DNA from: Rhodanobacter sp.
GTDB lineage: Bacteria; Pseudomonadota; Gammaproteobacteria; Xanthomonadales; Rhodanobacteraceae
Direction of reading: 5' to 3'
Assembly: GCA_004322005.1 (NCBI GenBank)
Contig: SCRF01000033.1
Location: 1-57,018, forward strand
Length of the DNA stretch: 57,018 bases
In this document: piece by piece, positions 1-57,018 of the stretch
Layout of the letters: each line of letters starts with the position of its first letter
How positions within the stretch are numbered: position 1 is the first letter of the stretch
The notes under the pieces: generated by a model
The model's input: only the letters and a program-made list of their open reading frames with translations
Told to the model about the DNA's origin: nothing
Database searches by the model: none
Translations under genes and position numbers: made by a program

Positions 1-48
1 AACAACAAGCGCACGCAGCAGTTCATCGTGCGTCGTCGTACCAAGTAA
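1..48 (+). CDS. rplB: 50S ribosomal protein L2, C-terminal end (partial)
   Basis: Sixteen in-frame codons run from the window edge to TAA and read [15 protein letters not shown], the conserved tail of L2, a peptidyl-transferase-centre protein of the 50S subunit. The gene lies directly before rpsS, as in the S10 operon of other Proteobacteria. Only the end of the gene is in the window. Confidence 0.9.
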
Positions 49-60
49 CAGGAAGCCGAC

Positions 61-333
61 ATGCCGCGTTCTCTGAAGAAAGGTCCGTTCGTCGACCTTC
101 ACCTCGTAAAGAAGGTGGAAGCTGCGGTTTCCGCCAACAACAAGCGCCCGATCAAGACCTGGTCGCGTCGCTCGATGATCCTGCCGGAAATGGTCGGCTT
201 GACCATCGCCATCCACAACGGCCGCCAGCACGTGCCCGTTCTGATCAACGAGAACATGGTCGGGCACAAGCTCGGCGAGTTCGCGGTGACCCGGACGTTC
301 AAGGGCCATGTCGGCGACAAGAAGGGCAAGTGA
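61..333 (+). CDS. rpsS: 30S ribosomal protein S19
   Basis: This 90-residue protein begins [15 protein letters not shown], typical of S19, which sits on the 30S head near S13 and contacts 16S rRNA. It has full length and the expected basic composition. It follows rplB by 12 bases, and its TGA stop shares one base with the ATG of rplV (TGATG), so translation of the pair is probably coupled. The S10-operon order rplB-rpsS-rplV-rpsC-rplP-rpmC-rpsQ is intact here. Confidence 0.97.
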
Positions 334-668
334 TGAGCACTGAAGCCAAAGCGATCCTGCGTGGCGCCCGCATCTCGGCGCAAAAGGCACGCCTGGTGGC
401 TGATCTGGTCCGCGGGCTTCCCGTGGGCCGGGCCAGCGACGTGCTCACCTTTACCAACAAGAAAGCTGCGCTCCTTGTCCGCAAGGTGTTGCTGTCCGCC
501 GTCGCCAACGCCGAGAACAACCTGGGCGCCGATGTCGACGAGCTGAAAGTGGCCAGCATTTTCGTCGACGAAGGTCCGGCGATGAAGCGCATGCATGCCA
601 GGGCCAAAGGTCGTGGTTCGCGCATCCTGAAACGCACCAGCCACATCACTGTGGTTGTCGGCAACTGA
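333..668 (+). CDS. rplV: 50S ribosomal protein L22
   Basis: L22 binds 23S rRNA and its beta hairpin lines the exit tunnel. The protein is 111 residues from the ATG and ends with the conserved SHITVVV segment preceded by a basic [10 protein letters not shown] stretch. A GTG codon lies just before the ATG at 330, but the ATG overlapping the rpsS stop (TGATG) is the better start. Length and gene order are normal for the S10 operon. Confidence 0.96.
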
Positions 669-684
669 CTGGGGACAAGAGACG

Positions 685-1437
685 ATGGGTCATAAAGTTC
701 ATCCCACCGGTATCCGCCTCGGCATTGCCAAGGACTGGAACTCGAAGTGGTTCGCCAACAAGCGTGATTACGCCACCTATCTTGTGGCCGACATCAAAGT
801 TCGCGACATGCTGAAAAGGAAGCTGGCGCAGGCCGGTATCTCGCGTATCCAGATCGAGCGTCCGGCGAAGACCGCGCGCGTGACGATCCACACCGCCCGT
901 CCGGGCGTGGTGATCGGCAAGAAGGGCGAGGATATCGAGAAGCTGCGCAAGGAAGTCAGCGACATGATGGGCGTCCCGACGCACATCAACGTCAACGAAG
1001 TACGCAAGCCCGAGCTCGATGCGCAGTTGGTGGCCGAGTCGATCGCCCAGCAGTTGGAACGTCGCATCATGTTCCGCCGTGCGATGAAGCGCTCGGTTGG
1101 CAATGCGATGCGTCTCGGGGCGCTGGGCATCAAGATCAACGTCTCCGGCCGTCTGAACGGAGCCGAGATCGCCCGTTCCGAATGGAGCCGCGAGGGTCGC
1201 GTGCCACTGCATACGTTGCGTGCCGACATCGATTACGGCTTTGCCGAGGCGAAGACCACCTACGGCATCATCGGCATCAAGGTCTGGATCTACAAGGGCG
1301 AGATCTTCGATCTGGCCCAGGCCAGCCAGGAGTCGAAGGATGAGTCGTCGCAGCCGCGCCGCGAAGGTGGCGAAGGTCGTCGTAATGACTCGCGTCGCGA
1401 GGCCGGTGACGGCCGCCGCGAACGGTCTGCGAAGTAA
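685..1437 (+). CDS. rpsC: 30S ribosomal protein S3
   Basis: S3 is a head protein at the mRNA entry site with helicase function. The frame is open from 655, but the family start [13 protein letters not shown] is the ATG at 685, behind GGGGACAAGAGACG. That gives 250 residues. The KH-2 domain signature ([14 protein letters not shown]) is near residues 75-90 and the S3 C-terminal domain follows. The last 35 or so residues are a low-complexity charged tail rich in Arg, Glu, Asp and Gly, longer than in E. coli but common in this lineage. Confidence 0.96.
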
Positions 1438-1448
1438 GGAGAGTTGCC

Positions 1449-1862
1449 ATGTTGCAACCCAAGCGCACCAAATACCGCAAGCAGTTCAAGGGCCGTAACT
1501 ACGGTCTCGCACAGTCGTCCAATCTCGTCAGCTTCGGCGAATACGGATTGAAGGCAACGACGCATGGCCGCCTGACGGCCCGGCAGATCGAATCTGCACG
1601 TCGCTGCATCACCCGTTTCGTCAAGCGCGGCGGCAAGCTGTGGATCCGCGTGTTTCCGGACAAGCCGATCACCAAGAAGCCGATCGAAGTCCGCATGGGC
1701 TCGGGCAAGGGCAGTGTCGAGTTCTGGGTCGCTCCGATCCAGCCAGGCCGCATGCTTTATGAAATCGAGGGCGTCGACGAGATCACGGCGCGCGAGGCAT
1801 TCCGTCTGGCGGCTGCGAAGCTGTCGGTGCAGACCCAGTTTGTGACCAGGGCGGTGATGTGA
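1449..1862 (+). CDS. rplP: 50S ribosomal protein L16
   Basis: This 137-residue protein begins [17 protein letters not shown], the L16 signature. L16 binds near the A-site tRNA elbow on the 50S subunit. A Shine-Dalgarno GGAGAG lies just upstream. The [12 protein letters not shown] and GSGKGSVE motifs are present. The stop codon overlaps the next start (TGATG), so rpmC is translationally coupled. Confidence 0.97.
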
Positions 1863-2047
1863 TGGCCACCAAAGATATCAACAACCAGTCGGTCGACGAG
1901 TTGAAGCAGCATCTGCTGGACCTGCGCAAGGAACAGTTCAACCTGCGCATGCAAAAAGGCTCTGGTCAGCTCACTCAGCCGCACCAGCTACGCCGCGTTC
2001 GGCGTGACATCGCCCGCACGAAATTCGTGCTCGGCGGCAAGAAGTAA
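1862..2047 (+). CDS. rpmC: 50S ribosomal protein L29
   Basis: This is a small 61-residue protein of the L29 family (TPR-free, two-helix fold) located at the tunnel exit, where trigger factor and SRP dock. It contains the typical [12 protein letters not shown] helix and [11 protein letters not shown] motif. The ATG at 1862 shares a base with the rplP stop; an in-frame GTG at 1859 is less likely. It is followed 12 bases later by rpsQ. Confidence 0.95.
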
Positions 2048-2059
2048 GGGACGGCGGAC

Positions 2060-2350
2060 ATGAGCGCTAACGAAATTCAAGAAGTCCAGATTCAAGTGGA
2101 AAAAAAGCAGGTGCGCACCCTCGAGGGGCGTGTTACCAGCAACAAGATGGACAAGACGGTCACCGTACTGGTCGAACGTCAGGTACAGCATTGGCTGCTC
2201 GGCAAGATCATCCGTCGTTCGACCAAGCTGCATGCGCAGGACGATCTCGGTGCGAACGAGGGCGATTTCGTGCGTATCGCGGAATGTCGTCCGCTGTCCA
2301 AGACCAAACATCACCGCGTGGTTGAAATCATCACGCGCGCCAACGTCTAA
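2060..2350 (+). CDS. rpsQ: 30S ribosomal protein S17
   Basis: S17 is a primary 16S rRNA binding protein with an OB fold. The core from [20 protein letters not shown] to [13 protein letters not shown] is clear. At 96 residues the protein is longer than E. coli S17 (84) because of an N-terminal extension of about 18 polar residues. This gene closes the S10 operon before rplN opens the spc operon; the 14-base gap contains the AAGGAGG ribosome-binding site of rplN. Confidence 0.95.
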
Positions 2351-2364
2351 GGAGGGGTGCAGAC

Positions 2365-2733
2365 ATGATCCAAGTGCAAAGCACGCTATCCGCAGCGGAC
2401 AACAGCGGCGCGAAGCTGATGATGTGCATCAAGGTGCTCGGTGGCTCCAAGCGCCGCTACGCATCGATCGGTGATGTGATCAAGGTTACCGTGAAGGATG
2501 CCATTCCACGCGGCAAGGTGAAGAAGGGCGAGGTTTACAATGCCGTGGTGGTACGTACCGCCAAGGGTGTGCGTCGTCCCGATGGCTCGCTGATCCGTTT
2601 CGACGGCAATGCAGCGGTGCTCCTCAACAACAAGCTCGAGCCGATCGGCACCCGTATTTTCGGACCGGTCACCCGCGAGCTGCGCAGCGAGAAGTTCATG
2701 AAGATCGTCTCGCTCGCGCCCGAAGTGCTCTGA
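2365..2733 (+). CDS. rplN: 50S ribosomal protein L14
   Basis: This is a full-length 122-residue L14, a 50S protein at the subunit interface that binds the silencing factor RsfS. It starts [20 protein letters not shown] and carries the [20 protein letters not shown] and R-X-DGS-X-IRF motifs. It has a strong upstream ribosome-binding site (AAGGAGGGG). It is the first spc-operon gene, with no separate promoter that I can identify in the short gap before it. Confidence 0.97.
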
Positions 2734-2748
2734 GCGGAGATCACAGAA

Positions 2749-3063
2749 ATGAACCGTATCCGCAAAGGTGATCAGGTCCTCGTGATTACCGGCAAGAACA
2801 AGGGTCAACGCGGCGATGTGCTGCGTGTTGCAGACGACCGTGTATTCGTCTCCAACGTGAATCTGGTCAAGCGTCACACCAAGCCGAATCCGCAGGCCAA
2901 TCAGGCCGGCGGCATCGTCGAACGTGAGGCTTCGATCCATCTCTCCAATGTGCAGCTGTTCAACCCCGCCACGAACAAGGGTGAACGCGTCGGCACCAAA
3001 ACGCTCGAAGATGGGCGCAAGGTCCGCGTGTACCGTTCGACTGGCGAGGTCGTGGACGCGTAA
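2749..3063 (+). CDS. rplX: 50S ribosomal protein L24
   Basis: L24 is one of the two assembly-initiator proteins of the 50S subunit. The protein has 104 residues with the KOW motif at the N-terminus ([20 protein letters not shown]) followed by the conserved [12 protein letters not shown] segment. It lies 15 bases after rplN and 11 bases before rplE, in the normal spc-operon order. Confidence 0.96.
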
Positions 3064-3074
3064 GGAACACGATC

Positions 3075-3614
3075 ATGACGCGCCTTGAAAATTTCTACAA
3101 AGACCAGGTAGTGGCCAAGCTCACCGAGCAGTTCGGCTACAAGAACGTGATGCAGGTTCCTCGCATCACCAAGATCACGCTGAACATGGGCGTGGGCGAA
3201 GCGGCGGGCAACAAGAAAGTGCTCGAGAACGCGGTCGCTGACATGGCCAAGATCGCCGGTCAGAAGCCGATCACGACCAAGGCCAGGGTTTCCGTGGCTT
3301 CGTTTAAGATCCGCGACGGCTGGCCGATCGGCTGCAAGGTCACCTTGCGCCGCGCCCAGATGTTCGAGTTTCTCGATCGTCTGATCAACATCTCGCTGCC
3401 CCGCGTACGCGACTTCCGCGGTGTGTCGGCGCGCGCGTTCGATGGCCGCGGCAACTACAACTTCGGCATCCGGGAACAGATCATCTTCCCCGAGATCGAC
3501 TTCGATCAGGTGGATGCGCTGCGTGGCATGGATATATCCATCACCACCACCGCCAAGACCGACGACGAAGCCAAGGCTCTGCTGGCGGCATTCAGCTTTC
3601 CGTTCAGGAATTGA
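3075..3614 (+). CDS. rplE: 50S ribosomal protein L5
   Basis: L5 binds 5S rRNA and is part of the central protuberance. The 179-residue protein has the family motifs [17 protein letters not shown] near the N-terminus and the [24 protein letters not shown] block near residue 130. Length equals the E. coli protein. The gap after it (3615-3682) holds the first clear copy of the intercistronic hairpin module. Confidence 0.97.
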
Positions 3615-3615
3615 A

Positions 3616-3669
3616 CGATCATCCGTGATCGAGAGAAAACCGGCCATCCATGGCCGGACTCTTCAAGAG
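3616..3669 (+). repeat. Intercistronic three-hairpin module, copy before rpsN
   Basis: Three small hairpins follow each other: CGATCA-TCCG-TGATCG (3616-3631), CCGGCCA-TCCA-TGGCCGG (3640-3657) and CTCTT-C-AAGAG (3659-3669). Similar modules recur before rplR, rpsK, rpsD and rplQ in this operon. They lie in the transcribed spacer just upstream of the rpsN ribosome-binding site. Their function is unknown to me; mRNA processing, stability or translation control are plausible. Confidence 0.75.
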
Positions 3670-3682
3670 AGAAGATTTACTT

Positions 3683-3988
3683 ATGGCCAAGACATCAATG
3701 GTGAACCGCGACATCAAGCGGACCAAACTCGTCAAGAAGTACGCTGCCAGGCGCAGCGAGTTCAAGGCGGTCGTGCTGAGCGCCACCGCCTCCTACGAGG
3801 AGAAGATGGAGGCGCAGGCCAAGCTTCAGAAGCTGCCGCGCGACGCCAGCCCGGTGCGTCAGCGCACGCGTTGCGCCTTGACCGGTCGTCCGCGTGCGGT
3901 TTATGCCAAGTTTGGTCTCGGTCGCAACAAGCTGCGCGAGGCGACCATGCGCGGTGACGTACCCGGCCTGCGCAAGGCCAGCTGGTAA
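3683..3988 (+). CDS. rpsN: 30S ribosomal protein S14
   Basis: This is the long 101-residue, zinc-independent form of S14. The start is [15 protein letters not shown] at 3683; an upstream in-frame ATG (3650) would translate the hairpin spacer and is rejected. The C-terminal [16 protein letters not shown] region has a single Cys, not the four-Cys zinc ribbon of the short form. S14 sits on the 30S head. The gap to rpsH is unusually long at 228 bases. Confidence 0.96.
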
Positions 3989-4109
3989 TACAAAGCCTTG
4001 TGCAGGATCGGTGGACGAAGCCATGGCTTCGCGGCCGATTCAGCCGGCTGGTGGTGTTGCCGCTGTCGACGCGGCTCCTCGCATGATGTTCGCTAAAGCC
4101 CGGTAAAGC

Positions 4110-4118
4110 TGATATAGT
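4110..4118 (+). promoter_or_regulatory. Possible internal extended -10 promoter before rpsH
   Basis: The string TGATATAGT is an extended -10 element (TG-N-TATAGT, 5 of 6 to TATAAT). No good -35 is present at 16-18 bp (nearest TTCGCT), which is acceptable for extended -10 promoters. Transcription would start near 4125, at the base of a hairpin (4122-4142). It lies in the 228-base rpsN-rpsH gap, which is otherwise without a gene. Prediction only. Confidence 0.4.
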
Positions 4119-4121
4119 CAG

Positions 4122-4142
4122 CGGTCTGCGCAAAGCAGACCG
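4122..4142 (+). other. Hairpin in the rpsN-rpsH spacer
   Basis: CGGTCTGC-GCAAA-GCAGACCG forms a perfect 8-bp stem with a 5-base loop. A second small stem, CCGAT/ATCGG, follows at about 4141-4156. There is no T-run, so it is not an intrinsic terminator. It could stabilise a transcript starting at the extended -10 element just upstream, or serve as a leader structure for rpsH. The rest of the 3989-4216 gap shows no gene. Confidence 0.5.
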
Positions 4143-4216
4143 ATTGTTGTATCGGCTCACAATCCAATTGATTTCCGGTTTTATCGGATATCGGTGCACT
4201 CTGAAGGACTTTTTTC

Positions 4217-4612
4217 ATGAGCATGACTGATCCCATCGCCGATCTGTTTACGCGTGTCCGCAATGCCCAGGCCATGGGCAAGCCGGTCGTGCGTATGCCA
4301 TCGTCGAAACTGAAGGTGGCGATTGCCGACCTTCTCAAGAACGAAGGCTATATCCTCGATGCCAAGGCTTCCGATGTGGAAGGCAAGCCGGTGCTCGAGA
4401 TCAAGCTCAAGTATTTCGATGGCCAGCCGGCCATCGAGACCATCTCCCGTGTCAGCCGCTCCGGCCTGCGTGTGTATCGCGGCAAGGACGAACTGCCGAA
4501 AGTTCTCGGCGGCCTGGGTATTTCGATCATCTCGACTTCCGCTGGTCTGTTGACTGATGCGCAGGCCCGTGCCAAGGGCCTGGGCGGCGAAGTCATTGGC
4601 CAAGTGGCATAA
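4217..4612 (+). CDS. rpsH: 30S ribosomal protein S8
   Basis: This 131-residue protein begins [18 protein letters not shown], as in S8, a primary 16S rRNA binder that in E. coli also represses the spc operon. The C-terminal half carries SRSGLRVY and [18 protein letters not shown], the S8 signature. A GAAGGA ribosome-binding site lies about 9 bases upstream. It is followed 11 bases later by rplF. Confidence 0.97.
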
Positions 4613-4623
4613 GGAGTCTTTCG

Positions 4624-5151
4624 ATGTCACGTGTTGCCAAACAACCGATTACCCTGCCGAAGGGTGTGGAGCTGACCGTCGCTGTCGACTGCATCTCCGT
4701 CAAGGGCCCCAAGGGTTCGCTGTCCTTGCATCACCTCCCTGGCGTGTCCGTCGCAGTGGATAATGGGGTCGTTTCCATCGGTCTTGCCGAGGGCTCCGAG
4801 GACAAGTTCGGCGGTACTACCCGCGCACTTCTGGCCAACATGGTCAAGGGCGTGTCCGATGGGTATGAGCGCAAGCTGGAACTGGTCGGGGTGGGTTACC
4901 GCGCCTCCATGCAGGGCAAGTCACTGAATCTGAGCCTTGGTTACTCCCATCCGGTGGTGTTCGATGCGCCGGAGGGCATCAGTCTCGAAACCCCGACGCA
5001 AACCGAAGTCGTGATCAAGGGCTTCGACAAGCAGCACGTGGGTCAGGTGGCGGCCAAGATTCGCGGCTTCCGTCCGCCCGAGCCCTACAAGGGCAAGGGC
5101 GTGCGCTACGCTGGCGAGAAAATCACCCTTAAGGAAGCAAAGAAGGCATAA
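4624..5151 (+). CDS. rplF: 50S ribosomal protein L6
   Basis: L6 lies near the sarcin-ricin loop and the elongation-factor site. The 175-residue protein shows both L6 repeats and ends in the family motif [20 protein letters not shown] close to the C-terminus. It starts [17 protein letters not shown] behind AAGGAG. A 92-base spacer with a hairpin module separates it from rplR. Confidence 0.96.
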
Positions 5152-5153
5152 GT

Positions 5154-5206
5154 ACGCACTCCCTGCGTGTGAAAGCGGCCATTCATGGCCGCATTACTCA
5201 CAAGAG
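5154..5206 (+). repeat. Intercistronic hairpin module, copy before rplR
   Basis: ACGCA-CTCCC-TGCGT (5154-5168) is followed by GCGGCCA-TTCA-TGGCCGC (5175-5192) and a degenerate third element ACTCACAAGAG (to 5206). The second hairpin matches the GGCCA-TNCN-TGGCC core of the copies before rpsN, rpsK, rpsD and rplQ. It is within the rplF-rplR spacer. Confidence 0.7.
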
Positions 5207-5243
5207 CGCTGCCAAAAACTAGCCGATCCGCTTTCAAGGAATC

Positions 5244-5603
5244 ATGACAATGAACAAAAACGAAAATCGCCTGCGCCGTGCCAAGTCCACGCGTTGCCAT
5301 ATCCGCAAATTGGCCGTGCCGCGCCTTTCAGTGCATCGCACGGGCCAGCACATCTACGCGCAGGTGTTCGACGCATCGGGCCTGAACGTGGTGGCTGCTG
5401 CCTCCACCGTGCAGAAGTCGGTGGCCGAGGGCCTCAAGGGCACCAAGAATCTCGCTGCCGCGGCAGCTGTAGGCAAGGCGGTTGCCGAGCGTGCAGTCGC
5501 TGCAGGGATCGAGGCGGTGGCGTTCGACCGCTCCGGTTTCCGTTATCACGGTCGAATCAAGGCATTGGCCGATGCGGCTCGTGAAGCGGGTCTGAAGTTC
5601 TAA
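5244..5603 (+). CDS. rplR: 50S ribosomal protein L18
   Basis: L18 binds 5S rRNA together with L5. The protein ends [28 protein letters not shown], the L18 signature, and has 119 residues from the first ATG. A second ATG at 5250 has better spacing to the AAGGA at 5236-5240 (9 bases against 3) and would remove two residues, so the start is uncertain by two codons. Lys/Arg-rich N-terminus as expected. Confidence 0.95.
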
Positions 5604-5722
5604 AGGCGTTCCGGAATTCAGGATATCCTCCCGGATAGCTTGATTCCAGCAGTTGCACCTACAACTCCAAGCGGCTCAGCCGCAAGCCAAAGTCCCGGTC
5701 AGCCGGGCACATGGAAAAGAAC

Positions 5723-6232
5723 ATGTCTTCTAACGATCGCGAAAATTCGGACGGGTTGCTTGAAAAGCTGATTGCCGTCAACCGCGTGGCCAAGACCGTG
5801 AAGGGCGGCCGCCAGATGAGCTTCACCGCGCTGACCGTGGTCGGTGACGGTGAGGGCAAGGTCGGCTTCGGCTACGGCAAGGCGCGCGAAGTGCCGGTCG
5901 CCATCTCCAAGGCGATGGAGCGTGCGCGGCGCCAGATGGTCAACATTGAACTGAACAACGGCACCCTGTGGTACGCCATCAAGGCCAACCATGGCGCGGC
6001 ACGCGTCTACATGCAGCCGGCCTCCGAGGGTACCGGCGTGATCGCCGGCGGCGCCATGCGCGCTGTGCTGGAAGTGGTCGGCGTGAAGAACGTGCTGGCC
6101 AAGGCGGTTGGTTCGCGCAACCCGATCAACCTGGTGCGCGCCACCATCAAGGGGCTGCAGGCTGTTGCCTCGCCCAAGAAGATCGCCGCCAAGCGTGGCA
6201 AGACCCTGGAAGAGGTGCTCGGCAATGGCTAA
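5723..6232 (+). CDS. rpsE: 30S ribosomal protein S5
   Basis: S5 acts in decoding accuracy and mRNA unwinding. The double-stranded RNA-binding domain ([17 protein letters not shown]) and the C-terminal motif [16 protein letters not shown] are clear. I take the ATG at 5723 (169 residues) because GGAAAAG precedes it by about 4 bases; the ATG at 5711 (four residues longer) has no visible Shine-Dalgarno. The 3' end overlaps rpmD by 8 bases. The 5604-5710 spacer holds short hairpins (GCGGC-TCA-GCCGC and CCCGG-TCAG-CCGGG) that look like a diverged version of the module. Confidence 0.95.
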
Positions 6233-6455
6233 GTCCCAATCAACTGCCGCCCAATCAACCGCCGATCAAGCAATCGCCGACAAGACCGTGCGCGTGCGCC
6301 TGGTCAAGAGCCTGGGCGGTGTTCAGGCACGCCATCGTCTCAGCGTGAAGGCGCTGGGTCTCGGCAAGATCAACGATGTCCGTGAACTGAAGGACAGCCC
6401 GCAGGTTCGCGGCCTGATCAGCACGGTGTACTACCTGGTCCGGGTGGAGGAATAA
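6225..6455 (+). CDS. rpmD: 50S ribosomal protein L30, with N-terminal extension
   Basis: The C-terminal 60 residues ([19 protein letters not shown] through VYYLVRVEE) are a normal bacterial L30. The reading frame from the ATG at 6225 gives 76 residues, with about 16 extra N-terminal residues rich in Ser, Gln, Thr and Ala. No internal start codon with a good ribosome-binding site replaces it, so the extension appears real. The start overlaps the end of rpsE by 8 bases and rplO follows after 3 bases. Confidence 0.9.
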
Positions 6456-6458
6456 TTT

Positions 6459-6890
6459 ATGCGTCTGAATGACATTCAGCCGGCCGCCGGTTCGCACAAG
6501 ACGCGCCTGCGCGTTGCTCGCGGTATCGGTTCGGGCCTGGGCAAGACCGCCGGTCGCGGTCACAAGGGTCAGCATGCCCGCGCGGGCGGCACCCACAAGT
6601 ACGGTTTCGAGGGCGGCCAGATGCCGCTGCAGCGCCGGTTGCCGAAGGTTGGCTTCCGTTCGCTGAAGAAGGCCGAGAGCCAGGAAGTGTTCCTGTATCA
6701 GCTGGCCAATCTCAAGGCCGAGGTGATCGATGTCGTCGCGCTGCACAAGGCCGGTCTGATCAGCAGTCGTGCGAAGAAGGTCAAGGTGGTTCTGAAGGGT
6801 GAAATCGGTCGCGCGGTGAAGTTGTCCGGTTTGCTGGCCACCGCCGGCGCCAGGGCAGCCATCGAAGCTGCCGGCGGCAGCGTGGAGTAA
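6459..6890 (+). CDS. rplO: 50S ribosomal protein L15
   Basis: L15 is a late 50S assembly protein. The 143-residue protein starts [26 protein letters not shown] and carries the glycine-rich [13 protein letters not shown] block and the [12 protein letters not shown] motif. It begins 3 bases after rpmD and ends 6 bases before the GTG of secY, so the three genes are tightly packed. Confidence 0.97.
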
Positions 6891-6896
6891 TCGACT

Positions 6897-8219
6897 GTGG
6901 CTGCAGCCAAGGGCAATGCACTCGGCAAGCTGGGCAAGCTGACAGAGCTTCGCCAGCGCATTTTCTTCGTGATTGGTGCGTTGGTGGTGTTCCGGCTTGG
7001 TTCGTTCATCCCGGTACCCGGCGTCAATCCGGAGGCGATGACCAGCCTGGTCAACGGCAACGGCCTGATGGACATGTTCAACATGTTCTCGGGTGGAGCG
7101 TTGGCGCGGTTTTCGATATTCGCGTTGGGCGTGATCCCGTACATCTCGGCGTCGATCGTGTTCCAGATGATGGGGTCGGTAGTTCCGAGTCTGCAGGGGC
7201 TGCGCAAGGAAGGCGAGTCCGGCAAGCGCAAGATGACGATGTATACCCGCTTTGCCACGGTGGGTCTGGCGGCTTTCCAGTCGTTCGGCATCGCCATGGC
7301 GTTGCAAGGGCAGGTCGCATCCGGTGGCGCGCCAGTGGTCTATACGCCGGGATTCGGTTTCGTCATGTCGTCGGTGGTCGGTCTTACCGCAGGCACGATG
7401 TTCCTGATGTGGCTGGGTGAGCAGATGACCGAGCGCGGTATCGGCAACGGCATCTCGCTGCTGATTTTCGCAGGTATCGTCGCGGGTCTGCCGGGTGCGG
7501 TGGTGCATACCCTGGGCATGGCCAACAACGGCGAGTTGACGGTGCTGATGCTGCTGATGGTGTTCGGCCTGGTGTTGGCGGTCACCGCGTTCGTGGTATT
7601 CATGGAGCGCGCCCAGCGGCGCATCACGGTGAACTATGCGCGGCGATCCGGTGGTCAGCGGGCTTACCAGAACCAGAGCTCGCACCTGCCGCTGAAGATC
7701 AACATGGCAGGTGTGATTCCGCCGATCTTTGCCTCGAGCTTGCTGATGTTTCCGGCAACGGCTGTCACGTGGTTCAGCGCAGGCCATCAATCGCGCTGGC
7801 TGCAGGATCTGACGCAGTCACTGAGCCCCGGCAACCCGTTGCATGACATCGTGTTTTCGGTGCTGGTGATCGCGTTCGCCTTTTTCTACACGGCGATCGT
7901 GTTCAACGCCGAGGAGACAGCCGACAATCTCAAGCGTTCGGGAGCCTTGATTCCCGGGATTCGTCCGGGTCGGGCCACGGCCAGTTACGTCGACTCGGTA
8001 ATGACTCGCCTGACCGGCGTCGGCGCACTGTATCTGGTGCTGGTTTGCCTGGTGCCGTCGTTCATGCAGGCTGCCTGGCACGTCCCGTTTTATTTCGGTG
8101 GCACGTCGCTGCTGATCGTGGTGGTGGTAGTGATGGATTTTACGGCACAGGTGCAGGCGCATCTGGTCAGTCATCAGTACGAGAGTTTGCTCAAGAAGGC
8201 CAATCTCCGTCGCAGTTGA
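6897..8219 (+). CDS. secY: Preprotein translocase subunit SecY
   Basis: SecY forms the protein-conducting channel of the inner membrane with SecE and SecG. The 440-residue protein starts at a GTG, and has about ten hydrophobic segments. Family signatures include [13 protein letters not shown] near the N-terminus, the plug region [25 protein letters not shown] and NRGIGNG-like [11 protein letters not shown]. In E. coli rpmJ follows secY; here the next gene is rpsM and no L36 frame exists in the gap, so rpmJ must be elsewhere. Confidence 0.97.
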
Positions 8220-8274
8220 TTCTGTGTGCGGGTGGTCAAAGTCGGGAAGTGGCGGCACCTTGGTGTCGCAGGGC

Positions 8275-8303
8275 TTTCCAGTTACCGTAATTCAGGTTAG
8301 AAT
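8275..8303 (+). promoter_or_regulatory. Probable alpha-operon promoter before rpsM
   Basis: TTTCCA (8275-8280, 4 of 6 to TTGACA) is followed after exactly 17 bases by TAGAAT (8298-8303, 5 of 6 to TATAAT). The start would be near 8310, giving a leader of about 35 bases to rpsM. It lies in the 126-base secY-rpsM gap, the usual place for a spc/alpha boundary. Prediction only. Confidence 0.55.
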
Positions 8304-8345
8304 TGCGCGTTTACCGCGCACGAAACGCATCGGAGAAAGTACATC

Positions 8346-8702
8346 ATGGCGCGCATCGCGGGTGTCAATTTGCCGGTCCAGAAACATGTCTGGGTTGGCC
8401 TGCAGAGCATTTATGGTATCGGCCGCAGCCGAGCCAGGAAAGTCTGCGCGGATGCGGGTGTGGTCTTGACCACCCCGATCAAGTCCCTCAGTGAAGGCGA
8501 GGTGGAGAAAATTCGCCATGAAATCGCCAAGTACATTGTCGAGGGTGATCTGCGCCGTGAGGTGGGCATTGCCATCAAGCGCCTGATGGACCTGGGTTGC
8601 TATCGCGGCTTGCGCCATCGTCGCGGCTTGCCGGTGCGCGGACAGCGCACGCGTACCAACGCACGTACCCGCAAGGGTCCCCGTCGCGCGATCAAGAAGT
8701 GA
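8346..8702 (+). CDS. rpsM: 30S ribosomal protein S13
   Basis: S13 contacts the P-site tRNA and forms bridges to the 50S subunit. The 118-residue protein starts [30 protein letters not shown] and ends with the conserved [21 protein letters not shown] motif. It is the first gene of the alpha operon and has a GGAGAAAG ribosome-binding site. Confidence 0.97.
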
Positions 8703-8713
8703 TTGCCTTAGTG

Positions 8714-8777
8714 CGATCTTCCCTGATTGCGAAGATCGAAAAGTGGCCATGCCTGGCCGCACTGATTAACAAAGAGC
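8714..8777 (+). repeat. Intercistronic hairpin module, copy before rpsK
   Basis: A GATCTT...AAGATC stem (about 8715-8736) precedes GTGGCCA-TGCC-TGGCCGC (8743-8760), the same core as the other modules. The third CTCTT/AAGAG element is degenerate. This copy lies between rpsM and rpsK. Confidence 0.6.
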
Positions 8778-8786
8778 CTCTAAACC

Positions 8787-9173
8787 ATGGCTAAACCGGT
8801 CAAGACCAAGAAGAAGATCAAGCGTGTTGTCACCGATGCGGTGGCGCACGTCCAAGCCTCCTTCAACAACACCATTGTCACCATCACCGATCGTCAGGGC
8901 AACGCCTTGTCGTGGGCGACTGCCGGCGGTGCCGGTTTCCGCGGCTCGCGCAAGTCCACTCCATTTGCTGCCCAGGTCGCAGCGGAGAAAGCTGGCCGTG
9001 TCGCTGGCGAATACGGTGTGAAAACCGTTGAGGTTCGGATCAAGGGCCCCGGTCCTGGTCGCGAATCAGCGGTGCGCTCACTTAATGCGCTGGGCTTCAA
9101 AGTGCTCAACATCATCGATGTCACGCCGATTCCGCACAACGGCTGCCGTCCCCCCAAGAAGCGACGTGTGTGA
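8787..9173 (+). CDS. rpsK: 30S ribosomal protein S11
   Basis: S11 is a 30S platform protein next to the mRNA exit. The 128-residue protein has the [15 protein letters not shown] block and the C-terminal signature [18 protein letters not shown]. Length and position between rpsM and rpsD match the alpha operon of other Proteobacteria. Confidence 0.97.
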
Positions 9174-9175
9174 GT

Positions 9176-9223
9176 GCGATCGTCCCTGATCGCGAGAATC
9201 AAGAGCCGGCCATCCTTGGCCGG
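9176..9223 (+). repeat. Intercistronic hairpin module, copy before rpsD
   Basis: GCGATC-GTCCCT-GATCGC (9176-9193) is followed by CCGGCCA-TCCT-TGGCCGG (9206-9223); a weak third element (ACTATTTAAGAAGAG) runs up to the rpsD ribosome-binding site. It is one of the cleanest copies of the module. Confidence 0.75.
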
Positions 9224-9245
9224 ACTATTTAAGAAGAGATTACCC

Positions 9246-9872
9246 ATGGCACGTTATCGTGGAGCTACCTGCAAACTCGCCCGTCGTGAGGGTGCAGATC
9301 TCAGTCTGAAGAGTCCGGCGCGCGCGCTGGACTCCAAGTGCAAGCTGGAGAACAAGCCCGGCCAGCACGGCGCCAACAAGCGCATGCGCATGTCCGATTA
9401 CGCCGTGCAGTTGCGCGAGAAGCAAAAGGTCAAGCGCATCTATGGCGTGCTTGAGCGCCAGTTCAGCAACTACTACGCCAAGGCGTCGACCCTCAAGGGC
9501 AACACCGGCGAGAACCTGCTGCGTCTGCTGGAGAGCCGGCTGGACAACGTCGTTTACCGCATGGGCTTTGCGGTCACTCGCGCCCAGGCCCGCCAGATGG
9601 TTGCCCACAAGGCAGTTCTGGTGAATGGCAAGAAGGTGAACATCCCGTCTTACCAGGTCAGTGCCGGTGACGCGATTGCGCTGACCGAACGCGCGCGCGC
9701 CCAATTGCGCGTACAGGAAGCGGCGACCATTTTCGACACGATGGATCTGCGTCCGATCTGGGTCGAGGTCGATGCGAAGAAATTCGAAGGCACGTTCAAG
9801 TCGGTGCCGGATCGTGGTGATCTGCCGTCCGACATCAATGAAGCATTGATCATCGAGCTTTACTCGAAGTAA
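9246..9872 (+). CDS. rpsD: 30S ribosomal protein S4
   Basis: S4 initiates 30S assembly and in E. coli represses the alpha operon. The true start is [16 protein letters not shown] (208 residues); the open frame extends back to 9174 through the hairpin spacer, which I do not regard as coding. The S4 RNA-binding domain ([21 protein letters not shown]) is near residue 100 and the protein ends LIIELYSK. Confidence 0.97.
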
Positions 9873-9887
9873 TTACTGGAGCTCTGC

Positions 9888-10886
9888 ATGGCAGTTTCGT
9901 CAACTAGCGTGCTGAGGCCTCGTGGCCTCAGCGTCGAACAGCTCGGACCCAACCGCGCCAAGGTGGTGGTCGAGCCGCTCGAGCGTGGCTTTGGCCACAC
10001 CCTGGGCAACGCGCTGCGCCGCGTGCTGCTCTCGTCAATCCCCGGCAGTGCCATCGTCGAGGTTGAAATCGACGGCGTGTTGCATGAGTACACCACCCTG
10101 GAAGGTTTGCAGGAAGACGTCATCGAGGTTCTGCTCAACCTGAAGGACGTGGCCATACTTCAGCACACGGGCGATGAAGTCATTCTGACCCTGTCCAAGA
10201 AAGGCAAGGGCGTGGTCACTGCCGGCGACATCGTCGTGGATCATTCGGTTGAAATCATCAATCCCGAGCATGTGATCTGTCACCTCACCAAGGATGTTGC
10301 GCTCAACATGCGGCTGAAGGTGCGCCGTGGCGTCGGCTACCAGCCGGCCAGCACGCGCCAGCATCCGGACGACGAAGCGCGTCCGATCGGCCGCCTGCAG
10401 CTCGATGCCTCGTTTGCACCGGTGCTGCGCGTGGCTTACGAAGTGGATGCGGCTCGTGTCGAGCAGCGCACCAACCTAGACAAACTGGTGCTGGACATCG
10501 AGACGAACGGCACGATCGGTGCCGAAGACGCGGTCCGCAAGGCCGCCGAGATCATCAACGACCAGCTGTCGGTGTTCGGCGACTTCTCGCGTCGCGAGAG
10601 CGCCACCGACAAGGCGGAGAAGAGCGGTTTCGACCCGCTGCTGCTGCGTCCGATCGACGATCTGGAGCTCACCGTGCGTTCGGCGAACTGCCTGAAGGCC
10701 GAGAGCATCTACTACATCGGTGATCTGGTACAGAAGACCGAAGTCGAGCTGCTGAAGACGCCGAACCTTGGCAAGAAGTCGCTGACCGAGATCAAGGATG
10801 TGCTGGGTGGGCGTGGTCTCGCACTCGGCATGAAACTCGAGAACTGGCCGCCGCCGGGCCTTTCGCACGGCATGCAGCTTGGCTGA
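9888..10886 (+). CDS. rpoA: DNA-directed RNA polymerase alpha subunit
   Basis: The alpha subunit dimerises to nucleate RNA polymerase assembly, and its C-terminal domain binds UP elements and activators. The 332-residue protein has the N-terminal assembly domain ([20 protein letters not shown]) and a clear C-terminal domain around residues 255-315 ([29 protein letters not shown]). Position between rpsD and rplQ is standard. A 263-base repeat-rich spacer separates it from rplQ. Confidence 0.98.
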
Positions 10887-10898
10887 TGGTTTACTGGT

Positions 10899-10916
10899 GC
10901 GATCATCCATGATCGC
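10899..10916 (+). repeat. GATC-type hairpin after rpoA
   Basis: GCGATCA-TCCA-TGATCGC is a perfect 7-bp stem with a 4-base loop 12 bases after the rpoA stop. It matches the first hairpin of the modules before rpsN and rpsD, and is followed at some distance by two copies of the second and third hairpins. Confidence 0.65.
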
Positions 10917-10970
10917 GGTAGTTGGCCAGACCGTTGTTCGTGTGGTCGTCTCGCCAATGGAAAGTCTAAA

Positions 10971-11082
10971 AGCGGCCATCCGTGGCCGCACTCTTCACAA
11001 GAGCCCGCTCCGATGGGGCCTTTATAAGCGGCCATCCGTGGCCGCACTCTTCACAAGAGCCCGTTTCAATGGGGCTTTTATA
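10971..11082 (+). repeat. Two tandem 56-bp units between rpoA and rplQ
   Basis: Units at 10971-11026 and 11027-11082 begin identically over about 37 bases and differ mainly in the CTCCGATGGGGCC against TTTCAATGGGGCT portion. Each holds GCGGCCA-TCCG-TGGCCGC, CTCTT-CAC-AAGAG, and a third hairpin AGCCC...GGGCY followed by TTTAT or TTTTAT, which resembles a weak intrinsic terminator. This is a tandem duplication of the intercistronic module. Confidence 0.85.
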
Positions 11083-11099
11083 AGCGGGTAACCGCGGGA

Positions 11100-11124
11100 A
11101 GCCGGACACAAGCGCCGGCTTTTC
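11100..11124 (+). terminator. Terminator-like hairpin just before rplQ
   Basis: AGCCGG-ACACAAGCG-CCGGCT followed by TTTC forms a GC-rich stem with a short T-run only about 25 bases before the rplQ ATG. With the two AGCCC/GGGCY hairpins upstream it makes three terminator-like elements in this spacer. Whether any terminates transcription cannot be told from sequence. Confidence 0.4.
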
Positions 11125-11149
11125 ATAACAACAGACAGAGAGTTCCGCC

Positions 11150-11533
11150 ATGCGCCACCAAAAATCCGGACGCAAACTCAACCGCACCAGCAGCCATCGC
11201 GAAGCGATGTTTCGCAACATGGCATCGTCGCTGGTGAAGCATGAGCTGATCCGTACCACCCTGCCCAAGGCAAAGGAACTTCGCCGCGTGGCCGAACCGC
11301 TGATCACACTCGCCAAGATCGACGGCGTCGCCAATCGCCGCCTGGCGTTTGCGCGCATGCGCGACAAGGAAGCGGTCGGCAAGCTGTTCGTCGAACTGGG
11401 ACCGCGCTATCGCGAGCGTCCCGGCGGCTATCTGCGCATCCTCAAGTGTGGTTTCCGTCCCGGCGACAATGCACCGATGGCGTATGTCGAGCTGGTCGGC
11501 CGGCCGCAGGTCGAGGCCGTCGACGCCGACTAG
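11150..11533 (+). CDS. rplQ: 50S ribosomal protein L17
   Basis: L17 surrounds the tunnel exit. The 127-residue protein starts [24 protein letters not shown] and ends in [15 protein letters not shown], the L17 signature. It is the last gene of the alpha operon and is followed by a good intrinsic terminator. The long structured spacer before it suggests its expression may be tuned separately from rpoA. Confidence 0.97.
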
Positions 11534-11588
11534 GCGATGATGGTACGTACCAGCGAGTGATCCACGCGGCCATGCGCGCCACACACAG

Positions 11589-11616
11589 ACCCGGCCGGGT
11601 GACCTGCCGGGTTTTT
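11589..11616 (+). terminator. Rho-independent terminator of the alpha operon
   Basis: ACCCGGC (11589-11595) pairs with GCCGGGT (11606-11612) and is followed by a run of T (11612-11616). It lies about 55 bases after rplQ and before the dsbB promoter. Confidence 0.75.
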
Positions 11617-11670
11617 GCGTGTTCGGCCCGTCAAAATGCGCCTGATTTCTGCCTGTTCGCCATGAGCTTG

Positions 11671-11699
11671 CTGACAGCGCGGCGGCGAACAGGTATGTT
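11671..11699 (+). promoter_or_regulatory. Predicted dsbB promoter
   Basis: CTGACA (11671-11676, 5 of 6 to TTGACA), a 17-base spacer and TATGTT (11694-11699, 4 of 6 to TATAAT) lie 28 bases upstream of the dsbB ATG. Prediction only. Confidence 0.45.
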
Positions 11700-11726
11700 C
11701 GTTGTCCCGCAACGCAACAAAATGCC

Positions 11727-12224
11727 ATGAATCCTTTTCGCTGGTCGTATCGTGTCAGTTTTCTCGCCGGGTTCCTGATTTGTGCAGGATTGCTTGGTTT
11801 CGCGTTGTATTCCGAATACCAGTGGGGCATGGATCCGTGTCCTCTGTGCATTTTCCAGCGCATCGCGTTTCTGGTCATGGCGTTGTTTTTCCTGTTGGGC
11901 GCGTTGCATTCGCCGCGCCATCGCGGACGCTGGCTGTACTCCGTGGGAACCTTGCTGGGTGCGGCATTCGGTGCCGTGGTGGCTGGTCGGCACCTGTGGA
12001 TCCAATCCTTGCCGGCCGATCAGGTGCCATCCTGCGGACCGCCGCTGAACTACATGTTCAGTGCGTTTCCATTCGAAAAGGTACTGAAGCTGGTTTTCAC
12101 CGGCTCCGGCGAATGCGCCAAGGTTGCGCCGATCCTCGGTCTGCCGATGCCCGCGTGGACCCTGCTGTGGTTCGTGTTGCTGGGGGCGTGGACAATCCAC
12201 GCCACATTGCGCAGGGGTGTCTGA
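11727..12224 (+). CDS. dsbB: Disulfide bond formation protein B
   Basis: DsbB is an inner-membrane protein that reoxidises DsbA and passes electrons to quinone. The 165-residue protein has four hydrophobic segments. The first periplasmic loop carries the Cys pair in CPLC (C38, C41) and the second loop the pair C103 and C130, the same arrangement as E. coli DsbB. The conserved Arg after CPLC (QRI) is present. It has its own predicted promoter and precedes the DAHP synthase gene. Confidence 0.95.
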   Translation: MNPFRWSYRVSFLAGFLICAGLLGFALYSEYQWGMDPCPLCIFQRIAFLVMALFFLLGALHSPRHRGRWLYSVGTLLGAAFGAVVAGRHLWIQSLPADQVPSCGPPLNYMFSAFPFEKVLKLVFTGSGECAKVAPILGLPMPAWTLLWFVLLGAWTIHATLRRGV

Positions 12225-12252
12225 CATGTTTGTAGGTACGAAGGCTGAAGTG

Positions 12253-13635
12253 ATGAACACTACCCCAGCAACCCCGCACGATGCCGCCAACTGGACGCCG
12301 GCATCCTGGCAGCAACACATCGCACTGCAGCAGCCGCAATACGAGGATGCCGGCGAGCTCGCAGAGGCTACGACGCATCTGGCGAAGCTGCCGCCGCTGG
12401 TCACCTCGTGGGAGGTGCTGGCGCTGAAGCAGGCACTGGCGGAGGCGCAGGAAGGCCGGCGTTTCCTGCTGCAGGGCGGCGATTGCGCGGAGAGCTTTGC
12501 CGACTGCACCAGCCCGGTGATCTCCAATCGCCTGAAGGTGCTGCTGCAGATGAGCCTGGTGCTGGTGCACGGCATGAAAAAACCGGTGTTGCGCGTAGGC
12601 CGTTTCGCCGGTCAGTACGCCAAGCCGCGATCGACGGACAGCGAAACGCGCGATGGTCTGACCTTGCCGAGTTTTCGCGGCGATGTCGTGAACAGTCCTG
12701 CCTTCACCGCCGAGGCGCGCCGTGCCGATCCCGGGCGCCTGATCCAGGCCCATGCGCATTCGGCGCTGACCATGAACTTCGTGCGCGCCCTGATCGATGG
12801 CGGCTTCGCCGACCTGCATCATCCGGAGTACTGGGATCTGGCCTGGGTCGAGCATTCGCCGCTCGCCGCCGAGTATCGACAGATGGTCGCCAACATCGGC
12901 GACTCGCTGCGCTTCATGGAAACGCTGGCCGGCCCGATTGCCGGCTTCTCACGGGTGGATTTTTTCACTTCGCACGAAGCGCTGCTGCTGCATTACGAAG
13001 AGGCGCTGACCCGGCAGGTGCCGCGCCATCCGGGCTGGTTCAACCTGTCCACGCATTTTCCGTGGATCGGCATGCGCACGGCTGCGCTGGATGGTGCGCA
13101 TGTGGAATATTTCCGCGGCATCCGCAATCCGATCGCGGTGAAGGTCGGCCCTTCGGTGACGTCCGATCAGCTGCTGCCGCTGATCGATGCCTTGAATCCG
13201 GAGGACGAACCGGGCCGGTTGACCCTGATTCACCGCATGGGCAACACGAAGATCGCCGAGACGCTGCCGCCGTTGCTGGAGGTCGTCAGGCGCGAAGGGC
13301 GCCGCGTGCTGTGGGTGGCCGATCCGATGCACGGCAATACCGAGAGCACTTCGAACGGTTACAAGACCCGTCGCTTCGACAATATTCGCGGCGAGCTGGA
13401 TCAGGCGTTCGACATCCACGCGGCCGCCGGCACGCGGCTGGGTGGCGTGCATCTGGAGCTGACCGGCGAGGATGTCACCGAGTGCATGGGCGGTGCCCGC
13501 GATCTTTCCGAGACCGACCTGCAGCGCGCCTACAAGTCGATGGTCGATCCGCGTCTCAACTACGAGCAGTCGATCGAGCTGGCCATGCTGATCGTACGCA
13601 AGTCGGTAGGTGGGACAGGAGCGAATAATCGGTAG
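12253..13635 (+). CDS. 3-deoxy-7-phosphoheptulonate synthase, class II
   Basis: This enzyme condenses phosphoenolpyruvate and erythrose 4-phosphate in the first step of aromatic amino acid synthesis. The protein (460 residues from ATG 12253) belongs to the class II (plant/AroA-II) family, shown by FLLQGGDCAE, RVGRFAGQYAKPRS, THFPWIGMRT, VGPS and WVADPMHGNT. An alternative ATG at 12226, nine codons upstream and with a better AGGGG ribosome-binding site, is also possible. Class II DAHP synthase is typical of xanthomonads and pseudomonads. The gene follows dsbB closely and may be cotranscribed. Confidence 0.95.
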   Translation: MNTTPATPHDAANWTPASWQQHIALQQPQYEDAGELAEATTHLAKLPPLVTSWEVLALKQALAEAQEGRRFLLQGGDCAESFADCTSPVISNRLKVLLQMSLVLVHGMKKPVLRVGRFAGQYAKPRSTDSETRDGLTLPSFRGDVVNSPAFTAEARRADPGRLIQAHAHSALTMNFVRALIDGGFADLHHPEYWDLAWVEHSPLAAEYRQMVANIGDSLRFMETLAGPIAGFSRVDFFTSHEALLLHYEEALTRQVPRHPGWFNLSTHFPWIGMRTAALDGAHVEYFRGIRNPIAVKVGPSVTSDQLLPLIDALNPEDEPGRLTLIHRMGNTKIAETLPPLLEVVRREGRRVLWVADPMHGNTESTSNGYKTRRFDNIRGELDQAFDIHAAAGTRLGGVHLELTGEDVTECMGGARDLSETDLQRAYKSMVDPRLNYEQSIELAMLIVRKSVGGTGANNR

Positions 13636-13723
13636 TCGGGAGCTTGCCGGACTTTGGTAGGGGCGCCATTCGCCGGGGCGCATGCCGAGCCGCGTCCATG
13701 CCAGCCGCCCCTATAATTGCATG

Positions 13724-14473
13724 ATGAAGACAAGCCCTGGAACGCATCTGACCCGAATACATGCTGCCGTGGCGTGGTTCGTTGCGGTCACTTTTGTTGG
13801 CGCTTCCGGTCACGCTGTTGCCGCGGCGAAAGTTCCCGATACCCTCCAGCAGCGCATTGCTGCCTGCACGGCCTGTCATGGCGTGCATGGCGAGGGTGAG
13901 CTGAAGAGCGGTTTCTTTCCGCGTCTGGCCGGCAAGCCGGCTGCGTATCTGGCGCGCCAGCTGCAGAATTTCCAGGACGGTCTGCGCAAGTACGCGCCGA
14001 TGGAGTACACGGTGCGTCAGCTCAGTCCTGCCTACATGCGGGAGATCGCCGAGTACTTCGCCACCCAGCAGGTGCCGTACGCTCGCTCGCCGGTACCGAA
14101 TGCATCGGCGGCGATGCTGCAGCGTGGCGAGCAACTGACCAGCCACGGCGATCCGGCGCTCAAGATTCCCGCATGCAGCAGCTGCCACGGGACGCAGCTC
14201 ACCGGGGTGCAGCCGTCGATTCCTGCGCTGGTGGGCCTGCCGTACGACTATGTGAGTTCCCAGCTGGGTTCATGGCGTACCGGCACGCGTGCCAGCGCGG
14301 CACCGGACTGCATGGCAGTGATAGCCCGCCGCCTTGGTGCGTCGGACATCAGTGCAGTCGCCACCTGGCTGGCCAGTCGCGAGCTGCCGGCCGATATGCA
14401 GGCACAGCCGGCGGGCTCGATCAAGCCGCCGTTGCGCTGCGGTGTGCTTGGCGAGCATGGGGGTGGGGCATGA
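13724..14473 (+). CDS. Di-heme cytochrome c (c4-like)
   Basis: This is a periplasmic electron carrier of about 249 residues. A signal peptide (hydrophobic segment about residues 13-35 ending AVAAA) is followed by two heme c motifs, CTACH (C48, C51, H52) and CSSCH (C151, C154, H155), each in a c4/c553-type domain. The ATG may be 13721 or 13724; no Shine-Dalgarno is visible, and TATAAT lies at 13712-13717. Its stop overlaps the start of the following tri-heme cytochrome (ATGA), so the two form a unit, probably part of a dehydrogenase electron chain. Confidence 0.88.
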   Translation: MKTSPGTHLTRIHAAVAWFVAVTFVGASGHAVAAAKVPDTLQQRIAACTACHGVHGEGELKSGFFPRLAGKPAAYLARQLQNFQDGLRKYAPMEYTVRQLSPAYMREIAEYFATQQVPYARSPVPNASAAMLQRGEQLTSHGDPALKIPACSSCHGTQLTGVQPSIPALVGLPYDYVSSQLGSWRTGTRASAAPDCMAVIARRLGASDISAVATWLASRELPADMQAQPAGSIKPPLRCGVLGEHGGGA

Positions 14474-15765
14474 AATGGATCGGCCGTATCCTGCCGGGTG
14501 CGCTCGTGCTGACGGTATTGGCCATCGGCGGATGGCTCCTGCTTGCTTCGCGCGGCGGCGGATTGGCGGTACCGTCAGCGGCGATCGTCACGGCGGAGAA
14601 TCTGCACGATCCGGCGCTGATCGCCAGGGGCCGCTATCTGGCCATCGCCGGCGATTGCGCGGCCTGCCATACCGCGCAGGGTGGCATGCCCTATGCGGGT
14701 GGACGTTCCGTGTCCACGCCATTCGGCAGCATTCCAGCTCCCAACCTCACGTCCGACCGCGCGACCGGCATCGGCCAGTGGAGCTTTGCGGATTTCTGGC
14801 GCGCGCTGCATGCGGGCAGGGGGCGCCGGGGCGAGCTGCTGTACCCCGCGTTTCCTTACACCTCGTACACCCGGGTCACTCGCGATGACGCACTGGCGAT
14901 GTTCGCCTACCTGCAGACGCTTGTACCGGTGCACACGCCGTCCGGGGCGTCGGGGCTGGATTTCCCCTACAGCATGCGCAGCAGCCTCGCTGCATGGCGA
15001 GCGATGTACTTCAATGAAGCTGGGTACCGGCCCGAGCCGGCCAAGTCGCAGGCATGGAATCGTGGCGCCTATCTGGTGCAGGGGCTTGGTCACTGCAACG
15101 AATGCCATGCGGCGCGTGACGCACTGGGTGGCGTGTCCGGCCATCCCGCGCTGTCCGGGGGCCGGATTCCGGAACTGGACTGGTATGCGCCCGACCTGAG
15201 CACGCGTGCCGGCGGCGGCCTGCAGGGCTGGAGCGAGCAGGATATCGTCGACCTGCTGCAAACCGGCCGGTCGGCGAAAGGCGTGGCCTTTGGTCCGATG
15301 GCCGAGGTGGTGGCGGACAGCACCCAGTACATGTCGGGTGATGACCTGCGGGCGATCGCCACCTATCTGCATGCATTGCCGCCACGGGCGCAACCGGCGG
15401 AAGCCACGCCGCAATTCGACGCCAGGGCGCTTGCCCGGCAGGGCGGCAAGGTCTATGGACAGCACTGCGCGGATTGCCACGGCAAGGATGGTGAGGGTGT
15501 GGCCGGCGTCTATCCGCCACTCGACGGCAACTCCGCGGTGACCGAGCCGACCGGCATCAATGCCACCCGGATGGTCCTGCTTGGCGGGTTTGCCCCGCTG
15601 ACCCAAGCCAACCTGCGCCCCTACTCGATGCCACCGTTCGCCCAGCAACTGAACGACAGCGAGGTGTCCGCGGTGGTCAGCTATATCCGGCAAGCATGGA
15701 CGAATCGGGCGCCGGTGGTTCGGCCCGAGGATGTGAGCCACTATCGGCACACGCCAATGGACTGA
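14470..15765 (+). CDS. Tri-heme cytochrome c (gluconate/alcohol dehydrogenase type)
   Basis: This 431-residue protein has an N-terminal membrane anchor or signal (residues 7-26) and three heme c motifs: CAACH (C63-H67), CNECH (C209-H213) and CADCH (C333-H337). Spacing and length match the tri-heme cytochrome subunits of membrane-bound gluconate 2-dehydrogenases and PQQ alcohol dehydrogenases, which pass electrons to ubiquinol oxidases. No dehydrogenase subunit is adjacent, so the partner is unknown. It begins by ATGA overlap with the di-heme cytochrome gene. Confidence 0.88.
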   Translation: MKWIGRILPGALVLTVLAIGGWLLLASRGGGLAVPSAAIVTAENLHDPALIARGRYLAIAGDCAACHTAQGGMPYAGGRSVSTPFGSIPAPNLTSDRATGIGQWSFADFWRALHAGRGRRGELLYPAFPYTSYTRVTRDDALAMFAYLQTLVPVHTPSGASGLDFPYSMRSSLAAWRAMYFNEAGYRPEPAKSQAWNRGAYLVQGLGHCNECHAARDALGGVSGHPALSGGRIPELDWYAPDLSTRAGGGLQGWSEQDIVDLLQTGRSAKGVAFGPMAEVVADSTQYMSGDDLRAIATYLHALPPRAQPAEATPQFDARALARQGGKVYGQHCADCHGKDGEGVAGVYPPLDGNSAVTEPTGINATRMVLLGGFAPLTQANLRPYSMPPFAQQLNDSEVSAVVSYIRQAWTNRAPVVRPEDVSHYRHTPMD

Positions 15766-15783
15766 TCCGGGCATTGCTCTTGC

Positions 15784-15865
15784 AGGAGCCCGCTGGCGGG
15801 CGATGCTTTTGCTTTGAATTTCCCAAAAACATCAAAGCAAAAGCATCGCCCGCCAGCGGGCTCCT
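15784..15865. repeat. Perfect 34-bp inverted repeat (GGAGCCCGC type)
   Basis: Arms at 15784-15817 and 15832-15865 are exact reverse complements over 34 bases, with a 14-base loop. The arm begins AGGAGCCCGCTGGCGGGC and contains further self-complementarity. It lies between convergent genes and may act as a bidirectional terminator, though no T-run follows. The end of the downstream minus-strand gene falls inside the right arm. It resembles the 31-bp inverted repeat at 47608-47681. Confidence 0.9.
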
Positions 15866-16400
15866 ACGGGGTATTGGCTGCCCGGTAAAGGTCGCCCAGC
15901 GCCAGCCACGGCCCGATGTCCCAGTGCCCGCGGGCCTGCCCGGACGGCGACGGCAGCACGAACAGTTGCGTGTCGCCGATGGTTTCGACCTGCAGGCCGT
16001 AGCCGGGACTGCCGCCGAGTACCGCGTGCGCGGCGTTCTTGCTGGTGAAGGCGAGCAGACGCGGGCCATGGCGTTCGATCCTGACGATCAGGGCGGGCAC
16101 GTCGAACGCCTCGCGCGGCAGTTCGTTGTCGTTGCCGAAGTGGCGCTTGGCCAGGTCGGTGAGGCCGATGCCGTAGCGGGCCACTTGCGGGAATTCTGCC
16201 GGTGCCAGCTGGCGCGGGGTAAGGCCTGCCTCGCACAGCGCGCGCCAGAACAGGTTGCCGGGATGCGCGTAATAGGCGCGTTCGGCGGCCGAGCGTCGGC
16301 CGGCAGCGGTGCCGCAGAACACCAGGGCGAGCCCGGGTTGCAGCACGTCCGGCAGGATCACGCCGGATCGAGCCGATGCCTCAGTCGACGGCAGTGACAT
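15864..16400 (-). CDS. mug: G/U mismatch-specific uracil-DNA glycosylase
   Basis: Mug removes uracil or ethenocytosine opposite guanine. About 178 residues from MSLPSTEASA (16400); an ATG at 16418 would add six residues. The family motifs are LVFCGTAAGRRSA with the glycosylase loop, YYAHPGNLFW, and LPSPSG near the C-terminus, as in E. coli Mug/TDG. The start lies inside the 3' end of the upstream ATP-pyrophosphatase gene, so it is the last gene of a coupled four-gene minus-strand operon. The stop is within a long inverted repeat. Confidence 0.88.
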   Translation of the reverse strand: MSLPSTEASARSGVILPDVLQPGLALVFCGTAAGRRSAAERAYYAHPGNLFWRALCEAGLTPRQLAPAEFPQVARYGIGLTDLAKRHFGNDNELPREAFDVPALIVRIERHGPRLLAFTSKNAAHAVLGGSPGYGLQVETIGDTQLFVLPSPSGQARGHWDIGPWLALGDLYRAANTP

Positions 16401-17103
16401 TGCTGCGCCTGCCATCATCGAGCAGGAAATCGGTGAACTGGAATCGCCCGTCGCGCAGCACCGATTCAGCGCGATGCAGCTTCAGCGGCTGGCGGAACAG
16501 CGGGCCGGCGTAGCTCAGGGTATGAAATTCGCCGCGCTCGCCGCAGGGATCGACACCGACCGGCAAGCTGTCGAGCAGCGCGGCGTCGTAGTCGCGGCCG
16601 CAATGGCTGGCGTCGAGCTGCTGGGTGTCGACGCAGCACAGCATCGCGCGGTGCCCTTCACCGACGAAGCGTCGTGCCAGCGCCGCGGTGTCCTCGCCCC
16701 ACAGCGGGAACACCGCGCGCCAGTTTTCGCGGCCAAGCTGGCGCACGCGGTAGTCGCGCACGTCCTCCAGAAACAGGTCGCCGAACGCGCAATGGCGGAT
16801 GCCCGGCCAGCGCATGCGCGCCTCGACGAGCGCCTGTGCATGGGCCTGCTCGTAGGCTTCGTTGCTGCCGGGCCAGTCGAGCATGACTTCGACCAGTGGC
16901 AGGCCGAGCGCGGCGGTCTGTGCCAGCAGCACGTCGCGCTGCACGCCATGCATGGCCACCCGCTGGTAGTTGCGATTGACCGTGGTGAGCAGGCCGACGA
17001 CCTGCCACTGCGGATCGGCGAGCAGGCGCTGCAGTGCCAGCAGGCAGTCCTTGCCGCCGCTCCAGGCCAGCAGGATGGGTTTGTTTGCGATGGTGTCAGT
17101 CAT
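16381..17103 (-). CDS. ATP-pyrophosphatase of the diphthine-ammonia ligase family
   Basis: This 240-residue protein has the PP-loop motif SGGKDC (LLAWSGGKDCLLAL) near the N-terminus and the conserved MHGVQRDVLLAQ and FGDLFLEDVRDYR blocks of the DUF71/Dph6-like family. These enzymes adenylate a carboxyl group before amidation. Bacteria lack diphthamide, so the substrate here is not known. The ATG at 17103 overlaps the TGA of the sensor kinase (ATGA); an upstream in-frame start is possible but would lie inside that gene. It overlaps mug at its 3' end. Confidence 0.85.
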   Translation of the reverse strand: MTDTIANKPILLAWSGGKDCLLALQRLLADPQWQVVGLLTTVNRNYQRVAMHGVQRDVLLAQTAALGLPLVEVMLDWPGSNEAYEQAHAQALVEARMRWPGIRHCAFGDLFLEDVRDYRVRQLGRENWRAVFPLWGEDTAALARRFVGEGHRAMLCCVDTQQLDASHCGRDYDAALLDSLPVGVDPCGERGEFHTLSYAGPLFRQPLKLHRAESVLRDGRFQFTDFLLDDGRRSNVTAVD

Positions 17104-18530
17104 GATCGGGGTACGTGTCGCGTCATTCGATCCGGCCACGATAGCGCGGCGTGCAGGCGTTGTCCGGCATCCAGCCGGAAATCCAGCTGCAGGTCGAGCG
17201 CTACGGCCGCGGCATCGGCCAGCGCCAGCCCCAGCCCGGCGTGCCCGGCATGGGGCGGCTGCTTGCGCCAGAAGCGCTGGCCGAAATTGGCCAGATCATC
17301 GGCGCCGAGCCCCGGTGCGGCGTTGTCGATGCACAGCCCAGTCGCGGTCAGGCGCACGGTCGCCGTGTCGCCGGTGGGCGCGTAGGCGCAGGCATTGCCG
17401 ATCAGGTTGCCGATCACCACTTCCAGCAGCGCTGGGTCGGTATGCAGGCAGGTAGGTGGCGTGCCTTCCAGCCGCAGCACGATGCCGCGATCAGTCGCCG
17501 TGCCATGCTGCCGTTGCAACTGGCGTTCCAGCCACGCGGCCAGCGGCAGCGCCTGCATTTGCGGCTGTTCGAGGCCTGACTGTAGCCGGGTCAGCAGCAA
17601 CAACGCGGTCACCGTGGCCTCGAGTTCGACGCCGATCTGGCCGACTTCGCCGAGTATTTCGGGCAGCTTGCGACCGCTGGGGTAGCGCGATTCGACTTCG
17701 GTCAGGGCGCGCAACTCGGCCAGCCGGGTGCGGGTTTCATGCGCCAGTCCATTGGCGAACTGGCGTTCGCGGGCCAGGCCATCGTCCATCCGCCCGAGCA
17801 CGTCGTTGAAGCGCGCCACCAGCGGATCGAGTTCGCGCATGCCGCTGGCGGCAAGCCGTTGGCCGGGCGCATGCGGGCCGATGTCGCGCATGCGATCCAC
17901 CAGAACATTCACCGGGCGCAGGCCGCGGCGCACGATCAGCGGCACCGCGATCAATGCGATACCCAGCGCCAGGGCCGGACCGAGCAGCAGGGTCCAGTCG
18001 GTCGCCAGCAACAGCTGGTCGATCGCCCGCCGATCCTGTTCAAACAACAGCACGCATTTACGTGGCTTCATGCCGCCGCGGGATATGTCCGGATGCTGAC
18101 CGTCGGTGTATTCGACCGGCCGGGACGTGAACGCGAACTGCACGGACCCCAGCTGCTGCCGGCCATGCTGCAGTCTGGCGAAACGCGGCTTCGCGCTGGC
18201 CTCTTGCGGCCAGCCGGCTGGAATGGCCGGTGGTGGCGGCGAACTGCGCAGCAACGGCATGTCGTCGCAGCGCAGCTCGTAAAATGTGGGGCCGTCACCG
18301 CCAAGCATGCCCGGATGCGGGCGCGGCCCCCAGTCGCTGGGGACTTCGTCCTGCTCCATCTGCAGCATCGTGCTCAATGCGCCGGCCTGGGTCAGCAGGT
18401 TCTGCTGGAAGCGGCTTTCCATTTCATGGTCGATGCGCCAATCCATCAATCGGGCGCCACCACCCAGCACCAGCAGGCTGGTGACGACCAGCAGCAGGGT
18501 GATGCGCGCGGACAACGATGCCAGTCTCAT
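17100..18530 (-). CDS. Two-component sensor histidine kinase
   Basis: The 476-residue inner-membrane kinase has TM1 at about residues 8-25, a periplasmic sensor domain of about 140 residues, and TM2 at about 177-200. A HAMP linker follows, then the dimerisation domain with phospho-acceptor H264 (LAHET), the N box (N375, N379 in NLIGNA) and a glycine-rich GLGLAL lid (432-437). The architecture is that of QseC/PhoQ-like kinases. The partner response regulator lies just upstream (gap 13 bases). The signal sensed is unknown; the periplasmic domain has several prolines and a His-Pro-Gly segment. Confidence 0.92.
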   Translation of the reverse strand: MRLASLSARITLLLVVTSLLVLGGGARLMDWRIDHEMESRFQQNLLTQAGALSTMLQMEQDEVPSDWGPRPHPGMLGGDGPTFYELRCDDMPLLRSSPPPPAIPAGWPQEASAKPRFARLQHGRQQLGSVQFAFTSRPVEYTDGQHPDISRGGMKPRKCVLLFEQDRRAIDQLLLATDWTLLLGPALALGIALIAVPLIVRRGLRPVNVLVDRMRDIGPHAPGQRLAASGMRELDPLVARFNDVLGRMDDGLARERQFANGLAHETRTRLAELRALTEVESRYPSGRKLPEILGEVGQIGVELEATVTALLLLTRLQSGLEQPQMQALPLAAWLERQLQRQHGTATDRGIVLRLEGTPPTCLHTDPALLEVVIGNLIGNACAYAPTGDTATVRLTATGLCIDNAAPGLGADDLANFGQRFWRKQPPHAGHAGLGLALADAAAVALDLQLDFRLDAGQRLHAALSWPDRMTRHVPRS

Positions 18531-18543
18531 CTTGCCATCGTCC

Positions 18544-19209
18544 TCATGGGATCAGGTAGCCGGCGCCGCGTCGGGTTTCGATCAGGCCGGGCAGGCCGGC
18601 GGCATCCAGCTTGCGACGCAGCCCGAACACCAGCACCTCCACGCTGCGGTCGGAGACGTCGCTGTCGCTGCCGGCCGTGCGCTCGAGGATGTCCAGCCGG
18701 CTGAAGGCGCGGCCGCGGTGGCGCAGCAACAGTCCCAGCACGGCGAATTCGCGTGGCGTGAGCGGCAGCGGTTGTCCGTCCACGCTGGCGCTCTGCGCGA
18801 GGGGATCCCAGGCCAGTCGGCCATGACTGAGTACCAGCGGTTGCGCCTGCTGCGGTCGCCGCGCCAGCGCATGCAGGCGCGCGACCAGCTCGTCGAACGC
18901 GAACGGCTTGACCAGGTAGTCGTCGGCACCGGCGTTCAGGGCCTCGATGCGGTCGGGCACCTGGTCGCGTGCCGACAGCACCAGCACGCGCGGGCGCCGA
19001 TCCCCGGCGGGCAGGCCGCGCAACACGCCGATCCCGTCAAGCCGGGGCAGCATCAGGTCGAGCACGACCAGATCATAGTCGTAGCTGCCCAGGTAGCCGG
19101 TGGCCTCCACGCCGTCGCTGGCCGTGTCGACCGCGAAGCCGGCCCCGTGCAGGCCATGTCGCAGGGTCTGGCGCAGGCGTTCGGAGTCTTCGACCAGCAA
19201 CAATTTCAT
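18544..19209 (-). CDS. OmpR/PhoB-family response regulator
   Basis: The 221-residue protein starts MKLLLVEDSERLR (other in-frame ATGs lie 9 and 45 bases upstream). The receiver domain has the acidic pair E7/D8, phospho-acceptor D51, switch residue S79 and K101. A winged-helix DNA-binding domain (residues about 125-220) ends ETRRGAGYLIP. It is the first gene of the operon with the kinase, the ATP-pyrophosphatase and mug, and is divergent from rng across a 144-base gap. Confidence 0.93.
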   Translation of the reverse strand: MKLLLVEDSERLRQTLRHGLHGAGFAVDTASDGVEATGYLGSYDYDLVVLDLMLPRLDGIGVLRGLPAGDRRPRVLVLSARDQVPDRIEALNAGADDYLVKPFAFDELVARLHALARRPQQAQPLVLSHGRLAWDPLAQSASVDGQPLPLTPREFAVLGLLLRHRGRAFSRLDILERTAGSDSDVSDRSVEVLVFGLRRKLDAAGLPGLIETRRGAGYLIP

Positions 19210-19305
19210 GCGCGCCATCTCATTCGGCGGGTCAAGCCTAAAGCAGGATGGCACATCTTATGTGCGATAACAGAATGGTGCGTGCACATGATTTGAAATG
19301 GTGCA

Positions 19306-19335
19306 TCGACAGCTCGCGCCCCCAACGGCTATAAA
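19306..19335 (+). promoter_or_regulatory. Predicted rng promoter
   Basis: TCGACA (19306-19311, 5 of 6) and TATAAA (19330-19335, 5 of 6) are separated by 18 bases. Transcription would start about 12 bases before the rng ATG, giving a very short leader. Prediction only. Confidence 0.5.
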
Positions 19336-19353
19336 GATCGTCTATTCGGGAGT

Positions 19354-20856
19354 ATGCCAGTGAGTGAAGAAATCCTGATCAACGTGACCCCGCGCGAGAC
19401 GCGGGTCGGCGTGGTCGAAAACGGCATGCTGCAGGAGGTGCACGTCGAGCGGGCTTCCAAACGGGGCTATGTCGGCAACGTGTACAAGGGCCGGGTACAG
19501 CGGGTGATGCCTGGCATGCAGGCGGTGTTCGTGGAGATCGGACTCGATCGCGCGGCGTTCCTGCATGCCTCCGATATCGTGCGGCCGGCGTTGCCGGCGT
19601 CCGTCGAAGGGGTTGAATCGAACGGCAACGGTCATGTTCCATCGATCAGCGAACTGGTGCACGAGGGCCAGGAGATCGTGGTGCAGGTGGTGAAGGATCC
19701 GATCAGCACCAAGGGCGCGCGGTTGTCGGCGCATCTGTCGATCCCCTCGCGCTATCTGGTGCTGCTGCCGTACGCCCGCACGCTGGGTATTTCCACCCGT
19801 ATCGAGGACGAGGCCGAGCGCCAGCGGCTGAAGGAGGTATTGACTTCGCTGATCGGCGAAGACGCATCGGGCAGCGGCCGGCCCGGCTACATCGTGCGCA
19901 CCAACGCCGAGGGCCAGAGCGCCGAGTCGCTGGCGTTCGACGTGGCCTACCTCGGCAAGGTGTGGCGGGTGGTGCAGGAGAACATCGCCAAAGCCAAGGT
20001 GGGCGAGCGTGTCTACGAGGAACTCTCGCTGCCGTTGCGCAGCCTGCGCGACATGCTCAACGACGACATCGAGAAGGTGCGGGTGGATTCGCGAGCGATG
20101 TACGAGAAAGTGGTCAAGTTCGTGCACAAGTTCATGCCGAGCCTGGACGATCGTATCGAGCATTACGATGGTGAACGACCGATCTTCGATCTGTACGGCG
20201 TCGAGGACGAGATACAGCGGGCGTTGAAGAAGGAAGTGCCACTGAAATCGGGTGGCTACCTGATCGTCGACCAGACCGAGGCAATGACGACCATCGACGT
20301 CAACACCGGTGCCTATCTGGGCTCGCGCAACCTGGAGGAGACGGTCTACCGCACCAACCTGGAAGCGGCGCAGGCGGCCGCGCGGCAATTGCGACTGCGC
20401 AATCTGGGCGGCATCATCATCATCGACTTCATCGACATGCTCGATGAGGAGCACAAGCGCCAGGTCTTGCGCATGCTGAACAAGGGGCTGGCACGCGACC
20501 ACGCCAAGACCACGGTGTATCCGATGTCGGCGCTGGGGCTGGTGGAAATGACCCGCAAGCGCACCACCGAAAGCCTGGCCCGGCAGCTGTGCGAGCCGTG
20601 CCCGACCTGCAACGGTCGCGGCGTGATGAAGACTGCGGAAACGGTAACCTACGAGATCTTTCGGGAAATCACCCGCGCCGTGCGCCAGTTCAATGCCCAG
20701 AAACTGCTGGTGATGGCCAGTCCGCTGGTGGTCGACCGGATTCTGGAAGAAGACTCCAGCGCGGTTGCCGAACTGGAAGAGTTCATCTCCAAAAGCATAC
20801 GCTTCCAGGCCGAAGAGCATTACTCGCAGGAACAGTTCGATGTCGTTTTGCTGTAA
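19354..20856 (+). CDS. rng: Ribonuclease G
   Basis: RNase G is an RNase E-type endoribonuclease that matures the 16S rRNA 5' end and degrades some mRNAs. The 500-residue protein starts MPVSEEILINVTPRETRV (a GTG two codons later is possible). It has the S1 domain (YVGNVYKGRVQRVMPGMQAVFVEIG), the catalytic segments IVDQTEAMTTIDVNTG and IIIIDFIDM, and the zinc-link CPTCNGRG. It lacks the long C-terminal scaffold of RNase E, which is also encoded in this window. It is followed by a yhdP-like gene, a common arrangement in gammaproteobacteria. Confidence 0.96.
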   Translation: MPVSEEILINVTPRETRVGVVENGMLQEVHVERASKRGYVGNVYKGRVQRVMPGMQAVFVEIGLDRAAFLHASDIVRPALPASVEGVESNGNGHVPSISELVHEGQEIVVQVVKDPISTKGARLSAHLSIPSRYLVLLPYARTLGISTRIEDEAERQRLKEVLTSLIGEDASGSGRPGYIVRTNAEGQSAESLAFDVAYLGKVWRVVQENIAKAKVGERVYEELSLPLRSLRDMLNDDIEKVRVDSRAMYEKVVKFVHKFMPSLDDRIEHYDGERPIFDLYGVEDEIQRALKKEVPLKSGGYLIVDQTEAMTTIDVNTGAYLGSRNLEETVYRTNLEAAQAAARQLRLRNLGGIIIIDFIDMLDEEHKRQVLRMLNKGLARDHAKTTVYPMSALGLVEMTRKRTTESLARQLCEPCPTCNGRGVMKTAETVTYEIFREITRAVRQFNAQKLLVMASPLVVDRILEEDSSAVAELEEFISKSIRFQAEEHYSQEQFDVVLL

Positions 20857-20877
20857 GTCGGGTCCGGATTGCCTCGC

Positions 20878-23800
20878 ATGAAGAAGCTGTGGCACCGACG
20901 GCTGCATCGTTGCGCCCGGGCGTTGAGCTGGACCACCGGCGTGGCCGTGATCCTGCTTGCCGTGCTGGCGGCGCTGACGCAATTGCTGCTGCCGTTGATG
21001 GCGCGGCACCCGCAGTGGGTGGCCGAACAGCTCAGTCAACGGCTGCAGCGGCCGGTCGCCTTTGCCTCGATGCAGGGGCGCTGGACGACCTCCGGGCCGC
21101 TGTTCATCATGCATGGAGTCACGATCGGTGCAGCTGCTGGCGAAACGGGCTCCGAGTTGCGGATACCGGAGTCCGAACTGAAACTCGACTTTGGCGGCTG
21201 GCTGCTGCCTTCGCGGCACCTGCTGAATCTGCACGCAAGAGGGTTGCAGCTGAGTCTGCTGCATGGTGCCGACGGGGTGTGGCATATCAATGGCATCGGT
21301 GACGCCAGTGGCGTGCATCAGCAGCCGGTATCGCTGGGCAAGCTCTCTCTGGGCCTCTGGCTCGATGACCTGCAGGTCGTCATCACCGACGCCAAGCTCG
21401 GGAAAAATTACACGCTGCTGGCCCGGCAGTTGCGCTTGAGTGCGCAAGGTGACCAAATCCGCTTTGGCGGCATGCTGCAGCGTGCGGGGGTGGCCGCCGC
21501 ACTGCATGCGGCCGGCCGGTTTCGTGCGGATGGCAGTGCCGGCCAGATCTGGCTCGGTACCGATGGTGTCGAACTCGGGCCACTGCTGGATGGCATCGAT
21601 CCGGGTGGTTACAAGGTCGAGCAGGGGCAGGGCAAGCTGGCAGCCTGGCTGGATTGGCGCAAGGGCAGACTGACCAGCAGCCTGGTCCGCTTCGACCTGG
21701 ACAAGCTGGTGGTGACAGCCCCCGGCGGTGCTGTGGCGAACGTGTCCGGATTGCACGGACTGGCTGGCTTGTATTGCATCGGCGAGAACTACGATGTGCG
21801 CTGGGCTGGCGACGACGGCAGCACGCTGGCATTCAATTTGCGGCAGCCCGGCGGCCCGCAAGCCAGTGTGAATGTCGCCGCGCGCGATCTGCAGGTAGGA
21901 CCGTTGCTGCCATGGCTGGCCCTGAAGCCGGCGCTTGCGCCGGCGTTGGCCGAATGGATGGGCAGTGGGCATCCGCGCGGTGAGGTGGCCAGTGCCGCGC
22001 TGCACTGGAGTCGTGCCGATGGTCTGCAGGGACTGGATCTGACTTTCAGGGATCTGATGATCGGCCCGGTCGGCAAACTGCCGGGCGTGGAGGGGCTGCG
22101 CGGCGAGTTGCGCGGCGATGCCGAGGCGCTGTCGCTGGAGCTGCCCGCGCAGGCCACCACGCTGCAATTTCCGCACCGGTTTCGCCAGCCATTCGTGCTG
22201 TCGAAGCTGGCCGGCACGCTGGCATTCTGGCCACAGGATGGCGACTGGCACATCGGCGCGGATGCGCTCGATTTCGTCGGCACGGGATATGCCGGACAGG
22301 TTCGCGGCGAGGTTGTGTTCCCGGCGCAGGGCGGTGCGCCGTTCATGGATATGTATGCCAGGCTCGACCACGCCGAGGTGCCATCGGCAAAGTTGTTCTG
22401 GCCGCTCGGCTCGATGTCGCCCGGCACCATCGAGTGGCTGGATCGTGCCTTGGTGGCCGGCAGCATCGATCAGGCACAGGTGCTGTTGCGTGGCAATCTG
22501 GCCGATTGGCCGTTCCGTCACAACGAAGGGCGCTTCGAGGCACGTGCAGCGATCAGCGGTCTGACACTCGACTACGGCGAGGATTGGCCGCGCGTGGAAG
22601 GCGCTTCCGCGGTGGTCAGCTTCGTCGACAATGGCATGCTGGCTGAAGCGAGCAGCGGTCATTCGCTGTCCGTCACCGCCGACAAGGCGGTTGCGGTGAT
22701 TCCCGATTTCGCCGACGGCCTGCTCGACCTGAGCGTGCAAGGTGGCGGCAGCGGTGCGGGTCTGATGGAGTTTGTGCGCAAAAGCCCGATCGGCATTCAT
22801 CAGGCGGACACGCTGGCCAAGCTGAAACTCGGTGGTAGCGGCACCTTTGATTTTCATCTGGTGTTGCCACTGAAAAAGATCGGTGACGCGCAGCTGGATG
22901 GCACGGCGCAATTGAAGGACGCCGACCTTGCGGCACCGGAATGGAAGCTCAAGCTCGACAAGCTCAACGGTCCGCTGCGATTCGATTTGCATGGCATGCA
23001 GGCCGGGCCGCTGACGGCAGATTTTCGCGGTCAACCGTCCAGGTTCACGCTGGCGATCGCCGGAGCCAACAGCGACCCGGGCACCGTGTTGTCGGCACAG
23101 TTGCGCGGCAGTTACCGGATTGACGAGCTGGTACAGGACTATCCAGCCTTGCACTGGCTCGGCGAATTGGCCAATGGCCGCAGCGATTTCACGATCGGTT
23201 TTGTGCTTGCGCACGTACCCGGCAGCGGTGCCTTGGCGCAAACCCTCAGCATCGATTCGCCGCTGAGCGGAATGACGCTGGGTCTGCCGGCGCCACTGGA
23301 CAAATCGGCTGCCGCCAGTCTGCCGCTGCATTTGAGCATGAGCCTGCCGGTCAGCGGCAGCGATCTGAAAATTGCGCTGGGCCAGGTGTTGCGCGGGCGC
23401 ATCAAATTGCCCGCCGGCACGCAGCAGGCGCTGGCGGCCACCCTGACATTCGGCAACCAGATGCCGACTGGCCTGCCCGAGCGCGATCTGCGCATTCGCG
23501 GTCATGCCGACCAACTGGATGTCACCGGCTGGGTGCAGCGTGCTGTTGCCGGCGGCGGTGGCGGTGGCCCGGGACTGGAGAGCGTCGACGTCAGTACCGA
23601 TCATGCCGCGGTGTTCGGTCGCCCGCTGGGTTCGATGCAGATCCGTGTCACACCGCAGTCAGGCACACTGGGCATCAACGTGATGGGTGCCGCCATGGCC
23701 GGCAACTTCAGCGTGCCCCTCCAGGAGCTGAGCAAGCGCGGCGTCACGGCCCGGTTGCAGCGGTTGTACTGGCCGAAAGAGCCGGCGTCCGGGCTCGCTG

Positions 23801-24777
23801 CCGATGCAGCGTCGCCCACTGTCTCCGCAGACCCCGCCGACACCGGCATCAACCCGGCAGCGTTGCCGCCCATGCACCTCTGGGTCGGTGATCTGCGTTT
23901 GGGTGATGCAAAACTCGGCGAATCCCGCCTGGAGACGTGGCCGACCGCCAGCGGTATGCATATCGAGCAGTTGCGCTCATTGTCCAGCGGCGTGCAGATC
24001 AACGGGAGCGGCGACTGGGACGGCACCGCCAGCAACAGTCACACGCACATGCGGATCGATTTTGCGGCCGAAGATCTCGGTGCGATGCTGAGCGCATTCG
24101 GTTACGAAGGACTGGTTGATGACGGCAAGACGCATGATCAGCTCGATGCCACCTGGCCAGGCGCACCCAGTACCTTGTCGTTGGCAAATATGGATGGCAC
24201 CCTGAGCATCCATGTCACCAACGGTCATATCCCTGCAGTGACGTCCCCCGGGGTCGGGCGGCTGCTGGGACTGGTTTCGCTGTCCGAGCTGCCGCGCCGG
24301 CTCACCCTCGACTTTGGCGACGTGTTCGGCAAGGGTGTGGCGTTTGACTCGATTGCCGGCGATTTCAAGCTTGCCAATGGCAACGCCACTACCAGCAACC
24401 TGCTGATCAAGGCGCCAGCGGCGAATATCAGCATCACCGGCCGCACCGGCTTGCGGGCCAGGGATTACGACCAGCAGGTACTGGTTGTTCCACACGTCGG
24501 CAACAGCCTGCCACTGGTCGGCGCCGTAGTCGGTGGCCCGATTGGTGCGGCGGCCGGGCTTGCGGTGCAAGGCCTGCTTGGCCGGGGGCTGAACCAGGCC
24601 TCCAGTGCGCGCTACACGGTCACCGGAAGCTGGGACAAACCGGTGATGACCCTGGTAGAGAAACGTGCTGCAGGGGCGCTGCCCGTGGCTCCGCTGCTCT
24701 ATCCCGCCGCTGAGGGTAGTGCGCCGGCCGCCGCCAGCAGTGTGGCGCCGGCAGGCTCCAGCCCGGTAGGTCACTGA
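20878..24777 (+). CDS. yhdP: YhdP-family AsmA-like protein
   Basis: This very large protein (about 1299 residues) has an N-terminal transmembrane anchor (residues about 15-38) and a long beta-rich periplasmic body typical of AsmA-like YhdP (DUF3971 plus an AsmA-2 C-terminal region). In E. coli, YhdP with TamB and YdbH transports phospholipids to the outer membrane. The C-terminal part contains the TSPGVGRLLGLVSLSELPRRL segment diagnostic of the family. I start at ATG 20878; a TTG at 20869 is in frame. It follows rng by 21 bases, as in other Proteobacteria, so the two are likely cotranscribed. Confidence 0.92.
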   Translation: MKKLWHRRLHRCARALSWTTGVAVILLAVLAALTQLLLPLMARHPQWVAEQLSQRLQRPVAFASMQGRWTTSGPLFIMHGVTIGAAAGETGSELRIPESELKLDFGGWLLPSRHLLNLHARGLQLSLLHGADGVWHINGIGDASGVHQQPVSLGKLSLGLWLDDLQVVITDAKLGKNYTLLARQLRLSAQGDQIRFGGMLQRAGVAAALHAAGRFRADGSAGQIWLGTDGVELGPLLDGIDPGGYKVEQGQGKLAAWLDWRKGRLTSSLVRFDLDKLVVTAPGGAVANVSGLHGLAGLYCIGENYDVRWAGDDGSTLAFNLRQPGGPQASVNVAARDLQVGPLLPWLALKPALAPALAEWMGSGHPRGEVASAALHWSRADGLQGLDLTFRDLMIGPVGKLPGVEGLRGELRGDAEALSLELPAQATTLQFPHRFRQPFVLSKLAGTLAFWPQDGDWHIGADALDFVGTGYAGQVRGEVVFPAQGGAPFMDMYARLDHAEVPSAKLFWPLGSMSPGTIEWLDRALVAGSIDQAQVLLRGNLADWPFRHNEGRFEARAAISGLTLDYGEDWPRVEGASAVVSFVDNGMLAEASSGHSLSVTADKAVAVIPDFADGLLDLSVQGGGSGAGLMEFVRKSPIGIHQADTLAKLKLGGSGTFDFHLVLPLKKIGDAQLDGTAQLKDADLAAPEWKLKLDKLNGPLRFDLHGMQAGPLTADFRGQPSRFTLAIAGANSDPGTVLSAQLRGSYRIDELVQDYPALHWLGELANGRSDFTIGFVLAHVPGSGALAQTLSIDSPLSGMTLGLPAPLDKSAAASLPLHLSMSLPVSGSDLKIALGQVLRGRIKLPAGTQQALAATLTFGNQMPTGLPERDLRIRGHADQLDVTGWVQRAVAGGGGGGPGLESVDVSTDHAAVFGRPLGSMQIRVTPQSGTLGINVMGAAMAGNFSVPLQELSKRGVTARLQRLYWPKEPASGLAADAASPTVSADPADTGINPAALPPMHLWVGDLRLGDAKLGESRLETWPTASGMHIEQLRSLSSGVQINGSGDWDGTASNSHTHMRIDFAAEDLGAMLSAFGYEGLVDDGKTHDQLDATWPGAPSTLSLANMDGTLSIHVTNGHIPAVTSPGVGRLLGLVSLSELPRRLTLDFGDVFGKGVAFDSIAGDFKLANGNATTSNLLIKAPAANISITGRTGLRARDYDQQVLVVPHVGNSLPLVGAVVGGPIGAAAGLAVQGLLGRGLNQASSARYTVTGSWDKPVMTLVEKRAAGALPVAPLLYPAAEGSAPAAASSVAPAGSSPVGH

Positions 24778-24899
24778 CTCGCCGCCAGACGGTTGCCGTC
24801 CAGATGAAACCGGTACAACACCGGCCCGGTGAACCCATCAAGCCGGCAGCCGCCAATTTGCCGGTGGGCGTCGCCAGAGAACATGCCGTCGATCACCAC
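24771..24899 (-). pseudogene. Possible remnant reading frame antisense in the yhdP-tldD gap
   Basis: On the minus strand the 190-base gap reads GTG-ATC-GAC and on through LDGFTGPVLYRFHLDGN to a TGA that overlaps the yhdP end. About 43 codons look protein-like (GFTGPVLYRF), unlike the random frames around it. There is no ribosome-binding site and no recognisable family. It may be the tail of a lost gene or chance. The rest of the gap holds nothing I can name. Confidence 0.2.
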
Positions 24900-24967
24900 G
24901 GCTTTAAAGCGGCGGGAGCGAACCCCATGTGAAATAGTTCCTGACCGACCGCCGATACCCCTGACTT

Positions 24968-26407
24968 ATGGATTCCCTGATCGCACAAGCCGAGAGCAGG
25001 CTGCTTGTTCCCGGTGGCCTCGCCACTGGCGACCTGGATCGCGTGTTCGCCCAGTTGATGGGCCCGTCGATCGATGCCGCCGACCTGTATTTCCAGCATT
25101 CCCGCAGCGAGTCGTGGTTGCTGGAGGAGGGCATCGTCAAGGATGGCAGCCACTCGATCGAGCAGGGTGTGGGCGTACGCGCGATCAGCGGCGAAAAGAC
25201 CGGTTTCGCCTATTCCGACGAAATCGTGCTGCCGCAGCTGATGGAGGCGACCAGGGCCGCGCGCGCGATTGCCCGGGACGGTCACGGCGCCGGCCGGCCG
25301 CTCGCGCTGAACGGTGCACGGGCGCTGTATCCGGCGATCGACCCGGTCGACAGCCTGCCCAATCCGGACAAGATCGCGTTGCTGCGCGAGGTCGACGCCT
25401 ACGCCCGCGCGCGCGATCCGCGTGTCAAGCAGGTGATCGTGAGCCTGGCCGCGACCATCGACACGATCCTGATCGCCGCTTCCGACGGCACCCTGGCGGC
25501 CGATGTGCGCCCACTGGTGCGGCTCAGCGTGCAGGTGATAGCCGAGCAGAATGGCCGCCGCGAACAGGGCCAGGGCGGTGGTGGCGGTCGCTACGGATAC
25601 CGTGAGTTGATCGAGAACGGCCGCGCCCTGGCGTTCGCCGCCGAAGCCGTGCGCCAGGCGCTGGTGAACCTCGACGCCGTCGACGCTCCGGCCGGCAACA
25701 TGACCGTGGTGCTTGGCCCCGGCTGGCCTGGCGTGCTGCTGCACGAGGCGATCGGGCATGGCCTGGAGGGCGACTTCAACCGCAAGGGCAGCTCGGCGTT
25801 CGCCGGCCGGCTCGGCCAGCGGGTGGCCGCGCCGGGCGTCACCGTGGTGGACGACGGCACCCTGGCCGGCCGTCGCGGCTCGCTGAGCGTGGATGACGAG
25901 GGCACGCCGACCGAGTGCACCACGCTGATCGAGAACGGCATCCTCAAGGGCTACATGCAGGACAAGTTGAATGCCCGCCTGATGGGCATGACACCAACCG
26001 GCAACGGCCGGCGCGAATCGTTCAGCACGCTGCCGATGCCGCGCATGACCAATACCTACATGCTGGCCGGGTCGCACGATCCCGCGGAGATCATCCGCTC
26101 GGTCAAGCGTGGCCTCTACGCGCCGAATTTCGGCGGTGGCCAGGTCGACATCACCAACGGCAAGTTCGTGTTCTCCGCCAGCGAGGCCTACCTGATCGAG
26201 GACGGGCGGATTACCGCGCCGGTCAAGGGGGCCACGCTGATCGGCTCGGGTCCGGAGGTACTGAACCGGGTCTCGATGATCGGCAACGATCTCAAGCTGG
26301 ACGATGGCGTCGGGGTGTGCGGCAAGGACGGCCAGAGCGTACCGGTGGGCGTGGGGCAACCGACACTGAAGATCGATGGCATGACAGTGGGCGGCACCGT
26401 TTCATAG
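24968..26407 (+). CDS. tldD: Metalloprotease TldD
   Basis: TldD forms a heterodimer with TldE/PmbA, a zinc protease that degrades unfolded peptides and matures microcin B17. The 479-residue protein has the metal-binding motif [12 protein letters not shown] (HExxxH) near residue 260 and ends with the conserved [22 protein letters not shown] segment. It is the partner half with the metal site. pmbA/tldE is not in this window. A repeat-rich gap follows. Confidence 0.96.
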
Positions 26408-26430
26408 GAAGAGCGCCCCCTCCCCATCCC

Positions 26431-26457
26431 TCCCTCCCCTGCATTGCAGGGGAGGGA
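26431..26457. repeat. GC-rich hairpin 1 after tldD
   Basis: TCCCTCCCCTGCA (26431-26443) and TGCAGGGGAGGGA (26445-26457) are perfect inverted arms with a single central base. It may terminate tldD transcription or be a dispersed chromosomal repeat. A second related hairpin follows at once. Confidence 0.75.
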
Positions 26458-26478
26458 GCATTCCCCACTGGCCTCGCG

Positions 26479-26524
26479 GCCCCTCCCAGCCTCCCCCTGC
26501 GAGCAGGGGGAGGCTGGGAGGGGC
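26479..26524. repeat. GC-rich hairpin 2 after tldD (22-bp arms)
   Basis: The arm GCCCCTCCCAGCCTCCCCCT-GC (26479-26500) is the exact reverse complement of 26503-26524, with a 2-base loop. Together with hairpin 1 it makes a C-tract/G-tract pair typical of dispersed CCTCCC repeats in xanthomonad genomes. No T-run follows. The rest of 26408-26783 shows no gene. Confidence 0.8.
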
Positions 26525-26783
26525 GCGCGTGACACTGGGTGGTGGATGCGTGGCGCAGTGTCGCAGCCTGTCGCGCAATATGTTGCACTGAAACGTCCCT
26601 GGCCCGGCTGAAATACCTCTTTCCAGCAGTTTTGCCGGGCCTGCCGATGTGCCATGAAGCCTGCAGCTGACTGCATTTGCGGTGGAAAAGAGGAGTTCGG
26701 TACGCGATATATCGGGGCCGCAAGATCTTGTGCTTTTTTGGGATTTATCGGCGTCGGGAGGGGGCGGCCAGGGGTGTATCAAT

Positions 26784-26797
26784 TTGATCGAGGTCAA
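26784..26797 (+). promoter_or_regulatory. FNR/ANR-type box upstream of the cytochrome-porin gene
   Basis: TTGATCGAGGTCAA matches the FNR consensus TTGAT-N4-ATCAA at 9 of 10 positions. Its centre (26790.5) is 41.5 bases before a predicted start near 26832, with TACGCT at 26820-26825 as a weak -10, which is the class II activator geometry. This suggests anaerobic or nitric-oxide-linked control by an FNR/DNR-family regulator. It is inferred from sequence only. Confidence 0.5.
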
Positions 26798-26870
26798 AAC
26801 GATGTGAGTCGAACGTCTCTACGCTTTCACCTAACGACATCTTAACCACTCGATCGAGGAGCACAGACGC

Positions 26871-28253
26871 ATGTTTACGATGAGAAAGCGGAGTTCTGAC
26901 GGAGCCAGGCCAGCGCGCCGGCTGCTGCGCAAGGCTGCCGTGGCAGCGTGTTTGCTGTTGGCACCCACGCTGGCATTGGCGGTACCTTCGTATGCGCGTC
27001 AGACCCATCAGCCCTGCGTGGCCTGCCATGTCGGCGGCTTCGGCCCCGAACTGACGGTATTCGGGCGCGAGTTCAAGATCAACGGCTACACCATGAAGGT
27101 CGGCAACGACACCAAGGTGCCGCTCTCGGCGATGCTGGTCGAGTCCTTCACGCATACGTCGAAGGCGCAGACTTCGCCGCCGGCCAACGGCTTCGGTACC
27201 AACAACAACACCGAGCTGCAGCAGGCATCGGTGTTCCTGGCCGGTCGTCTGACCGATCACATCGGCGTATTTTCCCAGGCGACCTATTCGGAGAACGGCG
27301 GCTTGCTCGGCTGGGACAATGCGGACGTGCGTTACGCCAGCCCGTTCAAGCATGGCAATCACAGCGGCACCTGGGGCATTTCGGTCAACAACAACCCGAC
27401 CATCAGTGACGTCTTCAATTCCGCACCGGGCTGGATCTATCCCTACATGGGCTCTGACCTTGCTCCAGGTGCGCCGGCGGCACCGATGCTGTTCGGCGGC
27501 CTGGGTGGCCAGGCGATCGGTGTGACCGGCTATGCCCAGGTCGATGGCAAATGGTATGTCGAGGCCGGTGGCTATCGTTCCCTCTCGATCGCCTTCACCC
27601 ACCATGTCAATGCCGGCTACGACGGCAAACTTTCAGGTCTGGCCCCGTATGCCCGGGTGGCCTACACCTGGAACATTCCGCACGGCAACTTCACGTTGGG
27701 CGGTTTCCTGCTGGACATGAAGCGGGGCGGCCTGGGTACGGATCTGAACGGCAACGACATCCCGCTGGCCGGCCCGACCGACAACTTCGATGACGTGGGG
27801 CTCTCGGCCGACTACCAGCACTTCATGGGCGACAACGTCGTCACGGTCAACGGGCTGTACGTCCACGAGAAACAGACCCTCAACAACACCTACGACGGCG
27901 GCAACGGTTCATCGAATCTGCACAATACGCTGGATTCGTTCAACCTCAAGGGCAGCTACTGGTACCAGAATACCTACGGCGTGACGCTGGCCGGGTTTGC
28001 CAGCAATGGCAGCAACGACCTCCTCCTGTACGGCAACAACGGTTCGCCGAATACCCAGGGTGGCATGGTCGAGCTCAACTACAACCCGTTCGGCAAGTCC
28101 GACTCGTGGGAACAGCCTTACGCCAACGTGCGGTTGGGCCTGCAGTACACCTACTTCACCAAGTTCAGCGGCCTCGTGCACAATGTCGACGGTGCCGGGC
28201 GTAGTGCCAGCGACAACAACACGCTTTACTTCTACGTTTGGTTGGCGATCTAA
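26871..28253 (+). CDS. Cyc2-like fused monoheme cytochrome c and outer-membrane porin
   Basis: The 460-residue protein has a signal peptide (residues about 20-38, cleaved near ALA-VP), a heme c motif CVACH (C49, C52, H53) immediately followed by the conserved FGREFKINGYTM segment, then about 390 residues of alternating amphipathic strands rich in Tyr, Asn and Gly, as in a beta barrel. This order (CXXCH then FGR-FK-NGYT then porin) is that of the Cyc2 family, whose characterised members oxidise Fe(II) at the cell surface. Many family members are uncharacterised, so Fe oxidation here is an inference. A GAGGAG ribosome-binding site sits 9 bases before ATG 26871, and an FNR-like box lies upstream. 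A strong terminator follows, so it is monocistronic. Confidence 0.8.
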   Translation: MFTMRKRSSDGARPARRLLRKAAVAACLLLAPTLALAVPSYARQTHQPCVACHVGGFGPELTVFGREFKINGYTMKVGNDTKVPLSAMLVESFTHTSKAQTSPPANGFGTNNNTELQQASVFLAGRLTDHIGVFSQATYSENGGLLGWDNADVRYASPFKHGNHSGTWGISVNNNPTISDVFNSAPGWIYPYMGSDLAPGAPAAPMLFGGLGGQAIGVTGYAQVDGKWYVEAGGYRSLSIAFTHHVNAGYDGKLSGLAPYARVAYTWNIPHGNFTLGGFLLDMKRGGLGTDLNGNDIPLAGPTDNFDDVGLSADYQHFMGDNVVTVNGLYVHEKQTLNNTYDGGNGSSNLHNTLDSFNLKGSYWYQNTYGVTLAGFASNGSNDLLLYGNNGSPNTQGGMVELNYNPFGKSDSWEQPYANVRLGLQYTYFTKFSGLVHNVDGAGRSASDNNTLYFYVWLAI

Positions 28254-28284
28254 ACCGCAAGACATGATGTGTTGAGACATGAAA

Positions 28285-28317
28285 GGGTGGCTGGCCGCGA
28301 GGCCAGCCACCCTTTTT
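28285..28317 (+). terminator. Rho-independent terminator after the cytochrome-porin gene
   Basis: A perfect 12-bp stem (GGGTGGCTGGCC/GGCCAGCCACCC) with loop GCGA is followed by five T. It ends the monocistronic transcript 32 bases after the stop codon. The remaining gap 28318-28690 shows no recognised gene. Confidence 0.9.
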
Positions 28318-28696
28318 ATTGGGTACGCCCGGCAGGACGCACCTGTCCCGTACGCGCGATGTAGGCGACGGCTGACAGAAAGGGCCGTTTCAGAGTGGCA
28401 TATTGAGGGGCGATACCAGCAGGTGGCGCGCGTCGTATCGGTATTCGGTCTGTTCAGGGGATGCGGCGGACTCACGGTGACTGTTTCACTGGAATGATCG
28501 ACTGGACGTGTCGATGCATGTCGGCGGCCTCTTGTCGAACGTAGCCGGGTCGAGATTGTCGTGACAGTCATTCGCCGCTTGCTGGTTGTTCGCATGGCAA
28601 TCAAGCATGCTGTATCCCGCCAGGACATTGTCGAATGCCGGCAATACGGCGTTCTGCATCCTGCTTTCATGCAGCCCAATCCGAGGAGGTCGTGAA

Positions 28697-29179
28697 GTGA
28701 TCAATATTGTCCTTGAACTCACCGAACGCGTATGCCGGGCAAAGCTATCCACGCATATCGTCATCGTGACGGTGGTCGACGATGCGCGGTTCCCCAAGCG
28801 TCTGCTCGACGCGGGCGCGCTAGGTTACCTGACCAAGGGCTGCAGCGCCGAGGAACTGGTGTCCGCCGTGCGCCAGGTGGCCAGCGGTCGACGTTACCTG
28901 GCACCTGCCGTTGCCCAGCAACTGGCACTGGCGACCCTCGATGGCAGCACTTCACCTTTCGACGTACTGTCCAGCCGTGAACTGGAGGTGGCCATGATGC
29001 TGGTACGCGGCAAGCCGCTGACGATCATCGGCGAACAACTCAATCTGAGTCCGAAGACCGTGTCCACCTACAAGCAGCGGCTGATGGAAAAACTGCATGT
29101 CGATCATATTCTCAGCCTGGCCCACCTGATGACGGTGCATGGCCTGCTCGATGCACCCAACCATGAGGTGGGCAGCTGA
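28697..29179 (+). CDS. GacA/UvrY-type LuxR regulator lacking most of its receiver domain
   Basis: The 160-residue protein from GTG 28697 has an excellent ribosome-binding site (GAGGAGG, 7 bases upstream). Residues 1-6 (MINIVL) match the normal start of a response regulator, but the following 60 or so residues, holding the acidic pocket and the phospho-acceptor Asp, are absent; the sequence resumes at ICRAK-like helix and VTVVDD, then DAGALGYLTKGC and a complete LuxR helix-turn-helix (LSSRELEVAMMLVRG ... NLSPKTVSTYKQRL). It therefore cannot be phosphorylated in the usual way. Either a functional constitutive or antagonistic regulator or an internally deleted relic. It lies between the cytochrome-porin gene and rne. 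Confidence 0.8.
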   Translation: MINIVLELTERVCRAKLSTHIVIVTVVDDARFPKRLLDAGALGYLTKGCSAEELVSAVRQVASGRRYLAPAVAQQLALATLDGSTSPFDVLSSRELEVAMMLVRGKPLTIIGEQLNLSPKTVSTYKQRLMEKLHVDHILSLAHLMTVHGLLDAPNHEVGS

Positions 29180-29223
29180 ACTGCCGGTTGGGCAGCGCAG
29201 CGATCGGGTGCCCGCGGCCTGAG

Positions 29224-29271
29224 TCAAGCCACAAAAAAACCGGACTTGCGTCCGGTTTTTTTGTGGCTTGA
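29224..29271. terminator. Bidirectional terminator between the regulator gene and rne
   Basis: A perfect 22-bp inverted repeat (TCAAGCCACAAAAAAACCGG-AC and its complement, loop TTGC) carries a 7-base A-run on one side and a 7-base T-run on the other. It can terminate both the plus-strand regulator gene and the minus-strand rne. Confidence 0.92.
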
Positions 29272-29284
29272 TCAAGATACGCGG

Positions 29285-32200
29285 TCAGTCATGTGAGACG
29301 TCATTGTGCCCGCTGCTGACCGGCTCGGTCACGACCGGCCGGCCCTGGCGCGGATTCGTGGTGTCGGAAGGCGGCACCTGTGCCAGCAAGTCGCCCTGTT
29401 TGGGGCGGTCCGCGGCAAGGCTTTCCGCCGCGGCAGCAGATTCCTGCAGGTGCATCGGTGCCGTGGTTGCTGACGTCACGGCAAGCACCGGTGCAGTGTG
29501 CTGGTTGCCGGGGACGGCTGCCGGAGGTGTCGGCATGGCCGGTCGGGCATCTGGCATCTGCCCGGCATCGTGTGCCTGCGCAAGGACAGATGCTGCCAGC
29601 GGTGCCGTGGGCGGCACGGAATTGACCGGCGGCATGGATACGGCATCCGATTGTCCGGCGGCGCCATGCGTATCTGTGTTGCCGGAAACGGCTGGCGTGA
29701 CTTCCGGCCCGAGTTGGGCCGGAGCCGGAGCAACCACGATCACTGGTGCCGGCTTGGCTACAGGCGTGGCTTTGACGGTCGCGCGATCTTCGACACCTTT
29801 TTCCGCTGCAAGGTCTTGCCCAGGGATCGGCGGCAGCGTGGGAAGGTTGAATGGAACGGCAGCCGGCGCGGCGGCGCTGACCGTCACGGGGTCAGCGTAC
29901 GCACCGGCTGGTTTCAGCTGATGGCCGGCCGGGGTGTCGACCGTCGCGTCGATCATCGTATTGGTTGCGGTCGGGGCTGCCTGCCGGGCTGCTTCGGCTA
30001 CCGGTGATGACTTGACGGCATTATCCGTACTGCCATTGCCATCCGGCGCACCCGTTCGTGCAGTTGCAGCGACGTTGGGAGCCCTCTCGACAGAGACGGC
30101 CGTGCGTGTCGATTCGTCGTGGATGGCCGATGCCGTCGTGCCCGGGGTGGTGGGCACGGCATCACGGTCCTCGTCATCCAGTGCCTGAACCTCGGCAATG
30201 TCGAGACTCGTGCTGTTCGCGGTGGATTCGTCATGCCGGCGCCGGCGGCGGCCGCCGCGACGACCACGACGACGACGTGCCTGATTGCCGTCGGCATCAA
30301 GGGTGCTGTCGGCAGACTCCAGTGCAACGGATCCGCCCGCCGGCATTGCCGGCAGCCCAGCTTCACTGGCAGGCTCATCGGGCAGAGTGGCAGCGGGACG
30401 CTCGTTCGCCGCTGCACGCGGTTGACGTTCGGCCTTCGATTGTTGCGGATTCGTCTTGCGCTCGGCCTTGGCCTGACTACCTTCAGTCAACGTCGGTCTG
30501 GGTTGGCGTTCTGCCCTGGCCGTCTGGGTCTGGCCCTGTTGTGGCTGCCGCGGCTGCGTCTCGTTGTTGCGCTGACGGCCACTGCGAGCTTGCTGCTGCA
30601 CGGCGGATTTCGACGAATCCTGCGGTGACGGATCCCGCCGCGGCTGGCGCGGCGAGGCGGCATTCTGGGTGTTGCTACCGCGGCCTGTCCGTTCGCCACG
30701 CCGATTGCCGCGCACAGCATCGTCGTCGGTGCGCTGGGGTGCCGGTGTCCGGGCGGCGGGTTCGGCATTGTCGCGGAACCATCCCAGCAACCGCGAGATG
30801 ATGCCAGTGGAAGCCGGAGCCGGAGCAGCGGCTACCGGTTGACGCTTGACGGCGGCGGGCTGTGTGGCGGCTGGCGCCGGGATGACTTCTTCGCGCAACG
30901 GGGCCGGTGCGGACAGCACGATACCGCTGACAGCCGGCTGTTCGCTGCTGCCCAGGGTCTGGCCCATCTTGGGCAGTTCAGTCGCGGCAACCGAGGTCAA
31001 CCGCTCGTAGCTGGGTTTGCTGTGCTCGCCCATGTCCGCTTCGCGGATGCGCTGGATTTCGATATGCGGAGTTTGCAGTTTCTCGTCGGCGATGATCATG
31101 ACATGCACCTTGTGGCGCATTTCGATCTCGACCACGCTGGCACGCTTTTCGTTGAGCAGGAAATTGACGACGCTCGACGGCGCCTGCACCAGCACCTGGC
31201 CGGTGTTTTCCTTCATCGCATGTTCTTCGATCAGGCGCAGGGTCGACAGCGAGAGCGATTCGACCCCGCGGATGTGGCCGTGGCCCTCGCAGCGCGGGCA
31301 CACGATTTCGGTGGCTTCGCCGAGACTCGGACGCAGACGCTGACGCGACATTTCGAGCAGACCGAAGCGGGAGATGCGCCCGATCTGGACGCGCGCACGG
31401 TCAAGCTTCAGGGCCTCCTTCAGCCGATCTTCCACTTCGCGCTGATGCTTCGGGCTGTCCATGTCGATGAAATCGATCACGATCAGGCCGCCGGCATCGC
31501 GGATGCGCGCCTGACGCGCGATTTCCACCGCCGCTTCGCAGTTGGTGTTGAAGGCGGTCTCCTCGATGTCGCTGCCCTTGGTGGCCTTGGAGGAGTTGAC
31601 GTCGATCGCGGTCAGCGCCTCGGTCTGATCGATCACGATCGAGCCGCCGGACGGGAGGCGAACCTGCCGATCGAACGCGTTCTCGATCTGCGTCTCGATC
31701 TGGTAGCGCGTGAACAGCGGGGTATCGTCGGTGTACAGCTTGAGTTTGCGCAGCGCGTTCGGCATCACCTGCTGCATGAACTCGCGTGCATCGTTGTACA
31801 GCGACTCCTCGTCGATCAGGATCTCGCCGATGTCGCTGCGCAGGTAGTCGCGCAGGGCGCGGATGAACAGCTTCGACTCTTGGTAGATCAGGAACGGCGC
31901 CTTCTGCGAGCTTGCGGCGGCGGAAATCGATTTCCACAGCTGCAGCAGGTAATCCAGATCCCACTGCAGTTCTTCGGCGTCGCGGCCGAGGCCGGCGGTG
32001 CGCACGATCAGGCCGACCTCGTCGGGAACGGTGACGTGTTCGAGGGCCTCTTTCAGCGCCTGCCGATCCTCGCCCTCGATACGCCGCGAGACGCCGCCGG
32101 CCTTCGGGTTGTTCGGCATCAGCACCATGTAGCGGCCGGCCAGGCTGATGAAGGTGGTCAGGGCAGCGCCCTTGTTGCCGCGCTCCTCCTTCTCGACCTG

Positions 32201-32503
32201 CACCACCACTTCCTGGCCTTCCTTGAGCAGTTCGCGGATGGACGCCTTGTGAGGGTCCACGCCGGGCGTGAAGTACTCGCGGGAGATTTCCTTCAGTGGC
32301 AGAAAGCCGTGACGTTCGGCACCGTATTCGATGAAGCAGGCTTCCAGCGAAGCCTCGACACGGGTGATGCGGCCTTTGTAAATGTTGGATTTCTTCTGTT
32401 CCCGTGAAGGAATTTCGATATCCAGGTCATACAGATTCTGGCCATCGACAATGGCCACACGCAACTCTTCACGCTGAGTCGCGTTGATCAACATACGTTT
32501 CAT
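29285..32503 (-). CDS. rne: Ribonuclease E
   Basis: RNase E is the core of the RNA degradosome. The frame is open from 32596 but the family start [21 protein letters not shown] is at 32503, giving 1072 residues. The N-terminal half has the S1 domain ([23 protein letters not shown]), catalytic segments [17 protein letters not shown] and [13 protein letters not shown], and the zinc-link CPRCEGHG near residue 405. The C-terminal half is a low-complexity scaffold with an Arg-rich RNA-binding stretch ([13 protein letters not shown]) and long Ala/Pro/Thr segments. It is divergent from rluC, as in E. coli, with a 334-base leader that could carry autoregulatory structure. Confidence 0.96.
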
Positions 32504-32837
32504 GGTGGTAATCCTCAGCCAAGCCGCGCGTCGCGTGCCGCGGTGGCGCCGATGTGGCGGCCTGCCGTGGATCGCGCCGCTGCGGTTGAGCGGCAAAATA
32601 ACGGCACCGTTTCCGGTGTCGGGATGATTCGGTCAGCTTCGTCTGCCACCCCGAAACCTCATGGCATCGGGACAAACGGCAGCCATACCGCTACGATGAA
32701 AGAGAGCCGCGACCGGCCGCCGCAAGGCAACCGGCGCATTCCTCGCCGACGTTACGGGCGGGCACTCGACCCGTTCCAGACATCGATGGGCAGAATGCAG
32801 CGCCTGTCGAGTATCCTATTTCAGCAGGTTTTTTTCA
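32504..32837. promoter_or_regulatory. rne-rluC divergent intergenic region
   Basis: This 334-base gap contains the divergent promoters and leaders of rne and rluC. In E. coli the rne leader is about 360 bases and mediates autoregulation by RNase E; the length here is similar. I see several short GC-rich self-complementary segments but no single convincing hairpin or promoter pair, so the call rests on length and position only. Confidence 0.35.
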
Positions 32838-33836
32838 ATGCAGACGGTAACTTCTCCCGACGCACCTCACGGCGTACGTCAAGTCGTGGTCGGCCCGGAA
32901 CGGGACGGCCAGCGCATCGACAATGCGCTGGTGACCATGCTCAAGGGCGTGCCCAAGAGCATGATTTACCGGCTGCTGCGTACCGGTCAGGTGCGCGTCA
33001 ACGGCAAGCGGGCCAAGCCGGATACCCGTCTCGCAGACGGCGATACGCTGCGCATTCCACCGGTTCGGGTGGCGGAGCGGCCTGAAGGGCAGGCGCCGGC
33101 CAGCGGCTTGTTGACGCAGGTAGTCGAGGCGATCATTTTCGAGGACAGGCATTTCCTGGTCATCGACAAGCCTTCCGGTGTGGCCAGCCATGGCGGCAGC
33201 GGGGTCAGTCATGGTGCGATCGAACTGCTGCGGGCGGCACGGCCCAAAGAGCACCTGGAACTGGTGCACCGGCTCGATCGCGATACCAGCGGGGTGCTGG
33301 TGTTCGCCAAGACCCGTGCCGGATTGACCGGCCTGCAGGCGGTGATCCGCGCCGGGGAAGTCACCAAACAGTACCTGTGCCTGATGCTCGGCCATCCGTC
33401 GAAGGCGAAATTCGACGTCAACGCCCCACTGTTGAAGTCGGTACTGCAGGGTGGCGAACGGATGGTGCGGGTGGCCGATAACGGCAAGCCCTCACTGACG
33501 TTTTTCCGCGAAATGGACCAATACCCCAGCGCGCGCCTGATGCAGGCCACATTGGGTACCGGAAGAACCCATCAGATCCGCGTGCATGCCGCGCACATCG
33601 GCCATCCGCTGGCCGGCGATCCCAAATACGGCGACCGCGAGATGAACAAGCGCTTTCGCGAAATGGGGCTGCACCGGATGTTTCTGCATGCCTCGCACAT
33701 GAGTTTCGACCTGGACGGGCGGGCTTACAGCTTCTCGGCACCGCTACCGGATGACCTCAAGGATTTCCTCGATGTGTTGTCGGTGAAAGGCAAGCGGCTG
33801 CTGTGGATGAAGGAAAAGTCGCGTACCGATTTCTGA
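32838..33836 (+). CDS. rluC: Ribosomal large subunit pseudouridine synthase C
   Basis: RluC makes pseudouridines 955, 2504 and 2580 of 23S rRNA. The 332-residue protein has an N-terminal S4-like domain (MIYRLLRTGQVRVNGKRAKPDTRLADGD, residues about 42-70) and the catalytic motif HRLDRDTSG with D147, plus GTGRTHQIRVH for substrate binding. The gene is divergent from rne, the conserved position of rluC in gammaproteobacteria. Confidence 0.94.
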   Translation: MQTVTSPDAPHGVRQVVVGPERDGQRIDNALVTMLKGVPKSMIYRLLRTGQVRVNGKRAKPDTRLADGDTLRIPPVRVAERPEGQAPASGLLTQVVEAIIFEDRHFLVIDKPSGVASHGGSGVSHGAIELLRAARPKEHLELVHRLDRDTSGVLVFAKTRAGLTGLQAVIRAGEVTKQYLCLMLGHPSKAKFDVNAPLLKSVLQGGERMVRVADNGKPSLTFFREMDQYPSARLMQATLGTGRTHQIRVHAAHIGHPLAGDPKYGDREMNKRFREMGLHRMFLHASHMSFDLDGRAYSFSAPLPDDLKDFLDVLSVKGKRLLWMKEKSRTDF

Positions 33837-34178
33837 TCAGTGCGCCAGCAAGGCCTCGATCCGCGCGGCACAGATGAAGTCGTTCAGCGACAGGCCGCCG
33901 ACATCGTGAGTCGACCACGACACCCGGCAGTGGCCATAGCCGGCCTCGAGATCCGGGTGATGATCCTCGTGGTTGGCCATGAAGCCCACCGCATTGATGA
34001 AGCCCAGCGTGTGGTGGAAGTCGGTGAAACTGAAATCCTTGGTGATGGCCAGGCCGTCGTCGCGCAACTGCCAGCCCGGCAATTGCTGCAGCAACTGGCT
34101 CACTTGTGCGGCGTCGAGTGCGTGCTCCTTGCCCTTGCGCGGTTGGCAATGCCGGGCGGCCAGCTCAATGATGTTCAT
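33837..34178 (-). CDS. 4a-hydroxytetrahydrobiopterin dehydratase
   Basis: This pterin-4a-carbinolamine dehydratase recycles tetrahydrobiopterin for phenylalanine hydroxylase and has 113 residues from MNIIELAARHCQ. The DCoH signature (a His pair in FHHTLGF, NHEDHHPDLEAGY, and WSTHDVGGLSLNDF) is complete. The longer frame to 34361 has no family match and its start would overlap the nfuA leader. It ends 1 base after rluC, convergent. No phenylalanine hydroxylase gene is adjacent. Confidence 0.92.
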   Translation of the reverse strand: MNIIELAARHCQPRKGKEHALDAAQVSQLLQQLPGWQLRDDGLAITKDFSFTDFHHTLGFINAVGFMANHEDHHPDLEAGYGHCRVSWSTHDVGGLSLNDFICAARIEALLAH

Positions 34179-34328
34179 GCGGATCTCCAGGGACTGAAAG
34201 CTCAAGGGCCGAAGCGTCGAAGTTGCGTGCGAAAAAGTCAAAGCGCGCATTGAATCATAAATAGTACTAAAATGGTGCTGTTTCATCGGCAGGGCCCGCC
34301 GCAGCCGACGGGTGACAACGGAGCAGAC

Positions 34329-34937
34329 ATGATCGACATTTCCGAACGCGCGCAGCAACACTTTCTGCGGCTTCTTTCACAGCAGGGCATCGATGGCCTG
34401 GGCATCCGCCTGTGCGTGACGGCTGCCGGTACGCCGGCGGCCAACTGCGAGCTGGAGTTCTGCGAGCCGGCGGATCTGCTCGGCGGAGAATGGACGATCG
34501 AGTGTGCCGGTTTCAATTTCCATATCGACGGCGACAGTGCCAGCTGGCTGGACAACGCGACCATCGACTTCGAGCCCAATGCCACCGGTGGTCAGCTCAA
34601 CATCCGCGCACCGAAGATCAAGGGCCATGTGCCCGGCGCCGAAGCCGGCCTGATCGAGCGGGTGCGCTATGTGCTGGAGGCCGAGGTGAATCCGAAGCTG
34701 GCTTCGCATGGCGGACGGGTCACGCTGCTGGAGATCGATGCCGATGGCGCGGTGCTGCTGCAATTCGGTGGCGGCTGCCATGGCTGTGGCATGGTCGATG
34801 TGACGCTCAAGCAGGGCGTCGAAAAAACATTGCGCGAGCGCGTGCCCGAAATTACCGCCGTACGCGATGCGACCGATCACGCGGTTGGCCAGAAACCTTA
34901 TTACAGCAAGGCCGAGGGCAAGTCTGCGATCGCCTGA
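34329..34937 (+). CDS. nfuA: Fe-S biogenesis protein NfuA
   Basis: NfuA carries and transfers a [4Fe-4S] cluster, especially under oxidative or iron stress. The 202-residue protein starts MIDISERAQQH with a degenerate HesB/A-type domain lacking the cluster cysteines, followed by the Nfu domain with CxxC (GGGCHGCGMVD). The open frame extends to 34272 but the internal start fits the family. It is divergent from the dehydratase gene across about 150 bases. Confidence 0.93.
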   Translation: MIDISERAQQHFLRLLSQQGIDGLGIRLCVTAAGTPAANCELEFCEPADLLGGEWTIECAGFNFHIDGDSASWLDNATIDFEPNATGGQLNIRAPKIKGHVPGAEAGLIERVRYVLEAEVNPKLASHGGRVTLLEIDADGAVLLQFGGGCHGCGMVDVTLKQGVEKTLRERVPEITAVRDATDHAVGQKPYYSKAEGKSAIA

Positions 34938-34964
34938 CTCATCGGACGGCGGCTCGAACAAAGA

Positions 34965-34990
34965 CAAAGGCCCGCAAAAGCGGGCCTTTG
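34965..34990. terminator. Bidirectional hairpin between nfuA and the cytochrome genes
   Basis: CAAAGGCCCGC/GCGGGCCTTTG with loop AAAA forms an 11-bp perfect stem between convergent genes. It has only short A and T runs, so it is a moderate candidate for terminating both sides. Confidence 0.6.
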
Positions 34991-35012
34991 CCATGCAAGT
35001 GCGGGCAAGCTT

Positions 35013-35366
35013 TTACTTGTCGCCCTGGATATGTCCCTTCAGGGTACTGAGCTTGGTCGGCAGGCTTGAGAAATAGGCGGCGACATCCTCGATATCCTGA
35101 TCCGACAGCGTGGACGCCATGCCCTTCATGATCGGATTGTTGCGCTGGCCGTCCTTGTATTCATGCAGTACCTGCTGCAGGTAGAGGTTGTACTGCCCGG
35201 CCAGGCGCGGGTACTGGGGGTCGATTCCATTGCCATCGACACCGTGGCAGGCGAAGCAGGTAGCGGCCTTCTGCTTGCCATTCTGGATGTTGCCGCTGGC
35301 CAGCAACTGGCTGGAGGCAAACGCCAGCATGGCGCCGATCGAAAACAGGGTAAGCGCACGTCTCAT
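35013..35366 (-). CDS. Monoheme cytochrome c (class I)
   Basis: This 117-residue periplasmic cytochrome has a signal peptide (MRRALTLFSIGAMLAFASSQ) and heme motif CFACH (C37, C40, H41). A Met in MKGMAS near residue 85 is a probable sixth ligand. It resembles c553/c5-type small cytochromes. It lies 18 bases after a paralogous gene on the same strand; the pair are probably cotranscribed electron carriers. Confidence 0.9.
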   Translation of the reverse strand: MRRALTLFSIGAMLAFASSQLLASGNIQNGKQKAATCFACHGVDGNGIDPQYPRLAGQYNLYLQQVLHEYKDGQRNNPIMKGMASTLSDQDIEDVAAYFSSLPTKLSTLKGHIQGDK

Positions 35367-35384
35367 GCGGAGGTTCCTTGAAAA

Positions 35385-35708
35385 CTACTTGGCGAGGCTG
35401 GAAAGGTAGGCGGCGATGTTCTGGATGTCCGTGTCGGACAGACTCTGACCCTGCGCATCCATGGTCGGATGCTTGCGGTCGCCGCTCTTGTATCCATGCA
35501 GCGCATTGATGATGTACTGCTCATTCTGCCCGGCAATCTTCGGCACCGGATATTGCGGGTAGGCATTGCTGTAGCCGGGGACGCCATGGCAACCGGCGCA
35601 GGTGTAGATCAGTTTGCGGCCGGCAGCCTTGTCCCCTTCGGCATGCGCGCTGGTGGCGGCGATCAGAGCGGTGGCCACGGCCAAGCCTAGCAGTTGCAGT
35701 CGAGTCAT
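35385..35708 (-). CDS. Monoheme cytochrome c (class I), paralogue
   Basis: This 107-residue cytochrome has a signal peptide ending at SAHA and heme motif CAGCH (C37, C40, H41). The frame is open to 35774 but MTRLQLLGLAVA is the natural signal-peptide start. It is similar in plan to the downstream cytochrome (35013-35366): heme motif, YPQYP-x-IAGQ-like segment, and LSDxDIQNIAAYLSSL C-terminus, so the two look like a tandem duplication. Confidence 0.88.
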   Translation of the reverse strand: MTRLQLLGLAVATALIAATSAHAEGDKAAGRKLIYTCAGCHGVPGYSNAYPQYPVPKIAGQNEQYIINALHGYKSGDRKHPTMDAQGQSLSDTDIQNIAAYLSSLAK

Positions 35709-35965
35709 CGAAATCATCCCCGCGGGTACGCGCTGGTACAGAGTGATACAAGCCATTAAGTATAGACGTTGCACGAGGGGGCAGACAACACGCCGATGGC
35801 GAGTATCCGGTCGGTGACCGGATCACCGCAACTGCCGTGCATCGCTGTCTCGGCGATTTCGTGGACGTGGCGTCCCATGCCATCCCATATCACCGCCCGG
35901 CAGGGCTGCCAGCGGGTATGCGGACCAGATTCGGCGCATCCAGCGATGAGGCGGACGCCCGCGTA

Positions 35966-35995
35966 TTGATGATCGGAGCATCGACCCCATATACT
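35966..35995 (+). promoter_or_regulatory. Predicted ssrA promoter
   Basis: TTGATG (35966-35971, 4 of 6) and TATACT (35990-35995, 5 of 6) are spaced by 18 bases, with a start near 36002. This would give a pre-tmRNA leader of about 17 bases for RNase P removal. The remaining upstream region 35709-35965 shows no gene. Confidence 0.55.
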
Positions 35996-36018
35996 CGTCC
36001 GGTCATATCAGCTTTCCC

Positions 36019-36373
<355 letters not shown>

Positions 36374-36378
36374 ATGCG

Positions 36379-36412
36379 GCCCCCTAAGTGATTGATTCAT
36401 TTAGGGGGCTTT
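36379..36412 (+). terminator. Terminator of ssrA
   Basis: GCCCCCTAA pairs with TTAGGGGGC across a 13-base loop and is followed by TTTCTTC. It starts 5 bases after the tmRNA CCA end. Confidence 0.8.
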
Positions 36413-36577
36413 CTTCGTTTTGGTGGAGAATGGGGCCGCTTTGGTGCGGGTTTGGGACACTTTCCGGAATCGTCCGGAGTGCCGCAACCGCGGATAGGTA
36501 TTTCATTCGCGCTTCTTGTAAACGCAGGCGCTCTGGCGGCATAGTCGATCGACAGCGCCACCACAATCGGAGAATCC

Positions 36578-37594
36578 ATGCGGGTACGCCTCGAAGATGT
36601 GGCACGCGCGGCGAGCGTATCGCCCAAGACGGTATCGCGTGTACTGAATGACGAGGCCAACGTGAGCGACGACACGCGCCAGCGCGTGCTCGCCGCCATG
36701 CAGGCAATGGACTATCGGCCGCATCCGTCGGCGCGCAGCCTGGCCGGGCACCGCTCTTTTCTGGTGGCGATGCTGTACGACAACAACGACAACCCGGCTT
36801 CGACCTATCTGGCCGAGATCCAGGACGGCGTGCTGGAGGCCTGCGACGAGCACCGCTACTCGATGATGGTGCGTCCGCTGCGCATGCGCAGCGGCGACTT
36901 CATCCGGCGGCTGGATGCGCTGATCGCCGACCATCACCCCGATGGCGTGGTGCTGACTCCGCCGATCACCGATTACGCGCCGCTGCTCAAGCGCCTGCGC
37001 GAGGCCGGCGTGCCGCATGCCAGCGTGTCGCCGGCGCATCGTGGCAAGGGCATCATCGGTGTCAGGATGGACGAGCAGCAGGCTGCACGGGCGATCGTGG
37101 AGCACCTGCTGGCGCTGGGGCATCGGCGCATCGCACATGTGGTAGGCATTGCCGACCACGGTGCGAGCCGTTGGCGGCTGGCCGGCTATCGCGAGGCGCT
37201 GGCCGCGGCCGGCATCGCCGAGGATCCGGTGCTGGTGGTGCAGGGCGCCTTTACCTTCGGCTCCGGGGTCGAGGCGGCGCGCAAGCTGTTCGCGCTGAAG
37301 AAGCGACCCACCGCGGTGTTCGCCGCCAATGACGACATGGCCGCCGGCGTGATGTGGGCGGCCGGCGAATACGGCATCAAGGTGCCGCACGATCTGTCCG
37401 TATGCGGTTTTGATGACATCCCGCTGGCGCGCCAGCTATGGCCTGCGCTCACCACGGTGCGCCAACCTGCCCGTGAGATGGGCAAGCTGGCCGCGTTGCA
37501 ACTGCTGGAGGTGGTGCGTGACCGCTCGCCGGGGCGGCTGGCGCAGGTGGGGTTTTCGCTGGAGGTGCGCGACTCGACCGCGCGCGTGCCCTGA
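36578..37594 (+). CDS. LacI-family transcriptional regulator
   Basis: The 338-residue protein has the N-terminal LacI helix-turn-helix (VRLEDVARAASVSPKTVSRVLN, residues 2-24) with hinge, then a periplasmic-binding-protein-like sugar domain ending in the ANDDMAAGVM and VCGFDDIPLARQLWPALTTV motifs. It is most like the SalR/CelR/CebR type of sugar repressors. The downstream GH3 gene carries a consensus LacI-family operator in its leader, so it is the obvious candidate target. The effector sugar is unknown. Confidence 0.93.
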   Translation: MRVRLEDVARAASVSPKTVSRVLNDEANVSDDTRQRVLAAMQAMDYRPHPSARSLAGHRSFLVAMLYDNNDNPASTYLAEIQDGVLEACDEHRYSMMVRPLRMRSGDFIRRLDALIADHHPDGVVLTPPITDYAPLLKRLREAGVPHASVSPAHRGKGIIGVRMDEQQAARAIVEHLLALGHRRIAHVVGIADHGASRWRLAGYREALAAAGIAEDPVLVVQGAFTFGSGVEAARKLFALKKRPTAVFAANDDMAAGVMWAAGEYGIKVPHDLSVCGFDDIPLARQLWPALTTVRQPAREMGKLAALQLLEVVRDRSPGRLAQVGFSLEVRDSTARVP

Positions 37595-37663
37595 CATCCG
37601 ATAGGTATCCGCTGCTGGCGGACGGCGCAGGCCGGCATCCGTTCGACCATGTTGCTTCGCGAA

Positions 37664-37678
37664 TTGACAGCGCTGTCA
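37664..37678 (+). promoter_or_regulatory. LacI-family operator overlapping a -35 of the GH3 gene
   Basis: TGACAGCGCTGTCA (37665-37678) is a perfect palindrome and fits the LacI-family pattern TG-NN-A-N-CG-N-T-NN-CA. A perfect -35 TTGACA (37664-37669) overlaps it, so binding would block transcription. No convincing -10 is visible at 16-18 bases. The regulator gene lies just upstream. Confidence 0.65.
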
Positions 37679-37736
37679 TTTGTGTCACTCTTCGGCCTCG
37701 ATGCGCGCGATCTGCGCGCTTGCCAGGAGTTGCATC

Positions 37737-40295
37737 GTGCCGTCGTTCCGTCATCAGCCTGTCGTTCCGCATCGCATCTTTCTGGCCGTCGCGCTTGTCG
37801 CGGCGCTGTTCCTGCCCATCCGGCACGCCCTCGGTGCCGGCACGCCTGCGGTCGTGCATCCGTCGCTGTGGCCGCAGACGCACTGGCCGTTCGCCAGCGA
37901 CGCGAAGCTCGAAGCGCGCGTGCAGGCTTTGCTGCACAAGATGACGGTAGAAGAGAAGGTCGGTCAGATCATCCAGGCCGACATCGGCAGCGTCACGCCG
38001 GACGACGTGCGCACTTATCACCTCGGTGCGGTGCTGGCCGGCGGCAACTCCAAACCGGGCGGTCGCCGCACCGCCGATCCTGCCCAGTGGCAGGCGGCCG
38101 CCGATGCGTTCTACCACGCGTCGATGGATACGCGTGATGGCGGCATGGCCATACCGGTGCTGTTCGGCGTGGACGCCGTGCACGGCGACAACGATACGCT
38201 GGGCGCCACGCTGTTCCCGCAGAACTCCGCGCTGGGTGCGATGCGCGACCCGGCACTGGTGCGTGCGATCGCCGCCGCCACCGCCGAGGAAGTGCGCGCC
38301 ACCGGCATCAACTGGGCGTTCGCACCCACCCTGGCGGTACCGCAGGACGATCGCTGGGGCCGCACCTACGAAGGCTATTCGGAGAACCCCGCGTTGGTGG
38401 CGCAGTACGCCACGGCTGCCATCGAGGGTTTGCAGGGACGACCCGGTACGCCGGCCTTTCTGGACAGCTCGCACGTGGTCGCCAGCGCCAAGCATTTCCT
38501 CGGCGACGGCGGCACCTTGAACGGCAAGGATCAGGGCGACAATCCCGACGACGAGGCTGCTCTCATCCGCATTCATGCGGCCGGCTACACCAAGGCGATC
38601 GACGCGGGCGTGCAGACCGTGATGGCTTCGTTCTCCAGCTGGCGCGGCACCAAGATGACCGGCAACAAGGCATTGCTCACCGACGTGCTCAAGCAGCACA
38701 TGCATTTCGGCGGTTTCGTGGTGGGCGACTGGAATGCGCACGGCCAGGTGCCCGGTTGCAGCAACGAGGACTGCCCGCAGGCGATCAACGCGGGCCTGGA
38801 CATGTTCATGGCGCCGGACAGCTGGCGCGGCCTGTATCAGCACACGCTCGCCGAGGTGAAGTCGGGGGTGATTCCGATCGCGCGGCTGGACGACGCCGTG
38901 GCGCGCATCCTGCGGGTGAAGTTTCGCCTGGGCCTGTTCAGGCAGGGTGCTCCCTCGACTCAGCCGCTGGCGAGGCGGGCGGCCGAGGTGGTGGGCAGCA
39001 AGGCGCATCGCGAGCTGGCGCGGCGCGCGGTGCGCGAGTCGCTGGTGCTGCTGAAGAACCGGAACCACCTGCTGCCGATCGATCCGCGCAAGCGCATCCT
39101 GGTGGCCGGCGCCGGCGCCGACAACATCTCCAAACAGAATGGCGGCTGGACGATCAACTGGCAGGGCACCGGCCTCACCAACGCGGATTTTCCCGGCGCC
39201 ACCTCGATCTGGGCCGGCATCCGTGCGCAGGTGGATGCCGCCGGCGGCAGCGCACAGTTGTCGCCCGATGGCAGTTACACGCAAAAACCCGACGTCGCCA
39301 TCGTGGTGTTCGGCGAGGACCCGTATGCCGAGTTCCAGGGCGACCTGCCCAATCTGGCCTTCCATCCCGGCGACGATCGCGATCTGGATCTGTTGCGCCG
39401 TCTGCACCGGCAGGGCGTGCCGGTGGTGGCGGTGTTTCTCAGTGGGAGGCCGCTGTGGGTGAACCGCGAGATCAATGCCGCCGATGCCTTCGTGGCGGCG
39501 TGGTTGCCGGGCAGCGAAGGCGAGGGCGTGGCCGACGTGCTGCTGCGTACCCGCCACGGCCGCATCGACCACGACTTCCACGGCAAGCTGGCCTACTCGT
39601 GGCCGCGCACCGCGCTGCGGACGCCGCTCGACATGGGCCCGCCCGACTACCATCCGCAGTTTCCCTATGGCTATGGCCTGACCTACGCCGACGATGGCGA
39701 CCTTGCCCCGCTGCCCGAGGCCGCCGGCGTGGCGCTGGACAGCGCTCGCGCCGGCATCTACCTGATGCGCGGCCGCCCAGCGCCGGGCTTCACGCTGCAG
39801 TTGCAGGGCGCCAGCGGCACAGCCACCCCAGTCACCGCCACGCCCGCCGCCAGTGCGGACGGCAGCCTGCGCATCGCCGCCATCGACGACAAGGCGCAGG
39901 AGGATGCACGCGAACTCACCTGGACCGGTGGCAGCGCAGCGGCAACGCTTGCTTCTGCCGCGCCGTTGAACCTCGATCGCCAAGCCAACGGCGACATGCT
40001 GCTGGTGGCCACCTTGCGCATCGACGCGCTGTCCGCGCAGGGCAGCTCGATCGGCGTCCGCTGCGGCCGCGGCTGCAGCGCCGAGCTGCCGATCGGATCC
40101 CAGCTGGCGAAGCTGCCGCGCGGCCAGTGGCTGAAGCTGGGCATCCCGCTGAAATGCTTCCGCGCCGCCGGCGCCGACATGACCCAACTCGATCAGCCAT
40201 TCACGTGGCGCAGCAGCGCCGGCGAACGCATTGCGATCACCTCGGCATCGCTGGGGATGGTGGCGGACAGGACGCTGGCATGCCCGGCGCAGTGA
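37737..40295 (+). CDS. Secreted GH3 beta-glucosidase (1,4-beta-D-glucan glucohydrolase)
   Basis: The GTG at 37737 has a good AGGAG site 7 bases upstream and opens a signal peptide (hydrophobic residues about 14-30). The 852-residue protein is a full glycoside hydrolase family 3 enzyme: N-terminal (beta/alpha)8 domain with the KHFLGDGGT and nucleophile motif VVGDWN (D331), then the alpha/beta sandwich domain (SLVLLKNRNHLLPIDP) and a C-terminal domain of about 150 residues like the galactose-binding domain of ExoP-type glucan glucohydrolases. Likely role: release of glucose or oligosaccharides from beta-glucans. Regulated by the adjacent LacI operator. No terminator seen after it. Confidence 0.92.
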   Translation: MPSFRHQPVVPHRIFLAVALVAALFLPIRHALGAGTPAVVHPSLWPQTHWPFASDAKLEARVQALLHKMTVEEKVGQIIQADIGSVTPDDVRTYHLGAVLAGGNSKPGGRRTADPAQWQAAADAFYHASMDTRDGGMAIPVLFGVDAVHGDNDTLGATLFPQNSALGAMRDPALVRAIAAATAEEVRATGINWAFAPTLAVPQDDRWGRTYEGYSENPALVAQYATAAIEGLQGRPGTPAFLDSSHVVASAKHFLGDGGTLNGKDQGDNPDDEAALIRIHAAGYTKAIDAGVQTVMASFSSWRGTKMTGNKALLTDVLKQHMHFGGFVVGDWNAHGQVPGCSNEDCPQAINAGLDMFMAPDSWRGLYQHTLAEVKSGVIPIARLDDAVARILRVKFRLGLFRQGAPSTQPLARRAAEVVGSKAHRELARRAVRESLVLLKNRNHLLPIDPRKRILVAGAGADNISKQNGGWTINWQGTGLTNADFPGATSIWAGIRAQVDAAGGSAQLSPDGSYTQKPDVAIVVFGEDPYAEFQGDLPNLAFHPGDDRDLDLLRRLHRQGVPVVAVFLSGRPLWVNREINAADAFVAAWLPGSEGEGVADVLLRTRHGRIDHDFHGKLAYSWPRTALRTPLDMGPPDYHPQFPYGYGLTYADDGDLAPLPEAAGVALDSARAGIYLMRGRPAPGFTLQLQGASGTATPVTATPAASADGSLRIAAIDDKAQEDARELTWTGGSAAATLASAAPLNLDRQANGDMLLVATLRIDALSAQGSSIGVRCGRGCSAELPIGSQLAKLPRGQWLKLGIPLKCFRAAGADMTQLDQPFTWRSSAGERIAITSASLGMVADRTLACPAQ

Positions 40296-40709
40296 TGGGC
40301 TCAGCACGATCAAACGATGGCTGTGACGCATCTCTTAGCGCAGGCTTGCTGGTGCGGAACCCTGCAGACTTGGTGGAGAGCGATGCAAAGAATCGGTTGA
40401 GAGGTGGAGATCAGCCACTGCGGACGTTCAAAGCACATTGTTCGGGCGGCGGTTCAGCGCTGAAAGCGGGCATGACGAATGTGTATCGTCGGGAGTTTCC
40501 GCCAGTTCAAGATCACGGGTAAGCGCGATGGACCGTGGGCAGGAGCAAGGCTTACTTGCGAGCCCGCGCCCTGTTGTATCCCGGCTATCGACTTGCTTTG
40601 CGAAAATTCGTATCGGCTCGAGAATATTTGCTTTCCTGTGCTTGACCGGACGGGACGAACGACGCCGCGATGGTAGATTTCCATGCGGTTCAACGGCGGG
40701 GCATCAGGC
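40296..40709 (+). other. Intergenic region between the GH3 and GH39 genes
   Basis: This stretch of about 414 bases contains no convincing gene. Short frames are open but have no family features or ribosome-binding sites. No strong promoter for the downstream GH39 gene could be seen; a weak TTGCGA...GAATAT pair near 40600-40640 is not reliable. Confidence 0.5.
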
Positions 40710-42290
40710 ATGAAGAAGCGGCGCGCATGGCCATTCACCCTGGCGCTAGCCTGTTGGTTGGGCGGCTTTGTGTCCACGACCCGTGCCGAGCAGCCTGTCC
40801 GTCACATCGATGTCGATGTGCGCGGCCCGAAGGCGCCGCTCGATCGCTTTTTCAATCTGTCGGTCGGCTCGGACTATCCAGGGACGCTGATCCGTGCCGA
40901 CAGCCTGGCGCAGCTGGGCACCCAGCGCCGGGAACTGGGCTTCCGCTACGTCCGCTTCCACGCCATCTTCCACGACGTACTCGGAACCTACCGCGAGGTG
41001 CAAGGCAGGCCGGTCTACGACTGGACCAGGATCGACTACCTCTACGACCACCTGCTCGCCATGGATGTGCGGCCATTCGTCGAACTGGGGTTCACTCCCG
41101 AAGCGATGAAGACCTCGGACCAGCACATCTTCTACTGGAAGGGCAACACCTCGCATCCGCGGATGGATCGATGGGCCGGGCTGGTCGCTGCCTTCGTGCG
41201 CCATCTGGAGCAGCGCTACGGCAGGCGGGAAATCCGCAGCTGGTATTTCGAAGTCTGGAACGAGCCGAATCTGGCCGGCTTCTGGCAGGGCGCCGACCAG
41301 GCAGCCTATTTCCACCTTTACGACGTCACCGCGCGCACCATCAAGCGCATCGATCCGAAGCTGCGGGTCGGCGGCCCGGCCACCGCGGGCGCCGCGTGGA
41401 TCCCAAGGTTCATCGCCCACGTCGCGCGGGTGCGGGCGCCGCTGGATTTCATCACCACGCATACTTATGGCGTGGACGGCGGCTTTCTCGACCAGGACGG
41501 CAAGGCCGACACCAAGCTCTCGCCGTCGCCCGATGCGATCGTCGGCGACGTGCGCCGGGTGCGCGCGCAGATCCAGGCGTCGCCCCGGCCGGGGCTGCCG
41601 CTCTACATCACCGAATGGAGCACCAGCTACACCCCGCGCGATGCCGTGCACGACTCGTACGTCAGCGCCGCCTACATCCTCGCCAAGCTCAAGGCCTGCG
41701 AGGGCCGGGCCCAGGGCATGAGCTACTGGACCTTCAGCGACCTGTTCGACGAGCCCGGCCCGCCGACCGCACCGTTTCAGGGCGGTTTCGGCCTGATGAC
41801 GCCCGAAGGCATCCGCAAGCCGGCCTACTTCGCCTATAAATACCTCAACGCGCTGGGCCAGACCGAACTGAAAACCACGGACACGCAGAGCCTCGTGACG
41901 TGGGACGACGGCGTGCTCAAAACCCTGGTCTGGGATTTCGTCACGCCCCGGCAGGACAAGACCGACCGCGACTTCTACACCAAGGTTCTGCCCGCCCGTT
42001 CCGCGCCGCTGGTGAGCCTCGACCTGAAACACCTGCGCCCGGGCACATACCGGGTCGAGATCCACCGCACCGGCTTCGACGCCAACGACGCCTATACGGC
42101 TTACCTGCGTATGGGTTCGCCGATGTCACTGAGCACCGAGCAACTACGAAAACTTCAGGACGCGACCCGGGACATTCCCGAGGTGCGTCAGCTGACCATC
42201 GGCCCGACAGGTGCCGCCACCTTGCGCATTCCGATGCGGACCAACGACGTCGTGCTCGTCGTCGTGAAGAAGCCACCGCATCAACCCTGA
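40710..42290 (+). CDS. Glycoside hydrolase family 39 (beta-xylosidase type)
   Basis: The 526-residue protein starts MKKRRAWPFTLALACWLGG with a signal peptide, and an in-frame ATG lies 27 bases upstream. GH39 features are a (beta/alpha)8 barrel with acid/base Glu in VWNEPN (E185) and nucleophile Glu in YITEWST (E302), and a small C-terminal beta domain. GH39 enzymes release xylose from xylo-oligosaccharides or act on glycosaminoglycans. With the upstream GH3 and LacI genes it fits a hemicellulose-utilisation locus. A run of accessory DNA begins right after it. Confidence 0.9.
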   Translation: MKKRRAWPFTLALACWLGGFVSTTRAEQPVRHIDVDVRGPKAPLDRFFNLSVGSDYPGTLIRADSLAQLGTQRRELGFRYVRFHAIFHDVLGTYREVQGRPVYDWTRIDYLYDHLLAMDVRPFVELGFTPEAMKTSDQHIFYWKGNTSHPRMDRWAGLVAAFVRHLEQRYGRREIRSWYFEVWNEPNLAGFWQGADQAAYFHLYDVTARTIKRIDPKLRVGGPATAGAAWIPRFIAHVARVRAPLDFITTHTYGVDGGFLDQDGKADTKLSPSPDAIVGDVRRVRAQIQASPRPGLPLYITEWSTSYTPRDAVHDSYVSAAYILAKLKACEGRAQGMSYWTFSDLFDEPGPPTAPFQGGFGLMTPEGIRKPAYFAYKYLNALGQTELKTTDTQSLVTWDDGVLKTLVWDFVTPRQDKTDRDFYTKVLPARSAPLVSLDLKHLRPGTYRVEIHRTGFDANDAYTAYLRMGSPMSLSTEQLRKLQDATRDIPEVRQLTIGPTGAATLRIPMRTNDVVLVVVKKPPHQP

Positions 42291-42419
42291 AGATTCGGCA
42301 TAGCGCTCGGGGCATGCGTGCACCGGAGTGATCGCATGACGCGACCGATCGGCGCTGACCAGGCGCCGACCGGCAGAAACCGACCCTTTGCAGTCATTGG
42401 CGACCGTCTGCTTTCGGAG

Positions 42420-42640
42420 GGCCTTTCTTCAACGCCTTGCACCAACACAGCGCAGCTACGAATGCCTATGAGCAAGCTACCAAGCTCAACCCGACCAAAG
42501 CAAGCGCGTGGTTCAATTTGGGGTTGACTTATTCAATCGAGGGCAACCGTGATGGCGCGATCGAAGCCTACCAACACCTGCGCAAACTCGACCCCGCTAA
42601 GGCAGACAAGCTTTTCAATATCGCGATCCTGCCGCGGTGA
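42420..42640 (+). pseudogene. Tetratricopeptide-repeat protein remnant
   Basis: About 65 codons encode one and a half TPR units (AYEQATKLNPTKASAWFNLG, then GAIEAYQHLRKLDP) followed by a stop. There is no ATG at the expected place; the open frame begins at a TTG and has no clear ribosome-binding site. It looks like the 3' end of a TPR gene whose 5' part is lost. It lies at the start of the accessory region after the GH39 gene. The stretch 42291-42419 shows nothing I can name. Confidence 0.5.
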
Positions 42641-42770
42641 CCGGTATTGAACTGGTGCCGGGCCCGTGCACGCCATGCAAGTTGTCCGCAGCCGCCGAAT
42701 CGGAACGGCACGGCACGCTTAATTGGGCGGGGTAGTATGCTCTTGGTTCTGGCACAACTCAGGGGTGGGT

Positions 42771-43169
42771 ATGAAGAAACGGGCGAGCCTTTGGATCTTC
42801 ATCGCGCTGGCGGCATTTTGGATCGCCTCTCTGGCTATGGCTGTTCCAGGTGGCCGATTGCTTAGTGCCGCAACTTTCGAGGGCATGGAGTCATCCGCAG
42901 TGGATCCAGTCGCTTGGCTTTTTGTGTGGCTTGCGGTGCGAGACCAAGACCGACTGCTCTTTGTAACATTGTCCATCTTCGGAGTCGCAGTGGTCTTTCT
43001 CGGACTACGTATCTACTTGGCTGCGCAAACAGGGGACGTGCTTTTCGGCTCACCTTTCGGCAGTATCGCGGGCACAATGATGGTTGGCTTTGGAGCCCAC
43101 GCTGCATGTGCGGATCGTCGCCGCCGAAATGCGTTGAAAGTTGAAGCGATGACCACGCCGAAGGAGTAG
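42771..43169 (+). CDS. Hypothetical small membrane protein
   Basis: The 132-residue protein starts MKKRASLWIFIALAAFWI after a GGGGTGG site. Three hydrophobic segments (residues about 7-26, 52-80 and 85-115) with a polar, basic C-terminus (ADRRRRNALKVEAM) suggest an inner-membrane protein. No family recognised. A GTG/ATG upstream (42723) would lengthen it by 16 residues without Shine-Dalgarno support. Confidence 0.6.
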   Translation: MKKRASLWIFIALAAFWIASLAMAVPGGRLLSAATFEGMESSAVDPVAWLFVWLAVRDQDRLLFVTLSIFGVAVVFLGLRIYLAAQTGDVLFGSPFGSIAGTMMVGFGAHAACADRRRRNALKVEAMTTPKE

Positions 43170-43357
43170 ATGCGTTGCCCGCTGCCCGTCGTCGGCTTCC
43201 GAATTCTTGGCGCCGGCATGTCGTTTGACAGGGGGCGGTGGTGGATTCAACCGGCGGCAACAGCCCACGCTGCCCAGTGTGCGGCGGAACATCGATCACA
43301 TCGTCGGAACTGTTGCCACGCGATTGATAGCAACATCCTAAACCAACCAGAGAGTTC

Positions 43358-43374
43358 CCCCGGCTCTGCCGGGG
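43358..43374. repeat. GC hairpin a of a four-hairpin cluster
   Basis: CCCCGGC-TCT-GCCGGGG forms a 7-bp stem with a 3-base loop. An almost identical hairpin (loop TTT) occurs at 43557-43573; the two bracket about 200 bases that contain two further hairpins. Confidence 0.7.
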
Positions 43375-43405
43375 TGGCAGTAGCAGTTTGACGTTTACAG
43401 AAGTA

Positions 43406-43451
43406 GCCGTCGGCGTTGAGGTAGTTCAAACATAGATATCGAACCGACGGC
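43406..43451. repeat. Hairpin b of the four-hairpin cluster
   Basis: GCCGTCGG (43406-43413) pairs with CCGACGGC (43444-43451), an 8-bp perfect stem with a 30-base loop. It lies between the two CCCCGGC hairpins. Confidence 0.6.
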
Positions 43452-43594
43452 GCATTCTTCCTTGGAATGGTGAAGTCGACGCGTCGAGGGTTGAATGGCG
43501 AGCTCTTGATTTTCGATTGCGAAAAGGCCCCTTTGAGGGGCCCGCAATCGTTAAAGCCCCGGCTTTGCCGGGGGATACTTACCTTGTTGATTAG
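43436..43594 (+). pseudogene. Decayed protein-like reading frame over the hairpin cluster
   Basis: This frame stays open for 52 codons between a TAG and a TAG and reads like a real protein end (VEWRALDFRLRKGPFEGP, then VKAPALPGDTYLVD). It has no ATG or GTG start. The hairpins c and d lie inside it. I do not recognise the family; it may be the 3' remnant of a gene from a mobile element. Confidence 0.3.
43514..43573. repeat. Hairpins c and d of the four-hairpin cluster
   Basis: Hairpin c is composite: CGATTGCG (43514-43521) pairs with CGCAATCG (43543-43550), enclosing GGCCCC/GGGGCC with loop TTTGA and an AAAA bulge. Hairpin d is CCCCGGC-TTT-GCCGGGG (43557-43573), 28 bases before the next gene. 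Ends of IS200/IS605 elements and of structured RNAs have comparable hairpins, but no transposase frame is present, so the nature is open. Confidence 0.6.
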
Positions 43595-43601
43595 GGGTGA
43601 T

Positions 43602-44360
43602 ATGCGAGAGATATTCAGAAAACTCCCAGAGTTTGACTACGATTTTTTAGAGCAAATTGAGTCGGAATATCGCTTATCTGTGGGTGTAGAAAACATTGGC
43701 GCATGGCTAGATCGCTTTGGACAATTGGCAGAAGCTGTTGCACGCGGGGCTGGGACATATCGGCAGGTAGAAGATCACCTCTTCGAACTTAAAGTAATTC
43801 GGTTTCTGGAAGTCGTCTGCCGTTCAACAGAAATTGCCTACGAGCCCACTGGCATCGAACCTCGGGCGGAAAAGTGTGATTTGACAGCTACATACCGCAG
43901 CGACAGGTACTTAGTGGAAATGAAATGCTTCCATCCAAATTGGCGTGACACTCGGATTCCCGTGGAGCGCATCGCAGCTGGCAACAAAGTGATCATGAAT
44001 GGCCCGGTCTATCATCAATACCAGGCCACTAGGGGTCATCTCATAGACCGGGTGTTCGAAACGGAAAGGAAATTCGCCAACTACTCAGCGGGGGCACAGA
44101 AGGTTTTGGCTGTACCCGTTGGCTTTCACCTGAATCTGGAAGATCTTAGAGACTTCATTTTCATCTACCGCAATGGTCGCCCGCGAGCGGATGACCCGTT
44201 GGGGCCTATGACTTTGCATAACATGCCTAGGCCATTTTCTGGAACGATAGATCACTTCTGGGCTCTTCCTTTTATGCAGGAGAGTTTTTCTTTCGCTCCC
44301 CATGCAACCCCGACTCTCGTTGCCCCGGAAATAGCAAATGATCGAACCATTACAGCTTGA
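43602..44360 (+). CDS. Predicted PD-(D/E)XK nuclease-like protein
   Basis: The 252-residue protein from ATG 43602 (ribosome-binding site AGGGG) has markedly lower GC than its neighbours. The segment EKCDLTATYRSDRYLVEMKCF contains D93, E106 and K108 with the spacing of a PD-(D/E)XK catalytic core (D then E-x-K after a beta strand), preceded by a helix with conserved acidic residues (VEDHLFELKVIRFLE, residues 56-70). The first 45 residues are acidic and helical. No other domain is recognised. It could be a restriction or defence nuclease, or a mobile-element enzyme. The open frame extends to 43467 but passes through the hairpins. It stands alone on its strand. Confidence 0.55.
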   Translation: MREIFRKLPEFDYDFLEQIESEYRLSVGVENIGAWLDRFGQLAEAVARGAGTYRQVEDHLFELKVIRFLEVVCRSTEIAYEPTGIEPRAEKCDLTATYRSDRYLVEMKCFHPNWRDTRIPVERIAAGNKVIMNGPVYHQYQATRGHLIDRVFETERKFANYSAGAQKVLAVPVGFHLNLEDLRDFIFIYRNGRPRADDPLGPMTLHNMPRPFSGTIDHFWALPFMQESFSFAPHATPTLVAPEIANDRTITA

Positions 44361-44432
44361 ATCTAACCCGCCGTTATGGTGGTCATCCCTGAGGGGCCAA
44401 ATGCTGTCGTCAATAGTTGGCAGTCCGTTGTT

Positions 44433-44508
44433 GGCCGGTCAGCGACCGTTGGTTGCCGTTCGCCGATTCATCGGGTCGCGCGTATTGCTCGACGATCGCT
44501 GACCGGCC
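44433..44508. repeat. 13-bp inverted repeat (GGCCGGTCAGCGA type)
   Basis: GGCCGGTCAGCGA (44433-44445) and TCGCTGACCGGCC (44496-44508) are perfect arms 50 bases apart, in the gap between the nuclease-like gene and a convergent small gene. A partly related string (CCGACCGGCCGTTGTTGGCCGGG) occurs near 46619, suggesting a dispersed repeat. Confidence 0.6.
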
Positions 44509-44575
44509 AGCGTCGGACGTAGGCGGCAGGCTGCTTTCGGATAGCCGATGCCCATGAGAATACCCCCAAGGCACC

Positions 44576-44959
44576 TCACTTAGGCTTTGGCTTACTCACG
44601 ATCTTCATCATGTGTCTCAGGAAAATAGCGTCGATCACCTCGCGGAACGCAGGGTCAGTCCGATAGCTGTGGTAATACACCGCTTGTTGCTGACGCGGAA
44701 TTCCTGTCTTCACGTACGCCTTGCGGATATACCAAAGGGACACGATGAGGTTAAGCAGCACGCCAAGGACAAAGAAGCCGCCTGCGTCTCGCCACCGTAT
44801 GTGCCATGCAGCAACGATCACTGCGATGAAGACAACACGCCAAACCCACCTGATGACGATGCGGCTGTCCTGGTGCATCATCACCACGCTGTACGCGCTC
44901 ATGAGTTGGTGAGCTTCCGCTTCTTCGTCAGGTGTCAAGGGAACCCCCTGTGGCTCCAT
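44576..44959 (-). CDS. Hypothetical membrane protein
   Basis: The 127-residue protein starts MEPQGVPLTPDEEAEAH, has two transmembrane segments (residues about 40-55 and 63-78) and a basic C-terminus ending VSKPKPK. It is in the accessory region and convergent with the nuclease-like gene. No family recognised. Other short frames in the 44960-45553 gap are not convincing. Confidence 0.5.
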   Translation of the reverse strand: MEPQGVPLTPDEEAEAHQLMSAYSVVMMHQDSRIVIRWVWRVVFIAVIVAAWHIRWRDAGGFFVLGVLLNLIVSLWYIRKAYVKTGIPRQQQAVYYHSYRTDPAFREVIDAIFLRHMMKIVSKPKPK

Positions 44960-45553
44960 TGATTATGGCCTCAGGCCGAGTGTTTGCCGATAACGCAGAC
45001 GTGGTCACAACCAGCGGCATATTCAGCCGGAATCGGTGTTCAGTACGACCGGAATCCGCACCTACCGCCTAACTATTGAAGATACGGGCCGGTTGCACAT
45101 CTTGAGCTGCGTACTCCCGAAGGTGGCGCAAAACCATGCTTCTGAAACAACTTCGTCGCACTCGGCCCGGCTAATCATACGTGGTATTGCCGGACCCAGA
45201 CGAAACCGTCATCAGGCTTCCGCTCGGTGTCGCCAGCACTAACAGAGCACGCCTTGAGCTGCCGCTATCCGGCAGCTAGATGGAGGGCGCGACCGGCAAC
45301 TCCTGGCCGGTTGCAGCCCTTGCAGGCCTGGCGACGCCCGGGCAAGCTGCAGCCGTCGGTGACCGACCCATAGCAAACCTCCCCTACCCACTGCGGCGCG
45401 CAACGACCGAAGCGTCTGCAGCCAACTTGCCCGAAAAAATCCACGAAAGTGGCAGCAGCGCGCACGATCTGACAGGCAGGATTGATGCTGGGCTGCACTG
45501 GGATTCTTACCATGGCCACACAACTTTGGCGAGCGCAAAAATGGAGGAGCGTC
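44960..45553. other. Gap of about 590 bases without a convincing gene
   Basis: Some frames are open (for example 45280-45594 on the plus strand and 45265-45555 on the minus strand) but both are low in family features and lack ribosome-binding sites. An inverted AGCTGCCG/CGGCAGCT hairpin lies near 45255-45275. The stretch may hold decayed genes. The strong GGAGGAG at 45543-45549 belongs to the next gene. Confidence 0.4.
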
Positions 45554-46492
45554 ATGAAAGTCTGGTTTATCGCCCTGTGTCTGCTGGCTGCTAGCGGCAG
45601 TGCCTACTCAAGCGCAAAGGTTTGGCAACCCAGTGCCGGGCATACGCAAATCCCGCTGTGGCCGGGAACGCCGCCAGGTGCCAAGCCTATGTCGGGGCCT
45701 GAATACACCCGGACAAGCACAAAGCTGATCGGCGGCAAACCTGTGCTTAGCGTTAGTAACGTCTCGCAGCCCACGATGACCGTCTATCCGCCCAAGGGAA
45801 CAAACACGGGTGCCGCCGTCGTAGTCATTCCGGGTGGCGGCTTCGAGTTTCTGGCCATGGATCTTGAAGGCACCGATGCGTGCGATTGGCTGACTTCCCA
45901 AGGCATCACTTGCGTGCTCTTGAAGTATCGCGTGCCGAGTATTCCCTATGTATTGCGGTGCGATTGCCGCCCGCACAATCTCTCGTTGTCAGTGCCGTCT
46001 CTGCAAGATCTGCAAAGAACGATGCGTCTGGTGCGTTTTCTTGCGGCACAGTGGCATGTCGACCCGCACAAGATTGGCGTGCTGGGGTTTTCGGCGGGCG
46101 GCTTCCTGGTCGCTGAGATCAGTACAAACTTCGATCGGCAACTGTATGCGCCGGTGGACAGGTCCGACAAGGGAAGTGCTCGACCGGATTTCGCCATGCT
46201 GATCTATCCAGGCCATCTCGCGACCGATGATGACAAATTCAATCCTAATCTGCCGGTCACCCACGATGTCCCTCCCACATTTCTGGCCCAAGCGGAAGAC
46301 GACTACACGGACGGCGTGCACCAGTCGCTGGTCTACTACGCCGCGCTGGCCAAGGCGCATGTGCCGGCGGAGATGCATCTGTACGCACACGGCGGCCACG
46401 CATTCGGATTGCGGCCGACGAAGATGCCGATCACCGGCTGGCCTGTGCTGGCCGACACCTGGCTGCGGACGATCGGGATAATCCACGACTGA
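45554..46492 (+). CDS. Secreted alpha/beta hydrolase (acetylxylan or feruloyl esterase-like)
   Basis: The 312-residue protein starts at ATG 45554 behind a perfect GGAGGAG site and has a signal peptide (residues 1-18). The hydrolase fold shows an oxyanion-loop PGGGF (residues about 92-97), nucleophile GFSAGG (S180), acid in AEDDYTDG, and HGGHAFGL. It resembles the esterases that deacetylate xylan (BD-FAE/Axe type). With the LacI, GH3 and GH39 genes it fits a polysaccharide locus, separated from them by accessory DNA. Confidence 0.82.
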   Translation: MKVWFIALCLLAASGSAYSSAKVWQPSAGHTQIPLWPGTPPGAKPMSGPEYTRTSTKLIGGKPVLSVSNVSQPTMTVYPPKGTNTGAAVVVIPGGGFEFLAMDLEGTDACDWLTSQGITCVLLKYRVPSIPYVLRCDCRPHNLSLSVPSLQDLQRTMRLVRFLAAQWHVDPHKIGVLGFSAGGFLVAEISTNFDRQLYAPVDRSDKGSARPDFAMLIYPGHLATDDDKFNPNLPVTHDVPPTFLAQAEDDYTDGVHQSLVYYAALAKAHVPAEMHLYAHGGHAFGLRPTKMPITGWPVLADTWLRTIGIIHD

Positions 46493-46949
46493 GTAGCGCT
46501 TGGCTCCGGGTAATTTTTGGTGCGCCAAAAAAATGGGGGATTCAACCGTAAGATGCGACGTTTGCGGTGCTGGAAAGCGATTTTTGAATAGCAGTTTTAC
46601 GGCACGCATCTGAAACAGCCGACCGGCCGTTGTTGGCCGGGAACCCGCCAGCGATCCCGCCGGTGAGGATGCCGGCGAGCTGATCACCACCGATTGGTTC
46701 GATTGGTCAACTTCATCGCTGTACGCAGGGCATCCATGGCAGCGTTTGTCGAAGGGACGGAAATAAGGCGTTGGCCGCGTGGCGAAGTATTCGCGGAACA
46801 ATCCACTCGCTTGAGCGCGGCCTGCCAACACATCCGTGCATATCAGTCCTATGCGCGCTCGGCCCAAACTGCCACGCCGCTCCGCTCTTCCGAGCTTTCG
46901 AGCCGGTCTGCTGCCAGTGTGAACGTCAGGCCGGGGCCCTGGCTTGCAG
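46493..46949. other. Gap of 457 bases without a convincing gene
   Basis: It contains a TTTTTGG-TGCG-CCAAAAA inverted element at 46514-46531 that might terminate the hydrolase transcript, and the string GACCGGCCGTTGTTGGCCGGG near 46621. Nothing else can be supported. Confidence 0.5.
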
Positions 46950-47501
46950 TCAGCTGACGCTACCGGCTGGCACGTTGAAGACAAAGCAGGTTGTGGTCGC
47001 GTGTGCGTACAGCCTGCCTTCTTCGTCCTCTACACGAGCTTCTGCTGTGGCGATCTGTCGGCCAACGTGGATAACCGTGCCAACCGCGCGTAGCGGGCCG
47101 GTCTTGTGTGACGCTGGCCGCACGATGTTCAAGCTGAGTTCGGCCGTGGTGTAGGAGCGGCCGGCCGGCAGCGTCGTTTGCACGGCACAGCCCAATGCCG
47201 AGTCGAGGAGTGTGGCAAACCAGCCACCGTGCACCGAGCCCAGCGGGTTGTAGTGCTGTAGCAGCGGAATACCTTGAAACACGGCGCGTCCGTCGCCCAC
47301 CTCCAGCAACGTCATATTCATGGTCTCGTTCATGGGTGGGTAGGGCAGATCGCCGGACATCATGGCTTCGAGGATTTCGCGCCCGGTCTTGCCGGCGAGC
47401 CGTTCCGCTTGAGCGAGACCAGGCTTTCCGCCACCGGCAAGGGAGCGTTGCCTTGCCGTTTCCTGTCGAGCAGTCCAATCCATATTCGGTACGGTGGGCA
47501 T
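46950..47501 (-). CDS. PaaI-family hotdog thioesterase
   Basis: The 183-residue protein contains the hotdog core with GSVHGGWFATLLDSALGCAV (the HGG active-site segment) and RSYTTAELSLNIVRPA. PaaI/YdiI-type enzymes hydrolyse acyl- or aryl-CoA thioesters. The first 45 residues (with ARQRSLAGGGKPGLAQAERLAGKTG) form an N-terminal extension that is not part of the fold. Its start is MPTVPNMDWT. The gene stands alone on this side of the SDR/RND operon. Confidence 0.85.
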   Translation of the reverse strand: MPTVPNMDWTARQETARQRSLAGGGKPGLAQAERLAGKTGREILEAMMSGDLPYPPMNETMNMTLLEVGDGRAVFQGIPLLQHYNPLGSVHGGWFATLLDSALGCAVQTTLPAGRSYTTAELSLNIVRPASHKTGPLRAVGTVIHVGRQIATAEARVEDEEGRLYAHATTTCFVFNVPAGSVS

Positions 47502-47607
47502 GAGAAGCTCTCCGACTGAAATCAGGCATGAAACGTGGCTGGGCTATGGCGGTTGATCTAAGGTCACCATGCCCAACTAGTGCGGCGACACAGAACTATC
47601 GAAACAT

Positions 47608-47681
47608 GTAGGAGCGCACCCTGTGCGCGAATGCTCTTGGCGACGTGACGAAGAGCATTCGCGCACAGGGTGCGCTCCTAC
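47608..47681. repeat. Perfect 31-bp inverted repeat (GTAGGAGCGC type)
   Basis: Arms at 47608-47638 and 47651-47681 are exact reverse complements over 31 bases with a 12-base loop. The arm begins GTAGGAGCGCACCCTGTGCG and ends TGCTCTT. It shares the outer TAGGAGC/GCTCCTA bases with the 34-bp repeat at 15784-15865, so both belong to a dispersed family. It lies between two genes of the same orientation. Confidence 0.9.
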
Positions 47682-47728
47682 GGTTCCGGATGTTGCTGAA
47701 TTTCAATGTCGCAACACCAGGTGCGATG

Positions 47729-48535
47729 TCAACCCAGGCCAAACGTTTTTCTCAGGCCTTTCTCGACCGGTCCGGCAGGCATGAAGCGGCGCAATCTGGC
47801 CAGAACGGACGCCTCGCCTTTGGGCGTATGGCGCATCTTCCAGACGCCCAAAGCAGCATCGACAATGGTGTTGGCTACGCCATCGGGCTTGGGCGCCTTT
47901 TGGACATTCTTCTGGATGGCCTGGGAAGCGACGCCGAACTCTCTCTTGTAGTCGGGGATTTTGGAAGCCGTCTGGGGCGCGTTGAGATCCAGGTTGGTTT
48001 TTGTAAAGGATGGCTCGACCAGCGCCACGCGAATTCCGAACTGGCGTACCTCGTGATCCAGGGTCTCGGACAGTCCCTCAACGGCGTGCTTGGATGCCGA
48101 ATAGAGGCTCATGTACGGCGCGGGAAGAAAGCCCAGCACCGAACTGATGTTGACGATTCTTCCCGAGCCTTGCTCGCGCATATGCGGCAGGACCGCCTGG
48201 GTCGTGCGCAAGACGCCCAGGACGTTGGTATCGAGCAGCGCCTGCGCCTCGGCAAGCGACGTTTCCTCGATCGCGCCGATCAGAGTCACGCCTGCGCTAT
48301 TGACCAGCACGTCGATGCGCGTGGCCTGAGCGATGATGGCCTGGATTCCCTTTTGAACTGACGTTTCGTCACGGATATCCATCTCGACCAGTACAACACC
48401 AGGGAGTGGCTTTGCCTTGGCGGCGTTGCGCACCGTGCCGAATACCCGGCAACCCCGCTTGGCAAACTTCTCTGCGGTGGCACGCCCGATGCCCGACGAC
48501 ACGCCGGTCACAACGACGACTTTGGAATTCGACAT
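47729..48535 (-). CDS. Short-chain dehydrogenase/reductase
   Basis: The 268-residue SDR has the nucleotide-binding TGVSSGIG (residues 10-17), NSAG (79-82), catalytic Ser in SSV (131-132), and Tyr145/Lys149 in YSASK. Start MSNSKVVVVTG (the frame is open to 48553). It lies 42 bases downstream of the RND pump gene in the same orientation, so it is likely the last gene of the efflux operon. The substrate is unknown; it could modify a drug or fatty compound. Confidence 0.88.
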   Translation of the reverse strand: MSNSKVVVVTGVSSGIGRATAEKFAKRGCRVFGTVRNAAKAKPLPGVVLVEMDIRDETSVQKGIQAIIAQATRIDVLVNSAGVTLIGAIEETSLAEAQALLDTNVLGVLRTTQAVLPHMREQGSGRIVNISSVLGFLPAPYMSLYSASKHAVEGLSETLDHEVRQFGIRVALVEPSFTKTNLDLNAPQTASKIPDYKREFGVASQAIQKNVQKAPKPDGVANTIVDAALGVWKMRHTPKGEASVLARLRRFMPAGPVEKGLRKTFGLG

Positions 48536-48577
48536 GGCAGTTCCTTTCGGCAAGAGTGAATCGGAATGAGTGGTGGC

Positions 48578-51500
48578 TCAGCGGTGCGCTTGCGCAGGCC
48601 TGATCTTGAACCAGATGGAATACATGGCCGGCAGGAACACCAGGGTCAAGATCGTCCCGGCAAACGTGCCGCCGATCAGCGTGTACGCGAGAGTTCCCCA
48701 GAACACCGAATGGGTCAGCGGGATGAAGGCAAAGATCGCCGCCAACGCGGTCAGGATCACCGGCCGCGCACGCTGCACGGTCGCCTCGATCACGGCATCG
48801 AAAGGCGCCAGTCCCTGTTCTGCGTTGTCCTTGATTTGCCCGACAAGGATCAGGGTGTTGCGCATCACGATGCCTGAGAGCGCAATCAGGCCAACCAGCG
48901 CGTTGATACCGAACGGCTGGTTGAACAGCAGCAGTGTCGGCACGACGCCGATCAGGCCGAGCGGACTGGTCGCAAACACCATGATCATGGTCGCGATCGA
49001 GCGCACTTGCAGGATGATGATGAGGAGCGTGGCCGCGATCATGATCGGAAGGAGTGGCACGATCGCCCCGCTGGCCTTGCGAGACTGTTCGATGGAGCCG
49101 GCTTCTTCGACCCTGTAGCCATCCGGCAGCTTGGCGATGATCGGCTGCAGTTGCTTCAGTATCGCCGTCGATACGTCAGGCGGCTGCACTCCGGTCGCAA
49201 TGTCGCCACGCACGGTGATGGTCGGCGTGCGGTCTCGCCGACGAAGAACGGGGTCTTCCATCCGAACATCCACGGTTCCGACCTGCGAGAGCGGAACGCG
49301 CTGCCCGGCCGATCCCACCAGCGTGAAGCCGTTGATCTTCGCCGGATCCAGGCGGATGTCGCCAGCCGCGCGTGCCACCACCTGCACCGAGCGAATGTCC
49401 TCGCGAACCGCAGTGACCGGGACACCGGTCAGCAGGAACTGGAGTTGTTGGGCCACGGCACTCGAACTCAGCCCGACGGCCTGCAGCCGATCCTGGTTCA
49501 AGGCGATGTGCAAGGTGGGAATGCGCGGTCCCCAGTCGGTATTGACGGTACGCATCATCGGGCTGGCGCGCATGACCGCCTTGACCTGCGCGGCGATCGC
49601 GCGAAGTCTTTCCGGGTCCGGCCCCATGACGCGGAAGGCCACGGGAAAGGGCGAAGGCGGGCCGAACACGATCTGGGTGACACGCACCCGCGCCTCGGAT
49701 GCCAACCCGTCGGCCACCGCCTGGCGCAGTCTGAACTTCAGGGCATCCCGTTCCTTGTCATTGCCCGCGAGCACCACGATTTTGGCGAACGACGGATCGG
49801 GCAATTCAGGCGCCATCGCCAAGAAGAAGCGTGGCGCGCCCTGGCCAATGTAAGACGTGACGACCTTTGCCGCCTTCTGCTTCGCCAGCCAGGCCTCGAC
49901 CTTGGCCGTTGCCGCGCTGGTCTGCTCGATCGAGGTGCCATACGGCATCTGCACCTCGACTAGCACTTCCGGCCGATCCGACGTCGGGAAGAACTGCTTC
50001 TTGACCAGCCCCATGCCGACGATGGCCAACGCCAACATCCCGACGACCGCTCCGGCCACCCACCATTTACGGGCAATGACCCGACCCAGCACGCGGCGGA
50101 AGCGGTTGTAGTTCGGCGTGTCGTAGATGGTCTTCTCGCCGCCTTCGATCCTCGGTATTTCTGGCAGCAACTTCACACCGAGGTACGGTGTGAAGACCAC
50201 GGCGACGATCCAGGAAGTGATCAGTGCAATGCCCACGATCCAGAACATGTTGTGGGTGTATTCACCTGCGGTGGACCGGGCAAAGCCGTTGGGTAGGAAA
50301 CCGACGGTTGTGACGAGGGTGCCGGCCAGCATGGGCGCGGCGGTATGGCTCCACGCGTAGGCGGACGCATGGACCCGGTTGAAGCCTTCCTCCATTTTCA
50401 CGACCATCATCTCGATGGCGATGATGGCGTCGTCAACAAGCAGGCCTAGGGCGAGGATCAGCGATCCGAGCGTGATACGGTCGAAGTTCTTTCCCGTGGC
50501 TGCCATGACGACGAATACACCGGCCAGCGTCAGCGGGACGGCCGCAGCGACCACGACACCCACGCGCCAACCCATGCTCACGAAGCACACAACCATCACC
50601 ACGAGCAGGGCGACAAAGAACTTGAGCATGAATTCGTTGGTTGCCGACTTGATGTTGACGGACTGGTCGGTCACTTTCGTCAGGCTCACGCCCTGCGGCA
50701 ATCCGGCATTGATCCTGGCGACCTCGTGATCCAGCGCCTTGCCCAGCGTCAGGCCGTTCCAACCGTCACGCATCACGATGCCCAGCAGCAGCGCCGGCTT
50801 GCCATCGTTGCGGACCAAAAGAGTCGGAGGATCCTCGTAACCACGCTTCACCTGGGCGACATCCGACAGCTTGAGCGTCCGCCCGTGAGCGACGATCGGT
50901 GTGTCGCGAATCTGCTGCAGTTTGTCGAAGGCGCCGTCCAGGCGAATGAAGACTTGCGGCCCCTGAGTGTCGATCGAACCCGCCGGTGTGAGGAGGTTCT
51001 GGCTGTTGAGCGCCGCGAAAATGTCCTGCGGCGAAACGCCCAACGTCGCCAGGCGATCATGGGAGAAGGACACGAAGATGCGTTCGGGCCGCTCGCCGAT
51101 GAGGTTGACCTTCTCTACGCCCGCGACATGCAGCAGGCGCTGGCGCAGTGCCTCCGCCTCACGCACCAGTAACCGTTGCGGTTCGCCTTGGGCTTTCAAG
51201 GCGAATAGCGCGAAGGTCACGTCCGAATATTCGTCGTTCACCATCGGGCCGATGACGCCAGCCGGCAGGCGTGCCGATTCGTCATGGATTTTCTTGCGTG
51301 CCTGGTAGAACTGCTCCGGCACTTGCGATGGTGGCGTGTTGTCGCGCAGCTCCACCACGGTGAAGGCCAAACCGGGACGGGTGTATGTCTCTGTGTGGTC
51401 GTACCAGCGCAACTCCTGCATGCGCTTTTCCAGGGGCTCGGCGACCTGATCCTGCATCTGCTGAGCCGTCGCCCCCGGCCACGCGGTGATGACCGTCATC

Positions 51501-51640
51501 TGCTTGATCGTGAACGGCGGGTCTTCCGCGCGCCCCAGCTTGAGGAAGGCGATGACTCCCGCCACGGAGATCAGGATGATCAGGAACAGCGTGACGGAAC
51601 GTTCGCGGACAGCGAGCGCGGAGAGGTTGAAACCACTCAT
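48578..51640 (-). CDS. RND-family efflux pump inner-membrane subunit
   Basis: This 1020-residue protein is an AcrB/MexB-type resistance-nodulation-division transporter with two sets of transmembrane helices and large periplasmic loops. The N-terminus (ERSVTLFLIILISVAGVIAFLKLGRAEDP) and the TM4-region LILALGLLVDDAIIAIEMMVVKMEEG, with the proton-relay Asp pair, are typical. It overlaps the upstream adaptor gene by 4 bases (ATGA). With the adaptor and the divergent outer-membrane factor it makes a tripartite pump. Confidence 0.93.
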   Translation of the reverse strand: MSGFNLSALAVRERSVTLFLIILISVAGVIAFLKLGRAEDPPFTIKQMTVITAWPGATAQQMQDQVAEPLEKRMQELRWYDHTETYTRPGLAFTVVELRDNTPPSQVPEQFYQARKKIHDESARLPAGVIGPMVNDEYSDVTFALFALKAQGEPQRLLVREAEALRQRLLHVAGVEKVNLIGERPERIFVSFSHDRLATLGVSPQDIFAALNSQNLLTPAGSIDTQGPQVFIRLDGAFDKLQQIRDTPIVAHGRTLKLSDVAQVKRGYEDPPTLLVRNDGKPALLLGIVMRDGWNGLTLGKALDHEVARINAGLPQGVSLTKVTDQSVNIKSATNEFMLKFFVALLVVMVVCFVSMGWRVGVVVAAAVPLTLAGVFVVMAATGKNFDRITLGSLILALGLLVDDAIIAIEMMVVKMEEGFNRVHASAYAWSHTAAPMLAGTLVTTVGFLPNGFARSTAGEYTHNMFWIVGIALITSWIVAVVFTPYLGVKLLPEIPRIEGGEKTIYDTPNYNRFRRVLGRVIARKWWVAGAVVGMLALAIVGMGLVKKQFFPTSDRPEVLVEVQMPYGTSIEQTSAATAKVEAWLAKQKAAKVVTSYIGQGAPRFFLAMAPELPDPSFAKIVVLAGNDKERDALKFRLRQAVADGLASEARVRVTQIVFGPPSPFPVAFRVMGPDPERLRAIAAQVKAVMRASPMMRTVNTDWGPRIPTLHIALNQDRLQAVGLSSSAVAQQLQFLLTGVPVTAVREDIRSVQVVARAAGDIRLDPAKINGFTLVGSAGQRVPLSQVGTVDVRMEDPVLRRRDRTPTITVRGDIATGVQPPDVSTAILKQLQPIIAKLPDGYRVEEAGSIEQSRKASGAIVPLLPIMIAATLLIIILQVRSIATMIMVFATSPLGLIGVVPTLLLFNQPFGINALVGLIALSGIVMRNTLILVGQIKDNAEQGLAPFDAVIEATVQRARPVILTALAAIFAFIPLTHSVFWGTLAYTLIGGTFAGTILTLVFLPAMYSIWFKIRPAQAHR

Positions 51641-52770
51641 TTCAGCAAGCCTCCGCGCTCCACGATCGCAGATGAATGCGTGGCGAGAGGTACGGGCCGG
51701 ACCGCTTCTTCGTCGTGCAGCAACTGGGCACCGAGTGCCACAACCAGCTCACCCACCTTGAGGCTGCCGTCGACACCGTCGATACGCGCGGCATCGTCAG
51801 TCAGACCGAGCACTTTGACTGGACGCCACGCGACGCGCGCGGGATGGCCCGTTACCACCCAGACGCCCGCGCCCTTCCCCGGGTCGAAAACGGCGCCAAT
51901 CGGTACTTGCGTGCGCGCCTGCGCCGGACTTTCGCTTACCGGCATCCGGAGGGTCACCGTGGCGCCGAGCGGCGCATCGGCCAGCGCACCGGTGAGGACG
52001 TATCTCGCCTCATACGTACGCGTCAAAGGATCCGCTGCATCCGAGAGCTGTCGCAACGTAGCGGGTACGGCGGGCTGATCTTGGCCGTACAGCGTGGCCT
52101 CGCTCCTGGAACCGATCGCCGGACGCAGGGTTTCAGGCAAGCGGACTACTGCTTCGCGAGGTCCAGCGTGTGCAAGGCGCACCACGACTTGGCCAGCGCT
52201 GACAACTTGGCCGGGCTCGGCCTGCGTGTCAACAACAACGCCGTCGGCGTCGGCCAGCAATACGGCGTAGCTGGATGCGTTGTTCGCCACATCTGCCTGC
52301 GCCTCGGCCGCTTGGAGATCGGCCCGGGCGGAATCGGCCGCCGCCTTGATCTGACCATAGGTCGACGCGGATACAGCGCCAGCGGCAACCAGACCGCGAT
52401 AGCGAGCTTCATCTTCGGCTGCCTGCTTCGCGCGGGCGCGGGCCGCAGCAACCAATTCCTTCTGGGCGGACGCATCCAGTCGCAGGTCGATCGGATCGAT
52501 GCGCATGAGCGTCTGGCCGCGCTTGACCGTCTGTCCCGTATCGACAAGACGTTGCAACACCTTTCCCGCGACACGAAAACCCAGGTCGCTCTGAACCCGG
52601 GCAGCTACGATGCCGGTGAAGGACAGCGACGCAGCGGGCGCCACCGTGACCGGCGCGATCCCGACCACAGGAGCCTCGGTGCGCGGATCGGCAGCCTGTT
52701 TGTTGCCGCATGCCGCCAGGACGAGTGGCAAGAGGCATATGACTGATGAAGCAATGTGGCGGCGACGCAT
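51637..52770 (-). CDS. RND efflux periplasmic adaptor (membrane fusion lipoprotein)
   Basis: The 377-residue adaptor starts MRRRHIASSVICLLPLVLAAC, with lipobox LAAC (C21), so it is a lipoprotein. It has the alpha-hairpin (long Ala-rich helices, about residues 100-170), the lipoyl-like domain (FRVAGKVLQRLVDTGQTVKRGQ) and a beta-barrel domain (MPVSESPAQARTQVP). Its stop overlaps the pump start. The promoter (TTGACT, 17 bases, GAAAAT on the minus strand) overlaps a TetR-type operator. Confidence 0.92.
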   Translation of the reverse strand: MRRRHIASSVICLLPLVLAACGNKQAADPRTEAPVVGIAPVTVAPAASLSFTGIVAARVQSDLGFRVAGKVLQRLVDTGQTVKRGQTLMRIDPIDLRLDASAQKELVAAARARAKQAAEDEARYRGLVAAGAVSASTYGQIKAAADSARADLQAAEAQADVANNASSYAVLLADADGVVVDTQAEPGQVVSAGQVVVRLAHAGPREAVVRLPETLRPAIGSRSEATLYGQDQPAVPATLRQLSDAADPLTRTYEARYVLTGALADAPLGATVTLRMPVSESPAQARTQVPIGAVFDPGKGAGVWVVTGHPARVAWRPVKVLGLTDDAARIDGVDGSLKVGELVVALGAQLLHDEEAVRPVPLATHSSAIVERGGLLK

Positions 52771-52799
52771 GAGGTCCTTCCTCGCAAGACAGGACCTTC

Positions 52800-52835
52800 A
52801 TTTTCATTCGAGTGACCAAACAAGTCAATAGTCAC
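52800..52835 (-). promoter_or_regulatory. Promoter and operator O2 of the efflux adaptor gene
   Basis: On the minus strand TTGACT (52823-52828) and GAAAAT (52800-52805) are separated by 17 bases, 5 of 6 and 4 of 6 matches. Overlapping them is GTGAC-N14-GTCAC (52812-52835), the same half-sites and spacing as the operator near the tetR start, so the divergent TetR regulator probably represses this promoter. Confidence 0.65.
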
Positions 52836-52854
52836 CATCGCATTACTTATCCAG

Positions 52855-53472
52855 TCACGGCGCCAGGCTGCGCAGAATCAGACTGGAAAGCTGAGCCGTA
52901 GCTTCGGCAGCGAGGTCGAGATTGTGCTGGAGCAAGAGTGGATCGACGTAGGGACGCATCACCAGATAGATGGCGTTGGCGGTCTCGTCCAGCGGGGTTT
53001 TGCGCTCGAATTCGCCTGAATTACGGCCTTCGACGATGATTTGTGCAACGAGCTGTTTGACATGATTTTCATAGGCACACACCGAGGGCCATGGTCCGCT
53101 GGCTGCCGCGGCAGCAATGTCGTAGAGCTTGCGGTCGTGAAAAAACAGTTCGCCGCCAGCTTTTACGAGCGCCCGGAACATTTGGCGCAACCGCTCGGAT
53201 GCGGTGGGAGCGGTGGAAATGGCCTCGCCCACCGCCTTCATGATGGTACTCAGGCAGTCGGAACAGATCACTTCGCCGATCGCTTGCTTGGAGCCGAAGA
53301 ACTTGTAGATGTAGGCCTTGGAGAAGCCGATGGCTTTGGCCAGGTCGGAAACAGTCGTCTTCTCATAGCCGAAATGGCTGAAGTGTTCGGTCGCAGCTTC
53401 AACGATTTGGGTGCGGACGTCATGGTCCGACGGTCCCCGCACTTGAGGGTCGAGGGGAGGGGGCTTTTTCAT
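52855..53472 (-). CDS. TetR-family transcriptional repressor
   Basis: The 205-residue protein has a TetR helix-turn-helix (TVSDLAKAIGFSKAYIYKFFGSKQAI, residues about 40-65) and a variable ligand-binding domain. The gene sits between the adaptor and the outer-membrane factor genes, reads on the minus strand, and operators with the same half-sites lie on both sides, so it is the likely repressor of the whole efflux locus. Start MKKPPPLDPQVRGPSD. Confidence 0.93.
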   Translation of the reverse strand: MKKPPPLDPQVRGPSDHDVRTQIVEAATEHFSHFGYEKTTVSDLAKAIGFSKAYIYKFFGSKQAIGEVICSDCLSTIMKAVGEAISTAPTASERLRQMFRALVKAGGELFFHDRKLYDIAAAAASGPWPSVCAYENHVKQLVAQIIVEGRNSGEFERKTPLDETANAIYLVMRPYVDPLLLQHNLDLAAEATAQLSSLILRSLAP

Positions 53473-53500
53473 GCCAAGAGCTTACCGCGGCAGAGCAACG

Positions 53501-53536
53501 TTGACAACGAGTGACTATATTGTAATATGGTCACTC
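53501..53536. promoter_or_regulatory. Operator O1 with divergent promoters (tetR and outer-membrane factor)
   Basis: GAGTGAC-TATATT-GT-AATATG-GTCACTC (53509-53536) is a 28-bp near-perfect palindrome (12 of 13 arm positions). On the plus strand TTGACA (53501-53506) and TAATAT (53523-53528) make a promoter with 16-base spacing; on the minus strand TTGAAG (53536-53541) and TATAGT (53514-53519) make another, also with 16 bases. Both overlap the palindrome. The GTGAC-N14-GTCAC core is the same as operator O2. Confidence 0.75.
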
Positions 53537-53561
53537 TTCAACTGCCGTCCCGAGAACCCTC

Positions 53562-55022
53562 ATGCTCCCCCGCCGTTTCCTCGCCCTTTTGCTGTGCGCC
53601 AGCGTCACGGCCGGTTGCGCGGTTGGCCCGAACTATCGCCGGCCCGACGTACCGCTTCCGAATCACTACATGGGGCAAGCGGCGATCGAACAACAACAGG
53701 CTGCCACCACCGCCGACCTCGCGAAATGGTGGCAAGGCTTTAACGATCCGCTGCTGTCGCACTTCGTATCGCTGGCTCTTGGGCAGAATCTGGACTTGGC
53801 GCAAGCGTCGGCACGTGTTACGCAGGCGCGTGCCGCGCTCGGTGGAGCCGACGCCGCGCTGCTTCCTTCGGGCAACGTCACTGGATCGGCCGTCCGGGCA
53901 TACCAGTCGATTGAAACCCCGCTGGGGAAAGTCCTCAATGCCACGCCCAACTATGACCGATGGGGCAACGCCTATGAGGCTGACCTCGGCGCAAGTTGGG
54001 AAATAGATATCTTCGGAGGGCTGCGGCGCGGACGCCAGGCCGCGCTAGCGGACTATCAGGCATCGGAAGCAGGTGTCGTTGCCACGCGATTGGAAGTCGC
54101 TGCCCAGACGGCGGATATCTACATCGCTATTCGGGGGCTGCAGAGCCGTCTTGAGATTGCCCGGCGGCAGGTCAAGGTCGAGCAAGAGTTGTTGGCGAAA
54201 GTTCGCTTGCTTTATGGCAGGGGCCTCGCCGCTGAATATCAGGTCCGGCAAGCCGAGGGCGAACTCGCCCAAGTTCGGGCGACGGTGCCGGTTCTCCAGA
54301 CCCACCTCGATGCGGCAATGAACGCGTTGGATGTGATGCTGGGTTCTCCACCGGGTACCCACCGGGCCGAATTGGCGACGGTCGCACCGATACCCGCCAC
54401 ACCGAAGATCGCCTCCCTGGGCTCGCCTGCGGATCTGCTCCAGCGGCGGCCCGATCTCATCGTCGCCGAGCGGCATCTCGCAGCGGCCAATGCAAGGATC
54501 GGTCAGGCCATCTCCGAGTACTACCCGAAATTTTCACTCAGCGGCCTGCTGGGCAGTGCCACTGCGGTTTCGACTGGCAACCTGTTTACCAGTGGAGCAA
54601 GCCAGGCTGCGGGCGTGCTGGGTCTGCGCTGGCGTTTGTTCGACTTCGGCCGTATCAATGCACAGATCAAACAGGCCAAGGGCAAGGATGCGGAAGCGTT
54701 GGCCGCGTATCGCCAAGCCGTTCTTCGCGCAACCGAGGATGTTGAAAACGCCTTCTCGGCATTGGTCAACCGCGAGGAACAGGCTGTCACGCTAAGTCAG
54801 GGCGAAGCATCACTAGCCCGGGCGCGTGAATCTTCAGCCATTGCGTATCAGCACGGTGCCGCGAGCCTGATCGACGTGCTCCATGCCGACCAGACGCTGC
54901 TGCAAACCTCGGATGCGCGAGCGCAGGCGCGAACGGAATCAGCACGTGCAGCGGTCGCAGCGTTCAAGGCACTCGGTGGTGGCTGGCAACCTCGTGAAGC
55001 CGAAGCGGTCGCCATCAAATAG
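53562..55022 (+). CDS. RND efflux outer-membrane factor (NodT/OprM family lipoprotein)
   Basis: The 486-residue protein starts MLPRRFLALLLCASVTAGC with lipobox C19. It has the two OEP repeats of TolC/OprM-like channels, including PDLIVAERHLAAANARIGQAISEYYPKFSLSG and LRWRLFDFGRINAQIKQA. It is divergent from tetR over a 89-base gap with the shared operator, so it would be induced with the adaptor and pump. This completes a tripartite efflux system at one locus. Confidence 0.92.
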   Translation: MLPRRFLALLLCASVTAGCAVGPNYRRPDVPLPNHYMGQAAIEQQQAATTADLAKWWQGFNDPLLSHFVSLALGQNLDLAQASARVTQARAALGGADAALLPSGNVTGSAVRAYQSIETPLGKVLNATPNYDRWGNAYEADLGASWEIDIFGGLRRGRQAALADYQASEAGVVATRLEVAAQTADIYIAIRGLQSRLEIARRQVKVEQELLAKVRLLYGRGLAAEYQVRQAEGELAQVRATVPVLQTHLDAAMNALDVMLGSPPGTHRAELATVAPIPATPKIASLGSPADLLQRRPDLIVAERHLAAANARIGQAISEYYPKFSLSGLLGSATAVSTGNLFTSGASQAAGVLGLRWRLFDFGRINAQIKQAKGKDAEALAAYRQAVLRATEDVENAFSALVNREEQAVTLSQGEASLARARESSAIAYQHGAASLIDVLHADQTLLQTSDARAQARTESARAAVAAFKALGGGWQPREAEAVAIK

Positions 55023-55190
55023 AACTGTAGATCGACCAAGCGATGGCGCTTGGATGCTGACCGTGGGCAATCGACGGCTGGCCTGTCTCGAAAGACAACG
55101 CGCCACGCGAGGCGTTTCTGCTGATTGCCTGAAGCTTTTTCCCCGCCTGCGCGGCAGGAAATTCGCGGACGCCATGTTTCAGCCGCACCC

Positions 55191-55218
55191 AAAAAAGACG
55201 CCCCGTTTCCGGGGCGTC
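55191..55218 (-). terminator. Terminator of the TonB-dependent receptor gene
   Basis: On the minus strand GACGCCCC/GGGGCGTC with a 6-base loop is followed by six T. It lies about 30 bases after the receptor stop. Confidence 0.85.
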
Positions 55219-55248
55219 TCGGTGTCGACATGTGGTTCGCAGGGGAGG

Positions 55249-57018
55249 TTAGAACCACACGTCCAGGGTGACACCGTAAGTGCGCGGCGGCAGGTATTGC
55301 GAGGTGTAGATGAAGCTGCCGTCGGGGAGGGCAAAGCGTGCTGCACTCGTGCGTATCTTGTCGTTGCTGAGGTTCTGCACGTAGGCGGTGACCGACCAGC
55401 GATCCTGCGGTTCGGAGTAGCGCAGCGACACGTCGTTGCGGATATATGCCTTCTGCTGGTCGCCGCTGCCGAGGTTGAACGCGCTGAGCCACTGCGAGCT
55501 CTGGTACTGGCTGCTCAGTCGCGGTGTGAGGCGGCCGCCGTTGGGCAGCTGGAAGTCATGCTCGTAGACCGCGGTCAGCGAAGTGCTCGGCGCATGCGGC
55601 AGGTCGTTGCCGGAGATATCGATGCAGTTGCTGATGCCCGAGCCGACCGGGCAGGGGGGCAGGCCCTGGTAGTCGTTGCTGCCGGCGTAGTGCAGGGTGC
55701 CGAGCTTCTTCTTGGGGATGGCCGAGAACACCAGGTTGAGGCGGTTGTTCTTGCCGGCCAGCGCCAGCTCCGACTCGAAGCCCAGCACATTGGTGGTGCC
55801 CTGCACATTGGAGAAGCCCAGTCCGCGGTTGCCGTTGGGGAAGGTGATCGGTGCAGCCAGCTGGAAGTTCTTGAACTGCTCGTAGTAGATCGCGCTGTTC
55901 CAGGTGAGATGGCCGCCCAGATAACTGAACTTCGAGCCGATCTCGTAGTTGGTCAGCGTCTCGGGCTTGTACAGCGCGCCGGCGTCCTGGGTGCCGCCGG
56001 ACTTGTAGCCGGTGGACACGCTGGCATACAGCAGACCGTGCTGGCCCACGTCGGTATCCAGTCGCGCCAGCCAGGTCACCTTGCTGTTGCTGTAAGTGGC
56101 CGTGTTGAGGGTGGAGACAGCGAATCCGGTGGCCGGGCTCGGCGCCACGTCGGGCGAGATCGGGGTCTGCGGCACGTTGGGGTCGTAGGCCCAGCCCCAG
56201 CCGATGCCGCCGCGGTTTTCCTTGCGGTCGTGCGACCAGCGTGCACCGCCGGTAAGCCGCCAGCTGTCGGAGATGTGCCAGGTGGCCTGGCCGAACACGG
56301 CGGTGGACTTCACCGTCTCCTTCGGCTGCACGAACGAGCCCTGCCAGGCCACCGTGCCCTGCTGGGTGCCGTTGAGGATCGGGATGTCGAAGCGGATGCT
56401 GTTGTCCTCCGCCGCGTAGTAGGCGCCCAGTATCCAGTCCACCGTGTTGTCGCCGGTCGACTTCAGATCCAGCTCCTGGCTGTTGCTCCTGTAGTGGGAG
56501 AAGTTGGTGCGGTCGGCCTGGTAACTGGCGCCGGTGTTGAAGCTGGTGGGTACCTGTGCGCCGTTGTCCTGGTCGAAGTTGCTGGCGCCGGAGAAGTGGT
56601 TGAAGCCGGCGATGTAGCTCAGCATCATCGCGTCGCCGAGCTTGATGTCGATGCGGCTGCGCAGCGTGCCGGAGTCACGCTTCAGGTAGGGCGCGGTGTC
56701 GATCAGCGCCGACCAGAAATCCTGCCCGGCACGCGGATGCTGCATCAGGCTCATGCCGGGCGTGCCGCGATCGCGGAAGTATTCGTAGGACAGGTTCCAT
56801 GTGAACGCATCGCTGGGTTGCCACAGCGCGCTGACGCGGGCGGCGGACTGATCCTGCGCGTTGTACTTGTTGCCGCCGGTGACGTAGTCGTTCGGATTGA
56901 TCGGCTGGAACGTGGCCAGGGTGCCGCCGCTGGCGAGGTAGGCGCTCTGCTGCTGTGCGATCGAGGGCAGCTGGCTGGACGGATTCTGAAACTTCACATA
57001 GCCGTCGTGTTCTTCATG
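55249..57018 (-). CDS. TonB-dependent receptor, C-terminal barrel (partial)
   Basis: About 589 residues of a TonB-dependent outer-membrane receptor are visible; the frame continues past the window edge (HEEHDGYVKFQNP at the 5' end). The last residue is Phe (TYGVTLDVWF), the typical outer-membrane signature, and barrel strands such as NSKVTWLARLDTDVG and ATYSN-type motifs are present. The N-terminal signal and plug lie outside. Such receptors import siderophores, cobalamin or carbohydrates; the substrate cannot be told from this part. Confidence 0.88.
   Translation of the reverse strand, partial: HEEHDGYVKFQNPSSQLPSIAQQQSAYLASGGTLATFQPINPNDYVTGGNKYNAQDQSAARVSALWQPSDAFTWNLSYEYFRDRGTPGMSLMQHPRAGQDFWSALIDTAPYLKRDSGTLRSRIDIKLGDAMMLSYIAGFNHFSGASNFDQDNGAQVPTSFNTGASYQADRTNFSHYRSNSQELDLKSTGDNTVDWILGAYYAAEDNSIRFDIPILNGTQQGTVAWQGSFVQPKETVKSTAVFGQATWHISDSWRLTGGARWSHDRKENRGGIGWGWAYDPNVPQTPISPDVAPSPATGFAVSTLNTATYSNSKVTWLARLDTDVGQHGLLYASVSTGYKSGGTQDAGALYKPETLTNYEIGSKFSYLGGHLTWNSAIYYEQFKNFQLAAPITFPNGNRGLGFSNVQGTTNVLGFESELALAGKNNRLNLVFSAIPKKKLGTLHYAGSNDYQGLPPCPVGSGISNCIDISGNDLPHAPSTSLTAVYEHDFQLPNGGRLTPRLSSQYQSSQWLSAFNLGSGDQQKAYIRNDVSLRYSEPQDRWSVTAYVQNLSNDKIRTSAARFALPDGSFIYTSQYLPPRTYGVTLDVWF

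Follow-up and report, generated by a model that had tools for sequence, protein, structure and literature searches.

A Cyc2-like cytochrome-porin gene with an FNR/ANR-type upstream palindrome in a Rhodanobacter draft genome carrying a Calvin-cycle operon

Cyc2 has been proposed as a marker of iron oxidation, and what it does, and how it is controlled, in bacteria other than the classical iron oxidisers is at issue. Both questions are raised by a 57,018-nt stretch of Rhodanobacter DNA (the window). It makes up contig C14 in a draft genome of 3.6 Mb and 136 contigs (96.3% complete, 0.37% contamination) and encodes one heme c motif fused to a porin (Table 1). Our analysis suggests, with a probability of roughly 0.6, that the product is a Cyc2-like fused cytochrome-porin that takes electrons from Fe(II) or another small reductant and whose gene probably responds to a regulator of the FNR/ANR family. 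The protein kind and the host group are already known; the points of interest are the conserved FNR-type site, a Tyr form of the Cyc2 motif that falls through the published filter, and a host genome with a Calvin-cycle operon.

The protein is built as a preliminary description of the sequence had claimed, with a single CVACH joined directly to a porin. It has one CXXCH, is homologous to Cyc2 and takes a porin fold in the structure model (pLDDT 86, pTM 0.83), and the 16-strand barrel that had been set beforehand as a test was indeed predicted. Its start is signal-like, a basic stretch being followed by a hydrophobic one (helix 14-29 in the model), and its N-terminus contains LALAVPSYARQTHQPCVACHVGGFGPELTVFGREFKINGYTMK. 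Pfam, NCBIfam and PDB sequence searches of the protein returned no family and no match. The Foldseek matches of the model include OprP 2o4v and OprO 4rjw, the two structures named as Cyc2 templates in PMC8406198, where 16 strands are likewise predicted for Cyc2. Since the barrel matches general porins, the protein could also be a plain porin in which a CXXCH arose by chance and which has no working heme, but we regard this as very improbable, as a broad range of relatives keep the heme motif, the motif preceding it and the linker. The linker, described beforehand as Cyc2-type, is in place, and the pattern G..FK..[GA] recurs in 147 of 149 family sequences, all gathered by similarity; a Cyc2-type N-terminus, by a loose pattern, is found in 64 of 64 loci gathered by similarity.

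Table 1. Features of the Cyc2-like locus and of two other stretches of the same draft genome (window positions unless a contig is given)
Feature	Position	Strand	Remarks
cyc2-like gene	26871..28253	+	460 aa, ATG start; monoheme c-type cytochrome fused to outer-membrane porin
Sec signal peptide, likely	26871..26981	+	residues 1-37, cleavage ALA|VP, by eye
AVPSYARQT	26979..27005	+	Cyc2 motif AXPXFAR[QK][TY] with Tyr for Phe
CVACH heme c motif	27015..27029	+	residues 49-53; sole CXXCH of the ORF
PEL after CVACH			P is the sixth residue past the heme His
Linker FGREFKINGYTM	27060..27095	+	residues 64-75
Porin barrel, 16 strands, predicted	27123..28247	+	residues 85-459
Hairpin then T-rich tail, likely intrinsic terminator	28281..28316	+	z = -6.1, very stable
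FNR/ANR-type palindrome TTGATCGAGGTCAA, TTGAT-CGAG-GTCAA	26784..26797	+	first base 87 nt before the ATG; putative regulator site
Other cytochrome gene	14173-15765		three CXXCH
Other cytochrome genes	35013-35366 and 35385-35774
Calvin-cycle stretch	G000:C121:1-17452 (L192, L220)		cbbR, cbbL, cbbS, cbbX, fbp, prk, tkt, phosphatase, fba
Second Cyc2-like gene	L067:13030-16877 (G000:C129)		low-GC stretch

Judged by its sequence, the protein is a homolog of Cyc2 and probably shares its mode of action. In the description of PMC8406198 (Keffer 2021), a Cyc2 has at least 365 aa and a porin of 16 strands, and its heme motif is preceded by AXPXFAR[QK][TY] and followed by PXL. The window's protein is long enough at 460 aa, has its single CXXCH near the N-terminus and is predicted to carry the fused 16-strand outer-membrane barrel, and it has AVPSYARQT, with Tyr for Phe, at the preceding motif. 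Because of this Tyr we file it as a Cyc2-like homolog and not as Cyc2 by the published filter, sequences without PXFAR[QK][TY] having been taken out of the tree of PMC8406198. The best 120 listed proteins comprise 44 with the strict motif, 60 with the Tyr form, 11 with another form and five without the stretch, and the 149-sequence family set 88 strict, 20 Tyr and 41 other forms, so that 108 of the 149 have the strict or the Tyr form. By these counts the Tyr form sits within a family whose close members have Phe; it is common among the close relatives of the window's protein and yet lies outside the published filter, and surveys using that filter may undercount such genes. The P of PXL is the fourth residue after the heme His in 72 of the 149 relatives, the fifth in 9, the sixth in 66 and the eleventh in 2.

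Cyc2-like genes occur both within the family Rhodanobacteraceae and outside it. We found at least 1676 homologs at E <= 1e-3 among at least 7995 scored candidates; the top four are full length at 91-94% identity, and the named relatives among the matches listed are 'cytochrome C' proteins of Rhodanobacter, Dyella and Oleiagrimonas. A Cyc2-like match is present in 81 of 147 genomes and 18 of 26 genera of the family, and in 78 of 398 genomes of a phylum sample, where many of the matches cover just the N-terminal part. The scan of named genomes gave at least 566 relatives, the best 80 of which include Acidiphilium, Acidocella, Ralstonia and Paraburkholderia, together with metagenome-assembled genomes (MAGs) labelled Bacteroidetes, Nitrospirae and Rokuibacteriota, the phyla being those of the MAG labels. 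According to the preliminary description, the presence of a Cyc2 in a non-lithotroph lineage would be informative. Homologs from Rhodanobacter (He et al. 2016, for the Rhodanobacter of culture KS, via PMC5566968) and from Rhodanobacteraceae (PMC10654088) were already in print, the latter in a network that links the Cyc2 of A. ferrooxidans to a cluster including them.

Nine plasmid records carry a Cyc2-like gene. They include records of Acidithiobacillus ferrooxidans (L060, CP084173.1) and Acidiphilium cryptum (NC_009469.1), whose two genes match the query with one and the same identity and score, which suggests a shared mobile copy. In one relative the Cyc2-like gene is matched in two pieces (G008:C2:578231-579534) and looks broken.

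Both trees place the window's gene apart from the outgroup and within the large rest that holds the rus-type Cyc2. They were rooted by us on the group f39, which sits on a very long branch and is called Zetaproteobacteria-like on the strength of its sequences, and three partial sequences were left out beforehand. In the FastTree tree of 149 rows the window's gene is nested successively in sets of 5, 27 and 36 Rhodanobacteraceae rows (support 99, 99 and 100). In the IQ-TREE tree of 49 rows the nearest groups alone were recovered (3 rows at 97/89 and 4 rows at 100/99), the larger Rhodanobacteraceae group not being resolved there. Along the tree path the nearest copies belong to genus g13 and not to the syntenic copies of the window's own genus, while the highest raw identity in the tree set (72%) is to a syntenic own-genus copy. 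The f39 sequences align to the window's protein mostly N-terminally, with a best E of 2e-13.

The window's protein shares its general plan with two known Cyc2 types and differs from each. With the rus-type Cyc2 (Acidithiobacillus; Cluster 2, McAllister 2020, Keffer 2021) it shares the one CXXCH, the N-terminal cytochrome with a 16-strand barrel and an FG..FK-type linker, and the rus-type homolog falls on its side of both trees; this comparison was made without the chromosomal A. ferrooxidans Cyc2. Unlike the rus-operon Cyc2, the window's gene stands alone with no cyc1, cox or rus neighbours, and it differs in the Tyr of its motif, in the P of PXL at the sixth place after His and in its FNR-type site, no such site being found upstream of the rus-type Cyc2. 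The rus-type gene cluster was read from the ORFs of genome G790 and found via rusticyanin, with a match of 137 bits that is below the family cut-off of 146.7. In this cluster the Cyc2-like gene at L215:15466-16848 (G790:C3; ARQLGVSCAACH) stands with genes reading as coxA, ctaA and ctaB, close to the rusticyanin match. With the Cyc2 of the PV-1 type (Cluster 1: Zetaproteobacteria, Gallionellaceae) the protein shares the heme motif, the preceding motif, the linker and the single heme, whereas the f39 sequences, which are of the PV-1 type by inference, have Phe in the motif and, in 9 of 9, a PXL one residue nearer. MtoAB/PioAB likewise transfer electrons across the outer membrane through a barrel, but there a decaheme cytochrome is set in a 26-strand porin and two proteins are used (for MtoAB, PMC8406198); here a single protein has one CXXCH and 16 predicted strands, and thus not the separate multiheme cytochrome inside a 26-strand porin of MtoAB/MtrAB.

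The Cyc2-like gene is likely alone in its transcript. This had been stated beforehand. A gap of 463 nt separates the ATG from the tldD-like gene upstream (24968-26407, +) and a stable hairpin follows the gene, but simple scans gave neither a sigma-70-like promoter at the gene nor this hairpin as a terminator. The genes upstream read as rng-, yhdP- and tldD-like (19354-26407), a set common to 5 of 124 loci. Within the gap, GC-rich inverted repeats were seen by eye at 26420-26530, and the same gap is about 150 nt in the same-genus genomes G018 and G039 against 463 nt here. Downstream, a LuxR-type response regulator is found at 28586-29179; only the second half of its receiver domain matches, so that the gene may be truncated or its called start misplaced.

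A palindrome of the FNR/ANR type stands upstream of the gene and recurs at its relatives. It was first recognised by eye by its likeness to TTGAT-N4-ATCAA, which we take to be the FNR/ANR consensus, and the other loci were then tested. The 57 kb window has only two sites with at least 9 of 10 matches, this being one of them. Within 300 nt upstream, 53 of 122 Cyc2-like loci have such a site against 50 of 1292 control genes of the same loci, and it is found at 27 of 41 loci in Rhodanobacteraceae. Of nine Zetaproteobacteria-like loci, two have such a site. We then enumerated in 200 nt all palindromes with half-sites of five bases and a spacer of 0-12, which can take 13,312 forms (Fisher tests only for patterns seen at least four times), and TTGAT-N4-ATCAA came first (23/123 vs 16/1296, p = 6e-16). 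For non-redundant loci, the exact palindrome is present in 8 of 62 (p = 5e-6, or 0.07 after correction for the 13,312 patterns), and the degenerate TTGAY-N4-RTCAA in 16 of 62 against 31 of 1296 controls (p = 2.5e-11). Against intergenic controls, also of 200 nt (12/395), the p-value of the degenerate site is 1.8e-8, or 7.6e-8 without the window, and mononucleotide shuffles of the 62 loci gave it with a mean of 0.03 and a maximum of 1. The degenerate site is strongest in Rhodanobacteraceae (10 of 15 non-redundant loci) and weak outside (6 of 47, p = 0.001). We hypothesise, with these sites as support, that the Cyc2-like gene is under low-oxygen control, and FNR/ANR-family control would mean that the protein is made at low oxygen.

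The palindrome could belong to another regulator or be a chance occurrence, a possibility that we consider rather unlikely. The genome's nos and HiPIP stretches (L195 and L194) have no site with at least 9 of 10 matches, nor does the Calvin-cycle stretch (L192), and the weakness of the palindrome outside Rhodanobacteraceae points the same way. However, the FNR-type form is ranked first by the enumeration, the half-sites are kept across relatives while the spacer varies, and Crp/Fnr-type genes lie within six genes of nine Cyc2 loci. The genome also has a gene for an FNR-like regulator, whose N-terminal Cys cluster (CxxC) and ETVSR helix we take to be motifs of FNR-type regulators; against the Fnr model it scores 186 bits, where the cut-off is 228 bits, and its contig also holds norB-like and nos genes. 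The conserved site would be a concrete candidate switch in a family with culturable species. In a limited literature search the word FNR was absent from the main texts, including those of PMC12442390 and of PMC7029218 (McAllister 2020), which calls for testing the regulation of cyc2 in diverse organisms.

The partner evidence from relatives points to a HiPIP or a c-type cytochrome. A link to the small and multiheme cytochromes of the window had been proposed beforehand, and we dropped these as partners, since they are 7-12 kb away from the Cyc2-like gene and relatives have no such neighbours. In the relatives' loci a heme protein is the next same-strand gene in 50 of 123, against 0-6 of 95-122 at the other positions within six genes; 28 of these next-gene cases belong to one diheme family and 15 to one monoheme family. 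Five of the nine plasmid loci were inspected, and in each of them the next gene listed encodes a c-type cytochrome. Among the core Rhodanobacteraceae loci, by simple gene calls, none of the 35 has a heme gene at this position. Genes reading as HiPIP lie at most two genes away in 15 of 124 loci. Eight of these are Rhodanobacteraceae, with the HiPIP upstream on the opposite strand and homologous in 8 of 8 to the genome's own HiPIP; the remaining seven are pattern matches alone. The looser pattern was used for this list, as a stricter one was too strict and gave 0, and three of its 18 matches were left out at five or six genes away. The presence of a HiPIP as such does not discriminate, with a match in 139 of 147 family genomes, while the extra copies beside some of the family's Cyc2-like genes suggest a dedicated electron route. 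All neighbour counts and distances are approximate, as gene calls and starts came from simple scripts, and 6 of 130 loci in which the script recognised no Cyc2 gene were left out.

In the reading that we prefer, the small N-terminal one-heme c domain would plug or cap the 16-strand barrel in the outer membrane. The pore would admit dissolved Fe(II) or another small reductant to the heme, where the electron would be given up, and the heme would pass it to a periplasmic carrier, possibly a HiPIP or a c-type cytochrome. Transcription would probably be controlled by an FNR/ANR-family regulator at the upstream site. The homology, the heme motif, the linker, the signal-like start and the regulator-like site can be read in the sequence, and the barrel is predicted; we infer the place in the outer membrane, the position of the heme, Fe(II) as the substrate and with it a role in iron oxidation, and which carrier and which regulator take part.

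An alternative hypothesis could be that the protein is a true Cyc2-type cytochrome-porin with a protective or sensory task, oxidising stray Fe(II) or sensing it at low oxygen without supporting growth. The named carriers include Dyella and Rhodanobacter, which are known as organotrophs, and the lack of a heme gene directly behind the core loci would fit such a task as well. In Sideroxydans the expression of cyc2 does not track iron oxidation, and a constitutive Cyc2 is proposed as a possible Fe(II) sensor (PMC12442390), while the isolated KS Rhodanobacter is cited as unable to oxidise Fe(II) alone (PMC11366258). However, the same report, which describes proteins resembling Cyc2 and MtoAB from Rhodanobacter and Gallionellaceae, names Rhodanobacter an iron oxidiser and the dominant genus of its culture; the dedicated route suggested by the extra HiPIP copies, and a draft genome whose Calvin-cycle operon and NosZ make growth on an inorganic donor possible, also count against a protective or sensory task. 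We give this alternative a minority chance.

We consider it quite improbable that the protein is an electron port for some other donor or acceptor, such as manganese, humic substances or electrodes, and not for iron. According to PMC8406198, much of Cyc2 Clusters 2 and 3 awaits verification, Cluster 3 being the most uncertain, which leaves room for other substrates. Yet the one protein characterised functionally in each of the three clusters oxidises Fe(II) in all cases (PMC8406198), and one homolog of the window's protein stands, by reading, in a rus-type gene cluster.

By its gene content, the host is not simply a non-lithotroph, contrary to the earlier placement of the gene in a non-lithotroph lineage. 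The draft has a Calvin-cycle operon with a form I-type RuBisCO, in which cbbL, cbbX, fbp, prk and fba are above curated cut-offs and the other genes were named by reading, and NosZ was confirmed. RuBisCO matches are found in 12 of 147 family genomes and, within the genus, in 1 of 11, this genome alone. Sulfur oxidation as the donor was set aside, SoxB having no match in the draft. The same contig encodes, about 5 kb past the end of fba, a PQQ dehydrogenase of the methanol/ethanol family, and so methanol or another alcohol may feed the cycle instead of iron. The contig may also be mis-binned. For its PQQ dehydrogenase, the seven best matches in other genomes of the family reach 82-84% identity, whereas genus g25, home of the nearest RuBisCO, gave none at E <= 1e-80. 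Another contig of the draft (L200, G000:C66) has ORFs reading like a hydrogenase or a related membrane complex; PF00374 matches there over its first 73 positions only (39 bits).

An association of RuBisCO with Cyc2 across the family was considered and rejected as proof. A close Cyc2-like gene (>400 bits) is present in 9 of 12 genomes with RuBisCO against 28 of 135 without (Fisher p = 2e-4), one of the nine looking broken, but six of the nine are from one genus and the test on any hit gives 9/12 against 72/135 (p = 0.23).

The draft encodes a second Cyc2-like gene with 53% identity to the window's copy and without the FNR-type site. It lies within four 1-kb bins of 46-50% GC, which follow ten kilobases of 61-71%. 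It is accompanied by an SPW-domain membrane protein, which bears a single heme motif, and by two small cytochromes of the c type; a heme gene stands at +2, position +1 being occupied by a spurious ORF. The nearest copies of the second gene are in genome G056.

We speculate that the Cyc2-like genes of Rhodanobacteraceae, and some others, form an FNR/ANR-controlled low-oxygen module for electron intake, and that the host denitrifies, fixes carbon by the Calvin cycle and oxidises Fe(II) with two types of Cyc2, a combination that we hold to be unlikely as a whole. If it were true, one Cyc2 would be at a locus shared with same-genus genomes and the other, together with cytochromes of its own, on low-GC DNA that was acquired. 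The host would then be a self-sufficient counterpart of the Rhodanobacter from nitrate-reducing iron-oxidising cultures, described as needing the organic carbon of others. The Cyc2 of the KS Rhodanobacter is, by description, a protein of this kind from the bacterial group to which the host belongs, and PMC12622760 sums up a model of that organism as a chemolithoheterotrophic oxidiser that needs its partner's organic matter; unlike this model, the window's draft genome has a Calvin-cycle operon. Rhodanobacter is not mentioned in the main text of PMC12442345. At locus L100, a homolog of the SPW protein found beside the second gene follows directly after the Cyc2-like match.
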